In this document: piece after piece, positions 1-45,602 of the stretch
Layout: the number at the start of each line of letters is the position of its first letter
How positions within the stretch are numbered: position 1 is the stretch's first letter
Virus record (IMG/VR): IMGVR_UViG_3300031772_000061
Span: 1 to 45,602 of that record
Strand: one strand, 5' to 3'
Source: a virus
Length of the DNA: 45,602 nucleotides
Made by a program: the position numbers and the translations under genes
Notes under the pieces: model-generated
Seen by the model: the letters and a program-made list of their open reading frames with translations, nothing else
Told to the model about the DNA's origin: nothing
Database searches by the model: none

Positions 1-127
1 GAGACGAGTTACTAAAGATGGTCGAGTATACAGGTATAGTAAATCAAGCGGAATTTGTCGGTCAGGACGCGGTAATAAGTTTATGTATAAGATTTCTGAT
101 GGTATAGATTGGCAACTTCTTAATGCT
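1..127. repeat. Terminal direct repeat, left copy (circular closure)
   Basis: These 127 bases are identical to 45476-45602. An overlap of exactly 127 is a common assembler k-mer length, so I read this as the overlap of a circular contig and not as a biological terminal repeat. The unit genome is then about 45,475 bp. A circularly permuted (headful-packaged) or truly circular molecule would both give this result. Confidence 0.95.
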
Positions 128-688
128 ACAAGTGCGATAGGTGCAACTACAATAACGTTTGCCACTGGTACACATGCGGCTTTTACCAAAGATCAACTTG
201 TTGGTGGACTCGTGCTCATTTCAGACTCGGAATGGGGTGGCACTGCTGATACTAATGTGCAGAATAGAGTAATTGTAGGCAATGATGCTTCATTACAAAA
301 TGCTGTATGTACAATTACACTTGATCGTCCACTTACGAGAGAAGTTACTGTATCAACTTATGCTTTTCTCATGCCGAATCCGTATGCTAGTATTGCGTTT
401 AATGCAGATGTTGTAAACTCAATTGCTGGAGTGCCAATGACTTATGTTAGTGCAAGTGGGAAATACTTCTGGTTAATGACTTGGGGTAAGTTATGGCTAG
501 CACCACAAGCGGATGATGTTGGTAAAATAAATAGTGCAAGACAGGTGGTATTTCGCCAAGATGGATCACTTGCAATACATGACTATGCAAATGCTTTAGA
601 GGGTATGCAACAACATGCTGGTTTTATTATTGATGATAATACAGGTGCTAATGGTGGCACATTCTTTGAGTTGCAAATTAGCCCCTAG
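2..688 (+). CDS. Head accessory (decoration-like) protein, 3' part of a gene crossing the junction
   Basis: The frame is open from the first bases of the window. Joined to 45294-45475 across the circular closure it gives one 289-aa protein starting at ATG 45294. The N-terminal region carries a Y-E-I-G-T-R-R-V-x-x-D-G-R-V-Y-R-Y stretch, a pattern I associate with uncharacterised virion proteins encoded just after the major capsid gene in environmental phages; here too it lies two genes after the capsid gene. The remainder is beta-rich with many Thr, Val and Gly. The internal ATG at 83 is not needed as a start. The decoration role is inferred from position and pattern, not from a recognised catalytic motif. 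Confidence 0.75.
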   Translation, partial: RRVTKDGRVYRYSKSSGICRSGRGNKFMYKISDGIDWQLLNATSAIGATTITFATGTHAAFTKDQLVGGLVLISDSEWGGTADTNVQNRVIVGNDASLQNAVCTITLDRPLTREVTVSTYAFLMPNPYASIAFNADVVNSIAGVPMTYVSASGKYFWLMTWGKLWLAPQADDVGKINSARQVVFRQDGSLAIHDYANALEGMQQHAGFIIDDNTGANGGTFFELQISP

Positions 689-708
689 ATAGGTAATAGT
701 GTGATAAT

Positions 709-1125
709 ATGCAGGATTATGATAAATACACAATAGGATTATTATCGGATGTCAAACCCGATAAACCAGATGGTTGGACATTTTTTGAATCTGATGGTAA
801 CACCTATCATCGTATAAATGGCCAATGGGTACCAACGAATATTGTAAAAATCCCTGAATGGATACTCAAAACAGCCATTGTTCAAAAAACTAAGTCTGGT
901 TTTGGTATCACAGATTCAGATGGTACTATCTTTGTTACGTTTACAATACCACTTCCAGACGCTAACTATGCTATTAGTCTGTCCCAACTATACAAGTATG
1001 GACTTGCTAATGTTGTTTATGGTGATAAAGCAACTACAGGGTTTACCATATTCGTACGAAAACCAGATGGCACAGAATTTGCAGATATTACAATAGATTG
1101 GACAGCTATACCATACAATAATTAA
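709..1125 (+). CDS. Putative head fibre or virion accessory protein
   Basis: 138 aa. No enzyme motif. Residues about 80-138 form a compact beta-rich segment (F-T-I-P-L-P-D-A-N-Y-A-I-S-L) that looks like the small beta domains of phage fibres and decoration proteins. It lies between the head accessory gene and a terminator, so it is probably the last gene of the capsid sub-operon. The ribosome site is weak. Virion role is inferred from neighbours. Confidence 0.55.
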   Translation: MQDYDKYTIGLLSDVKPDKPDGWTFFESDGNTYHRINGQWVPTNIVKIPEWILKTAIVQKTKSGFGITDSDGTIFVTFTIPLPDANYAISLSQLYKYGLANVVYGDKATTGFTIFVRKPDGTEFADITIDWTAIPYNN

Positions 1126-1130
1126 GCATT

Positions 1131-1197
1131 GCCAATACGCTAACTGTATTATAACTTATATTGGTTATTAATATTTAAGACTATGCGTTATTGGCAT
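1131..1197. repeat. Long-range inverted repeat in intergenic region
   Basis: GCCAATACGC near 1134 pairs with GCGTTATTGGC ending near 1196, with one bulged base and an AT-rich interior. It sits just before the terminator at 1212 and may form part of the 3' end of the capsid transcript. No known RNA family recognised. Confidence 0.5.
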
Positions 1198-1211
1198 ATA
1201 ATTTCAATTGG

Positions 1212-1245
1212 ACTTAGGGCTTGAAAAAGTCCTAAGTTTTTTTTT
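1212..1245 (+). terminator. Rho-independent terminator
   Basis: ACTTAGG pairs with CCTAAGT across an A-rich loop and is followed by a run of T. It ends the capsid transcript before the connector genes. Confidence 0.85.
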
Positions 1246-1267
1246 ATCTATATCTATTTGAGAATAT

Positions 1268-1279
1268 TTATGGTATAAT
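1268..1279 (+). promoter_or_regulatory. Extended -10 promoter
   Basis: TGGTATAAT (TG-n-TATAAT, -10 at 1274-1279) lies between the terminator at 1212-1245 and the connector gene. I see no good -35 at 16-18 bp, which suits an extended -10 promoter. It would restart transcription for the connector and tail genes. Confidence 0.5.
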
Positions 1280-1367
1280 ACACTTAAATTTGACATACAT
1301 AATAGAGCAATAAGTAGAATTAAACGCAATAAAATATTGAAATATATTTCAAGGGAGTGAATAAGTA

Positions 1368-1973
1368 TTGAGCTATCAAGGAAATATCATAGCAGATACC
1401 GATATAAGCAATTGGTTGGGAACCGAAACGGATGCGCAGGAAAAAGCTCTCATTGATAGATGTGAGGAAGTTATTGAGAAGGTCACGAATGAGAAGTTCT
1501 ATCAGTATACTTTTACACAGGTAGTAGATGGAAATCAGAAAAACCGTATGATGATGCCGTTTCTGTCGAATATTCTAAGTCTCACGAGTATCACAGTAGA
1601 TGGTATTGCTATTTCAACTGATCTATATACATTTGATGGGCGATTCATTTACCCTGATCCTGATGGGATTTTAATTAATGGGCTGACTGCGATATTCTCA
1701 GGGAATGACTCAGTGTTATTCCCTCTTGGTGAGAATAACATTACAATTATTGGCACTTGCGGCTATGCAGTTGCACCTGAAAGCATTAAGCGAGCTACTA
1801 TAATTTTAGTGGAATACGAATTGGATAACAGCAAGTATACACATTATATATCGGGTTCAGAAAGCATGGGATCGTATTCGGCATCTCATCGGCGTGAGGT
1901 TCTGACAGGAGTTTTAGAAGCAGATGAGATTCTTGATCTCTTTGTTAATCGAAAGGCTAGGATATTCGCTTGA
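1368..1973 (+). CDS. Head-tail connector (gp6-like adaptor)
   Basis: 201 aa, TTG start with AAGGGAGTG upstream. The helical N-terminus (L-G-T-E-T-D-A-Q-E-K-A-L-I-D-R-C-E-E-V-I-E) followed by a beta-rich middle with repeated I-T-V-D-G-I pattern is the arrangement of HK97 gp6/SPP1 gp15-type head-tail adaptors, which form a ring under the portal. The next gene overlaps it by 4 bp (TTGA) and looks like the head-closure protein, which is the usual order. Assignment rests on fold-like pattern and synteny. Confidence 0.6.
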   Translation: MSYQGNIIADTDISNWLGTETDAQEKALIDRCEEVIEKVTNEKFYQYTFTQVVDGNQKNRMMMPFLSNILSLTSITVDGIAISTDLYTFDGRFIYPDPDGILINGLTAIFSGNDSVLFPLGENNITIIGTCGYAVAPESIKRATIILVEYELDNSKYTHYISGSESMGSYSASHRREVLTGVLEADEILDLFVNRKARIFA

Positions 1974-2317
1974 AATTCTATAATGCCTCTGCCACTATCA
2001 AAAGACCGTTAATAACTACTGAAAATACGATCGGGGAACCAACCTTTACTACCCCTACAACAATCGGAACGAATATTCCATGTTTCTTTGAGAAGCGCAG
2101 TCGCTCAATAATATATGATCTTGAAACCAAAGTACCACATGATTCGGGATTAGAGTCCACTGATAGTTACTCTATGTATATTAGTGCAAATGTAGTTATT
2201 GCCAACAGTGATATTGTAACTATTAATTCAGTAGATTATGTGGTAATATCTATTATTATCGTATCAAAACTTGGATCAAAGATATCACATCAAGAGATAA
2301 GTCTGGAACGCATATAA
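1970..2317 (+). CDS. Putative head closure / stopper protein
   Basis: 115 aa, TTG start overlapping the stop of the connector gene. Small and beta-rich, with the opening M-K-F-Y-N-A-S-A-T-I-K-R and a late pair of hydrophobic strands (V-D-Y-V-V-I-S-I-I-I-V) typical of head-completion or closure proteins in this position. No motif proves the call; it is inferred from size, composition and order. Confidence 0.5.
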   Translation: MKFYNASATIKRPLITTENTIGEPTFTTPTTIGTNIPCFFEKRSRSIIYDLETKVPHDSGLESTDSYSMYISANVVIANSDIVTINSVDYVVISIIIVSKLGSKISHQEISLERI

Positions 2318-2329
2318 TGAGGTAGAAAA

Positions 2330-3241
2330 TTGTTAAATCTTTTGGAAGCGATATATACAAGATTATCAACGGATTCAACGTTATTACAGAGTGTAGATAA
2401 AGAGAATATATCTTCAACTTTTAAGAAAAGAATTACTGTCTTACCAAGTATAGTTTTTGATATAGGGAATGTTCGTCAATCGCCACTATCAGGCGTAACA
2501 TCAGTGATTCTAAACTTAGAGGTGAGGAGTGCAGTATCAAAAAAGGATACTTGGGATATATATGAGATAGTTAAGGGACTATTAGACAATCATGCTTCTG
2601 ATATTACAAGTGCTTCATGTTTGGTTCATGTGATCGAAGAAATTGAATCAGGTGACACTGGTTACGATCAGATAGCCAATAGCTGGGTTATTAGCTCACG
2701 ATATTCAATTCTATTTTCTGAGCCTGGTGTATTTGTTACATCAGGCGCTATTGGAAATATCTATGCAGATGAAACCCGTGTACATGTTCATCCAGAGCAT
2801 CTAATAGCAAATTTTGCTGGTTCATTATCAGTATATCTTGATTTTGAGTCGTTGATGCATGTAGGACTCAATAGGTTCAAGGATAACTCACAATTTCATA
2901 TTGCTAATGGAAATATTTACGTTACCAATATTCAGTTTATATTTTCCAGTATTAGCCAATTATGGAACGTCACTAATTCGAGTAGTGACGTATTAAACGA
3001 TGGGGTAACATCTTCAACATCATATCTAATTACTCAGGATAGCCATCCAAGAGATTTACAGTTATTATTTCATGGTACAAAAACTGATACTGGAAAAGCT
3101 TTTGAAATATACGCTCCTAAGGTAGTATTGCCTGTCATTACAATACCGTTTCCCAGAAAAGAGATTGCATTACTGGACTATAGGTTTGTGATTTTAGCGG
3201 ACTCAAATAAGAATATTTGCAAGATAAGTGTGGAGAAGTGA
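2330..3241 (+). CDS. Tail terminator-like protein with C-terminal beta domain
   Basis: 303 aa, TTG start with GAGG upstream. Residues 1-130 resemble tail-terminator/DUF3168-type proteins (L-L-E-A-I-Y-T-R-L-S-T-D at the start, central strand pair, Y-S-I-L-F at the end). Residues about 135-303 form a second, beta-rich part ending in K-V-V-L-P-V-I-T-I-P-F-P-R-K-E-I, which resembles tail-tube-like modules. Terminators are normally about 130-150 aa, so this may be a fusion. No separate tail-tube or tape-measure gene is seen, which makes the second half the best tube candidate. Speculative. Confidence 0.45.
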   Translation: MLNLLEAIYTRLSTDSTLLQSVDKENISSTFKKRITVLPSIVFDIGNVRQSPLSGVTSVILNLEVRSAVSKKDTWDIYEIVKGLLDNHASDITSASCLVHVIEEIESGDTGYDQIANSWVISSRYSILFSEPGVFVTSGAIGNIYADETRVHVHPEHLIANFAGSLSVYLDFESLMHVGLNRFKDNSQFHIANGNIYVTNIQFIFSSISQLWNVTNSSSDVLNDGVTSSTSYLITQDSHPRDLQLLFHGTKTDTGKAFEIYAPKVVLPVITIPFPRKEIALLDYRFVILADSNKNICKISVEK

Positions 3242-3242
3242 A

Positions 3243-3464
3243 GTGAATGAAAATAAAGACATTCAGGTAAAGAATAGTTTTGATGTTGTAACAAGGAATA
3301 AAATATTAAAAAGTTTAGGTTTAACACTCATTGCCGTTGGTGGTGTTTATATTACAACGTTTGCACAGACAAGAAATCATCTTACTTCGGCATTATCAGC
3401 TATTTCTGCTTTTGGTGCATGGATAACAAATACTGCTATTGAATATAATAAAGGTGAAGAGTAA
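3243..3464 (+). CDS. Small membrane protein, holin candidate
   Basis: GTG at 3243 with GGAG 7 bp upstream is preferred over GTG 3228, giving 73 aa. After a polar N-terminus there are two hydrophobic stretches (L-G-L-T-L-I-A-V-G-G-V-Y-I-T-T and A-L-S-A-I-S-A-F-G-A-W-I) and a charged C-terminus (Y-N-K-G-E-E). Size and pattern suit a holin or a membrane-associated tail protein. The stop overlaps the next start (taATG). No family is recognised. Confidence 0.5.
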   Translation: MNENKDIQVKNSFDVVTRNKILKSLGLTLIAVGGVYITTFAQTRNHLTSALSAISAFGAWITNTAIEYNKGEE

Positions 3465-5461
3465 TGCTTGATATAAGTGTATTAGATAAACAGGCATTGA
3501 TGCTAGAATTAGAGGAAATGGCACAAATTGCAGGACTACGTAACTTTGCTAAGCTTGGAAGTGAACTTTCAATATCTTCAAAGACTCAGCTGCTAATAGA
3601 TACAAAAGCTGATGATAACGACGTAGTAAAGCATAATGGTTCAGTTGCTCTGACTGCTAACTGGTTGGCTGGGTACAAGATCACTGCTGCACAAATAGCC
3701 TCTAGCATAGCCGTAGGGACTGCGCCTTTAGAAGTCGTATCAACTACGGTTGTAACAAACCTTAATGCTGACCTTCTGGATGGCGTTCATTCTTCTGCTC
3801 TGGAACCCACTGTCACAAAAGGTAATCTTACCGCTGGCTCGAATAAGATAAGCATTGGTGGCACTGGAACAGGTTCGGTAATCGGTGCGGGCGTGACTGT
3901 TGACGTTGCTCAATCAAACTTAGATCATGGCTCAATCGGTGGGTTATCTGATGACGATCATACACAATACGTTAAACATTCATTAGCAACTGCTGTCAGT
4001 GATTTTCTTGTTGGTGCTGGTACTTCAACATTCACATTCGTAAAGAAAACTCTTGCTGAGGTAAAGACTATTTTGGGTCTTGGTTCAGCTGCCTATACTG
4101 CAAGCACGGATTATGCTGTGTCTGGCAAGGGTGTTACAAATGGCGATAGCCACGATCATGTCGGTGGCGATGGTTCTCAGATAGATCATGGCGGACTTGG
4201 TGGGAACTCTGATGATGATCATAGTCAATATCTGCGTGTGGATGCTGCAAGGGCATTATCTGCCGATTGGGATATTGGCAATGGCAGAATGATCCAAACG
4301 GATAAGATAAGGGCTAGGGATGCTGATGGTCTTGCTCTGTATGAAGATGGCGGCGCTGGGATATTTGTCAAAGATGGGGGTAGTGTCGGCATTGGGACGA
4401 CGGGGCCGAGCAGTCAGTTAGAAGTAGCGAAAGACCAGGGCAACGCTGAATTTAGAATGACATCTTATTATACATCTGAATCTGCTGGACTTGGCAGGTT
4501 TAGAAAAGCAAGAGGAACTCAAGCAAGTCCGACTATAGTTGCGAATAATGACCTTGTGGGGTTTTGCTCATTTCAAGGTTATGATGGCACTAACTTCACG
4601 AACGCTGCTACAATCTGGAGTTATGTGGATGGGACACCTGGGGCAAATGATATGCCTGGCAGATTGATATTTGGTACAACACCAGATGGTGGTGATACAT
4701 CGGTGGAAAGGTTGACAATATTAAATGGCGGCAACGTCGGCATCGGGACGACAGCACCATCAGCTAAACTTGCGATCAATGGTGGACTACACGTTGGCGG
4801 TGATAGTGATCCTGGTGATAATAACTTGCTTGTGGATGGCAAGGTATTAGTTCCAGAAATAAAGACTGATACTGCAACTCCAACTGATTTAACTATTACG
4901 ACAGGGGCGGCTAAGACTTTGGTGTTAGCTACTCCAGTATATAAAGACGAAAACATAGCGGGTATATTACTAGGCAAGCCAGCGTCAAGTTATCCAGGGA
5001 TAGATACGTTTCGAGACCTAAATGGAACTGATACAACTATCAATACTTATGCCTTTGCCATAGATGAATACGTTAGCTGTGGTTTTGAGTTACAGCATGA
5101 CTACAAGGAAGCAACGGACATAGTATTTCATGTTCATTGGCAGGGCATAGCTGCGCCAGGTGGCGGAACGGATAATGTGCAATGGAGACTCACGTATACA
5201 ATAGCAAGGGATGGGGTTACGTTAGCGGCGGCAACTACGATAGATTCACCTGACGTGGCTATTGATACTCGGTATCGGAGTTATCGCAATGATTTCGCCG
5301 CTATTGTCGGCACTAATCTAAAGATAGGCGATCAGCTCATGTTTAATCTTTATCGGGTGGCGGCGGTATCTGATGATTATGCGGGCGACTGTTTAATTCA
5401 GACGGCAGGTATCCATTATCAAGTTGATACTCTTGGATCAAGAGTTATAATAACAAAGTGA
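3464..5461 (+). CDS. Large tail fibre / appendage protein with repeated modules
   Basis: 665 aa. A helical N-terminus (about 1-45) is followed by collagen-like and beta-helix-like modules. Two D-H-G-x-x-G-G-x-x-D-D-D-H-x-Q-Y segments occur near residues 150 and 240, and two G-x-V-G-I-G-T-T-x-P-S segments near 305 and 425. The last about 165 residues look like a separate beta-sandwich domain with no catalytic motif. These modules are common in fibres of uncultured phages and suit a trimeric host-contact protein. By eye the DNA is richer in G+C than its neighbours, suggesting a recently acquired or shuffled gene. Confidence 0.75.
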   Translation: MLDISVLDKQALMLELEEMAQIAGLRNFAKLGSELSISSKTQLLIDTKADDNDVVKHNGSVALTANWLAGYKITAAQIASSIAVGTAPLEVVSTTVVTNLNADLLDGVHSSALEPTVTKGNLTAGSNKISIGGTGTGSVIGAGVTVDVAQSNLDHGSIGGLSDDDHTQYVKHSLATAVSDFLVGAGTSTFTFVKKTLAEVKTILGLGSAAYTASTDYAVSGKGVTNGDSHDHVGGDGSQIDHGGLGGNSDDDHSQYLRVDAARALSADWDIGNGRMIQTDKIRARDADGLALYEDGGAGIFVKDGGSVGIGTTGPSSQLEVAKDQGNAEFRMTSYYTSESAGLGRFRKARGTQASPTIVANNDLVGFCSFQGYDGTNFTNAATIWSYVDGTPGANDMPGRLIFGTTPDGGDTSVERLTILNGGNVGIGTTAPSAKLAINGGLHVGGDSDPGDNNLLVDGKVLVPEIKTDTATPTDLTITTGAAKTLVLATPVYKDENIAGILLGKPASSYPGIDTFRDLNGTDTTINTYAFAIDEYVSCGFELQHDYKEATDIVFHVHWQGIAAPGGGTDNVQWRLTYTIARDGVTLAAATTIDSPDVAIDTRYRSYRNDFAAIVGTNLKIGDQLMFNLYRVAAVSDDYAGDCLIQTAGIHYQVDTLGSRVIITK

Positions 5462-5469
5462 GGTGAAAT

Positions 5470-5661
5470 ATGGTATTAAATACAATAGAAACACTCTTCC
5501 CTGGTATCACATTTTATAAGAAGGATATACCAGAAGATCATAAATGTAGATATTATATAGGAATGGGTGATGGTATTTCCACATGTCTGGAATGTGGGAA
5601 AGCAAATGTGTATGATATTAAGAAGCTTCAAAGTTCATTAGTAATTTATGGAGGTAAATAA
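5470..5661 (+). CDS. Small protein with Cys pairs, unknown function
   Basis: 63 aa with GAGGTGA 5 bp before the ATG. A Cys near residue 26 and C-L-E-C-G near residues 39-42 could bind zinc. It begins a run of three short genes between the fibre gene and the tail proteins (next start overlaps: taATG). No family recognised. Confidence 0.55.
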   Translation: MVLNTIETLFPGITFYKKDIPEDHKCRYYIGMGDGISTCLECGKANVYDIKKLQSSLVIYGGK

Positions 5662-6005
5662 TGGAATTAAAAACGATTGACGATATTAAAAAAGAGATTG
5701 GCAAGAAGGTTAAGTTCGGCAAAGGTGATAATGTATCAGAGAACTTGAAGGTGTTAGATGTTCTTGAAGGTTCTATTACAAAGGTAACGTCCAGTTGGGA
5801 GCATACTGTGGGTGGTGATACTTGCACATCTTGGACAGCTAATATTGATGTAATTGATCCTAAGGATGGCGGGGTACATCATTTATCATCTAGTAGGATA
5901 TTTACTAATGATACTAATGATGACGATCTTATTAATCTCACTTCAAATGATGAAATAGCTAGATTGCAAGCTAGGATTGTGGAATTACAAATGAAGGGGG
6001 GATAA
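5661..6005 (+). CDS. Hypothetical protein
   Basis: 114 aa, ATG with GGAGG upstream, overlapping the previous stop. A Lys-rich N-terminus (residues 1-25) is followed by a beta-rich centre and an acidic segment (N-D-T-N-D-D-D), then a short C-terminal helix with heptad spacing (I-A-R-L-Q-A-R-I-V-E-L-Q). No recognised domain. Confidence 0.6.
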   Translation: MELKTIDDIKKEIGKKVKFGKGDNVSENLKVLDVLEGSITKVTSSWEHTVGGDTCTSWTANIDVIDPKDGGVHHLSSSRIFTNDTNDDDLINLTSNDEIARLQARIVELQMKGG

Positions 6006-6008
6006 TAG

Positions 6009-6224
6009 ATGGGTACAGTAAAGATTGATGAAAATACGATTAAAATTGAAGAAGTGCAACCTGAAGTAAGAACATGGGTGACATATAATCGGTGGTCCCT
6101 TGAGGAGCAAATAAGGAATATTATTGTGGAAAGAGATGTTTATGTTGCCAATAGAAATAGCGAGATTGAAAGACATCAGGCTATTTTAGATGAGATGGAT
6201 AAACTTGGTATAAAAAGTCAATGA
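6009..6224 (+). CDS. Hypothetical coiled-coil protein
   Basis: 71 aa with a strong AGGGGGG ribosome site. The second half is predicted helical (S-L-E-E-Q-I-R-N-I-I-V-E-R-D and I-E-R-H-Q-A-I-L-D-E-M). The stop overlaps the start of the following short reading frame (ATGA at 6221). Confidence 0.55.
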   Translation: MGTVKIDENTIKIEEVQPEVRTWVTYNRWSLEEQIRNIIVERDVYVANRNSEIERHQAILDEMDKLGIKSQ

Positions 6225-6417
6225 TTGAAGAATTGCAGAGTAAATTAGGATAGATGGCAATCTGAATCACGATGGATCGAATGTTGGATTCTACGGAACT
6301 GCGCCAGTAGCACGACCTGCGCATATTGCAAATGCTACAGACGCCGCAAGTGTCATTACGCAACTAAACTTGGTGATTGCTGCATTAGAGACTTTGGGAC
6401 TTGTTGCTTCGTCTTAA
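6221..6417 (+). pseudogene. Tail protein gene split by a frameshift
   Basis: ATG 6221 overlaps the previous stop (ATGA) and opens a 10-codon frame (M-I-E-E-L-Q-S-K-L-G) that ends at TAG 6251. From 6253, in the -1 frame, the sequence reads on for 54 codons to TAA 6415-6417 with no start codon of its own. It encodes N-H-D-G-S-N-V-G-F-Y-G-T-A-P-V-A-R-P followed by an Ala/Leu-rich helix. V-G-F-Y-G-T-x-P-V-A is a pattern I know from short C-terminal modules of phage tail proteins. The two pieces look like one ~65-aa protein separated by a one-base shift: a real mutation, an assembly error, or programmed frameshifting (no classic slippery heptamer seen). Confidence 0.6.
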
Positions 6418-6434
6418 AGTACGAGGATTGCAAA

Positions 6435-8018
6435 TTGGTAGATTTCATTCTCACCAAAATAGGCCCTCAGGAATTTGATGTGAATACCTTCACAACTGAT
6501 GGTACTCTATTTACAGAAACCACAGAGGCAAAGACTGAGGTAAGCCGATATACCTCTGATCCTGAACGTGCTTCGGTTATGAAAATCAGAGGAACTATTA
6601 TTGATTTGGCTGATGTTCTTACCCTTGCTGGTGGGTATTATCTGGATGATAGTATTGATGGCAAATTGGAGGGCGGATATTATGATTATACTGTTACTCC
6701 TGGTGTTCAATACTCGTTTTCAATGCTTTATAAAATTGAGTTAGGTACACTAGAATTAATACTTTATGACTATAGTAATACTGCAAATATTGAGGTTGCT
6801 AGCCTTACAAGTTCTGTATGGTCGAGTTATGAAGTTAATATAACGATACCTGATAGTTGTACAACACTCAGGGTTAAACTACTACAAAGTAATGCAGTAC
6901 ATTCATCACCGTACTATATTGATAACGTTTCATTAAATGGAAACGTTCTGCTTACCAATCCAGACACATATCGGAGAATCCCTGAGAAAAGTGGATTACT
7001 TCATCAAACACTGTCAGGGCGCAGGGTATTCGATCTTAATTCTATTCATTACGATTTTCATTTAGGATGGCATTACTTTTCGGAATCGCAATATGAGGCT
7101 CTGCGTAAAGTATATTATGAGAATGAGATGCTTTTTTTTGATGATGGGGATGTACCATCGCTGACTGAATCAGAAACAATTTATGATAGTGATCTTTACA
7201 AATATACTGGAATTACAAATCCATCATCAACGCACATAGCAAACACCGATAGTTCAGCATCCTTACCGAGTGCAAAGACAGATTTTCAAACATCAGAATA
7301 TGCTACTGGAGATTATACAGAAATATCTACAGAAGATGCAACTTATGTTGAGACTACAAATCCAACTGCGACTTATTACCTTTATCACAAATTTAGAGTA
7401 CTATCAGCAATCCATTATCATGATGTACAGAGGTTCAGAGTTAATGTAGTAGCATCAAGTAATGATTCGTCAGCACAGAATATTGATGGTTGCATACTTT
7501 ACGCATGGGATGGTAGTAACTGGGTCGAACTTACTAGGACAACTAATGATGGTATAAACGATCTTACTTATACTACAGTAGAACCCGTGATTGCAAGTAA
7601 GTTTGTAGATACCGCTGATAATTACGTTAGATTATTGTTAAGGTCGCTCAATACTAGGCAAGGCACATCAGCATTAATATTAAGAGCATATTACGTAGAG
7701 GTAGAAATAAATGAGGATTTAGATGAGGTTATTGAACTTAGTCATAGGGCAATTCTTGATTCACTGGGGGCAGTAATTTCTGTTACGAACAAGACTACTG
7801 GAAGTGTACTAGCACTAACGACAGATTATACCGTAGCAGCGGATAGACGGTCAATTACTGTGATAGGACAGTCAGCGGGTGACGTCATATCAGTGGTTTA
7901 CAATAGATATTTTGAGACCATATTAACAACATTACCAGAAGATTGGGTACATTTAGCTAGTTCGGATATTACGAGAAGGGTAGAAATTACACTTAGAACA
8001 TTGAGCCAATCAAAGTAA
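6435..8018 (+). CDS. Tail structural protein with carbohydrate-binding-like insert
   Basis: 527 aa, TTG start preceded by GAGG. Residues about 1-30 and 175-240 look like a distal-tail/baseplate framework (F-D-L-N-S-I-H-Y-D-F-H-L-G-W-H-Y-F). Residues about 30-170 form a jelly-roll-like beta domain (Y-D-Y-T-V-T-P-G-V-Q-Y-S-F-S-M) resembling carbohydrate-binding modules. A further beta domain spans about 245-420. The C-terminus returns to a framework-like segment. This suits a tail-tip protein carrying host-binding insertions. Domain limits are approximate. Confidence 0.6.
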   Translation: MVDFILTKIGPQEFDVNTFTTDGTLFTETTEAKTEVSRYTSDPERASVMKIRGTIIDLADVLTLAGGYYLDDSIDGKLEGGYYDYTVTPGVQYSFSMLYKIELGTLELILYDYSNTANIEVASLTSSVWSSYEVNITIPDSCTTLRVKLLQSNAVHSSPYYIDNVSLNGNVLLTNPDTYRRIPEKSGLLHQTLSGRRVFDLNSIHYDFHLGWHYFSESQYEALRKVYYENEMLFFDDGDVPSLTESETIYDSDLYKYTGITNPSSTHIANTDSSASLPSAKTDFQTSEYATGDYTEISTEDATYVETTNPTATYYLYHKFRVLSAIHYHDVQRFRVNVVASSNDSSAQNIDGCILYAWDGSNWVELTRTTNDGINDLTYTTVEPVIASKFVDTADNYVRLLLRSLNTRQGTSALILRAYYVEVEINEDLDEVIELSHRAILDSLGAVISVTNKTTGSVLALTTDYTVAADRRSITVIGQSAGDVISVVYNRYFETILTTLPEDWVHLASSDITRRVEITLRTLSQSK

Positions 8019-8028
8019 GGAATAATCC

Positions 8029-9510
8029 ATGCAATTTGGCACTTTAACTGCGCAACAACAAATAGATTTTCTGTCCTACCAAATATCAGGTGTAAGAAGT
8101 CCTAGTTTTACCACGTGGATCGAGGGTTTTTCTGACGTGTCAGACTATGTTAAGTCTATTGAGACTGATAGGAATGCAGAGTCGTTACGTGGGTTCGGAA
8201 ATCTTGCTATTGGTGTAGCAACTATTGTAATGAACAATGAGAATAGGTACTTTTACAGCGATGGTAAAAGTAATATCCCAAGTAATGCCAGAATCAAAAT
8301 ATACGCTGGTTTCCATGATCTTAATATTCCAATCTTCTCTGGTATTATATACTTAGTAAGCCCTCAGCCAAATAATGTTGTGATTCTTAATTGTCGTGAT
8401 TACATGGGGTTCTTTTTTGAGAACTTTGTGGATAATGTTGGTGTGAACCAAACGACAAAAGCAATCTTGGATTATTTTTGCAGTCTTTTCGATCTTATAT
8501 CAGGAGTTCCTTCGACATCGGAAACTTTATTGGAATTTTATAATCCTACGTGGACTGGACTTCGTATGATGACTATTATAGAAAAGATATGCGATAGTCT
8601 ATTCTCAATTGCATATTTTGATGAAGATGGAATCCTAAGATTCGTGGAACATGAATATTCTAATTCAATATCGTACACCATGAATGATACGAATATTACA
8701 GACATCTATAAGTTTTCTAATACTGAGATTATTAATTCAGTACAGATAGGCTATCAACCCGGCTTCTTTAGCTCGGCAAAAGATCAGGTAAGCATTGATT
8801 CATTTAGAGAGCGATTACGACTAATTCAGATACCATCCTTTGATTCAGGTGTGGTATCAAGTTTTAGTATTGGTAATGATAGTGAATTATTGAATAATGA
8901 TCTGGAAGGATTCTTGTTTAATTCAGATGCAAGTGCATCATATATTGACACTATTCACCTAAAACTTAAGTCAGTATCGGCAGTTGGCTATTTATGTGTT
9001 AAAATATACAGTAACAGCGCTGGAGTTCCAAGCACTTTGTTGGCAACATCGGTGTATAAGCCATGTAATGATTTATCAGGCGATTATGCTATTGAGTACT
9101 TTACTATTTTACCATCGTTAAGTATTTCACCATCAACTGATTATTGGTGCATAATAGATACTACATTGGTGTCTAGCGGATCAGTTTATTTACAGATTAC
9201 AACCACGGGTGCTTCTGCTATTTACGCATATAATGATGGAACTTGGCATACCGAAACTAATAAGTATCCTCTACATAATATAAAAGGATTGAAATATGCA
9301 AAGATTGTTAGTGAAGATATAATACGGTTTTATAAGAATTCGCATGAAAGAATCCGCATTCATGCACCTGCAATTCAACAATTACAGTTATATGATGAAG
9401 TCTTTGTAAATTCTGATAGTATGGGTATTAGAGGTAGGTATAAGATAACTGGGATCCGAACAATGATAAAAGATGGTTCTATATCTATTTTTACTTTAGA
9501 AAAAAAATAG
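8029..9510 (+). CDS. Tail tip / baseplate hub-like protein
   Basis: 493 aa, ATG with AAGGA. Residues about 25-230 contain V-S-D-Y-V-K-S-I-E-T-D and later F-S-G-I-I-Y, I-L-N-C-R-D-Y-M-G and R-F-V-E-H-E-Y, resembling hub proteins that form the tail tip. Residues about 285-410 form an inserted beta domain (V-G-Y-L-C-V-K-I-Y-S-N). The C-terminus (Y-D-E-V-F-V-N-S-D-S-M-G-I-R-G-R-Y-K-I-T-G-I) is an OB-like hub ending. Called from pattern and position. Confidence 0.6.
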   Translation: MQFGTLTAQQQIDFLSYQISGVRSPSFTTWIEGFSDVSDYVKSIETDRNAESLRGFGNLAIGVATIVMNNENRYFYSDGKSNIPSNARIKIYAGFHDLNIPIFSGIIYLVSPQPNNVVILNCRDYMGFFFENFVDNVGVNQTTKAILDYFCSLFDLISGVPSTSETLLEFYNPTWTGLRMMTIIEKICDSLFSIAYFDEDGILRFVEHEYSNSISYTMNDTNITDIYKFSNTEIINSVQIGYQPGFFSSAKDQVSIDSFRERLRLIQIPSFDSGVVSSFSIGNDSELLNNDLEGFLFNSDASASYIDTIHLKLKSVSAVGYLCVKIYSNSAGVPSTLLATSVYKPCNDLSGDYAIEYFTILPSLSISPSTDYWCIIDTTLVSSGSVYLQITTTGASAIYAYNDGTWHTETNKYPLHNIKGLKYAKIVSEDIIRFYKNSHERIRIHAPAIQQLQLYDEVFVNSDSMGIRGRYKITGIRTMIKDGSISIFTLEKK

Positions 9511-9537
9511 TTAAAATATTGAAAGGGAGTGAATTAA

Positions 9538-10365
9538 TTGGCTGTTTATCCTGCGTCATCATTACTGACAGAACCTACATCTGCATGGGTGTTAAATGTT
9601 GCTAATATGAAAGCTATTACTGATAATATCAATGCGCTTACAGCTGATTTGGTTTTAGCTAGGGCTGATTTACAAGCCTACCCCGGAGTCGATCATGCGG
9701 CAGCACAAAGCACAAATATTGATGATGCTTTACAAGCAATACGACACATGATTGCAGAAATTGGCGGAGAAACTCTTTGGTATACTGCACCAGGTGCAAG
9801 TTTGAAAGTACACGATCACAGTACAGGAAAAGGTGGGTTGATACCATGGGGTTCACTTGGAACTTCAACAGCGCGCAAGGTAGAATTGCATCCTGAATAT
9901 CGTGGTGCTGTTCTGACTAAAAGCCTTCGCGGCGCATCTCCTAGCGGAAACAATAACATAACTATTAACACAGACATTGATGTTGTTTCTTATGTGGGAC
10001 GGCATTATTATGAAGGTATATCAAGTCAAGCCACACTGCAAGATTACTATTTAGCTTTGAGATTCACGCTGCCGATTGATTTTAGTGCGTGGGCATCATC
10101 AAATGCTATTCAGATTGAATATAGAACAGGAAGCATGTTATCTACTGATTGCCACGTTGATGTTTACGTCTACAAATCTGGTAATGGAACTGTTGTAACT
10201 AACACAGACAATAACACGAATACAACGTGGTCAAATATATCTTTTAGCAGTTCTCAATTAGGTAGTTGGAGTGCCAATGATATTGTCGAGTTATATATCA
10301 AATTAGAAAGTAGAAATTCTACCTATGCACGTATTGGCAAAATCTGCTTTAACTACACCGCATGA
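9538..10365 (+). CDS. Tail fibre / receptor-binding protein candidate
   Basis: 275 aa, TTG start with GAAAGGGAGTG upstream. Residues about 15-75 are helical and probably trimerise (A-W-V-L-N-V-A-N-M-K-A-I-T-D-N-I-N). A short V-H-D-H-S-T-G-K-G-G linker near residues 91-100 is followed by a beta-sandwich domain (about 110-275) rich in Ser, Thr and Asn. It is the last virion gene before the promoter of the HNH gene, the usual place for a receptor-binding fibre. Confidence 0.6.
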   Translation: MAVYPASSLLTEPTSAWVLNVANMKAITDNINALTADLVLARADLQAYPGVDHAAAQSTNIDDALQAIRHMIAEIGGETLWYTAPGASLKVHDHSTGKGGLIPWGSLGTSTARKVELHPEYRGAVLTKSLRGASPSGNNNITINTDIDVVSYVGRHYYEGISSQATLQDYYLALRFTLPIDFSAWASSNAIQIEYRTGSMLSTDCHVDVYVYKSGNGTVVTNTDNNTNTTWSNISFSSSQLGSWSANDIVELYIKLESRNSTYARIGKICFNYTA

Positions 10366-10371
10366 TTGTCA

Positions 10372-10400
10372 TTGCTTTTATAAGCATTTTATGCTATAAT
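10372..10400 (+). promoter_or_regulatory. Promoter of the HNH gene
   Basis: TTGCTT (10372-10377), 17 bp, TATAAT (10395-10400) with TGC before the -10 (extended -10). The same TGC-TATAAT arrangement recurs before two other genes with structured leaders (22557-22584, and 17388-17360 on the minus strand). Confidence 0.75.
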
Positions 10401-10405
10401 ATATG

Positions 10406-10457
10406 TGTCAGCTAGTGAATGCATCACGAAAAGACAACTTCCGATTGTCCGCTGACA
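10406..10457 (+). ncRNA. Structured leader, three-way junction
   Basis: TGTCAGC (10406-10412) pairs with GCTGACA (10451-10457). Inside lie two hairpins: GTGA-loop-TCAC and GACAA-loop-TTGTC, joined by GAAAA. Downstream, ATTAC (10472-10476) pairs with GTAAT (10484-10488), placing the GGAGG Shine-Dalgarno (10480-10484) largely in the loop. The leader therefore could control translation of the HNH gene. It matches no riboswitch or ribozyme consensus I can recall. Confidence 0.55.
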
Positions 10458-10491
10458 TTAACCTATTCGGAATTACTACGGAGGTAATATC

Positions 10492-11067
10492 ATGTCAAAA
10501 AAACGTTATGATTTATATTCAAGAAAATGTGATCGATGTGGAAAAGATTATGTCGGTAGAGGAAAACAATTCTGTTCTTGTAAATGTAGTGCAAATATTT
10601 ATACAACAATACAAGAACGATTTTGGTCAAAAGTAAATATTGATGATTTGTTTTCCTGTTGGAAATGGACTGGTAGTACTTTTGGTGATAATGGATATGG
10701 TGCATTTGCTGTTAATGGTGTAAATTTTGGTGCACATAGAATTGCTTATATGTTAATTTATGGTATGGATTCAATTCCAGAAAATTATGAGATTTGTCAT
10801 ACTTGTGATAATAAAAAATGTGTAAATCCCGCGCATTTATTTCTTGGTTCACAACAAGACAATATGAATGATAAAGTATTGAAACAGAGACAAGTAAAGG
10901 GTGAATTAGTTGGTATTTCGGTACTTACTGAAAAACAAGTAATTGAAATAATACAACTACTTAAAATAGAATCCATTTCTAAAATAGCACGACAATTTGA
11001 TGTTCATGGATCAACTATTGGATTAATTAAAAGTGAAAAGACTTGGAAGCATATTCCAAGAGATTAG
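10492..11067 (+). CDS. HNH homing endonuclease
   Basis: 191 aa, ATG with GGAGG. Residues 10-35 hold C-D-R-C-G and C-S-C-K-C, a zinc-finger-like pair. Residues about 85-130 hold the phage HNH core: H-R-I-A-Y, then C-H-T-C-D-N-K-K-C-V-N-P-A-H-L-F-L-G and D-N-M-N-D. The C-terminus is a helix-turn-helix (S-I-S-K-I-A-R-Q-F-D-V-H-G-S-T-I) for site recognition. Such free-standing endonucleases cut phage DNA and spread by repair. It sits between the late block and the convergent recombination block, with its own promoter, structured leader and terminator, so it looks like an independent insertion. Confidence 0.9.
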   Translation: MSKKRYDLYSRKCDRCGKDYVGRGKQFCSCKCSANIYTTIQERFWSKVNIDDLFSCWKWTGSTFGDNGYGAFAVNGVNFGAHRIAYMLIYGMDSIPENYEICHTCDNKKCVNPAHLFLGSQQDNMNDKVLKQRQVKGELVGISVLTEKQVIEIIQLLKIESISKIARQFDVHGSTIGLIKSEKTWKHIPRD

Positions 11068-11088
11068 AATTTGTTATCTTAAAACTGT

Positions 11089-11135
11089 AAAAAAGCCCCT
11101 TGTATATGCAAATCTATATCAGAGGCTTTTTTTTT
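11089..11135. terminator. Bidirectional terminator
   Basis: AAAAAGCC pairs with GGCTTTTT around a long AT-rich loop, with an A run on the left and a T run on the right. It serves the HNH gene from the left and the convergent minus-strand recombination operon from the right. Confidence 0.8.
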
Positions 11136-11151
11136 ATACTATGTGGTAACA

Positions 11152-11340
11152 TTACGGGGCATTTAGAATTTTCCTTTGATGATCTTGATAAGTAAGTTCA
11201 TTATCTAAATACTCGAATATTTCAACGATTTCACCATTAGTCAAATCATCAGTCATAAATTGGTATATCTCGTCAATTTGATAACCTTCATCAGGATGTC
11301 TCTTTTTCCATTTACGGTATTTTTCAATTATATTTTTCAA
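11152..11340 (-). CDS. Small hypothetical protein, last gene of recombination operon
   Basis: 62 aa, ATG with an AGGAGG-type site in the upstream gap. Basic N-terminus (K-Y-R-K-W-K-K-R-H) followed by an acidic helical part (E-I-V-E-I-F-E-Y-L-D-N-E-L). No known domain. Same strand as, and 12 bp from, the ERF gene. Confidence 0.6.
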   Translation of the reverse strand: MKNIIEKYRKWKKRHPDEGYQIDEIYQFMTDDLTNGEIVEIFEYLDNELTYQDHQRKILNAP

Positions 11341-11352
11341 AAAGGTCCTCCT

Positions 11353-12267
11353 TTACCTATAAGTCTTTACCACGGAACGATAGTAATCCATTAGTGAAAT
11401 CTTATCATTTTTAGGTAATTCATTTATTAAATCAATATTGTTCGTAACCCACTCAGATAACTCCGCATATGAAGTACACTTATCAATAGACTCTCTAAAA
11501 CTATCAGTTAGTACATCTTTATCAATCTGGGTTATCGACTTAAGAATGTCAATTGCTCTTTCGTAATCAGGGATTGTCCAATCCTTAGAGCTTTCTGTTC
11601 CAATTGTTTCTTTTTGCCATTTATGGCGATCTTCATCAGTTACAATGCCACACTCTGCTAGTGTCGCAAAGTATGACTTTTTTACTTTCTCGAACTTTTC
11701 GGAAAAAAGAGCATCATTATCTATACTCATGTTTTCCAACTCCGTTTCATCAGGAGAATTCTGCGGAATGTGGGTAGTATCTTTCTTTTTAACTGGTTCT
11801 TTAAACTTTACATTTGGCTGATCTGGTGAGTCAAACTCCGAATCCTTTGGATCAGAAGTCGGGATACAGAATACTTGTATCATTGCATATTTCCATGCAG
11901 CCGACATCGCTTTGTTAGCTGATTTATCACCAGAATCCGCTCCTTCTCCAACTGTAATACATGTAACATTTGAACCATCGCTTGCATAGAATGTAAATTT
12001 AACAGTAAGAAAAGTACAGATCAATTCTCCTCCACCCTTAGTTGGGCGCTTCGTAATCTCATGAGTAAGTACTTCGGGAGTAAAGAATATACCGTTACTA
12101 GCGAGTCGTGGCTTTAACTCATTTGCAATCTGATCAATACCACGAAACTTATAGTTTTGTGCTATGTTTTTTAAGTCTTTACCAACCGCTTCAATCTCAG
12201 ACATTACTTTTGGTATTAAAGTGTAAATCTTACCATTAGTATTATAATTTATCTTTTCTTCGGACAT
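11353..12267 (-). CDS. erf: ERF-family single-strand annealing protein
   Basis: 304 aa. ERF proteins coat single-stranded ends and anneal them during phage recombination. The N-terminal core is clear: N-Y-K-F-R-G-I-D-Q-I-A-N-E-L-K-P near residues 38-53, then a beta-rich segment with G-E-G-A-D-S-G-D-K-S-A-N-K-A-M-S-A-A-W-K-Y-A near 107-128, the conserved ERF end. Residues about 150-304 are a variable acidic and helical tail. It is encoded 12 bp after the nuclease gene, its likely exonuclease partner, as in lambda red and RecET pairs. Confidence 0.9.
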   Translation of the reverse strand: MSEEKINYNTNGKIYTLIPKVMSEIEAVGKDLKNIAQNYKFRGIDQIANELKPRLASNGIFFTPEVLTHEITKRPTKGGGELICTFLTVKFTFYASDGSNVTCITVGEGADSGDKSANKAMSAAWKYAMIQVFCIPTSDPKDSEFDSPDQPNVKFKEPVKKKDTTHIPQNSPDETELENMSIDNDALFSEKFEKVKKSYFATLAECGIVTDEDRHKWQKETIGTESSKDWTIPDYERAIDILKSITQIDKDVLTDSFRESIDKCTSYAELSEWVTNNIDLINELPKNDKISLMDYYRSVVKTYR

Positions 12268-12279
12268 AAAATAGTCTCC

Positions 12280-13050
12280 TTAATCTAAAATAGGGTTTCC
12301 AAACTTAGCTTCACACTGCGGAAACACATTACAGAACCTCTTACGACAAAGCCAATGGCCGTAATTGGGAATGTCTAACCCAGATTTAATGCAATTAATA
12401 TACCAAGTTATAGACTCCATGAGATAATTGTTATCATAATCATCAATATCTAACTCATACGATAGACAGTATGGATGTTTATTCAGTACAGCATAATCTA
12501 AGAATATTCTATCTGGAAGCCGCCGAAAAAGATATTTAAAGCCTTCATTATACGCAGTCATTTGTAATCTTGGTAAAGTATTAGGCTTTTTCATAGTGGT
12601 CTTGGCATCACGAATTATATCATTATCTGTAATAACATCAATTCTTCCGGTGAATTGATACTCTGACCTTTCGATTGGGATGGTAAATATCAATTCTACA
12701 TACTGTGGTTGGACTTGTGGCGCTACTTTCTGATAGTACAGCATGAGTAACTCATAACCATTATTTTTTACGTCCTGGGGGCTTTCAGAGAGGAATTTTG
12801 TAAACTTAGAAAGTTCGGTAAATATAGTATCAAAAACATCAAACATTAAAGTGATATTATCCATTTTCGTTTTTATCTTCCCAAGATAATTTGCCTCGAG
12901 TGCAGAATGAAAAGCCAATCCTCTTAGTTGTGAGGGGTTATAACTTTCCTCATAATCCTCAAGAAACTGGAAATTATGTTTTGCACTGCACTGACGCATT
13001 GCGATAAGCTTTGAGCATGAGACTAAGCTAATATCTTTGGCATAGTACAT
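12280..13050 (-). CDS. Cas4/RecB-like PD-(D/E)XK exonuclease with Fe-S cysteines
   Basis: 256 aa. Visible motifs: R-G-L-A-F-H-S-A-L-E near residues 44-53 (motif with His), G-R-I-D-V-I then R-D-A-K-T-T near 137-152 (Asp and D-x-K catalytic core), L-Q-M-T-A-Y near 161-166 (Q-x-x-x-Y). Cys 12 and Cys 21 with C-terminal C-R-K-R-F-C-N-V-F-P-Q-C match the 4Fe-4S arrangement of Cas4/AddB nucleases. It probably degrades one strand to load the adjacent ERF protein. No CRISPR array or cas1 is present, so an adaptation role is unlikely. Confidence 0.85.
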   Translation of the reverse strand: MYYAKDISLVSCSKLIAMRQCSAKHNFQFLEDYEESYNPSQLRGLAFHSALEANYLGKIKTKMDNITLMFDVFDTIFTELSKFTKFLSESPQDVKNNGYELLMLYYQKVAPQVQPQYVELIFTIPIERSEYQFTGRIDVITDNDIIRDAKTTMKKPNTLPRLQMTAYNEGFKYLFRRLPDRIFLDYAVLNKHPYCLSYELDIDDYDNNYLMESITWYINCIKSGLDIPNYGHWLCRKRFCNVFPQCEAKFGNPILD

Positions 13051-13344
13051 TTATTTCTCCTCCATTGATTTTGATATGTTTATTACATCAATAGGATTCA
13101 AGATAATTATTGATAATGGCCGCATTGATCTAAGAATATTATCACAGATTTTATCGGTTTTTTCCGATCTTCGTGAGTTCTTAACAAGTAATTCCTTTAT
13201 AGTATCAGCCTTGAGATTTGGAAATATCTCTGTTTTTCCAATCATAACAGGGTCTTCGCTGAATTCATCAACCATCCAGACCCATTCTCTATCAAACAGA
13301 ATTGGTGTAAGTGTAACATTTTTAGCAATTGCTCGTAAATTCAT
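13051..13344 (-). CDS. Hypothetical protein, first gene of recombination operon
   Basis: 97 aa, ATG preceded by AAAGGAGG. Its stop abuts the start of the nuclease gene, so the two are co-translated. Predicted mixed fold with basic centre (K-N-S-R-R-S-E-K-T-D-K). No family recognised. By position it may assist the nuclease/annealing pair. Confidence 0.65.
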   Translation of the reverse strand: MNLRAIAKNVTLTPILFDREWVWMVDEFSEDPVMIGKTEIFPNLKADTIKELLVKNSRRSEKTDKICDNILRSMRPLSIIILNPIDVINISKSMEEK

Positions 13345-13434
13345 TGGTTGTCCTCCTTTTTTTTATTTATCGATACTCCGAATAAATTTTAATGCAATTC
13401 TTATGCCCAAATGAGAGCAGGCTAATAGCTAAAA

Positions 13435-13500
13435 TTGATCAAACTCAGTTTGAAACTGATCAAATTCAAACTGTGTTTGATCATATTCAAACTGATCAAA
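13435..13500. repeat. Palindromic repeat R1
   Basis: A composite of TTTGATCA and CAGTTTGAAACTG modules. Bases 13465-13500 are identical over 36 bp to 26254-26289. It lies upstream of the recombination operon and of the small-gene cluster, so it could be an operator, but copies also occur within reading frames. Confidence 0.85.
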
Positions 13501-13502
13501 GA

Positions 13503-13631
13503 TAGTGTCAGAAAACTGTCATTGAGTATCAGAAATCTGATACCACCTAAACCCGCATTGTGATTATATCCATAAAATTTTTTCATTATTGACTGTTGAA
13601 TTTCTGACATTACTATAATATATCATTATGA
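13503..13631. repeat. Diverged duplicate segment, copy A (partner 21511-21630)
   Basis: Shares TAGTGTCAG, a perfect 18-bp palindrome GTATCAGAAATCTGATAC (13526-13543), A-C-C-A-C-C-T-A-A-A-C-C-C-G-C-A-T and TTTCTGACAT in the same order as 21511-21630. A promoter-like TTGACT-19-TATAAT lies at its end, suggesting a duplicated control region. Confidence 0.7.
13589..13619 (+). promoter_or_regulatory. Possible promoter giving a leaderless transcript
   Basis: TTGACT (13589-13594), 19 bp, TATAAT (13614-13619). A start 7-9 bp downstream would fall at the ATG of the 48-codon gene at 13628, which has no Shine-Dalgarno. The 19-bp spacer is long, so this is tentative. Confidence 0.4.
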
Positions 13632-13774
13632 CACCGCTGGAAAACTCAATGGACTATGATCAATTACAAATTGAATTTGTTCAAATACGGTATTTATTTG
13701 GTCAATATCTTGGCATGGATATTGCATTAAATAACACTGTATTTGATGAAACTCAGTTTCAAACTGATCAATAA
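13628..13774 (+). CDS. Small protein containing repeat-derived sequence
   Basis: 48 aa from ATG 13628. No Shine-Dalgarno, but a TATAAT lies 9 bp upstream, suggesting leaderless expression. Two stretches of the gene are repeat copies: 13657-13686 (exact reverse complement of 15943-15972) and 13745-13772 (palindromic family), the latter encoding the end F-D-E-T-Q-F-Q-T-D-Q. It may be a short real gene or a chance frame through repeats. Confidence 0.4.
   Translation: MTPLENSMDYDQLQIEFVQIRYLFGQYLGMDIALNNTVFDETQFQTDQ
13657..13686. repeat. Repeat B, copy 1 (inverted partner at 15943-15972)
   Basis: 30 bp reading TGATCAATTACAAATTGAAT then TTGTTCAAAT. It is the exact reverse complement of 15943-15972. 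Same TGATCA edge as the R family, so probably a related element. Confidence 0.85.
13745..13772. repeat. Palindromic repeat R2
   Basis: Contains CAGTTTCAAACTG and TGATCAA. The preceding GTATTTGATGAAACTCAGTT is identical to the reverse complement of about 17857-17876 next to R6. Confidence 0.8.
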
Positions 13775-13810
13775 CCATTCACATGCTTGGGAATACAAGG
13801 AGGATTAAAA

Positions 13811-14026
13811 ATGCTAAACACTTTTGGTATCGAGGTAAAGTTATCACAGACACAACAGCGTGCTTATGATAAGCTAACAGAGAAATGGCAATCAGCCTAT
13901 GCTCTATTAGAAAGGTTTGATACGCTGGATATTCTCGTATCTAATGGGCTTGCTGAATCTTATATGGCATTGGTTGCAGGATGGTACCCACGAACTGAGA
14001 CTTATTACAGGAGGAAGAAGATATGA
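13811..14026 (+). CDS. Hypothetical protein
   Basis: 71 aa. ATG 13811 with AAGGAGG 6-7 bp upstream is preferred over TTG 13787. Predicted helical (S-Q-T-Q-Q-R-A-Y-D-K-L-T-E-K-W-Q). Stop overlaps the start of the next gene (ATGA). Begins the + strand small-gene cluster. Confidence 0.65.
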   Translation: MLNTFGIEVKLSQTQQRAYDKLTEKWQSAYALLERFDTLDILVSNGLAESYMALVAGWYPRTETYYRRKKI

Positions 14027-14457
14027 ATAAAAGTGAATTTGATACCTTAACAACTTTTATTACTACCTTGAAAAATAAGGATATTGACTCGTCATTTCAA
14101 TTCAGCCTTGAAAAAGAATGGAATGATTGTATCGAAATGATTCTGTCAAAACTAAATGAAATGAATAACCAAAACTCAAAAATTATTGGTAAACGTACTT
14201 TCCTTATCGGTTATGACAATGAACCAATATCTATCTCTTTAGATGTTTCTAAACAGCATTCTTTGGTATACTGGCTGTCCGAAGCGGATATTGAAGAAGC
14301 TATTGATGATTACTTGGTAGATAATTATGAAGATGGGAAATCACCCTCTGAACATCTAACTCCTGAGCAATTCCATCGTATCGTTGCTAAAACCTGCAAC
14401 CGTATAAATTGGTGGTCACCTCTAAAATTGGTACTCGAAGAATTAAAACTACGATAG
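14023..14457 (+). CDS. Hypothetical protein
   Basis: 144 aa, ATG preceded by AGGAGGAAG. Helical N-terminus (about 1-48), beta segment with I-G-K-R-T-F-L-I-G-Y-D-N-E near 55-67, then an acidic helical C-terminus (E-A-D-I-E-E-A-I-D-D-Y-L). No known domain. ATGA overlap with the gene before indicates coupling. Confidence 0.65.
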   Translation: MNKSEFDTLTTFITTLKNKDIDSSFQFSLEKEWNDCIEMILSKLNEMNNQNSKIIGKRTFLIGYDNEPISISLDVSKQHSLVYWLSEADIEEAIDDYLVDNYEDGKSPSEHLTPEQFHRIVAKTCNRINWWSPLKLVLEELKLR

Positions 14458-14472
14458 AAAAATCTAACATAA

Positions 14473-14503
14473 TTGATCAAACATCAGTTTGAAACTGATC
14501 AAA
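14473..14503. repeat. Palindromic repeat R3 (31 bp)
   Basis: TTGATCAAACATCAGTTTGA followed by AACTGATCAAA. Identical to 15079-15108 (30 bp) and to the reverse complement of 17823-17853. It ends 2 bp before the Shine-Dalgarno GGAG of the next gene, so its hairpin would sit next to the ribosome site. Confidence 0.9.
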
Positions 14504-14515
14504 TGGAGAAAAGAA

Positions 14516-14737
14516 ATGAAAAAAGCAATTTTAACAAGAGCAATAAAGCAAGAGATTAAAGAATTTATTTCTAATTGGCTTGACAATAAAGGTTACTATA
14601 TTTCAGCAGTTTTCTTTGAAGTAAAAGTAGATGAGATAATGCAAAATTACAATCTTGACTCATATTCAAATACTAGATATTTTTGCAAACAAATACTTGA
14701 ATCGCTAGACCATGGAATAGATTTAACTATTTACTAA
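14516..14737 (+). CDS. Hypothetical protein downstream of repeat R3
   Basis: 73 aa. ATG 14516 with GGAG is preferred; the longer frame from TTG 14489 would start inside repeat R3. Basic N-terminus and mixed alpha/beta pattern (S-N-W-L-D-N-K-G-Y-Y-I-S-A-V-F-F). No known domain. Confidence 0.6.
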   Translation: MKKAILTRAIKQEIKEFISNWLDNKGYYISAVFFEVKVDEIMQNYNLDSYSNTRYFCKQILESLDHGIDLTIY

Positions 14738-14750
14738 GAGAGGAAAAATA

Positions 14751-14966
14751 ATGACAAGTAAAGAGATAAACGCAAATCGTAGGATCAGAGCCTTGATCGA
14801 ACAACACGAAGAAGAAGCTTCCTACACTGTGGAAGATTGGAAGCGAAAAGCCTTCAGTATAGCCAAGTCGTATGGCGAAAGTTTAAGACACATTCAAAAG
14901 CTCAAGCAAGATAACAAACTACTTCTAGATATTATCAGAATTGTTAATAAAAGAGAGAGACCTTAA
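14751..14966 (+). CDS. Hypothetical helical protein
   Basis: 71 aa with GAGAGG upstream. Almost entirely helical and charged (R-R-I-R-A-L-I-E-Q-H-E-E-E-A and H-I-Q-K-L-K-Q-D-N-K-L-L-L-D-I-I-R), possibly a short coiled coil. No known family. Confidence 0.6.
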   Translation: MTSKEINANRRIRALIEQHEEEASYTVEDWKRKAFSIAKSYGESLRHIQKLKQDNKLLLDIIRIVNKRERP

Positions 14967-15017
14967 TGATTTAGTTATGATCAAATTCTGTTAAAAATGA
15001 CAGTTGAAAGGAAAGTT

Positions 15018-15356
15018 ATGTTCAAAGAAATGATTGAGAATATCCAAAAAGAATATGAGGCTGATATAGATTGTGTTATGATCAAACATCAGTTTGAAAC
15101 TGATCAAATTCGGCATGCATATAATATGGGATTGGATGAGGCAATTAAAATTATCAATTCATATAAGCCTAAATGGGTTGATAAGCCCGAACCCAACGGG
15201 TGGTACTGGATAAAGGATTTTTGTAACATAGAAATTCAGTGCGTTTATGTTTATACCACAAAATTCAGGGGCTCCCTGGGCGGTCGGTTTGACATTACAG
15301 AATACAAAGGCAAATGGTTAAAGCAATATCTGCCTGAAATGGGGAAAATAAAATGA
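15018..15356 (+). CDS. Hypothetical protein with a repeat-derived peptide
   Basis: 112 aa from ATG 15018 (AAAGGAAA upstream; ATG 14997 lacks such a site). Repeat R4 lies in frame at 15079-15108 and encodes M-I-K-H-Q-F-E-T-D-Q within a helix. Residues about 58-112 contain K-P-E-P-N-G-W-Y-W-I-K-D-F and a W-L-K-Q-Y-L end, like small phage proteins of the DUF551 type (P-x-x-G-W-Y-x-x), though I am not certain. Stop overlaps the next start (ATGA). Confidence 0.6.
   Translation: MFKEMIENIQKEYEADIDCVMIKHQFETDQIRHAYNMGLDEAIKIINSYKPKWVDKPEPNGWYWIKDFCNIEIQCVYVYTTKFRGSLGGRFDITEYKGKWLKQYLPEMGKIK
15079..15108. repeat. Palindromic repeat R4, inside a gene
   Basis: 30 bp identical to R3 and inverted relative to R6, but here in frame within the gene at 15018. 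Confidence 0.9.
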
Positions 15357-15565
15357 CAATTTCTTGGAATATAGAAAACGAAAGAATGATAGCTGATATG
15401 TCTAAAGAGGAAGCATGGGCTTTGTTTGAGACATTAGATTGTATTGTATTAGACCGAAAACCTATTTGTATCGTTAAAGAATACAAAAGAGCTTTTAGGT
15501 CGATGGATAATAAGGAAGATAAATCTATCTATCTATTGGAAAGGAAATACAAAAATAAATGGTAA
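15353..15565 (+). CDS. Hypothetical protein
   Basis: 70 aa, ATG overlapping the previous stop (ATGA), GGGGAAAAT upstream. Contains M-S-K-E-E-A-W-A-L-F-E-T-L-D helix then beta strands and a Lys-rich end. No recognised domain. Confidence 0.6.
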   Translation: MTISWNIENERMIADMSKEEAWALFETLDCIVLDRKPICIVKEYKRAFRSMDNKEDKSIYLLERKYKNKW

Positions 15566-15774
15566 ATGGTAAAAAACTAATCGAATTTGTAGAGAATAAC
15601 ACGTTGGATATTAATTTCCACGATTTTGAAAATGTTACAATAAGAGTTGAGCCACAGTGTGTTATTTTTGATTGTGAGGACATAACTCATATCTGTAAAA
15701 ATAAAAATACGGTTAGATTATTCTTTACAACAAATCAAATGCTAGAGTTAAAATTGAAAATGAAAGCAGGTTAA
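15559..15774 (+). CDS. Hypothetical protein
   Basis: 71 aa, ATG inside the end of the previous gene. Beta-rich centre (V-T-I-R-V-E-P-Q-C-V-I-F-D-C-E-D-I) with three Cys. The stop forms a TAATG overlap with the next start. No known domain. Confidence 0.6.
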   Translation: MVNGKKLIEFVENNTLDINFHDFENVTIRVEPQCVIFDCEDITHICKNKNTVRLFFTTNQMLELKLKMKAG

Positions 15775-15875
15775 TGCCTTTTCAACTTCACGTTATTCTT
15801 ATACTTTTTATCTATTTAAATCGCATATTGTCAAGATTATCTCGGCAGTGGATCAATCAAAAGAAGGTGATGTAA
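15774..15875 (+). CDS. Tiny membrane protein
   Basis: 33 aa. ATG 15774 overlaps the previous stop (TAATG), and its own stop overlaps the next ATG (TAATG at 15873-15877). An AGCAGG site precedes it. H-V-I-L-I-L-F-I-Y-L is a short membrane segment followed by a basic tail (R-I-L-S-R-L-S-R-Q-W). The double overlap is the main argument that it is real. Confidence 0.5.
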   Translation: MPFQLHVILILFIYLNRILSRLSRQWINQKKVM

Positions 15876-15985
15876 TGAGAATTTTTCGCTCTATTAGTAA
15901 GAGTATTGTCTATTTGTGTATTTGCTTAACCGGAATTGCAACATTTGAACAAATTCAATTTGTAATTGATCATATATCGGTCTAG
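15875..15985 (+). CDS. Tiny membrane protein with repeat B at its end
   Basis: 36 aa, ATG with AGAAGGTGATG upstream. The N-terminus is basic and followed by S-I-V-Y-L-C-I-C-L-T-G-I-A, a membrane segment. The last codons (F-E-Q-I-Q-F-V-I-D-H) are repeat B at 15943-15972, so the C-terminus was made by the repeat. Confidence 0.5.
   Translation: MRIFRSISKSIVYLCICLTGIATFEQIQFVIDHISV
15943..15972. repeat. Repeat B, copy 2 (inverted)
   Basis: Exact reverse complement of 13657-13686, inside the 36-aa gene at 15875. Confidence 0.85.
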
Positions 15986-16183
15986 TTAGTCATGCTGTCG
16001 GAAGAGTGTTTCTATTTGGATGGTATCTATTTTATTAATTTAAGTAATAACTCTATATTGGTAGAGAATAACTCAAGCACCTATCCGTAAACTATGTAGA
16101 ATCATGTATCTATCTGAGTTTCTTATAGAGTAACAAACAATCGCAGCACTTTTTGGGATTTCGTGCTACGTTGGAGGAATAAA

Positions 16184-16558
16184 ATGAAAGACTTGGCATT
16201 AAAAACAAACGGATTATTCGATTTAGTCCTAAGTGAAAGCCGATCTCAAATTAAAAAGTGGGGTATTCAAGACCACAGTTTAGCTGAGTGGCATCTTATT
16301 TTAGCGGAAGAATACGGTGAGTTGTCAAAAGCGATATTAGAGTTACAATTTTATCAAGATTCTCGTCAGAATCTAAATGGAACTTCGGATATTATAAACC
16401 TTACTCAGCGTACAAAAAACGAAGTAAAAAACGGAGTAAAAAAAGAAGCGATACAGGTAGCAACGCTAGCATTAAAAATTGCCGAAATGTATGGTGGACC
16501 AGTAAATCAGTTAGAGCTCGATGTCCCAATTTTAGATTGGACGATTAAGGATTGGTAG
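16184..16558 (+). CDS. MazG-like NTP pyrophosphohydrolase
   Basis: 124 aa; ATG 16184 with GGAGG chosen over TTG 16163. MazG-like enzymes hydrolyse NTPs or (p)ppGpp-related nucleotides with Mg. Visible core: W-H-L-I-L-A-E-E-Y-G-E-L-S-K-A-I near residues 33-48 (E-E-x-x-E metal site) and K-K-E-A-I-Q-V-A-T-L-A-L-K-I near 90-103 (second metal site region). The usual E-x-x-D of the second site reads E-A-I-Q here, so activity is uncertain. The upstream 200 bp (15986-16183) hold no convincing gene apart from a 32-codon frame at 15992 without a ribosome site. Confidence 0.75.
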   Translation: MKDLALKTNGLFDLVLSESRSQIKKWGIQDHSLAEWHLILAEEYGELSKAILELQFYQDSRQNLNGTSDIINLTQRTKNEVKNGVKKEAIQVATLALKIAEMYGGPVNQLELDVPILDWTIKDW

Positions 16559-16715
16559 ACTTGGTTGTTGGCAGTATGGAAAGTATTGTCACTATATTTC
16601 TAAATAGTGCGCAGCACAACCTTATGATTAGTGCGTTAGTACATAGATAGGAGTTTTTTGCAATCGTGTAGACGCTTTAATAGCAATAGTTTAGATGGTG
16701 TTTTGGCGTGTTTGA

Positions 16716-16765
16716 GGTATGTCAGTGTACAGACATATCAGGTATGTCAGTGTACAGACATATCT
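16716..16765. repeat. Two tandem 25-bp dyads (operator-like)
   Basis: GGTATGTCAGTGTACAGACA-TATC(A/T) occurs twice in direct tandem with one difference. Each unit has dyad symmetry (ATGTC...GACAT around GTAC). The pair lies just past the 3' end of the winged-helix genes, in the 225-bp gap after the MazG-like gene where I see no convincing gene. Paired dyads one turn multiple apart are typical for a dimeric regulator. Confidence 0.75.
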
Positions 16766-16783
16766 CGAATTTACATACAAGAA

Positions 16784-16975
16784 TTATGCCAAGATTTTGT
16801 ATACGTTTCTAAACCCTTTCATGCTGTGCGTTTGAACGATATTATTATCTATCAAAATGTTAAATCTATGTTCTATTTCCCATATTGGTAAACGTAGTTT
16901 TTCAGATAGTTTTTGTGGGTTATAGATAAATAGCATAGATTGTTTATTTGCAATAGTTTTTATATATTCAATCAT
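16784..16975 (-). CDS. Small winged-helix protein
   Basis: 63 aa. K-L-S-E-K-L-R-L-P-I-W-E-I-E-H-R-F-N-I-L-I is a helix-turn-helix followed by a hydrophobic wing (N-V-Y-K-I-L). It resembles the second half of its upstream neighbour and overlaps it by 8 bp, so the two are probably duplicated DNA-binding modules acting together. Target unknown. Confidence 0.6.
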   Translation of the reverse strand: MIEYIKTIANKQSMLFIYNPQKLSEKLRLPIWEIEHRFNILIDNNIVQTHSMKGFRNVYKILA

Positions 16976-17246
16976 CTTTACACCCCTCGTCGAATCGTCT
17001 AAGTATCACGTAGATATTTGAGTACCTACGTCTTTTATAGACTTCAATTAGACCATTATCAATAAATACCTTGAATGCCCTAGCCACTGTAGATAGAGAT
17101 AGGCATAAATGTTTTGCTATTGTGGATTGCTTGTAAAAAAATTCGTGTGTCTGGTGATTTTCTATTCGCAGTAGTTCAGTGAAGATATATCTTTCGATAA
17201 GTGTCATATCGCAGAAACGGGTTATAATACGTTTTTCGGTTTCCAC
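16968..17246 (-). CDS. Winged-helix DNA-binding protein
   Basis: 92 aa, ATG start, with AAAGGAGAAG upstream. Residues about 38-80 are a winged helix: Y-K-Q-S-T-I-A-K-H-L-C-L-S-L-S-T-V-A-R-A (helix-turn-helix), then a basic wing (K-R-R-R-Y-S-N-I-Y-V-I). This form is common in DnaD-like and MarR-like regulators. It has its own promoter (17360-17388, minus strand) and a long structured leader. A phage regulator is likely; no repressor dimerisation domain is seen. Confidence 0.7.
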   Translation of the reverse strand: METEKRIITRFCDMTLIERYIFTELLRIENHQTHEFFYKQSTIAKHLCLSLSTVARAFKVFIDNGLIEVYKRRRYSNIYVILRRFDEGCKDD

Positions 17247-17270
17247 TACTTCTCCTTTGTGAGATAAGGC

Positions 17271-17334
17271 ATGTATGGTAACTTGATTCTCACATCGGAG
17301 TTGCTTTCGCTATCCCTACCAAGTCACCATACAT
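17271..17334 (-). ncRNA. Structured leader with 15-bp terminal stem
   Basis: ATGTATGGTAACTTG at 17271-17285 pairs with CAAGTCACCATACAT ending at 17334, with one mismatch. On the minus strand the enclosed RNA carries an AGC-GAAA-GC tetraloop hairpin. It lies between the minus-strand promoter and the winged-helix gene. No known RNA family recognised; a DNA operator is an alternative. Confidence 0.6.
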
Positions 17335-17359
17335 AAGTTTTTGAATTCTATCTGATACT

Positions 17360-17388
17360 ATTATAGCACACTAGCATTAGGAATTCAA
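17360..17388 (-). promoter_or_regulatory. Promoter of the winged-helix genes
   Basis: On the minus strand: TTGAAT (17388-17383), 17 bp, TATAAT (17365-17360), with TGC before the -10. Confidence 0.75.
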
Positions 17389-17478
17389 ATACTAAACAAT
17401 GGGTAACAGATGAATTGCACTCCAAAAACTAATTTTCGATTAATGATATATTTCTTTAATGAAAGGATGTATGAAGTT

Positions 17479-17802
17479 ATGAATGACATAAATGACTTTG
17501 TTCTACAGCCCGATGGTAGTGTAGTAATCCCAATAAGGAGGGATGGCCTGCCATCAGCAACGGCGATTGCGCCACTGATAAATTACAAACCAGAGCAAAG
17601 GCTTCTGGAGGCAGATAACATTCTTAATTCGTATGCGATGAGGGGATTGTTTATTGAGGAGTTCAAATGGATTCGGAACAAAGCTTTTGACAGGAACGGA
17701 GAAAAGACTACTATCCAGATAAAGGTTCGGATTTGCAAGAATGAGAATGAAGCTGCAATGACAGCGAATAAAATTAAGGGTATAATTGAAAAAATGATTT
17801 AA
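17479..17802 (+). CDS. Hypothetical protein
   Basis: 107 aa from ATG 17479, with AAGGATG upstream; ATG 17470 and 17410 are in-frame alternatives. M-N-D-I-N-D-F-V-L-Q-P-D-G-S-V-V-I-P-I opens a beta-rich domain, followed by a basic strand pair (T-T-I-Q-I-K-V-R-I-C-K) and a C-terminal helix. No family recognised. It ends 20 bp before repeat R6. Confidence 0.55.
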   Translation: MNDINDFVLQPDGSVVIPIRRDGLPSATAIAPLINYKPEQRLLEADNILNSYAMRGLFIEEFKWIRNKAFDRNGEKTTIQIKVRICKNENEAAMTANKIKGIIEKMI

Positions 17803-17822
17803 TCGAGCCATTTTGTTCAGAA

Positions 17823-17880
17823 TTTGATCAGTTTCAAACTGATGTTTGATCAATTAACTGAGTTTCATCAAATACTGTTC
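17823..17880. repeat. Palindromic repeat R6 (inverted copy) with extension
   Basis: 17823-17853 is the exact reverse complement of R3. The extension 17857-17876 is the reverse complement of GTATTTGATGAAACTCAGTT seen at R2. Confidence 0.9.
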
Positions 17881-18948
17881 CAATACTGGGTCTCATTAAC
17901 TGCATTTAAGAAACCAAGACCAAATACTTGAAGAGCAATAGGTGTTTAGTGTCCCCCCTTGCCAAACTATCTGTTAGAAAAAAAGAGTGTCGGTAAACAT
18001 GAAATGTGTATTATTCATCGGGTTGTCTACAGTGATCGTTGTATACGTAAAAAAATCAGCATCGCCTAAGAACACAATCGCTGTAGTCGAAAAACACAGG
18101 GCAACTGTCTGCTTGCCGAACGCTGTGTGTGAAGAAGCGAAACGCTTACCGTTAGAGTACTCTAGCTTTTCCCATCATGTTTCAGTCAGGGGGGGACACC
18201 AGCATTCATGCGGGTAAAGAACCGTGTTACGAACATACAGTTAGAGTCAGTGTCCGATAGATACCGACCTGTGTATCTGTCTGTTAAAAAAATAATGTTG
18301 GTAAGCATGGAATGTAAAAAAAAATAAGGCTTCCCGTTCACCTTATATCTGCTTGTGTAAGCATATTTTGTCGGCTATTTTTTTGTGTGTGCGGTATTTT
18401 GGTGCAGCGTCATTAGTATGTTGTGGTATGGGCAGATGATTTGGTGGGTGGTATTTCTGCGGGGGGTTAGGCTTCAAGAAGGGAAAAAAGCGATTCGGCA
18501 CGTAGTGACGAGTTACTGTAGTTTGACTTTTGGTTAAGAATTTGAGTAGATTGCCAAAACATTATCCGATCCTAATAAAGATTTTTACCTTAAGTGTGAG
18601 AACAAGAAAGTCGTAGTGAATTATGCCGATCACAAACCGATCTTGGATTTGTGACGGCATATCCCTATTCACGTAGACTTTTTGTTCGGTCATGGTTATC
18701 TTACTGTGAAGGTTAAGACTTAGCGATAATCGTAAAACATGCTAACCGATTTCGATTGGTTGCTACAATCGCTCTCTTGTGCTTCCTGCACACGCTTCCT
18801 GCGCTCTTCAAATCGGTATCAAGGCTTCCTGACTTGATGAGAGGCATGGAAAAACAATCCTCGATCTTGAGGATTGATGAAAATTTTTTGATGTTCCAGA
18901 ATGAGACACATGATGATACGCTGTCTCAAAATGGAGCACAAATGGTAC
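17881..18948. other. Low-coding region with degraded repeats
   Basis: About 1.1 kb without a convincing gene. Two related stretches (about 17945-18010 and 18248-18315) share GTGTCC, TATCTGT, an A run, and GGTAAACATGAAATGT versus GGTAAGCATGGAATGT, so they are an old duplication. The sequence ACACCAGCATTCATGCGGGT near 18190 resembles IS200/IS605-type hairpins at 29176 and 29424. Short frames at 17987 and 18756 lack ribosome sites and protein character. I read the stretch as mobile-element debris. Confidence 0.5.
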
Positions 18949-18998
18949 AAAAAAAAGACGACAACCTACTTCTCATTATCGAGATTGATTATCGTCTT
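18949..18998 (-). terminator. Terminator of the lipoprotein operon
   Basis: On the minus strand AAGACGA pairs with TCGTCTT and is followed by a T run. Just upstream on that strand, about 19001-19020, lies T-T-G-A-C-A-T-A-T-T-C-C-C-C-C-A-T-G-C-C (plus orientation), like an IS605 end. Confidence 0.75.
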
Positions 18999-19028
18999 AC
19001 TTTGACATATTCCCCCATGCCTAATTGA

Positions 19029-19355
19029 TTAAGTATCTCCAATTTTTTGTGCTTTGAAGCAGTTGGAGCAAGGTTTAAGTCCCATCTCTGAGGCTTTTTC
19101 TACTTTGAAACTGAACAACCAAGCATTCGGCTTCTTGCTCGTAATTATAAATCTACAGGTATTCCTATGGTACGTCGTAGAACCCCACATAGAGTAGACC
19201 GCAGTACTCGACAAGGGAGGAATGCCAGGAGCAAGCATCGGAGAATCCCCCACCACTGGACTAGACTCCGAGTCGCATCCCAGTAGTAAAAGACATAAAG
19301 CAAATATTAACATGAAACCAATGACACCAAGTAACAGTCGGTTCCATTCGTTCAT
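19029..19355 (-). CDS. Small lipoprotein with H-x3-C ... C-x2-C domain
   Basis: 108 aa. The start is ATG 19355 with GGAAGGA upstream, not the longer frame from 19484, because it begins a signal peptide and overlaps the preceding stop (ATGA). Residues 1-26 are a lipoprotein signal with L-L-L-G-C27; Asp 28 at the +2 position favours inner-membrane retention in gram-negative hosts. The mature part ends in T-Y-H-R-N-T-C-R-F-I ... M-G-L-K-P-C-S-N-C, a putative metal-binding module also found in the gene at 19723. Phage lipoproteins often exclude superinfecting phages, which is a reasonable guess here. Confidence 0.75.
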   Translation of the reverse strand: MNEWNRLLLGVIGFMLIFALCLLLLGCDSESSPVVGDSPMLAPGIPPLSSTAVYSMWGSTTYHRNTCRFIITSKKPNAWLFSFKVEKASEMGLKPCSNCFKAQKIGDT

Positions 19356-19471
19356 TTTAGTGTCCTTCCCATCATAGCGAAAAATGCTATGCATGTTTTG
19401 CAATAATACTTTTTTCCGATCTTGATCAGTTTCTCCGGTCGGGACTCGCCGCATTTGACACATATTTTCAT
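19352..19471 (-). CDS. 39-aa zinc-ribbon protein
   Basis: ATG 19471 overlaps the stop of the gene before (ATGA) and its own stop overlaps the lipoprotein start (ATGA). The protein has C-V-K-C-G near residues 4-8 and C-K-T-C near 24-27, two knuckles of a zinc ribbon, and a basic middle. Overlaps on both sides and paired Cys support a real gene. Confidence 0.65.
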   Translation of the reverse strand: MKICVKCGESRPEKLIKIGKKYYCKTCIAFFAMMGRTLK

Positions 19472-19668
19472 AATCCGTTCTCATCCTTTATGTATTTATA
19501 GATTGGCATTCCAACTTCGTCGATGCCAATCTGTTCTCGGTAAACTGTATCTTGCGGATCAGGTTCATCATCTGGAATCCAACCATTGGTTTGTTGTCTT
19601 TTTCTGAATAAACGCTGAACCCTTGCCCTCTCTAATAACTGCAAAGCTTTTCTTACTTCGATAGACAT
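19468..19668 (-). CDS. Hypothetical protein
   Basis: 66 aa. Basic helical N-terminus (V-R-K-A-L-Q-L-L-E-R-A-R-V-Q-R-L-F-R-K-R) then an acidic Pro-rich part (D-D-E-P-D-P-Q-D). No known domain. Its stop overlaps the start of the zinc-ribbon gene. A small hairpin (CCGTAC...GTACGG) lies at 19678-19697 before it. Confidence 0.55.
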   Translation of the reverse strand: MSIEVRKALQLLERARVQRLFRKRQQTNGWIPDDEPDPQDTVYREQIGIDEVGMPIYKYIKDENGL

Positions 19669-19722
19669 AACAACCTGCCGTACTTCACCCCGTACGGCTA
19701 GGGATTATTGTTTGGAGGAACA

Positions 19723-20172
19723 CTATTTCTGTTTGATGACTTTGTGCATTTCACACAACATGCAAGTTCTAGCACCACAGGACACCGCTTGCTCAACCGT
19801 TGTCTCAGTCCCATACCCATACCAAGTACAACCATCCCAGAAGTGGAACTTATCCCCGGCAGCATTGAGATAGACTTTCTGCCCGGAAGTAGCCTCAAAC
19901 TTCTGGTTAGTTTTTGCAATCCCAACAGTCGCAGTTGACAACTTTGGTAAGGATGTTACCTGACTCTGAATAGTCTTAACAGGATTTGACTCAAGCTTAA
20001 CTATCCTAGCAGTCAAATCAGCGATTGCTTTCTGTTGAGAATCCACTACATCAGAAAGTTTTGAAAGCGATGTCTGCATATCGATATCACTTACAACACC
20101 TCTACCAGAGAAGATGAGACCTATAATAGCCACAATCAAGACACACAGACCTACAATCCCTTTTTTATTCAT
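19723..20172 (-). CDS. Membrane-anchored protein with coiled coil and H-x4-C ... C-x2-C domain
   Basis: 149 aa from ATG 20172 (GAGGAG upstream, ATGA overlap with the previous stop). Residues 5-22 are a single membrane anchor (I-V-G-L-C-V-L-I-V-A-I-I-G-L-I-F). Residues about 33-65 form a coiled coil (L-S-D-V-V-D-S-Q-Q-K-A-I-A-D-L). The C-terminal part has K-F-H-F-W-D-G-C and C-G-A-R-T-C-M-L-C, matching the pattern of the lipoprotein two genes on. It is probably displayed outside the cytoplasmic membrane. Confidence 0.7.
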   Translation of the reverse strand: MNKKGIVGLCVLIVAIIGLIFSGRGVVSDIDMQTSLSKLSDVVDSQQKAIADLTARIVKLESNPVKTIQSQVTSLPKLSTATVGIAKTNQKFEATSGQKVYLNAAGDKFHFWDGCTWYGYGTETTVEQAVSCGARTCMLCEMHKVIKQK

Positions 20173-20435
20173 TTTTTTAATGTCTCCTCGTAAAGTTGAA
20201 ATTGGAATTTTGCCACATTCATATATGGCAAAACCCACATTTTTAGAATCGGATTAACCGTCATCAGGATGACTGCGGCATGATCAAGTGCCTGATACAA
20301 TTGATCTGCTTTTTCAACTTTTCTATTTATCACATCCTTTTCCAAATCGGATTTACTTAATTGATATAAAGCAAATCCTAATGTCTGTGTTCCCTCCTCT
20401 ATACCCCACATAGCGAGAGAAGTGAAACTAAACAC
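20169..20435 (-). CDS. Hypothetical protein
   Basis: 88 aa. Predicted mostly helical with amphipathic stretches (A-D-Q-L-Y-Q-A-L-D-H-A-A-V-I-L-M-T) and many aromatics; possibly membrane-associated. Coupled by ATGA overlap to the anchored protein downstream. Confidence 0.55.
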   Translation of the reverse strand: MFSFTSLAMWGIEEGTQTLGFALYQLSKSDLEKDVINRKVEKADQLYQALDHAAVILMTVNPILKMWVLPYMNVAKFQFQLYEETLKK

Positions 20436-20436
20436 A

Positions 20437-20619
20437 CTAAATAAAAGACCCCATAAACACCAGAAAATCTTTGACCCATTTCCAGCTTTGCCGATATTTT
20501 ACCACCTCATCTTCTTTTTCGTATTCATCCGGCTGGATGCATTTCCAAAAAACCGTAAATGCAATTTCAGTCTCTAGCCATTCCAACCAATCTTCGTTAT
20601 TCTGCTTCAAAGGACTCAA
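20437..20619 (-). CDS. Hypothetical small acidic protein
   Basis: 60 aa, probable TTG start overlapping the previous gene. Trp-rich and acidic (E-D-W-L-E-W-L-E-T-E; P-D-E-Y-E-K-E-D-E). Weak ribosome site, so expression would depend on coupling. Confidence 0.45.
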   Translation of the reverse strand: MSPLKQNNEDWLEWLETEIAFTVFWKCIQPDEYEKEDEVVKYRQSWKWVKDFLVFMGSFI

Positions 20620-20767
20620 CCAACTTTACAATCAGTTCTGCTTTTTTGTAATACGTATAATTGTAATCATCCAGCAGTGCTAGAAAGTACTGTAAAAGAT
20701 TTTGATTAGCCCAACTACCACATGAACTGTAAAAAATGAAACTGTAAACATGCCAAAAAGATGCCAT
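20597..20767 (-). CDS. Hypothetical protein
   Basis: 56 aa from ATG 20767 with GGGAGG upstream; the longer frame from 20836 would overlap the preceding gene without a ribosome site. Aromatic-rich helix (N-L-L-Q-Y-F-L-A-L-L-D-D-Y-N-Y) and an acidic end. Confidence 0.5.
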   Translation of the reverse strand: MASFWHVYSFIFYSSCGSWANQNLLQYFLALLDDYNYTYYKKAELIVKLVESFEAE

Positions 20768-20768
20768 C

Positions 20769-21023
20769 TTAAAACGCCTCCCCACAAGTATTAATAGGAA
20801 ACCCACCAGAAAAACTAACATCAGACTCAAGTTCATAAATCAAAGACTCTTCAAACTTTGCAATTGATCTGCGTATCTGGACATCTTCTGCCAGTTGTAA
20901 TAACGCTACTCCGAGACCCTCTGCAATCTCAGCAGTTGTCCGTATCTCTTTGATGCAAGGAAACTTGATAGTTATCCAATCATCCTCTCTGAGTAACGCC
21001 TCGAACTCACAACTTATAGCCAT
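20769..21023 (-). CDS. Hypothetical protein
   Basis: 84 aa. Helical middle (T-T-A-E-I-A-E-G-L-G-V-A-L-L-Q-L-A-E-D) with mixed N-terminus. Preceded by a GGAGGGGGAAT site. No domain recognised. Confidence 0.55.
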   Translation of the reverse strand: MAISCEFEALLREDDWITIKFPCIKEIRTTAEIAEGLGVALLQLAEDVQIRRSIAKFEESLIYELESDVSFSGGFPINTCGEAF

Positions 21024-21027
21024 GACT

Positions 21028-21201
21028 TTATTCCCCCTCCGTTTTTTTTATTTGAAACTTTCCTGGTATCTCACGGACAGTACGTCCGTATTCTGCTATC
21101 TCAAATACTATCGCTAGCAGGCTGCGATCTTCTTCCTTTTTCACTTTTTTGATCAGTTGATTCCATGCCTCTTCGTAATTTAAGTCATCTTTTTTTTTCA
21201 T
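21028..21201 (-). CDS. Hypothetical protein, first gene of the lipoprotein operon
   Basis: 57 aa from ATG 21201 with AAGGAG upstream. Lys/Glu-rich helix (N-Y-E-E-A-W-N-Q-L-I-K-K-V-K-K-E-E-D) followed by a short hydrophobic part. No known domain. Confidence 0.55.
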   Translation of the reverse strand: MKKKDDLNYEEAWNQLIKKVKKEEDRSLLAIVFEIAEYGRTVREIPGKFQIKKTEGE

Positions 21202-21255
21202 TTTTTTTGTCTCCTTCTTAATTATTTGCATTTTCTTTATCAATTCTCTATTCAA

Positions 21256-21973
21256 TTACCTATTACCATTGCAAGTCTTGTGCCAAACCTGTAAAACCGC
21301 ATTATGACTGCGTCTACAAGCTTGACTAGCACAAAGAGCATATTCGACCAGCGGAAACACCCATTTTTGTTCCATAACTAAACAATTTTTAACTCCAAAT
21401 TCCATAGACCTGCATGAATAAAGGGTTTACGCCCTGTTCCATATAAAGACAAATTCTTATTTTGATACACGCCCTGAATGGGTTAAAGTAGTTTCTAACA
21501 GTGGTCTATCTAGTGTCAGTTTTTTAGAATTGAGTATCAGATTTCTGATACCACCTAGACCCGCATGAACATTACGTCTACACGATTTTCTCATTTTGGA
21601 CTGTCCGATTTCTGTCATGTAGCATTATGGAACGTATTATTTGGCACGATTCTTGACGTCTCCGTATTGGCGTTCCATTTTGATACAAGCCTCTTTTCCC
21701 CCAAAAGAAAAAAACATTTGAATTGAGATAGACTTTTTCTTTTTTTTTTCGGCCCAGCGATAGCTTGGATTTCTTCCTTCGGATGAACTCAGATCAAGAA
21801 ACCTTTATCAAATAAAGATATCTTTATCAAAATTAACATGCACGCAGTCTTCCCGACGGAGTGCATCAGTTCTTTTATTTGACTTTGTGAACTGACAAAG
21901 TCAAACTTACTATAAGTCTATTTTTTTGATCTTAAAAAAATATTCCTTTGCGCAGCAAATTCTCTTCTGAAAT
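21256..21973. other. Non-coding region with repeat copy B and hairpins
   Basis: No gene seen. It contains CCGCATTATGACTGCGTCTA near 21298, again in altered form inside 21511-21630. GGGTTTACGCCC near 21422 resembles GGGCTTACGCCC near 29524. The arms ATGGAACG (about 21628) and CGTTCCAT (about 21673) can pair. The stretch 21850-21905 has paired arms as well (GACGGAGTGCATC and GACTTTGTGAACTGACAAAG). Confidence 0.45.
21511..21630. repeat. Diverged duplicate segment, copy B (partner 13503-13631)
   Basis: Order of shared blocks is the same as in copy A, including the 18-bp palindrome GTATCAGATTTCTGATAC (21534-21551). The TATAAT seen at the end of copy A is not kept here. Confidence 0.7.
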
Positions 21974-22138
21974 CCGATCCTAAATTTCTCATGCCTTCAA
22001 GTCTCTCATATCAAAATGTCTCAATTTTAGTGCCAAGAATATGCCGATCTCGGCAGATGGTGGCACGTTAAGAAATTGAGATTTTTTGATATGGTTGATT
22101 TCTCGACACCTAAATGGTTAGAGAAATCAGGGGATCGG
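21974..22138. repeat. Long nested hairpin (about 165 bp)
   Basis: CCGATCC...ATTTCTC (21974-21990) pairs with GAGAAAT...GGATCGG (22121-22138). Inside, ATATCAAAA...CTCAATTTT...TGCCA (22008-22035) pairs with TGGCA...AAATTGAG...TTTGATAT (22061-22092). The apex holds GCCGATCTCGGC. It directly precedes tandem repeats and could form a DNA cruciform or an RNA. Confidence 0.75.
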
Positions 22139-22200
22139 AATAAGAATGACATACCGTAAAAGTAAAAGGTAAGGTGGTAGCGGAGTGCATACGGAGAAAC

Positions 22201-22344
22201 GGTAAGGTAGTCACTTGGGGGCATATTGAAGTGGACGGTAAGGTAGTCACTTGGGGGCATATTGAAGTGGACGGTAAGGTAGTCACTTGGGGGCACATTG
22301 AAGTGGATGGTAAGTTAGTCACTTGGGGGCATACTGAGGAATGT
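22201..22344. repeat. 36-bp tandem repeats, four units
   Basis: Units start at 22201, 22237, 22273 and 22309. The first two are identical (GGTAAGGTAGTCACTTGGGG then GCATATTGAAGTGGAC), the third has two changes and the fourth diverges at its end. A degenerate unit precedes them at about 22168 and a lone fragment is at about 22479-22500. The unit is 12 codons and encodes G-K-V-V-T-W-G-H-I-E-V-D in one + frame. Candidates: iterons of a replication origin, or a repeat peptide. Confidence 0.85.
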
Positions 22345-22556
22345 ATTTTGGGTGAGAACCATTAAGCAACTATAAAATGTATTCCCCTTTCCCCGATGCC
22401 GAAGCGGAGCGAGGAAGCCCTGACCTTTGGGCAGGGCGCCAAAGGGGAAAGGGGATGGTTGAGGGGGGGACGCTGGATACATTGAAGTGGACGGTAAGGT
22501 CGGCAGCGAAAAAAGCGAACTGCACCTTTGAAGCAGTGAGCGTTGAGCTTTTTCTC

Positions 22557-22584
22557 TTGCTTTTGGGTGTAGATTTGCTATAAT
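22557..22584 (+). promoter_or_regulatory. Promoter before structured leader
   Basis: TTGCTT (22557-22562), 16 bp, TATAAT (22579-22584), with TGC before the -10. Confidence 0.7.
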
Positions 22585-22593
22585 TATAATGAC

Positions 22594-22706
22594 ACATCAG
22601 AAGTCATGGGCTGATGTATTGCAACTTTGTGCTGTTGGGTATAAGTGATGGATAATCTCCGATATGTGACGCTTATGCTCAACAACCCTTAATCACATAT
22701 AAGGAG
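22594..22706 (+). ncRNA. Structured leader with pseudoknot-like pairing at the ribosome site
   Basis: ACATCAG (22594-22600) pairs with CTGATGT (22611-22617). GTTG..ATAAG (22634-22645) pairs with CTTAT..CAAC (22672-22684). TATGTGA (22663-22669) pairs with TCACATA (22693-22699), which ends one base before the Shine-Dalgarno AAGGAG (22701-22706). The last two helices cross, so they form a pseudoknot or exclude each other, as in translational riboswitches. No known class recognised. Confidence 0.5.
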
Positions 22707-22713
22707 TACTCTA

Positions 22714-22944
22714 ATGTTTGATCTAACCGTTGAGAAATGCAAGTCCTGTATCGTTGGCATTAAGTTTGCCAAGTTTCGTATCAGTGAAATAGAGATGAAA
22801 TTGAATTGTAAGTCCAGGTGTGGACGTAGTAAACAAGAAAAAGGGCTCGATGAACCTGATTTGTTCACGGATTTGAATCGACAGGATAGTCGTTTTGTTC
22901 ATGGTTGGTTTATAAAGCAAGACAGTGACAAAAAGGCTAGTTGA
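22714..22944 (+). CDS. Small Cys-containing protein under the structured leader
   Basis: 76 aa, ATG 8 bp after AAGGAG. C-K-S-C near residues 9-12 and C-K-S-R-C near 32-36 could bind zinc. The rest is charged (R-S-K-Q-E-K-G-L-D-E-P-D-L-F). No family recognised. A well-formed promoter, leader and ribosome site support expression. Confidence 0.6.
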   Translation: MFDLTVEKCKSCIVGIKFAKFRISEIEMKLNCKSRCGRSKQEKGLDEPDLFTDLNRQDSRFVHGWFIKQDSDKKAS

Positions 22945-23075
22945 TCTTATATAGAGTTTAATCGATTGTCCTAGCGATCTGTACGCCGACTTTTTTCATC
23001 CAAGCACAATTTCCTATTGTGCGCTCTCTGTGCGTCAGCACATTCCCTTATTCACATATCATATTTACTTAATTG

Positions 23076-23103
23076 TTGACATAATCTTTTGATGTGATAT
23101 AAT
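23076..23103 (+). promoter_or_regulatory. Strong sigma70 promoter
   Basis: TTGACA (23076-23081), 16 bp, TATAAT (23098-23103), 20 bp before the GTG of the PP-loop remnant. Confidence 0.8.
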
Positions 23104-23123
23104 GTACTGAAAGGCGGAGTACT

Positions 23124-23267
23124 GTGAACATCGTATCTTTTTCTGGTGGTAAAGATTCTACTGCTTTGGTCTATACAATGATGGAGCATAAAGTACCCAT
23201 TGATCTTTTGATCTATTTTGATGGTGTTGGGAGTGGGATCAGAACATTATTTGGATCGAAGATTTAA
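23124..23267 (+). pseudogene. Truncated PAPS-reductase-like PP-loop protein
   Basis: GTG 23124 with AAAGGCGG upstream opens N-I-V-S-F-S-G-G-K-D-S-T-A-L, the PP-loop (S-G-G-K-D-S) of phosphoadenylyl-sulfate reductase and related adenylating enzymes. The frame stops after 47 codons, whereas the family is about 200-250 aa. Following bases can be read as E-F-D-W-A-K-K-L-D-L-V-R before another stop, like a decayed continuation. The rest of the gap to 23471 shows no gene. Probably a broken gene, perhaps once the partner of the radical SAM gene. Confidence 0.7.
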
Positions 23268-23471
23268 GAATTCGATTGGGCAAAAAAACTAGATTTAGTT
23301 AGATTATAATGTGTACAATCTGCCAATCAATTCTGCTTATTTAACGCTGATTAATGTTGCAAACTTATGCACAATCCGTTGTTACTATGTGCTGGTTTTT
23401 TTATGGTTGTTTCTGCACATAGATTTGTTAGGATTTGAATTAGTATAAACCAAGATTAAGGAATTGAAATA

Positions 23472-24455
23472 ATGCCTTATAGTTCTGCTGCTGTCTTACA
23501 TTGCAATTTGCCGATCAGGTTTGATTCTTATAGAGGATCGTGTCCTTTTCAATGCGGCTACTGTTCTGAAAAGATACATGGTAGAAATAACTTCAGACCG
23601 TTTGAATCATTCAAATCATTGGAACAGTGGACTAAAGGTAAACGCAATGCCGATACAAATTGGTGTGATTGGAAGATTCCATTGCATTGGGGTGTACTGT
23701 CCGATCCATTGCCCTTTTGTGATAAGATTACTAGGCGGTCATACAAAGTTTTGTACACGTTTGCAGAGACAGGCTATCCATTTGTCTTAACAACTAAATC
23801 AACTCTGATTATGGATGATGATTATCTTGGCCTGATTGCCAACTGTAATGTCGTTGTTCAAATTAGTATGACTTCTAAATCATTTTCATTAGAGTATGAA
23901 TCTAATGCACCATCTTATCGTAATCGATTTGCCATGCTTTATCATCTGGCACAATATGCTAAAAGGCTCGTGGTACGGTCTCAGCCTTTCGTGGTGGAAT
24001 CGCTAGACGAATTGATAGGTATGATACCCGCATATAGATCAAGTGGTGTATACGCCCTTCTAGTTGGTGGTGTATCATTACGTCGTCCTGTCGGCAGCGT
24101 GACCGAACGAGTTGGTGACTCGTATACTTATCCATCACAGTCTTTAGAGCAACCACTAAAGGTTATCCGTGAGTGTTGCCATGCTAATGACTTGGTGTTC
24201 TTGACTAATGAGTGTAACCTGGAGTCGCTATCAGACTCTATTACTTGTTGTGGTACTGAAGGGCTTGAAGGATTCGATGTCAACAAGTGTAATCTATCGT
24301 ATGAGATTGAGAACTATGTAACACCATCAATGATGATGGCTGGTTCGGCTCAAGTCTTTAGGTCAGGTTGTAGGGATAGTAGGTTTAAGTATCGGACATT
24401 CATTGATGTGCTTAGGCAGTTCAACTCTCAGGGTAATGATGGTCTTGTTAAGTGA
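23472..24455 (+). CDS. Radical SAM protein (SPL-like)
   Basis: 327 aa, ATG with AAGGAA upstream. C-P-F-Q-C-G-Y-C near residues 24-31 is the C-x3-C-x2-C motif that binds a 4Fe-4S cluster and S-adenosylmethionine. H-W-G-V-L-S-D-P-L-P-F and V-L-T-T-K-S follow, as in spore-photoproduct-lyase-like phage radical SAM proteins that often lie beside PAPS-reductase-like genes. The substrate is unknown; modification of nucleic acid is a common suggestion for such phage pairs. Extra Cys in the C-terminal third could hold a second cluster. Confidence 0.75.
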   Translation: MPYSSAAVLHCNLPIRFDSYRGSCPFQCGYCSEKIHGRNNFRPFESFKSLEQWTKGKRNADTNWCDWKIPLHWGVLSDPLPFCDKITRRSYKVLYTFAETGYPFVLTTKSTLIMDDDYLGLIANCNVVVQISMTSKSFSLEYESNAPSYRNRFAMLYHLAQYAKRLVVRSQPFVVESLDELIGMIPAYRSSGVYALLVGGVSLRRPVGSVTERVGDSYTYPSQSLEQPLKVIRECCHANDLVFLTNECNLESLSDSITCCGTEGLEGFDVNKCNLSYEIENYVTPSMMMAGSAQVFRSGCRDSRFKYRTFIDVLRQFNSQGNDGLVK

Positions 24456-24652
24456 TTGTTCATGTTGGGACGGTTTAGTTTTCTTTTTGAAATAGTTTAT
24501 GTTTTATATTTTAAGTTTGTAAAAACTACAAAATGATTTTGAGATGCTATATGTATATATCTCCGTATATAAAATTTTCGTATACAAATCGAATAGAGTA
24601 AAAAGTTTACGAATACAGTTATCAAGATATACAATTTTAGGTGGGGGTCGAG

Positions 24653-24742
24653 ATGAGTCGTTGTGGTAAAGTAACAGGAATACGGAAAGGGTTTTTAGCT
24701 AAAGTTGGCGGAGCCAATAGTATGAAGATGATGCGATATTAA
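24653..24742 (+). pseudogene. 29-aa remnant resembling the N-terminus of the SLOG gene
   Basis: ATG 24653 opens M-S-R-C-G-K-V-T-G-I-R-K-G-F-L-A-K-V-G-G. The 15 bp AATTTTAGGTGGGGG before it (24633-24647) recur exactly before the SLOG gene (25214-25228). The Lys/Gly-rich starts are also similar. This looks like a duplicated 5' region left behind when the element at 24764 was inserted. The gap 24456-24632 is AT-rich with no gene. Confidence 0.45.
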
Positions 24743-24763
24743 AGGAATATGAGGCATTACTTG

Positions 24764-25172
24764 TTGACACACTCCCCATGCCTAAAGGCAGGGGATTCTG
24801 CGATCAACGATAACAGCCATTAAGTTGGTCTTATGTTATCTACTGCAAGAGTTGATGCCCCAACTCGAATCCCCGTTTTCACGAGGACAGGTTCTGTGTT
24901 TCGGTTCTTTAGGTCTAGTTGAAATGCAATGCGGATTTTACCCCTGCTAAAGCAAACACAGAAAGCACTAGACTATTTTTGGAATTGATTTTGCACAGCA
25001 CCCAATGACGTGCTGAAACCTTATACCAATTGTCGAAAGAGCGAATGTCGTCTATAAATAGCGACATATATAATTATAGCACAAAAGTAGTGAAAATGCA
25101 AGGAATAGTTGTGTTGAGGAACAACACAGCAATCTTTCATCCCCATAGCTGAAGCTAGGGGTATTCAGATTG
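24764..25172 (-). mobile_element. Non-autonomous IS200/IS605-like element (MITE)
   Basis: About 409 bp with no protein gene. The left edge TTGACACACTCCCCATGCCT followed by AAAGGCAGGGG is a hairpin known from right ends of IS200/IS605 (TnpB) elements, here in minus orientation. The right edge CCCCATAGCTGAAGCTAGGGG (25141-25161) is a second subterminal hairpin typical of the other end. Paired subterminal hairpins with no transposase suggest a deletion derivative mobilised in trans. The interior near the right end may include part of a guide-RNA scaffold. Confidence 0.65.
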
Positions 25173-25239
25173 AAAGAGAGGTAAAAAAGAATCGAAAGTT
25201 ATTCCGCCCATAGAATTTTAGGTGGGGGAAGGAGGACAT

Positions 25240-26175
25240 ATGGCAAGTCGAAAGTGTGCGGAACGTGGAGTAGTGAGCAAGGGTGGCAAGAGTGGTGGGG
25301 GTAAACAGGGTATGTCTGTTGAAATAGATAATGTGGTGGCAATAGATGATGTTGGTAGTGAAACATATAATTTGTCAATTACACCAAGTGGAATTGATAA
25401 TCTAGCGCCGAAGAAGCAAGTTAGTGGCTTAATATCAAGAATTGTCAGAGGAATTGGCGAGGAAATAACGGCTAGTGAGACACCGGAAGAAAAGGCAGCG
25501 AGAGAGAAGCAAGAGGCGACAAGGTTACGATTAGCCGAGATGCTAAAATCGGCTAATGGGTTATGGAATGGTAGTTCATATAAAGATAAAGACTATCATG
25601 CAAATAAGTATGATAGTGTTGTTGGTGGTGGTACGGGCAATGTTCATTTAAATGATCAGTATGGGGCTGTAATGATGGTAACAGGCAGTCGTGGGTTTGA
25701 CAGTGACGCTAATTATGCAAAGGTATTAGATCTGCTGGAGAATTGGGTTGGCTATCATCAAATTGGTGGCATTGCGTATGTAGTGCATGGTGGTGCTAAG
25801 GGCGCAGACTCGCTGGTGGAAAGAGCTTGTAAGCAACTTGGTATACCGACAAAGATATATGCGGTATCGAGTGATCAGTGGTCAGGTAATATCAATGCTG
25901 GTAAAGAGCGTAATTCTAGTATGTTATGGGATAATTATAATCGAATAACATCAGCAACTGCTTTTTTTAATGGGGAAATAACTCCTGGAACAGGCGATAC
26001 AGTAAAGAAGTTAATCCTTTCGGGCAAGGGTGGAAATATTGTTGGTGTAAGCAGTCCAAAGGTAGAGAAATGGGCTGGGCAGTGGGTACCTGATTACGTA
26101 CGTAAATGGGCGGGTGATCCTGCATTAAAAGGTTTGGAAAAATATGATGATTATGATAAAGAGATTGAGAATTGA
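25240..26175 (+). CDS. SLOG-domain (YspA/DUF2493-like) protein
   Basis: 311 aa from ATG 25240; GTG 25222 would place the GGAGG site inside the gene. Residues 1-25 are Lys/Gly-rich and basic. The SLOG (Rossmann-like, nucleotide-binding) domain spans about 140-260: M-V-T-G-S-R-G-F-D near 145-153, V-V-H-G-G-A-K-G-A-D-S-L-V-E-R-A near 180-195, then N-A-G-K-E-R-N near 220-226. SLOG proteins bind nucleotide-derived ligands, and some act in anti-phage signalling. Length is about twice that of a plain YspA protein owing to the N- and C-terminal parts. Convergent with the replication operon. Confidence 0.8.
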   Translation: MASRKCAERGVVSKGGKSGGGKQGMSVEIDNVVAIDDVGSETYNLSITPSGIDNLAPKKQVSGLISRIVRGIGEEITASETPEEKAAREKQEATRLRLAEMLKSANGLWNGSSYKDKDYHANKYDSVVGGGTGNVHLNDQYGAVMMVTGSRGFDSDANYAKVLDLLENWVGYHQIGGIAYVVHGGAKGADSLVERACKQLGIPTKIYAVSSDQWSGNINAGKERNSSMLWDNYNRITSATAFFNGEITPGTGDTVKKLILSGKGGNIVGVSSPKVEKWAGQWVPDYVRKWAGDPALKGLEKYDDYDKEIEN

Positions 26176-26186
26176 AAAAATTGAAA

Positions 26187-26227
26187 TAACCAATAGTCTT
26201 ATTATATTTTTTAAGGCTATTGGTTAA
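26187..26227 (+). terminator. Hairpin after the SLOG gene
   Basis: AACCAATAG pairs with CTATTGGTT across a T-rich loop. There is no long T tract after it, so termination is only possible. Confidence 0.4.
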
Positions 26228-26289
26228 TTGATGAAACTCAGTATTTGAACAGTTTCAAACTGTGTTTGATCATATTCAAACTGATCAAA
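26228..26289. repeat. Palindromic repeat R7
   Basis: 26254-26289 is identical over 36 bp to 13465-13500. It also carries TGATGAAACTCAGTATTTGA as in the extensions of R2 and R6. Lies between convergent genes, 10 kb from the main cluster. Confidence 0.9.
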
Positions 26290-26295
26290 TGCAGA

Positions 26296-26586
26296 TTAGT
26301 TTTCAATTCGTTCTAGCATTCTACTTAAAATGCATTGAAGCTCGACTAGACGCTCAGAATGCTTATCGAGAGCATAATATAATTCAGAGTGTTCACCCCG
26401 CTGGATTGCATCAGCGTGTATTTTTCTTTCCTCTGAGGATTGAGTCTCTGGAATTAGGAGAATATTAATTTTTCCTTTAAGATTTTCCGCTATTTCAACA
26501 CATCCAGATAATTTTGCTTCTACCATATCCATTTTAGATATAATTAAGCTAGGTTCGATATTATCAATCATTTTGTTATCGTTCAT
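26296..26586 (-). CDS. Hypothetical helical protein, end of replication operon
   Basis: 96 aa. Mostly helical (V-E-A-K-L-S-G-C-V-E-I-A-E-N-L-K-G-K; A-L-D-K-H-S-E-R-L-V-E-L-Q). No known domain. ATG lies 2 bp after the RusA-like gene. Confidence 0.6.
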   Translation of the reverse strand: MNDNKMIDNIEPSLIISKMDMVEAKLSGCVEIAENLKGKINILLIPETQSSEERKIHADAIQRGEHSELYYALDKHSERLVELQCILSRMLERIEN

Positions 26587-26588
26587 AA

Positions 26589-26990
26589 TTAGACGTATTT
26601 AAGTATTGTAAGAATATCACTAAAGACTTGAGAGATATATATCTCAACTCGTTGATCGGTCACATCGCATAATTCCCAATCGGTAATAGTGGAATTCCAA
26701 CAATCATCTAATTGGATAGCTTTTTTTACTGCATCTTCAATCGGATTAAGCATATTGGAACTATCCCCATTATGATCTTTCTTAAAGACTTTTACCATGA
26801 GCCATAACTTTTTTCGCTCTGGCCTCCAGTTTACCCGGTTTATTTCCGCTTTAACCAGGAACTCAACCTCATCCTGACATTTTATATGTTCGTCAGTTTT
26901 ATAACTACGTATTTGGCCATTTTTAGTAGATATCTTTCTAGCTCGATTCTTAGATAGATTCCAATTTAATGGAATACTAATTTTAATCAT
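26589..26990 (-). CDS. rusA: RusA-like Holliday junction resolvase
   Basis: 133 aa. RusA enzymes cut branched DNA as dimers using Asp residues. The core N-G-D-S-S-N-M-L-N-P-I-E-D-A-V-K-K-A near residues 74-91 and the following L-D-D-C near 94-97 match the family pattern (G-D-x-x-N ... D-A-L ... D-D). Basic N-terminus, C-terminal V-E-I-Y-I strand. Overlaps the start of the next gene by 4 bp. Confidence 0.8.
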   Translation of the reverse strand: MIKISIPLNWNLSKNRARKISTKNGQIRSYKTDEHIKCQDEVEFLVKAEINRVNWRPERKKLWLMVKVFKKDHNGDSSNMLNPIEDAVKKAIQLDDCWNSTITDWELCDVTDQRVEIYISQVFSDILTILKYV

Positions 26991-27214
26991 ATTCTCCTCG
27001 CATTAAAATCTTTTTTGATAATTAGTTTAGGTTTCGCTGTTATCAGTTCAGTCCGTTGTTTTTTTCTGGCATATGTAGAATAGTTTTTGCACCAATCCCC
27101 GACCTTAAATTCATTTGTTCCCGATGGATTCTGGTGTGAGCAATTCCTACAATCTGCTCTGCCATAAATTGCTACAGAATTAAAATTCTTGCATTTGCCG
27201 AATGCGTTATACAT
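26987..27214 (-). CDS. Cys-rich putative zinc-binding protein
   Basis: 75 aa. Cys at about 8, 22, 25 and 42 (G-K-C-K-N; A-D-C-R-N-C-S; D-W-C-K-N-Y), a zinc-finger-like set seen in small phage replication-region proteins. Basic C-terminus. Overlaps neighbours by 4 and 8 bp. Confidence 0.6.
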   Translation of the reverse strand: MYNAFGKCKNFNSVAIYGRADCRNCSHQNPSGTNEFKVGDWCKNYSTYARKKQRTELITAKPKLIIKKDFNARRI

Positions 27215-27629
27215 TTTTTTTCACCTTATTATCGAACAGATCAAATCTGTTCCTCATAAGATTGTCGGTAAAACCTTTTCTATGCTCAGCTCTTTCTTTA
27301 TCCATCATGGCTTCACTTGCCAATCTTAGTTTTAATTCACCGAAAAATCCTGCATATAACACGTAACTTTCTGCATTGAAAACAAGTAAATCCTCCTGAC
27401 AACAACCCGCACGTAAATCCAGCAGGGAATGTTGAAGTACCAAAAATAGATCATGTGACTCACTTACTTTTGCATCAATATTCAGATTATTCCCTCTATA
27501 CCGTAGTCTATCCATACATAGTTTTATTAATCGCATCAAATCTTCATCTGCAACATCTTCGAGATCAAGCAACGCAGCGCCGATTTTATAAAAAGCTAAT
27601 TCATATTTATCCAACTTTTCTCCTCTCAA
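27207..27629 (-). CDS. Hypothetical protein
   Basis: 140 aa, ATG with GAGAGGAGA upstream. Almost all helical, acidic then basic at the end (D-N-K-V-K-K-N-V). No domain recognised. The 134 bp before it hold a TTGACA without a good -10. Confidence 0.55.
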   Translation of the reverse strand: MRGEKLDKYELAFYKIGAALLDLEDVADEDLMRLIKLCMDRLRYRGNNLNIDAKVSESHDLFLVLQHSLLDLRAGCCQEDLLVFNAESYVLYAGFFGELKLRLASEAMMDKERAEHRKGFTDNLMRNRFDLFDNKVKKNV

Positions 27630-27763
27630 TCAGCTAATTTTCCGATTCTGTCAAACATTTTGGCGACAAGAGTCAGTCGTCACTAAATGCTTTTTGACTT
27701 TTCTAATGTCTATTCTTGACATAGATTAAACCTCCTTTGTCTCTTTAATAAGATTATAAGCGA

Positions 27764-28177
27764 TCACCAGGCATCCTTCTCTCCGACTTTCGCTATCACT
27801 TCCTTCAGCGTTGCTGATAGCAAATAATAAGTCTTATCAACACAACACGAAAATCCCTCCTCATTCTTTATTAGCCTCTTGGTGATAAATGCCAATAATG
27901 GCAGCGAAAGAAAGAACGCAAAAACGTCATTATTTATCTTTATTCCATCTTTATCCTTTAGCACCTGACAGGCATCGAGAATAACATTCATCATCTTGTG
28001 GCAAACTTCGCTCAACAAGTATCCATAGTCACTTGCTATCGCGAAAAGCTTTTGATATTCGGGATCTTTCCTCCTTGCGTCCTCGATTCCTGCCATGAAT
28101 CCTTCAAGAAGGTCCTTCATACACTTTTCGGGGGCTTCTACATCTTCTATCATCATATCTTTTGACTCACCCACCAT
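27764..28177 (-). CDS. Hypothetical protein
   Basis: 137 aa. Helical, with a hydrophobic stretch F-A-F-F-L-S-L-P-L-L-A-F near residues 88-99 that could be a buried helix. The start overlaps the end of the preceding gene. No family recognised. Confidence 0.55.
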   Translation of the reverse strand: MVGESKDMMIEDVEAPEKCMKDLLEGFMAGIEDARRKDPEYQKLFAIASDYGYLLSEVCHKMMNVILDACQVLKDKDGIKINNDVFAFFLSLPLLAFITKRLIKNEEGFSCCVDKTYYLLSATLKEVIAKVGEKDAW

Positions 28178-28359
28178 ATCGAGTTCCTTTCTATATATTC
28201 AGTTCTCATTCTATCTTCCTTTTTGACATTCTCTAGTGCCATATTAACTATTTCTTTTGGAGTCATCTGTGGCTCAGTCTCAGGTCTTATCTTTTCATAT
28301 TCTCTATGTACATCACCTGCGGTTAATAATAAGCCTAAATTGGAAGGTTTGCCATTCAC
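28153..28359 (-). CDS. Hypothetical protein, possibly missing its N-terminus
   Basis: 68 aa from GTG 28359, no clear ribosome site. The same frame stays open about 25 codons further upstream without a standard start and reads like protein (F-Y-E-A-L-R-D-L-H-K-F-S-W). A nearby ATG with a short frame (M-I-R-N-L-L-R-G-T-A) is shifted by one base, so a frameshift may have cut the gene. Confidence 0.4.
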   Translation of the reverse strand: MNGKPSNLGLLLTAGDVHREYEKIRPETEPQMTPKEIVNMALENVKKEDRMRTEYIERNSIWWVSQKI

Positions 28360-28465
28360 AACACGCCAAGAAAATTTATGCAGATCACGCAGTGCCTCGT
28401 AAAAGATTCCTAATCATATGCACACCTCTTTTCTAACGTTGATATTTTTCATGCCATACCTCATA

Positions 28466-29197
28466 TCATCTATTGCTTTCATAAAATGCTCTTGCAAACC
28501 CTGACGGTGTTATTGATCTTATTTCATTTTGTACTTTATGCCCGCCGCAAGTAATATCCTGTATTGATGGAATTTTGCTTTTACGCAGCGAATATCTTTT
28601 CTTCGCTCTGATATAAACATTATAAGCATCTGGACGATCTTCATAATTAAGATACACTCGCTGCGGAACATTGAATTTTCCCCATAATGCAGTTCTCTTT
28701 GACCAATTTTCATCACCATCAAACCACCAGGGTTCAAAAGTATATACGGGTTTTCCAAGAAATTTGGAGAGTAATCCTACTGGATTCTCTAAAGCCCAAA
28801 AAACAAGAGTCTCTTGACACTGAAATATTATTCTTATACAGGCATTTACTGGATTCATTCCCTCAATAAAGTTTCTTGGTTTAACTTTTGGATTATTGTT
28901 ATGTGCGTTTCTAGCTTGACTAAACATCTGACATGGCGGCGCTGAGAGTATTCCATATACACCTTTAGGCGGGATGTAAGTAGTAACATCATACATAGGA
29001 AGCGTTATATTTCTAACATCATAGCCCGCCTCAAGATATGGTTTTGACCAAGTGCCAGTTCCGCCACACAGATCAAGAATGATTTTGCTTATTACTATAT
29101 CTCCTATTAGCAACGGCTTATAGCCATAGCCATAGCCATCGCCATCACCATTTACTTTTCGATTCTCCATAATTTTTCGGCAAGGGGACACCTGCAT
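28466..29197 (-). CDS. DNA cytosine methyltransferase-like protein
   Basis: Up to 243 aa from ATG 29197; ATG about 29170 (M-E-N-R-K-V) is an alternative because the longer start lies in a mobile-element-type hairpin. D-L-C-G-G-T-G-T-W near residues 42-50 is the SAM-binding motif, S-A-P-P-C-Q-M-F near 85-92 the catalytic P-C motif, and W-A-L-E-N-P-V-G near 133-140 matches the E-N-V motif. It probably methylates cytosine to avoid host restriction. Residues about 16-26 come from a hexanucleotide repeat (G-D-G-D-G-Y-G-Y-G-Y). Shorter than classic m5C enzymes, which have a larger target domain. Confidence 0.75.
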   Translation of the reverse strand: MQVSPCRKIMENRKVNGDGDGYGYGYKPLLIGDIVISKIILDLCGGTGTWSKPYLEAGYDVRNITLPMYDVTTYIPPKGVYGILSAPPCQMFSQARNAHNNNPKVKPRNFIEGMNPVNACIRIIFQCQETLVFWALENPVGLLSKFLGKPVYTFEPWWFDGDENWSKRTALWGKFNVPQRVYLNYEDRPDAYNVYIRAKKRYSLRKSKIPSIQDITCGGHKVQNEIRSITPSGFARAFYESNR

Positions 29198-29230
29198 TCA
29201 TGCGGGTGGTGAATTGCCTCTCCTTTTTTT
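29176..29230. repeat. IS605-type hairpin, copy 1
   Basis: CGGCAAGGGGACACCTGCAT ... ATGCGGGTGGTGAATTGCC: outer GGCAA/TTGCC arms around a GCAT/ATGC hairpin. It matches 29424-29478 in form and has the shape of IS200/IS605 subterminal hairpins. Confidence 0.6.
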
Positions 29231-29430
29231 CATTGACTCAGCATTAGATCAACATATTCCTGATGTTTCTTTTGTATGGCGATCATACTTTCTTCTAAAA
29301 TTTGCCACGTTTCTTCATCAATAATGCCTTCCAATATTTGTATAGCTTTGCTTATATAATCTTCACCCATTCTTAAATGAATTCTATTTATCTGATTATC
29401 TTTAGATAAACTCATCTCTTGTTTCGGCAA
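29230..29430 (-). CDS. Small hypothetical protein between two hairpins
   Basis: 66 aa from TTG 29430, or 61 aa from the ATG 15 bp on (29415), after CAAGAG. Helical and charged (I-S-K-A-I-Q-I-L-E-G-I-I-D-E-E-T-W-Q-I-L-E-E). Flanked by the two IS605-type hairpins, so its leader is hairpin-derived. No known domain. Confidence 0.5.
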   Translation of the reverse strand: MPKQEMSLSKDNQINRIHLRMGEDYISKAIQILEGIIDEETWQILEESMIAIQKKHQEYVDLMLSQ

Positions 29431-29773
29431 GGATACCCCCGCATTTATGCGTGGGGAGGAATTGCCTTCTCCTTTTTAATATTAAATGTTAAGAGGTAGT
29501 TTTTACAGAACTACCAAACTGTATGGGCTTACGCCCCTTGTTAAACGACCCTTCGCTGCTGACTATCGGATTGGTTATCAGTTAGGGCGGCGCTAATAAC
29601 ATCCTTCGGCCTACCACGACCAGATAATTCAGTTGTCTTCGAACGACCACATTGCATTTAATTAACGGCTAGTGATCTTGACTAAGCTAGTCTCCTGTTT
29701 AACCTGCAATTTCGCCAGCGGTTGTACTGGTTACTTTGTGCAAGCCCCTGCCTTTAGGCATGGGGTAGTTGAC
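29424..29773 (+). mobile_element. IS200/IS605-like remnant with a TnpB guide-RNA-like 3' end
   Basis: Starts with a GGCAA/TTGCC hairpin (29426-29465) and ends with CAAGCCCCTGCCTTTAGGCA then TGGGGTAGTTGAC (29741-29773), a hairpin and TTGAC end that I know from right ends of TnpB-type elements. In between are several pairable arms (TAACC...GGTTA about 29699-29733; GGCTAGT...ACTAAGCTAGTC about 29667-29692). No tnpA or tnpB frame is present. In active elements the RNA made from this end runs into flanking DNA, which then acts as guide; here that flank begins at 29774. Confidence 0.55.
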
Positions 29774-29797
29774 CATCTATCCAAACGTACATTTTCA

Positions 29798-30157
29798 TTA
29801 TTTAAGCACCCCACTTCCAGAACACCATTTGCAATTCTTATCAGTTCTCTTTATAAATCTATCATTATACTCCCAATAAACACAAGGACATTGGATCGGA
29901 TATTCGGCACATCCACCCTTATAACTTTTTGCACTCGAAAAGCCATATATCCAGTGTGTCCAGAAACCCTTTGAGAACGTAAACATACAATGTGAGCGTG
30001 GATTAGGTTTTAACTCATAAGGATTATCCTCTAGTTTAAATCCCTTCATGCAGTCATTCCAACCACGCTTATAAGCACCAAGCATATTTTTACTTAAAAT
30101 TAACATTTCATCTCCCGAAGAATATCGGACATTCTTTCCTCTTTCAAAATGGTACAC
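29798..30157 (-). CDS. Hypothetical protein with C-terminal Cys motifs
   Basis: 119 aa. Cys at about 57, 83, 90 and 92, then C-K-W-C-S-G-S-G near 109-116, which resembles one DnaJ-type zinc knuckle (C-x-x-C-x-G-x-G). N-terminal half helical with Trp and Arg. Overlaps the previous gene by 14 bp. Confidence 0.55.
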   Translation of the reverse strand: MYHFERGKNVRYSSGDEMLILSKNMLGAYKRGWNDCMKGFKLEDNPYELKPNPRSHCMFTFSKGFWTHWIYGFSSAKSYKGGCAEYPIQCPCVYWEYNDRFIKRTDKNCKWCSGSGVLK

Positions 30158-30617
30158 TATCCATCGAATTGATTTCGATTTCTGACGAAATATTCGTTAA
30201 GCCAATACTTTTTTCACGCAACACATCCTTTTGTTTTTCATTTGTCATCAAAATTTTGATTCCTCTTATATCTTTTGGATAATTTTTAATCCAGTCTTTT
30301 ATATCTATGTGTTCCGACCATGCTTCATTGGGAAGTTCATCAATGATAATACTTGATTTTGATTCCATTGCCTCGATAACTAAATCACCAAACTTGATCT
30401 TAGTTATAGAATATTCTGTTTTTATATCAGTTAGTGGTACAATTTCTTTTAGGTACAACTCAGCATTATATCCTTTTTGCCATGCAAGTAGACAATCCCC
30501 AAGTTCTTCGTTTCTTATGGCTAAGATGGATTCGGGTGTTGATAAAATATAATAATATTTTGTCGTTAATTCCTTAGAATCAATAGTCATCCATTTTGTA
30601 CACGCTTTTGCCGTCAC
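30144..30617 (-). CDS. Hypothetical protein downstream of dnaB
   Basis: 157 aa from GTG 30617, chosen because AAGGAG lies 5 bp upstream and the GTGA overlaps the dnaB stop; the longer frame to 30647 lies within dnaB. Beta-rich first half (Y-Y-Y-I-L-S-T-P-E-S-I-L-A-I-R), acidic second half. No domain recognised; the location suggests a replication role. Confidence 0.6.
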   Translation of the reverse strand: MTAKACTKWMTIDSKELTTKYYYILSTPESILAIRNEELGDCLLAWQKGYNAELYLKEIVPLTDIKTEYSITKIKFGDLVIEAMESKSSIIIDELPNEAWSEHIDIKDWIKNYPKDIRGIKILMTNEKQKDVLREKSIGLTNISSEIEINSMDSVPF

Positions 30618-31963
30618 TCTTTCTCCTTGTTGACAAATTTTGTGCATTGTTTATTAAAATCTAACTTGATAATTCCTGTGGGACCATTTCTCTGCTTTTC
30701 CAGACTAACTTCGGTTGTATCATCCATGCTATCTTTGTTGTAATAAGAATCACGATACAAAAGACATACTATATCAGCATCCATCTCCAATGACCCAGAT
30801 TCTCTTAAATCCGACAGTAGTGGGCGTTTGTTTGACCTATCCTCTGGACCTCTATTGATCTGTGCAACCGCTATTACAGGAATCTTAAAATCTTTTGCAA
30901 TCGCTTTCAATGATCTTGAAACAGACGATATTTCCTGTTGGCGATTTTCTGTCCTCTTATAAGAACTCAAATATGAGATATAGTCTATTATTATCAATTC
31001 AATACCGTGTTGATATTTCATCCGCCTAATACGTGATCTCAATTCCATATCCGTCAATCCAGAAGAATCGTCAATATATAGATTGCCCTTGTAAATCTCA
31101 TTTATTACATTTACTGCTTTCTGATATTCTGCTTCGGATAGATGTCCTGTTCTTAAATTAAAACCATCCAAATCACCTAAAGACGAGACTATCCGAAGCA
31201 TTAATTGTTCCTTTGACGTTTCCAACGTAAAGAATCCAACTGGCATTTTTTCAGTAAAAGCAAGATGTATGGCAATATCTTTTACGAATATAGATTTACC
31301 CATACTTGTTCTTCCAGCGACAATAATGTAGTCACCCGGATAAAATCCTGTTGTAAGATAATCAAGTTTCTTGAATCCAGATGGGATTCCTGAAACAGAT
31401 GTCTTTGATTGATAGGCTTTTGTAATCGTTGATAGTGTGGAATTTACCAGAGAGCGTGCATTTACAAATTGTGCTGATGACAAGTCTTTTATATTCAATA
31501 TAGAACTCTCAGCACTTTCTAATAAACTATCCGTTTCTAACATATCATCAAAGGCGTTATTATAAATTTCTACTGATGCCCTTATCAACTTTCTTCTTCG
31601 TGAAGTATCTCTACACAATTCAGCGTAATGCTTGATATTTCCCAATCCTAACGATCCCGCTTCTATACTTTGAAGATATGGAACGTCACCTACCTTTTCT
31701 AACTCACCCATTTTATCTAATTCTCTTATGATCATCAACATATCAGGTGGAATGTTGCGTTGATATAAACTAAGTATTGCGCTGAATATCTTTGCATGTG
31801 CCTCTTTATAGAAATCATCTGATTTTACAATCTCAATGATCTCTGCAACCGTCATTAAAGAACTTTCTGGTTGCATACAGGCAGATAAAACAGCAATCTC
31901 TGCGTCAATATATACTGGCGGAACTCTATCAAATCTTATAGCTTCAAACCTTGCATTTTCCAA
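30614..31963 (-). CDS. dnaB: DnaB-family replicative helicase
   Basis: 449 aa from TTG 31963 (AAGGAG 7 bp upstream); TTG 31969 is only 1 bp from that site. The N-terminal helical domain (about 1-150) is followed by a RecA-type ATPase with G-R-T-S-M-G-K-S near 217-224 (Walker A), L-I-I-I-D-Y-I-S (Walker B), V-A-Q-I-N-R-G and L-R-E-S-G-S-L-E-M-D-A-D (DnaB sensor region). It unwinds the fork as a hexamer. The initiator gene overlaps just upstream. There is no phage DNA polymerase, so host polymerase III is presumably recruited. Confidence 0.95.
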   Translation of the reverse strand: MENARFEAIRFDRVPPVYIDAEIAVLSACMQPESSLMTVAEIIEIVKSDDFYKEAHAKIFSAILSLYQRNIPPDMLMIIRELDKMGELEKVGDVPYLQSIEAGSLGLGNIKHYAELCRDTSRRRKLIRASVEIYNNAFDDMLETDSLLESAESSILNIKDLSSAQFVNARSLVNSTLSTITKAYQSKTSVSGIPSGFKKLDYLTTGFYPGDYIIVAGRTSMGKSIFVKDIAIHLAFTEKMPVGFFTLETSKEQLMLRIVSSLGDLDGFNLRTGHLSEAEYQKAVNVINEIYKGNLYIDDSSGLTDMELRSRIRRMKYQHGIELIIIDYISYLSSYKRTENRQQEISSVSRSLKAIAKDFKIPVIAVAQINRGPEDRSNKRPLLSDLRESGSLEMDADIVCLLYRDSYYNKDSMDDTTEVSLEKQRNGPTGIIKLDFNKQCTKFVNKEKE

Positions 31964-32909
31964 CTTCAAACTCCTTCCCTAAAGCGTCAAGTTCCTCAGA
32001 TATGTCAACATCAGGACCCATTTTCTTTATTATTTCCTGCATCCTATCAAAGAATTCAGGGCGCATAGGTTCAATCGGTGGCGGAGGCTCCCATTCAACG
32101 ACTTCGGCAGTCGTAGGTACAGGAGGTTCATCTTTTATTTCTCTTAGAATGGGTTGGATGTAAGAGAGTAATCTTGGTAATTTAAGTTCGGCTTTTGAAT
32201 TCATTGCTTTTTTGATAGCAATTAATATCTTTTCTTCTGGATAGGTTAGTGTTTCGTCTAGCAATTCATAATCTATCCTTCTTTGTGGTTGCCATGCAGT
32301 AGCAAGAGTTTTGTTTAGAAGTTTAATTAGAGGTACGTATTTTTCTATATCACTATCAGCAGATAAATTATGCGCGTGTTCTACTTCTGTTTTGTTATGT
32401 TCTGGTATAGTATTAGAAGGGAGGACATTTTTTGCAGACATGCGCTGATCTCGAGGGGTTGAGAATGGCGCATCTCCGTTTTTTTTGTTACTACCTTGTT
32501 GCAAGTTTGTTACTACCTTGTTGCAAGTTTGTTGCAAGTTTGCTGTATTATTACTGTAAATTTCCAGTAAAAATACGTAATTAAAGTGATATGTGCCATA
32601 TTCTCTCCTATTATTTTCGTTAGATTTGAAAATCCAACTATCAGGATCGTTATCTATATGAAGATAATTATTAAGTATGTCTCTTGTATTTCTGAATGTT
32701 CGTATATCTAACGCACTTAATGCACATATCTCGTGGTTTGAGATTCTAAGTTCATCAGGAAACCCCATTTCGTTAAATTTGTAAAGTAATCCCATCATAA
32801 TAGCGTTCCCGCTATTCCCAACGAAATGATGTATTCCTAGTTTGTAGTAATTCCTAAATAGATCGATAAGATTTCGGGTAGGTATTTCTTTTTCTTGATT
32901 TTTTTGCAC
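31944..32909 (-). CDS. Replication initiator / helicase-loader-like protein
   Basis: 321 aa, GTG start with GAGG 9 bp upstream. Residues about 25-110 form a DnaD/replisome-organiser-like winged helix (M-M-G-L-L-Y-K-F-N-E-M; I-S-N-H-E-I-C-A-L-S-A-L-D-I-R-T-F-R-N-T-R). A polar linker with T-N-L-Q-Q repeats (about 120-145) follows, then a C-terminal helical part. Such proteins bind origin iterons and deliver helicase. The linker coincides with a direct repeat in the DNA (TTACTACCTTGTTGCAAGTT near 32490-32530), a possible origin within the gene. Confidence 0.75.
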   Translation of the reverse strand: MQKNQEKEIPTRNLIDLFRNYYKLGIHHFVGNSGNAIMMGLLYKFNEMGFPDELRISNHEICALSALDIRTFRNTRDILNNYLHIDNDPDSWIFKSNENNRREYGTYHFNYVFLLEIYSNNTANLQQTCNKVVTNLQQGSNKKNGDAPFSTPRDQRMSAKNVLPSNTIPEHNKTEVEHAHNLSADSDIEKYVPLIKLLNKTLATAWQPQRRIDYELLDETLTYPEEKILIAIKKAMNSKAELKLPRLLSYIQPILREIKDEPPVPTTAEVVEWEPPPPIEPMRPEFFDRMQEIIKKMGPDVDISEELDALGKEFEVGKCKV

Positions 32910-32937
32910 GAATAAATCCTCATCTCAGATTAAGGGT

Positions 32938-32964
32938 GTCAGGGGGTCTGAGAACACCCCTGAC
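32938..32964. repeat. GC-rich hairpin between regulator and initiator genes
   Basis: GTCAGGGGGT pairs with ACACCCCTGAC around CTGAGA. On the minus strand it lies in the leader of the initiator gene, without a T tract. A GC-rich island in an AT-rich genome, so a likely control element. Confidence 0.55.
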
Positions 32965-33041
32965 GGCAAACGGTAATTAATCGCTTGCCAGTGATTGGTT
33001 CAAATCTAGTATAAAGCTTTGGAACGTGAATGTCAAGAGTT

Positions 33042-33536
33042 CTATACACCCTTCTTTATATTATTATCAGATTGATTACTCTTTTTATTCTCAGATAGAA
33101 ACTTATCAATATCACATCTACGGAATCTAATTATCTTGTTTCTGTTCTTTTCAGAATGTCCAGGACGATTAATTGCGATATAGTCAATTATACCGTCCTC
33201 CATATAGCGATGTAGTGTTGAGGGTGAGATATTGATATAGTCACAACCTTCTGAAAATGATAGTACGGGTTTTGACTTAATTGTATCATAATATTTTGCG
33301 CTGATTTGTTTAACTTTTATAACGGTTACCGATTTTACTCGTCGAGGGCTGTCAGCATGATCAATATTCCATACTTTGATAAATTCTTCCAAATCACTAG
33401 GATTAATTCTCCAATGCTTAACGACTTTTTTAGCTTTTAATTTTCCAGTAGCTATAAGTTTGTAGATGGTCATTGGAGTGACCTCTAATCTACTGGAGAT
33501 TTCTGGTACTGTTAGGTATAGTCTTTTTTGTGGCAT
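33042..33536 (-). CDS. Double helix-turn-helix (excisionase-like) regulator
   Basis: 164 aa. Two MerR/excisionase-type domains: L-T-V-P-E-I-S-S-R-L-E-V-T-P-M-T-I-Y-K-L near residues 7-26 with a basic wing, and L-S-F-S-E-G-C-D-Y-I-N-I-S-P-S-T-L-H-R-Y near 92-111. It is transcribed from its own promoter opposite the terminase promoter. No integrase gene is seen, so a transcription regulator of the divergent region is more likely than a true excisionase. Confidence 0.75.
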   Translation of the reverse strand: MPQKRLYLTVPEISSRLEVTPMTIYKLIATGKLKAKKVVKHWRINPSDLEEFIKVWNIDHADSPRRVKSVTVIKVKQISAKYYDTIKSKPVLSFSEGCDYINISPSTLHRYMEDGIIDYIAINRPGHSEKNRNKIIRFRRCDIDKFLSENKKSNQSDNNIKKGV

Positions 33537-33591
33537 AATTTATCCGACCTTTTTTAATTGTTAAATAGATTAATTATTTAGTATAATAATT

Positions 33592-33621
33592 ATTATATCA
33601 TACATTGTCATTCTTTGTCAA
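33592..33621 (-). promoter_or_regulatory. Leftward promoter of the regulator/replication operon
   Basis: On the minus strand: TTGACA (33621-33616), 18 bp, TATAAT (33597-33592). Confidence 0.75.
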
Positions 33622-33668
33622 GTGTTTTTTATATGTATTTTAATTATTTGTTCAAATGTTAAAATTTC

Positions 33669-33697
33669 TTGACATCGAAAATAGTTTGATTTATAAT
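33669..33697 (+). promoter_or_regulatory. Rightward promoter of the packaging genes
   Basis: TTGACA (33669-33674), 17 bp, TATAAT (33692-33697), 32 bp before the terminase small subunit start. Consensus match, so activity may be strong unless repressed by the neighbouring regulator. Confidence 0.85.
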
Positions 33698-33728
33698 CAT
33701 TACAAGAACAAATTTTATGGAGATAAAC

Positions 33729-34238
33729 ATGGAAAACTTACTATCAGAAGAATGTGAGCATAACGAAGCTTTTGAACATTACTTTTCTCTTAGACATTTA
33801 GGAACTGAAAGAGAACGATTTAATCAAGTAGCAAAAATAATTGAGAAGTCCGTAACCACCATTCAGAAATGGTCTATAGGAGAACAGTGGAATAAACGAG
33901 TCGAGTATAAACTTAATAAAATGCTTAACACTATTGATAAAGAGATAGAACATAGAGTTACGGAAGATGTTAAGAATATTCAAGCGATGTTAATGGCAGG
34001 GCTTGATGAGTTCAAGAAGAAAGTGGATAGCGGTGAAATAAAAATAACATCTTTTAAGGAAGCTAATGACTGCATAAATGCCTATACCAAAATTTCTAGT
34101 TTAATTCAAGATAATAGTAAGGTAAAAAATCCAGTAAGCATCTATATAGTTACAGGAGTACCAAGACCAGATGGAAATACAAGAACCATTATTGACATAC
34201 CATCCAAGCCAATTGCCCTTGGAGAATCTTCGGGATAA
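33729..34238 (+). CDS. terS: Terminase small subunit
   Basis: 169 aa from ATG 33729 with GGAG 6 bp upstream (ATG 33717 is an alternative). Residues about 10-50 look like a DNA-binding helix-turn-helix (F-N-Q-V-A-K-I-I-E-K-S-V-T-T-I-Q-K-W-S). The middle is helical for oligomerisation (L-M-A-G-L-D-E-F-K-K-K-V). It recognises phage DNA for packaging. It overlaps the large subunit by 68 bp. Confidence 0.8.
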   Translation: MENLLSEECEHNEAFEHYFSLRHLGTERERFNQVAKIIEKSVTTIQKWSIGEQWNKRVEYKLNKMLNTIDKEIEHRVTEDVKNIQAMLMAGLDEFKKKVDSGEIKITSFKEANDCINAYTKISSLIQDNSKVKNPVSIYIVTGVPRPDGNTRTIIDIPSKPIALGESSG

Positions 34239-36612
34239 TGACACGATAATTGATATATCAAAAAGATATATTCCGACTCCAAAGCAATATCTAGCTCATA
34301 CTGCCCAAGAAACTAATCTACTTTATGGGGGCGCGATGGGTGGTGGAAAAATGCAGGGTGTCAACGAATCGGTCTGCACTCCATTTGGAATTAAACGTTT
34401 TGGTGATATTAAAGTTGATGATTTTGTTATTGGAAAAGATGGGCTTCCAACACGAGTGATAAAAATATGGGAACATGGAGAACAGGATTTATATAAAATT
34501 ACATTTACGGATGGTTCTTTTACTCATTGTGGTTTAGAACATCTTTGGTTAGTCTCTTATTCTAGTACAAAACACAAGAAAAATAATGTTAGAGTTCGAG
34601 AGTGGGGTGTTCAAACAACAGAACAAATAATTTCATGGATGGATAAAGGATTAGTGGATTCTGCTGGTGTAAAGAAACATCCATTGATACCTTTATGCGA
34701 TCCTGTTCATTTCAATAGGACATACAAAACAGACCAATTTAACCTTGATTCTTATGTAGTCGGTTTGTTATTAGGCGATGGTTGTATCACAAAACAATTA
34801 GGAATAACATCGGAAGATATGGAATGTATTAGTGCAGTAGAAAAAGAAGCTCTTAGATTGGGTTGCAGAACAAGACTTAATCAAAAAAAAGAATCCTCCT
34901 GTTTTGATTTATCAATAACAAATAATTCTAAACTTATAGCACTATTAATAAAACTTGGGATATATGGGCATAAAGCAGACACAAAATTTATACCAGAAAT
35001 ATATAAAACCGCTTCAATAGAACAACGTATAGCTATAATACAAGGATTATGTGATAGTGATGGTTATATAGATGCTAGAGGACACCCTTCTTTTTGCAGT
35101 ATAAGCAAGCAGTTAGCAGAAGATGTTCAATATATGATCCGCTCTCTTGGTGGAAAGGCAACTATTACAAGTCGAATCCCGACTTTCAGGAGTAAAGGCA
35201 TATTAAAAGATGGACAAAGAGCATATAACGTTACTATAAGAACTAATAATGATGGTATGCTTTTTCGCTTACAACGGAAATTAGATCGCATTAAAAAGTA
35301 TAATGGTGGGTGCGCATTAAAGAATAGAATCGAATCTATTGATTTTTCGCATCGTGAAGAGTGTCGTTGTATAACAGTTGATGCTCCTGATGGTTTATAT
35401 CTTACGAATGATTTTATTGTAACTCATAACTCCACGTGGTTGTGTGTTGAAACTAGAGAGTTACTTCTTGAATATGATGGTAATGTAGGTTTTTTAGGTC
35501 GTTGGGAAAGTACTACATTTAATAGAACTACCCTTGTAACATTACTAAAGCATCTACCAAAAGAGATTATAAAAAAACATTCCACTTATGAGCATTATAT
35601 TCAATTTGTAAATAACTCAATACTTTATTATGGTGGATTGAAACCTACGCAAGCTTCTGCACCAATAGACAAATTCAAGTCTATGGAATTAGGTTTTTTT
35701 GGTATTGATGAAGCCTCTGAGGTACCAGAAAGCATATTTTTAGTCTTAGCTTCACGATTACGAATACCAATTCCAAGAATTCATTATAGAGCTTTATTAA
35801 CATCGAACCCGGAACGTGGATGGGTAAGGGATCGATTCGTAAAGCAGAACTTACCAGATCATTGCTTCGTACAAGCTCTTCCAAAAGATAATCCACATAA
35901 TCCACCAGATTATGAATCAAAGTTAAGAGAATTGTTTCCCTCTGAATGGGTAGAAAAATATCTCAATGGAGATTGGGATTTTGCTATCGAAGATAATTAT
36001 GTTTTTACTTTCAATATGATTTCAAATGCAATGGAACGAAATTTACCACGCTCTGGTGATGTCATATTAGGAGTTGACTTTGCTCGTAAAGGTAAGGATA
36101 ATACAGTTATAAGTGCTACATGGAATAATGGCCACAATGAGATACTTTATACTTGTGACTACACACCAGATTTAATGCCAGTAGTGGGAAAAGTTGGACA
36201 GTTCATAGATGAATTACATCCAAAGAAAGTAATTGGCGATGCAGTTGGACTTGGTGCAGGCGCTTGTGATAGACTAAGAGAAGTACATGGAGATATCGTT
36301 ATTGATTTTGTTGGTGGTGCAAAAGCAGAAAATCCCAAGCGTTATGATAATCGTAGAGCAGAAGCTTACTGGACATTTAGAAAGAAACTTGAAGATGGTA
36401 TTTCAGACTTGCCAAATGACGAGAAAATACGTCAGCAAGCATCATCTATCAAAGGACATATAGATTCTGACAGAGTGGTACGCATAGAAAGTAAAGCAGA
36501 GATGAAAGATTCACCTGATGAGATGGATGCGATCATAATGAGTAATTCAATGACAGGCAATAAAGATGAGATTATTGGATATGTTAGAAAATGGAGAGGC
36601 AGAACAGAATGA
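34171..36612 (+). CDS. terL: Terminase large subunit, interrupted by an intein
   Basis: 813 aa, of which residues 61-420 are an intein. The joined protein is 453 aa, normal for TerL. The P-loop is split: G-G-A-M-G-G-G-K (53-60) joins S421-T-W-L to give the ATPase Walker A motif. I-D-E-A-S-E further on is Walker B. The RNase H-like nuclease has D in I-L-G-V-D-F-A-R, D in V-I-G-D-A-V-G and D in S-P-D-E-M-D. It cuts and pumps DNA into the head. No clear ribosome site; probably coupled to terS. Without splicing the ATPase cannot work. Confidence 0.95.
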   Translation: MEIQEPLLTYHPSQLPLENLRDNDTIIDISKRYIPTPKQYLAHTAQETNLLYGGAMGGGKMQGVNESVCTPFGIKRFGDIKVDDFVIGKDGLPTRVIKIWEHGEQDLYKITFTDGSFTHCGLEHLWLVSYSSTKHKKNNVRVREWGVQTTEQIISWMDKGLVDSAGVKKHPLIPLCDPVHFNRTYKTDQFNLDSYVVGLLLGDGCITKQLGITSEDMECISAVEKEALRLGCRTRLNQKKESSCFDLSITNNSKLIALLIKLGIYGHKADTKFIPEIYKTASIEQRIAIIQGLCDSDGYIDARGHPSFCSISKQLAEDVQYMIRSLGGKATITSRIPTFRSKGILKDGQRAYNVTIRTNNDGMLFRLQRKLDRIKKYNGGCALKNRIESIDFSHREECRCITVDAPDGLYLTNDFIVTHNSTWLCVETRELLLEYDGNVGFLGRWESTTFNRTTLVTLLKHLPKEIIKKHSTYEHYIQFVNNSILYYGGLKPTQASAPIDKFKSMELGFFGIDEASEVPESIFLVLASRLRIPIPRIHYRALLTSNPERGWVRDRFVKQNLPDHCFVQALPKDNPHNPPDYESKLRELFPSEWVEKYLNGDWDFAIEDNYVFTFNMISNAMERNLPRSGDVILGVDFARKGKDNTVISATWNNGHNEILYTCDYTPDLMPVVGKVGQFIDELHPKKVIGDAVGLGAGACDRLREVHGDIVIDFVGGAKAENPKRYDNRRAEAYWTFRKKLEDGISDLPNDEKIRQQASSIKGHIDSDRVVRIESKAEMKDSPDEMDAIIMSNSMTGNKDEIIGYVRKWRGRTE
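34351..35430 (+). other. Intein in TerL, class 3 signature, with LAGLIDADG endonuclease
   Basis: 360 aa from Met 61 to Asn 420. It has no Cys or Ser at position 1; the first residue is Met. Block B reads T-H-C-G-L-E-H-L-W (Trp two after the His), block F reads E-C-R-C-I-T-V (Cys at the usual Asp position), and block G ends I-V-T-H-N before Ser. Trp, Cys and Thr at these places define class 3 inteins, which start splicing with the block F Cys. Two LAGLIDADG motifs (L-L-L-G-D-G-C-I; L-C-D-S-D-G-Y-I-D) indicate a homing endonuclease. Confidence 0.85.
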
Positions 36613-38051
36613 AGATATTACGAAAAAAAGAATTAACTAGGATAGATCAAGTCTATAAAGATTTAGAACGCGCAAATTTTAAGATTGCAGAGCTAGAAAA
36701 ACAACAGTCTGAGATTATAGGTAAAGTTTTCATAGTCACAGCCAATGGAAAAATGATTACAGGTGATTCAATAATGAAAAGCGATACTGATAAGTCTAAA
36801 CAGACTAAGGATGCCGATTCATGGAGTAATACTTTAGGACTTGCCAATAAACCATTTGACCCTTATGCTTTTCTATTATTATATGATGAAAGCCCTACAC
36901 TATTCAGAGTTATAAATCAGATTGCAACCGATGCCGCTGGACTTGGTTATTCTCTTACCTTAAATGAGCATCATAAAGAAAGTATAACCGAAAAACAAAG
37001 AATTCTGACTTTACTGAAGAATCCAAATGGTGGTAAATCTAGCTTTCGCCAAATTATGAATTCTCTAATAATTGACTATGAGTTAGTTGGTTATCAGGCG
37101 TTAGAAGTAGTACGAGGAAAAAATAATAAGGTAACGAAGATATTTCATCTGCCAGTATGTGATTTATGGGTGCATGCCGACGGTAATAAGTTTTGCCAAA
37201 AATCTGGTACAAAAGAGGTATGGTTCAGCGAATTTTCTAATGACGTGGATAGATTACGAATAAAATCATCTAATGGGGGCATCCAAGAAGATTTAACATT
37301 AGATGACATTGGCAATGAAATATTTTTTAATAAGATGTACTATCCACGTTCAAAACTATATGGAGTACCACCATTGATGAGTGCGGTTGGACATATTGCA
37401 AGTATGATTGGAATCAGGGACTATAATTTATCCTTTTTTGAGAATCTAGGAATACCCGCTTATCTTGTACAATTAACTGGCAAATGGAGTGATGATGCAG
37501 CCGATGACATCCACAAGTTTATCAATACCGAATTAAAGGGCGCATCAAATGCCAATAAAACTTTGATATTACAATCACCATCTGGAGGAGAAGCTACTTT
37601 CACACCTATTTCTACTCAAGCAAGAGAGGGATCATTTAGACTCTATCTCGATTCGCTTAAAGAGGATGTGCTTTCGGTATACTCAATGCCACCATATCGA
37701 ATAGGAATAGCAGAAGTAGGAAAGTTATCGGGTACGACAGCGAAAGAATTGAATGAAATATATAAGAATGGAGTAATAGAGCCAGTACAAGATGAATTAG
37801 AGAAGATGATGGATGCCATTATTAATTCTGAGGCTTATACATTTAAATTTATAGATTTAGATACTAAAGATAAAATGTTAGAGTTGTCATTAGAAACACA
37901 GAAACTAAATACAGGTAGAATTTCAATAAATGAATTAAGAAGAAAAGCTGGTGAAATTGAATTACCTGAGAAGTTTGCAGATTATCATTTTGTGTCACGC
38001 AGTATGGTACCATTAGAGTTACTTGGACTTGTTTCGCCTTCAGGAAAGTAA
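36609..38051 (+). CDS. Portal protein (PBSX-type)
   Basis: 480 aa from ATG 36609, whose ATGA overlaps the terL stop. Features of HK97/PBSX-type portals: F-R-V-I-N-Q-I-A-T-D-A-A-G-L-G near residues 97-111, P-R-S-K-L-Y-G-V-P-P-L near 245-255, then D-Y-N-L-S-F-F-E-N-L-G-I-P-A-Y near 274-288 and P-P-Y-R-I-G near 358-363. It forms the 12-fold ring through which DNA enters. Follows terL as usual. Confidence 0.9.
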   Translation: MKILRKKELTRIDQVYKDLERANFKIAELEKQQSEIIGKVFIVTANGKMITGDSIMKSDTDKSKQTKDADSWSNTLGLANKPFDPYAFLLLYDESPTLFRVINQIATDAAGLGYSLTLNEHHKESITEKQRILTLLKNPNGGKSSFRQIMNSLIIDYELVGYQALEVVRGKNNKVTKIFHLPVCDLWVHADGNKFCQKSGTKEVWFSEFSNDVDRLRIKSSNGGIQEDLTLDDIGNEIFFNKMYYPRSKLYGVPPLMSAVGHIASMIGIRDYNLSFFENLGIPAYLVQLTGKWSDDAADDIHKFINTELKGASNANKTLILQSPSGGEATFTPISTQAREGSFRLYLDSLKEDVLSVYSMPPYRIGIAEVGKLSGTTAKELNEIYKNGVIEPVQDELEKMMDAIINSEAYTFKFIDLDTKDKMLELSLETQKLNTGRISINELRRKAGEIELPEKFADYHFVSRSMVPLELLGLVSPSGK

Positions 38052-38053
38052 GT

Positions 38054-41000
38054 ATGTTAATCGAAGATATAAACTCAAATTCAGTAAAGGCTATTACAAA
38101 AGAAAGTCTATATGCTTTAAGAGTTCGATTACAGCATCTTTATAAGCGATACCTAGATATAGAGAAATCAGACTCTTTGGTCACGATTGATTGGGATAAT
38201 CTCGATAATATTCAAAGGATGTTAGATAGTGAGATGTCCAGTCGTGGATTATTTATCTCAGTATTGCCAATAGTGAAAAGTGATAAATGGAATCTCTGTA
38301 AACCGTACTATCGCATATTTTCAGTTGATGACTTAAGGAACACACCACTATTCAACAAAGCTGACAAAGTAATCGTAGATACAAAATTTGATGGGTGTCG
38401 GACTAAGATACTAATCGAGAATAGAATTAGGATAATAACCGATCCAGCGGACACTGAAACACCAGATAAGACATCACGATTACCGATCTTGGTAACCGAA
38501 TTCAAGTCAATGAATATCCTAGAAAATACGGAGTTCGATGGTGAACTCGTTATGATACAGGGCAACGAGTGTCTACATAGAACCGCGGTAAATGCGTTAA
38601 TCAATGGTAAATTTGATCCCACAGATTTTACCAAATTAGCGCATTTATATATCTTTGATATACTTATGGATAGTGGAAAGAATACAAGAGCATTTCCATT
38701 GAAAGAGCGAATTGAGTTACTATCCAAGTTTAAGGATACCGAACATATACATTTCGATAAGCCATCAACATTTCTAGGCAAGCCATCATTATCTTACGTA
38801 ACTAACAGCGCAGATATACCAAAAGTAATCACCAAGTTAATGAATCAATCCAAAAGTGGTAACAACTTTCCAAAGTTTATTGCTGAGGGCGTTATGGTAA
38901 AACTTTTGGATGCGCCGTACCAAACACCTGAAAATCATGGTTGGTTAAAGTGGAAAGAAAAATTTGAATTAGATGCCTTAGTTGTGGGTAAACGCGAAAC
39001 TAAAACTTCCGGAACGTTTAATTATGATTTGGCTGTTGGCCCAATATCAAAAGAGTGGGCTGATGCCATATCTGAAAAAGATAAAAACTTTGTTACTGAG
39101 TATAATGGTGAATATTATAATCTAGTTGGAAAGTCAGACTCCACTAATCAGAAAGTTTCTATTGGTGAAATTCTTAGAGTTGCTTCGGAAGATGTAAATA
39201 TGTATGAGACGGATAATCCACAATTTCAGTATTATGGGTGTTACGTTTCCATAGTATTGCAAACGGTACCAGAAAAGAGTCATTCAGATGATATGGTTGT
39301 GTTAGAGAGATTATCCGAGATGACACCCAAGCGGAAGAGTTTTACAAAGGGTATTACAGATGACGTAAGAGAATCTATTAGAAATGGTTCTATACCGAAG
39401 GAGATATACGATAAATGGGCAAAGCCAAACGAACCTTTACCAAAAGAGTTTTATCCCGATTATCGAGAAGGCGATGGGTTTTTACAAAGTCATATTCGTG
39501 GAATTTTAGACGAGGAAATGAATGATTACAAGTCAGGAACGAGAGAGTTATGGGAAATATTCGTTAGTCATTCAATACATTTAGATTTACGAATAGACTT
39601 TGGGTTTCCAATTTTGATACAGTTTGTATTCACGGATAATGATGTGGATTCCTTAATTAGATTTCTAACAGGGGCAACAGTTACAAATATAGCAGGGAAG
39701 TCAGCAATAGCACATTCTATGATGGTAGTTAAACCAAGTGCAGAAGAACCGCAAGAAACGCTAAAGAAAAATATGGATGAGAGTGCAAGTGGTGCTATTG
39801 ATGTTGATGGTGCAAAAGCTCTGGAAAAGATACAGATTCTCAGTAGCTCGTACTTTATAGAGAAAGGTGGAATTGGTGCTACACCATATACAAACTCATG
39901 GATGGGTACAATATGGACAGGTCATATTAAGGCTGGTTGTCAACGTTGTATGATTGGTGATACTAAAATGATTTGCAGAGATGATAGAGGATTTATTTAT
40001 AGAAGAGAAGTTAGTCAAATAGTGGATAGAAAAGAAAATGTAGAGATACTAACTCCATCTGGCTTTGTAAAAATTAAAAATTATATTAAGATACCAGCAG
40101 AAAATATTTTATCAATTAAACTTTTTAATGGGTCGGTAATTCATTGTGATCCCAATCATCCTAGTTTGGTTTATAGAGATGGAAATCTCACTAAAATTCC
40201 GGCATTAAATATTAACGTTGGTGATGAAATACCTATAGATTCAAAAGGATATGATGGTATTGGTGGGTCATATGAACTTGGAAGATTTATAGGTTTATTC
40301 TTGGCAGAAGGGACATTAATACAAGGCAGAAATGAAGGATTAAGTTTTTCATTACATATCAGTGAGGACAAATTATCAAATTTTATTTCAGATTTTGCTA
40401 CTAGATGGGCTTCTAATGTATCTATTACAAAGCATTCTACCTCAAATTCAATGACAATATTCGCTACTCAGGCAGGCAGTTTAGTTGGACTTATTAAACA
40501 ATTTGTTAAGGAAAATAAATCATTAAGAAATTGCGTATTTGGACTATCGAGAGAATGTAGAAAAGGTATAATTAACGGATTTGAGGAAGGAGATGGCGAT
40601 CATTCCGCTGATTTATTTGGAAAATCTTATATATCAATAACTCAGGGAACTCCACATAAAAAATTAATAGAAGATATTCAACATTTACTTTTTAGTATTG
40701 GAGAAATAGCATCAATTAATTCATGGAAAAGTCAATATAAAAAAGGTGGAGATAAAGTTTATTGGATTCATAGAGTTTCCTATAATTTTGGAAATAATAA
40801 AATGGGATCATGGACTATAATAGATCATAAGGGTGAAAAATATATCAAAGTAAAAGAAATTCGTATAAATGATTCCTCTATATTAGAAAGTGGAATAGCA
40901 AACTTATATGATATTGAATTGGAATCAGACCATAGAATTATACTGTCAAATGGAATTATTACATCAAATAGCGATCTTCATGAACTGTTTATGTTTCCAG

Positions 41001-41206
41001 ATAAGGAAACTAAGATACTTGATGGGCGCTTAGTTATCAAAGCATTAAAAGGACAGGATAATGCGCGATGGGAAGCATGGATGGCAATGCGTGATCCTAA
41101 ACCTATGGACCCGATATTACATCATTGCACTTCACATTATTATCCTATTAAAGCAGAGGAAGTCAAAGGATTTGGCAGAGAATCCTATAGTTACGGGGGA
41201 AAATAA
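38054..41206 (+). CDS. ATP-dependent ligase with phosphoesterase-like domain, interrupted by an intein
   Basis: 1050 aa; the spliced protein is 709 aa. Ligase motifs: K111-F-D-G-C-R (motif I with the adenylated Lys), L-Y-I-F-D-I-L near 198, E-F-D-G-E-L-V near 160, E-G-V-M-V-K near 278 (IV) and W-L-K-W-K near 297 (V), then an OB-like region. Residues about 480-631 plus 973-1050 resemble the LigD 3'-phosphoesterase domain (S-I-H-L-D-L-R near 507-513; Q-R|S-D-L-H-E-L-F after splicing). It would seal nicks and clean DNA ends. Location among head genes is unusual; a virion or packaging-linked repair role is inferred. Confidence 0.8.
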   Translation: MLIEDINSNSVKAITKESLYALRVRLQHLYKRYLDIEKSDSLVTIDWDNLDNIQRMLDSEMSSRGLFISVLPIVKSDKWNLCKPYYRIFSVDDLRNTPLFNKADKVIVDTKFDGCRTKILIENRIRIITDPADTETPDKTSRLPILVTEFKSMNILENTEFDGELVMIQGNECLHRTAVNALINGKFDPTDFTKLAHLYIFDILMDSGKNTRAFPLKERIELLSKFKDTEHIHFDKPSTFLGKPSLSYVTNSADIPKVITKLMNQSKSGNNFPKFIAEGVMVKLLDAPYQTPENHGWLKWKEKFELDALVVGKRETKTSGTFNYDLAVGPISKEWADAISEKDKNFVTEYNGEYYNLVGKSDSTNQKVSIGEILRVASEDVNMYETDNPQFQYYGCYVSIVLQTVPEKSHSDDMVVLERLSEMTPKRKSFTKGITDDVRESIRNGSIPKEIYDKWAKPNEPLPKEFYPDYREGDGFLQSHIRGILDEEMNDYKSGTRELWEIFVSHSIHLDLRIDFGFPILIQFVFTDNDVDSLIRFLTGATVTNIAGKSAIAHSMMVVKPSAEEPQETLKKNMDESASGAIDVDGAKALEKIQILSSSYFIEKGGIGATPYTNSWMGTIWTGHIKAGCQRCMIGDTKMICRDDRGFIYRREVSQIVDRKENVEILTPSGFVKIKNYIKIPAENILSIKLFNGSVIHCDPNHPSLVYRDGNLTKIPALNINVGDEIPIDSKGYDGIGGSYELGRFIGLFLAEGTLIQGRNEGLSFSLHISEDKLSNFISDFATRWASNVSITKHSTSNSMTIFATQAGSLVGLIKQFVKENKSLRNCVFGLSRECRKGIINGFEEGDGDHSADLFGKSYISITQGTPHKKLIEDIQHLLFSIGEIASINSWKSQYKKGGDKVYWIHRVSYNFGNNKMGSWTIIDHKGEKYIKVKEIRINDSSILESGIANLYDIELESDHRIILSNGIITSNSDLHELFMFPDKETKILDGRLVIKALKGQDNARWEAWMAMRDPKPMDPILHHCTSHYYPIKAEEVKGFGRESYSYGGK
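39947..40969 (+). other. Class 1 intein in the ligase-like protein, with LAGLIDADG endonuclease
   Basis: 341 aa, residues 632-972. It begins C-M-I-G-D-T (Cys 1), has block B H-C-D-P-N-H-P, and ends N-L-Y-D-I-E-L ... I-I-T-S-N before Ser 973. The residue before the final Asn is Ser instead of the usual His, seen in a minority of inteins. LAGLIDADG motifs: I-G-L-F-L-A-E-G-T-L and I-N-G-F-E-E-G-D-G-D. It interrupts the phosphoesterase-like part, just before its conserved D-L-H segment. Confidence 0.85.
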
Positions 41207-41208
41207 AT

Positions 41209-41439
41209 ATGTCCGATACAGAATGGGATAGTTGCAAGCGTGAGATATTAGATTTTATTAAAGATCAGAAGCTTCGTAATGATAAGTCAGATACTCAGAT
41301 GCTCTTATTATTGCAGGAAGTCGCGGTTATTAAAACTAAAGTTCTTGGATGGCAAATAATCTTTGGGTATGTATGGTCGCCATTTTGTGTGATTGCCACT
41401 GGATTAATAGTTTACGTTCTTACTCACGGAATAAATTAA
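41209..41439 (+). CDS. Small single-pass membrane protein
   Basis: 76 aa with GGGGGAAAAT upstream. A charged helical N-terminus (K-R-E-I-L-D-F-I-K-D-Q-K) and a coiled-coil-like middle precede one membrane segment (C-V-I-A-T-G-L-I-V-Y-V-L), with a short tail. Resembles XhlA-type or holin-accessory proteins in shape. Placement between ligase and protease genes is odd for a lysis gene. Confidence 0.6.
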   Translation: MSDTEWDSCKREILDFIKDQKLRNDKSDTQMLLLLQEVAVIKTKVLGWQIIFGYVWSPFCVIATGLIVYVLTHGIN

Positions 41440-41440
41440 A

Positions 41441-42589
41441 ATGGAACTAACAACGGAAAACACATCTTCTGATGCTAATGGAAAGGAACAGTATAAAGCT
41501 TTTGATATTCAGAAAAAGACTCAGGAAGCAGAGATTGCTCAATTAAACTTAGATAATCTGCCTGAATTCGTCTGGATTCCCGATTTTATTTCATTAGCAG
41601 GTTCGGTAGTGTATAATACTATACGAAAACCAAATGATTTAGATGTCATAGTGCGCAGTGATGAGAGCAATAGTAAATTCACTATCGAGTTAGATAAGTC
41701 ACTGCGTTTGAAGATAGATAGAATATTATTGGATCGTGTTGGATCACCGTCTGATAATTGGAGTACCGTTGATTGGATTGGTAATACTTACGGGCCGAAT
41801 TGGAAATATTTAAGTTTATATGATTTAGTATTACGACCAAAGAAGCCTGAAATACATAAATTAGATGAACCAGAGTTTGAAGCTGAATTCTATAAGTCTG
41901 CTGAAGATAGCAAACAGATAATAGATGATAAACTCAAACATCCTGAAAGACACAAAACCGCATTATTATCAGATTTACGGTATATGGGTAATACTGGATT
42001 TCCATTATTACAGTCAAGGAAGCCGTGGGGAACGTGGTCAAAACTTGGGCTTTTGCAATATTTCGCTAAAATAGTCGATGCACTTCGTAGTATTGACATT
42101 GAATTAGTTGCACCTTTAATTGGTGATGATAAATACAAGACATCATATTGGGAATGTTATCGCCAAGCAAGAAAATATCTAAAAAAACCAGAGATTATAG
42201 CAATAGAGAAACCGATAGCAAAAGACTTAAAGTTTTCAATCACAAAAGAAGATGAGCGGATTGTTACGAGTGTAGTATATCCGGTTGATGAAGAAGATAG
42301 TCAGGGGGATTTTACTGATGCTATTGAGATACGGAAAGCAGCAATCGGATTTATGGAAAACTCTAAACGTATCAAAGTTTATCATGAAGGTCAGTCCATA
42401 GCTGTAAATATCATTGAAACGTATCTATCACCTGTTGACTGGACGATGACTGATACTCATGGTAATACACAGTTTATTAAAAAGGGTTCTTGGGTAATGA
42501 GTCTTAGAATATTAGATGATTATCGTTGGAAGCAAATTAAGGATGGAACATTAACAGGGTTCTCTATTGGTGGTACGGCGCAGGTATAA
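41441..42589 (+). CDS. Nucleotidyltransferase fused to XkdF-like prohead protease
   Basis: 382 aa. Residues about 45-140 look like a polymerase-beta-type nucleotidyltransferase: S-L-A-G-S-V-V-Y-N with G54-S55, then N-D-L-D-V-I-V (D66, D68) and a possible third Asp in K-I-D-R. A middle part (about 150-250) has D-L-R-Y-M-G-N-T and Y-F-A-K-I-V-D-A-L. Residues about 262-382 match XkdF-type phage serine proteases: D-S-Q-G-D-F-T-D near 286-293, V-Y-H-E-G with His 315, I-E-T-Y-L-S-P-V-D-W and T-G-F-S-I-G-G at the end. The protease matures the head and may release the N-terminal part. Confidence 0.8.
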   Translation: MELTTENTSSDANGKEQYKAFDIQKKTQEAEIAQLNLDNLPEFVWIPDFISLAGSVVYNTIRKPNDLDVIVRSDESNSKFTIELDKSLRLKIDRILLDRVGSPSDNWSTVDWIGNTYGPNWKYLSLYDLVLRPKKPEIHKLDEPEFEAEFYKSAEDSKQIIDDKLKHPERHKTALLSDLRYMGNTGFPLLQSRKPWGTWSKLGLLQYFAKIVDALRSIDIELVAPLIGDDKYKTSYWECYRQARKYLKKPEIIAIEKPIAKDLKFSITKEDERIVTSVVYPVDEEDSQGDFTDAIEIRKAAIGFMENSKRIKVYHEGQSIAVNIIETYLSPVDWTMTDTHGNTQFIKKGSWVMSLRILDDYRWKQIKDGTLTGFSIGGTAQV

Positions 42590-42624
42590 AAATTTGTAAT
42601 CCAAAATTAAAGGAGAAAAAAAAC

Positions 42625-42813
42625 ATGACGCAAAGAAGTGAAGATTTACTTGGGAAGGTAGTACGAATAGAAACAGAGCAAGATGTTATCATTGCTACTT
42701 GGTATGGTTATGATGAAAGAGGCTGTTGGTTATTAATTGGTATTGATAAATCACAGGTTGACTGGAAAGACATAAAGAAAATGAGTGACTTTTCACCAAA
42801 AAATAATTCTTGA
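42625..42813 (+). CDS. Small hypothetical protein
   Basis: 62 aa with a strong AAAGGAG. Beta-rich, about five short strands (V-V-R-I-E-T; V-I-I-A-T-W-Y-G; C-W-L-L-I-G-I) suggesting a small barrel. No family recognised. Confidence 0.6.
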   Translation: MTQRSEDLLGKVVRIETEQDVIIATWYGYDERGCWLLIGIDKSQVDWKDIKKMSDFSPKNNS

Positions 42814-42838
42814 CATGAAGAATAAAATCTGATATTGT
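42810..42838 (+). promoter_or_regulatory. Promoter before the scaffold/capsid genes
   Basis: TTGACA (42810-42815), 17 bp, TATTGT (42833-42838). It would boost scaffold and capsid expression. Confidence 0.6.
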
Positions 42839-42880
42839 AATAATGAAACAGAAGTTAGAATTATATAAATTGAAATTTTA

Positions 42881-42928
42881 ATGTCTAAGCTCGTGAGATA
42901 AATTGCATTAGTTCGGGCATTTTTTTTT
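42881..42928 (+). terminator. Terminator-like hairpin with T9
   Basis: ATGTCTAAGCTCGTG can pair with CATTAGTTCGGGCAT, using several G-U pairs, followed by a T run. Lying just downstream of the promoter at 42810 it could act as an attenuator of the capsid genes. Confidence 0.6.
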
Positions 42929-42947
42929 GCCAGTAGGGTGATGTGGA

Positions 42948-43775
42948 ATGAAATTTGAGAAGGCAAGATTGTTGAAAAAGATTGAGGTAGATGAGATTTC
43001 TTTAGTAGAACGCCCAGCTACCCGTAGAAAATTCTTGGTTATCAAGGAGGATAATACAGTGAAAGAATTAATCGAGTTACTTAAAGAGTTCGTACCAGAA
43101 TCGGAGGACGCAGATTATGATGTTATCGAAAAAGCTGATATGAAACCAGCTACGTTAAAGGCAATAAAAGGAGCATTATCAATCTTACTGGCATATAAGT
43201 CTGATATGCCTAGCGATCTAATATCTGCTATCGGAGTTTTGGCAAAACATGCAATTGGATCCCCGTATCCTCGACCATATAAAAAGTCAGAAGAGACGTT
43301 AGAAGAACTCGTGGCACAGATAGAAAAATCTGGACGCAGACTTTCTGCTGATATGGTTGATAAACTAAGAGAAATCACAACTTCTTTAAACTCATTAATC
43401 CCAAAAGATGATCAGGAAACAGAAGAAAAGAAAGTTGCGGAAAAAGATAAAGTGAAAAAAGACGATTCGCAAGTATCAGACATTCAGAAAATTGTAGATT
43501 CCATTAAGACAGATTTTCAAGGTGAGTTTACCAAATTAGGTGAGAGGTTACTTACATTGGAAAAAGGGGATAAGGATTCAAAACAGTTAAAACAGGATAA
43601 ACTCAAAAAAACTAAGAAATCGGATGATTCTGATCTCTATCCAACTGCAACTGAAGCGTGGTTTGGTAAATCTGAGGTCTCAGATGATGACTCCAATGAA
43701 GATGAGTCTGATGATGACTCTAATGATGATTCTGATACCGGGGATAAGAAAAATAAAATAGAAAAAGAACCATAA
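42948..43775 (+). CDS. Scaffold-like protein
   Basis: 275 aa. The start has E-V-D-E-I-S-L-V-E-R-P-A-T-R-R-K-F near residues 14-30, the V-S-L-V-x-x-P-A-x-x motif usually found at XkdF/scaffold junctions. The middle is helical and charged. The C-terminal 50 residues are Asp/Ser/Lys-rich and disordered (D-D-D-S-N-E-D-E-S-D). Highly charged helical proteins before the capsid gene usually act as scaffolds and are removed by the protease. Confidence 0.7.
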   Translation: MKFEKARLLKKIEVDEISLVERPATRRKFLVIKEDNTVKELIELLKEFVPESEDADYDVIEKADMKPATLKAIKGALSILLAYKSDMPSDLISAIGVLAKHAIGSPYPRPYKKSEETLEELVAQIEKSGRRLSADMVDKLREITTSLNSLIPKDDQETEEKKVAEKDKVKKDDSQVSDIQKIVDSIKTDFQGEFTKLGERLLTLEKGDKDSKQLKQDKLKKTKKSDDSDLYPTATEAWFGKSEVSDDDSNEDESDDDSNDDSDTGDKKNKIEKEP

Positions 43776-43814
43776 AAAACTGAAACTTAGAATTTAGATT
43801 CGCAGTTTTTTTTT
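43775..43814 (+). terminator. Terminator between scaffold and capsid genes
   Basis: AAAAACTG pairs with CAGTTTTT around an AT-rich loop, followed by a T run. It may partially limit read-through; the capsid gene has a good ribosome site right after. Confidence 0.65.
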
Positions 43815-43833
43815 CTAGGAGATAAATTAAAAA

Positions 43834-44976
43834 ATGAGAAACAAAGATATTCTAAGACAAGCTACTATTAATAAAACGTCGTTCATGAAGATGGATTCCT
43901 TTACTGCGATTACATTAGCGGCAGAGGAAGCTGATAAATTCTATGATACACTCATAGATCAGTCAGTATTGAAGAATGTGGCTAGAGTAGTTAAACATAA
44001 AGGGTCTGAGAAGAATATCCGTGCCATCGGATTTGGTACTGATGATTTTCTCTATCCATCAGCACAATTCTCTCAGTCTACAATCAAGGGTGGATCAACA
44101 AAGAAGTTTACAAATGATCTTATTACTCTTACTACAGTTGAACTTAAAGGTGCATTAAAGGTATCTGATTCTGATTTAGAAGATGGTATTGAAGGTACTG
44201 CATTTACACAGCACTTGATGAGTTTGGTAGCTAAACGAATGGCTAATCAGTTAGAGGCTTTTTATTGGTCAGCCGAGTCACAGGCGCTATCCCATAACAT
44301 CTCAGCATATGCAAATGATGATATTCGTTCGTTACTCGATGGTTGGAGATATAGGATTGATAACTCTCAATCTGGAGAGTATTATGAGAATGATGTTACA
44401 GGTTCAGCAGTCATACTTGATGCCTCAAATGTCGTTACTGCAAAAAAGGCAAGTTATACCATTGCGACAACAAAGTACATTGCTGAAGAGGCTTCTGGCG
44501 CACCTTATGACATTGAATTCAAGTACGGAAAATTGCTCGATTGGATACCAACTGAGTATGCCAATCTCTTACCACAGTTTAAGTTCTTCAATCATCCGAT
44601 AGTAACCAATAAGTATTTCGAGTTCTTAGAGAAGCGCGCTGCTACTGGAACTGATACGATTACATCAGGTGCACTGAAAAGAGAGTTTAGAGGTACTCCA
44701 ATAGTAGATACGCCATTAATGCCACTATGTTATGAGGTATATTCTGCGGGACAACATGAGAACTATGATAGTACGGTAGCGATCACAGCGGGACTGACAG
44801 ACGTACTTTTGACAATACCAAATAACTTGATAGTAAATTTCCAGAGAGAAATTAAGATCGAACCCGAGAGATCAGCTTTCGATAGTGCAACTTATTTTGT
44901 GTATACGATCAGGACAGGTTGTGCAATCGAGGATATACACAAATGTATAATGCTAAAGCGACTTGAGGTAGCTTAG
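43834..44976 (+). CDS. Major capsid protein (HK97 fold)
   Basis: 380 aa with AGGAG upstream. Follows protease and scaffold genes. N-terminal helical part (T-L-A-A-E-E-A-D-K-F-Y-D-T-L-I-D-Q-S-V-L-K near 27-47), an E-loop-like region around 65-95, then F-T-N-D-L-I-T-L-T-T-V-E-L-K-G-A-L-K-V-S-D near 92-112 and a spine-helix region (A-K-R-M-A-N-Q-L-E-A-F-Y-W) near 135-147. Residues about 155-220 may be an inserted domain. Size and order are typical for capsid subunits of this group. Confidence 0.85.
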   Translation: MRNKDILRQATINKTSFMKMDSFTAITLAAEEADKFYDTLIDQSVLKNVARVVKHKGSEKNIRAIGFGTDDFLYPSAQFSQSTIKGGSTKKFTNDLITLTTVELKGALKVSDSDLEDGIEGTAFTQHLMSLVAKRMANQLEAFYWSAESQALSHNISAYANDDIRSLLDGWRYRIDNSQSGEYYENDVTGSAVILDASNVVTAKKASYTIATTKYIAEEASGAPYDIEFKYGKLLDWIPTEYANLLPQFKFFNHPIVTNKYFEFLEKRAATGTDTITSGALKREFRGTPIVDTPLMPLCYEVYSAGQHENYDSTVAITAGLTDVLLTIPNNLIVNFQREIKIEPERSAFDSATYFVYTIRTGCAIEDIHKCIMLKRLEVA

Positions 44977-45006
44977 AAAGTAGAAATTATAAGAAAGGAA
45001 TTAAAA

Positions 45007-45291
45007 ATGGGTGCTCCTGATTTTGAAATGTTTACATATACTGTTATTAATAATGGTAGAGCAATTAGAGTTCCAATGAGACAAGACGATGGCTCTATAC
45101 TTCGAGTGATGGTAGGCACTGGAAAAGAGATTGCTGTTTCAAATCAAGAACAGTACAAGTCTCTCAGTAGGTTTCCAAGAGTCGACTTATGTGAGCATGA
45201 TAAGATGATAGAAGTACCCAAGTTTATCCCTAATCCGATACAAGAAATAAAGAAAATGGTCGGGAGACCAAAGAAGAAAAGAGGTAAATAA
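45007..45291 (+). CDS. Small head-associated hypothetical protein
   Basis: 94 aa with AGAAAGGA upstream. Beta-rich first half (Y-T-V-I-N-N-G-R-A-I-R-V-P-M-R) and a basic tail (G-R-P-K-K-K-R-G-K) that may bind DNA. Lies between capsid and decoration-like genes. Confidence 0.6.
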   Translation: MGAPDFEMFTYTVINNGRAIRVPMRQDDGSILRVMVGTGKEIAVSNQEQYKSLSRFPRVDLCEHDKMIEVPKFIPNPIQEIKKMVGRPKKKRGK

Positions 45292-45293
45292 AA

Positions 45294-45602
45294 ATGGGAC
45301 GTTCAATTGATTTAAGTGCTTTGGATCCAAAAATCATGTCAGTTCTTGGCGCCGAATTATATAATGCCTTTAAGTATGGTATCGAGAATGATATGATTTA
45401 TGGTAAATTACTAGACAATGGTGTCGAACAGGATCTTGAAGAAGTAAGTGCTACCCAATATTATGAGATCGGTACGAGACGAGTTACTAAAGATGGTCGA
45501 GTATACAGGTATAGTAAATCAAGCGGAATTTGTCGGTCAGGACGCGGTAATAAGTTTATGTATAAGATTTCTGATGGTATAGATTGGCAACTTCTTAATG
45601 CT
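45294..45602 (+). CDS. Head accessory (decoration-like) protein, 5' part of the gene crossing the junction
   Basis: ATG 45294 with AGAGGT upstream. Reads M-G-R-S-I-D-L-S-A-L-D-P-K-I-M-S then E-V-S-A-T-Q-Y-Y-E-I-G-T-R. It runs off the window within the repeated 127 bp; the remainder is the frame from base 2 to 688. Confidence 0.8.
   Translation, partial: MGRSIDLSALDPKIMSVLGAELYNAFKYGIENDMIYGKLLDNGVEQDLEEVSATQYYEIGTRRVTKDGRVYRYSKSSGICRSGRGNKFMYKISDGIDWQLLNA
45476..45602. repeat. Terminal direct repeat, right copy
   Basis: Identical to 1-127; see the left copy. Confidence 0.95.

Follow-up and report, generated by a model that had tools for sequence, protein, structure and literature searches.

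A candidate DNA end-repair cargo in a viral head operon: ligase, LigD-like phosphoesterase and nucleotidyltransferase domains tied to the XkdF prohead protease

Introduction

Incoming viral DNA is usually regarded as relying on the ligase and the repair systems of the host. The bacterial enzyme LigD is the NHEJ ligase and has the domain order POL-PE-LIG, with a POL domain of the primase type. The roles of individual residues in its phosphoesterase (PE) domain have been described, among them the Mn triad His42/His48/Asp50 and the phosphate contacts His84 and Tyr88, which are essential in Pseudomonas LigD (PMC8656161). Among viral proteins, the polyvalent proteins of phages are presumed to enter the virion and to be injected from it (Iyer et al. 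2017, PMC5512222).

Here we analyse a 45.6-kb linear virus record from IMG/VR (IMGVR_UViG_3300031772_000061, positions 1 to 45,602, hereafter the window), the right end of which is a tailed-virus head operon in which an ATP-dependent DNA ligase, a LigD-PE-like domain and a nucleotidyltransferase (NTase) accompany the XkdF prohead protease. About a hundred uncultivated viruses have the set as well, frequently in the form of a single giant protein. Our preferred reading, to which we assign a probability of roughly one half, is that the head operon encodes a multi-enzyme cargo for the repair of DNA ends and nicks, which would be loaded into the prohead by the protease and would act on the packaged or injected genome. 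If this is true, some viruses come equipped, in the capsid, with a kit for repairing their own genome (protease plus NTase, LigD-type domain, ligase and often a Dam methyltransferase), and viruses would have a means of end joining that parallels the bacterial and Pol X-based ones and is independent of them. The analysis also provides a predicted function for many unannotated proteins, up to about 2000 residues long, from uncultivated archaeal and bacterial viruses.

The Head Operon and Its Relatives

The operon opens with TerL (34171-36612, +; phrog_2 7e-28, LAGLIDADG_3 5e-12), which provides the upstream context and contains an intein at the Walker A lysine (codons 61-420, 34351-35430); a relative in L083 is free of it. 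The first residue of this intein is Met, not Cys, and a CRC block lies near its end, a combination suggestive of a class 3 intein. TerL is followed by a portal protein of the PBSX/SPP1 type (36591-38051, +; PF04860 4.9e-23, phrog_12 7e-44, L083 portal 2.9e-104), by the intein-interrupted gene for ligase and PE domain (38054-41206, +), by an ORF of 76 aa with a hydrophobic C-terminal stretch (41209-41439, +) that has no relative among the fetched loci and is thus unique to the window, and by a gene in which the NTase, a helical domain and the XkdF protease are fused (41441-42589, +). A scaffold-like protein (42948-43775, +; C-terminal part of phrog_3017 3.5e-6, L054 8e-35) and the major capsid protein (43834-44976, +; phrog_1623 2.6e-37, L054 3.9e-203) complete the head genes. 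The middle of the window is otherwise unannotated, with a radical-SAM-like protein (23472-24455; 0.0025) and a SLOG/YAcAr-like protein (25222-26175; 0.0005), both below the curated cut-off.

Relatives, cited here by L number, were sought in IMG/VR with a DNA pattern built on the spacing GxxGAT-x24-HExF of the PE domain. This gave 111 stretches, all open in frame, of which about seven would be expected by chance on an arithmetic estimate; one, L010, was left out as not family-like. Five domain profiles derived from the window were then mapped across all fetched loci, and after removal of near-duplicates 86 non-redundant loci have the PE domain by profile. Scans of viral contigs with the single ligase, the fusion, the ANMV-1 protein, the portal or a two-sequence alignment returned nothing, because the sequences are too divergent for short exact patterns, and tblastn searches of phages with the NTase or the PE part yielded nothing beyond chance matches. 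In a sequence search of the isolate-phage collection the module was found in ANMV-1 only, which is itself uncultivated. A search among MAG contigs gave 46 matches, many of them unrelated proteins that were removed by eye; members' contigs are binned with MAGs of Methanosarcinales, Archaeoglobales, Thermoplasmata, Geothermarchaeota, Aenigmatarchaeota, Planctomycetota and Myxococcales, and some of these are probably free viral contigs.

An ATP-Dependent DNA Ligase

The adenylation and OB domains of the ligase occupy 38276-39328 (+; aa 75-425) and match DNA_ligase_A_M (PF01068) at 6.4e-10 and the NHEJ ligase model TIGR02779 at 1.1e-16. Motifs I, III, IV and V are all found (K111-FDGCR, FDGEL 161, EGVMVK 278 and KWKEK 299), as indeed are all the motifs quoted for this region in an earlier note made from the sequence alone, and the protein has the KxDG adenylation domain and the OB fold of an ATP-dependent DNA ligase. 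The ligase of L027 matches it at 6e-119, and for the AlphaFold model of that relative (pLDDT 87) the best 50 PDB matches are nucleic-acid ligases, mostly DNA ligases, together with a capping enzyme; the best Foldseek match in the PDB is an archaeal DNA ligase (E 8e-16).

The ligase varies in form among the relatives. Four related loci, L052 (4992-8969), L074 (4622-8602), L094 (7356-11528) and L107 (396-4390), share a break in the adenylation domain: one ORF ends and the next takes over at an identical position, a pattern suggestive of a split ligase, a frameshift or a bypass. A 1261-residue ligase protein in L029 (4952-8737) contains about 350 additional residues within the ligase domain, probably another intein, and the ligase of some relatives, such as L105 (6120-9014) and L112 (6947-10468), is preceded by a fused metallo-beta-lactamase-like domain.

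Of 15 larger records, the window included, 13 have the module ligase as their sole recognisable DNA ligase, and in the other two the Pfam model detects none. A search for NAD-dependent ligases in the 15, most of which are fragments, gave no match. This makes a role in replication or packaging the main rival to the repair cargo. The ligase-PE protein would then be an ordinary viral ligase for replication or late recombination, and would be missing from virions; its place among the head genes would reflect a need for ligation just before or during packaging, when concatemers at the portal have nicks and gaps to be sealed. In the window and its nearest relatives the ligase and XkdF belong to separate proteins, which speaks for this rival and counts against a cargo. 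We nevertheless regard it as unlikely, since in other relatives ligase, PE and NTase are repeatedly fused to a prohead protease in the interval between portal and capsid, an arrangement that a role in replication does not readily account for, and since the ligase census itself draws mostly on fragments.

A LigD-Phosphoesterase-Like Domain Interrupted by an Intein

The PE-like domain is encoded in two parts. Its N part (39476-39946, +; aa 475-631) contains Q478, H480, H509, D511, R513 and GIGAT at 606-610, and its C part (40970-41206, +; aa 973-1050) has HELF ... DGR ... W. Between them lies a LAGLIDADG intein of 341 aa (39947-40969, +; aa 632-972), which begins with C1 in CMIGDT, ends in TSN|S and matches Intein_splicing at 4.6e-5. 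It is inserted within the best-conserved motif of the domain (GxQR | xxHExF). The proposal of the earlier note that an intein splits a PE-like region agrees with the intein-free relatives L027, L044, L049, L083 and L105, in which the domain runs contiguously across the insertion site of the window.

Taken alone, the window's PE segment matched no Pfam family, and single-sequence PDB searches gave chance matches or none; the identity of the domain comes from the family. LigD_N (PF13298) was matched in 6 of 82 proteins of relatives (best 2.9e-9), and LigD_PE_dom (TIGR02777) in 9 of 44 PE segments (best 2.5e-6; best on whole proteins 1.5e-7). A family profile searched against the PDB gave two matches only, 3p43 and 3p4h, weak (E 0.05-0.07) and both LigD-type phosphoesterases. 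An hhalign comparison with 30 cellular LigD_N PE domains gave a probability of 96.8% (E 2.7e-10, 128 columns), so that homology to the LigD 3'-phosphoesterase superfamily (PF13298/TIGR02777) extends over the whole domain. In the L027 model the confidence of the PE part is mostly above 90, and the Foldseek list is filled by ligases. The earlier note's placing of a ligase joined to a LigD-like PE region between portal and capsid is thus borne out by profiles, and the PE-like domain is shared by 86 viral loci.

The active site is conserved in part. Gln40, His42, His48, Asp50 and Arg52 of LigD are kept in the family (His48 and Asp50 each in 83 of 84 sequences), so that the Mn triad and Arg52 are in place, and the remainder of the LigD residue set is lost: the position of His84 is Q or E in 68 of 88 sequences, that of Tyr88 is W in 71 of 88, and the window has other residues at both. 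A domain without these two residues is uncertain as a phosphoesterase. GxQK..HEYF, which is the best conserved of the motifs peculiar to the family, lacks a counterpart in LigD, and its invariance is partly built in and is not evidence of conservation, since GAT and HExF were fixed by the search pattern. Both points would fit a domain set that is inactive or structural, the PE-like barrel serving for example in DNA binding or as a part in head assembly. We consider this very improbable: Gln40, Arg52 and the residues of the metal triad hardly vary over about 84 sequences, most of them less than 30% identical to the first sequence of the alignment, and the ligase motifs are intact.

A second PE-like stretch follows the PE domain in L090 (5512-8574, aa 700-900) and L002 (3200-5800, aa 700-866), recognisable by segments such as PGEYGNPSKD...W.F.GKKLKAF and without the catalytic N-terminal histidines. 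In BFVD, an unnamed viral protein model of 827 aa (A0A516LT18) aligns with the model of ligase and PE across 743 columns (E 2.3e-31), so that a further described viral sequence probably has the ligase-PE architecture.

A Nucleotidyltransferase Fused to the Prohead Protease

The C-terminus of the fusion protein is the XkdF domain (42236-42589, +; aa 266-382, with H315 and S375), which matches Peptidase_S78_2 (PF14550) at 5.6e-25, above the curated cut-off, and phrog_3017 at 8.8e-31; its structure model has a weak fold match to the T4 gp21 protease (probability 0.66). The N-terminal part (41558-41860, +; aa 40-140) carries G54 S55, D66, D68 and a likely third acid, D128. Alone it is a weak match to NTP_transf_2 (0.22), and the NTase part of the fusion's structure model has low confidence and is unreliable. 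The assignment is carried by 25 relatives, in which G, D and D of GS-x-DhD are invariant and S nearly so, the third acid is D or E in most (N in L027), and weak matches reach 3.4e-4 for NTP_transf_2 and 2.2e-3 for DNA_pol_B_palm. The family profile finds DNA polymerase beta as its best PDB match and ASFV Pol X as the next, both weakly (E 0.05-0.24). The domain thus shows the signature of the Pol-beta superfamily (G[SG], then DhD, then a third acid), with profile matches that are weak, and the fusion of an NTase to an XkdF-like protease, as the earlier note had it, holds through its conservation. Between the two lies a conserved helical domain (41912-42190, +; aa 158-250; model confidence about 90) that recurs inside the ligase proteins of relatives such as L112.

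Gene Order, Fusions and the Case for a Cargo

Across the 86 PE loci, most of them truncated, the ligase was found in 53, XkdF in 43, the NTase in 37 and the portal in 27, counts that are lower bounds because most loci are fragments. Where at least 3.5 kb was available on both sides of the PE domain (13 loci), ligase was present in 12, XkdF in 8 and portal in 7. The earlier note had suggested searching other phages for the same gene order, and either the order or a fusion of the window's set does recur in relatives, the conserved order being TerL-portal-[ligase-PE]-[NTase-XkdF]-scaffold-capsid. Two arrangements predominate. The split one, ligase-PE and then NTase...XkdF, is common to the window, L027, L044, L049, L054, L083 and L105, with the portal upstream and scaffold or capsid downstream as far as each contig extends. 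In the fused arrangement NTase, PE, ligase and XkdF form one protein of 1000-1925 residues with portal and capsid on either side; such four-domain polypeptides occur in L013, L014, L018, L045, L057, L061, L066, L071, L075, L076, L090, L091 and L106. L018, L061 and L090 have a portal gene before this protein and a capsid gene after it, and L090 is compact, consisting of TerL, portal, a 1020-residue NTase-ligase-PE-XkdF protein, scaffold and capsid. A chance assembly of neighbouring genes can be rejected, because the order is conserved in relatives and the fusion is repeated; since fusions recur independently, NTase, PE and ligase form a single unit in evolution, and the prohead protease is linked to it.

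Other domains join the unit. Dam-type methyltransferases are often fused (MethyltransfD12 in 18 of 82 proteins), as would be expected of a cargo that protects DNA, and metallo-beta-lactamase-fold domains, a single InPase and a single AdoMet decarboxylase occur in some members. In many loci the Dam-type adenine methyltransferases are fused to NTase or to PE/ligase proteins, for instance at 7929-9746 of L027 and 4516-10509 of L095. The methyltransferases, the metallo-beta-lactamase-fold domains and the InPase domain would also suit a polyvalent counter-defence cargo, whose injected enzymes would modify or protect DNA (by Dam methylation or by sealing restriction cuts) or would modify molecules of the host; the substrate of the NTase might then be a protein or a small molecule in place of DNA ends. 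This explanation draws support from the polyvalent proteins associated with virions, in which InPase domains occur and among whose domains Pol-beta NTases are given as modifiers of proteins (PMC5512222). It overlaps strongly with a repair cargo, and the co-occurrence of PE, NTase and ligase, which is more regular than that of the other domains and matches the logic of end repair, leads us to consider it rather improbable.

The strongest fact in favour of the repair cargo is the repeated fusion of a protease that works in the prohead to NTase, PE and ligase, for which a cargo loaded and released by that protease is the simplest reading. The Pol-beta-type NTase, LigD-PE-like domain and ligase are physically tied to XkdF, by fusion in many relatives and as adjacent genes here, and the protease, on entering the prohead around portal and scaffold, would take the enzymes along. 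XkdF would then cut them free during maturation, and the released enzymes would travel with the packaged genome and be ejected with it into the next cell. There, damaged or terminal DNA ends and nicks, the presumed substrates, would be cleaned, extended and sealed before replication, with a division of labour in which the PE-like domain cleans 3' ends, the NTase adds nucleotides and the ligase seals. Against such a cargo stand the possibility that XkdF releases the enzymes before they reach the head interior, the replacement of LigD His84 and Tyr88 in the PE domain, and a search for Ku that found none in 30 records. We put forward tentatively, as a possibility, that many uncultivated archaeal and bacterial viruses carry in their capsids a Ku-independent, NHEJ-like end-joining kit that is loaded by the protease and ejected with the genome, which it would repair or circularise on entry.

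Comparison with Known Systems

The earlier note had likened the set to the three activities of LigD, and this parallel stands insofar as the three domains are as claimed. NTase, PE and ligase mirror those activities, the giant viral proteins are ordered NTase-PE-ligase, the PE domain is homologous, and the module ligase scores best against the NHEJ ligase model. Identity with LigD is rejected. The viral NTase is of the Pol-beta type, whereas the POL of LigD belongs to another superfamily, and no primase-type POL domain was seen in a Pfam scan of 82 relatives; Ku (PF02735) was found in none of 30 viral records, window included, which may be fragments; the viral PE lacks His84 and Tyr88; and the viral set, unlike LigD, is tied to a prohead protease and a head operon. 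At best, then, the viral set works like LigD.

A search of the literature on LigD or phosphoesterases with prohead proteases, and on XkdF with ligases, returned no report of the set, in a coverage that mostly excludes subscription papers. In the virus ANMV-1 (KP703175), NTase, ligase and PE are encoded as one protein (AJP62006) directly after the portal, with a similar PE tail whose GxxGAT-x24-HExF spacing is identical to that of the window. That protein differs in its gene fusion and is annotated just as "ATP-dependent DNA ligase", and XkdF was not found within the 12.6-kb stretch of its genome that was read. Fusions of XkdF to a nucleic-acid enzyme occur in isolated phages as well, in phrog_1530 ("DNA methyltransferase") and phrog_14859 ("RNA ligase"), but these contain one enzyme each, and LigD-PE or NTase is not noted in them.

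Polyvalent proteins differ in that a set of DNA ligase, LigD-PE and NTase fused to XkdF is not described among them (PMC5512222, in whose text LigD and XkdF are absent as terms and "ligase" occurs three times). They resemble the viral set in being large multidomain enzymes that adjoin portal and head genes, and the giant NTase-PE-ligase-XkdF proteins are likewise multidomain proteins encoded with virion genes. The nearest described kind is thus the virion-associated polyvalent proteins (PMC5512222).
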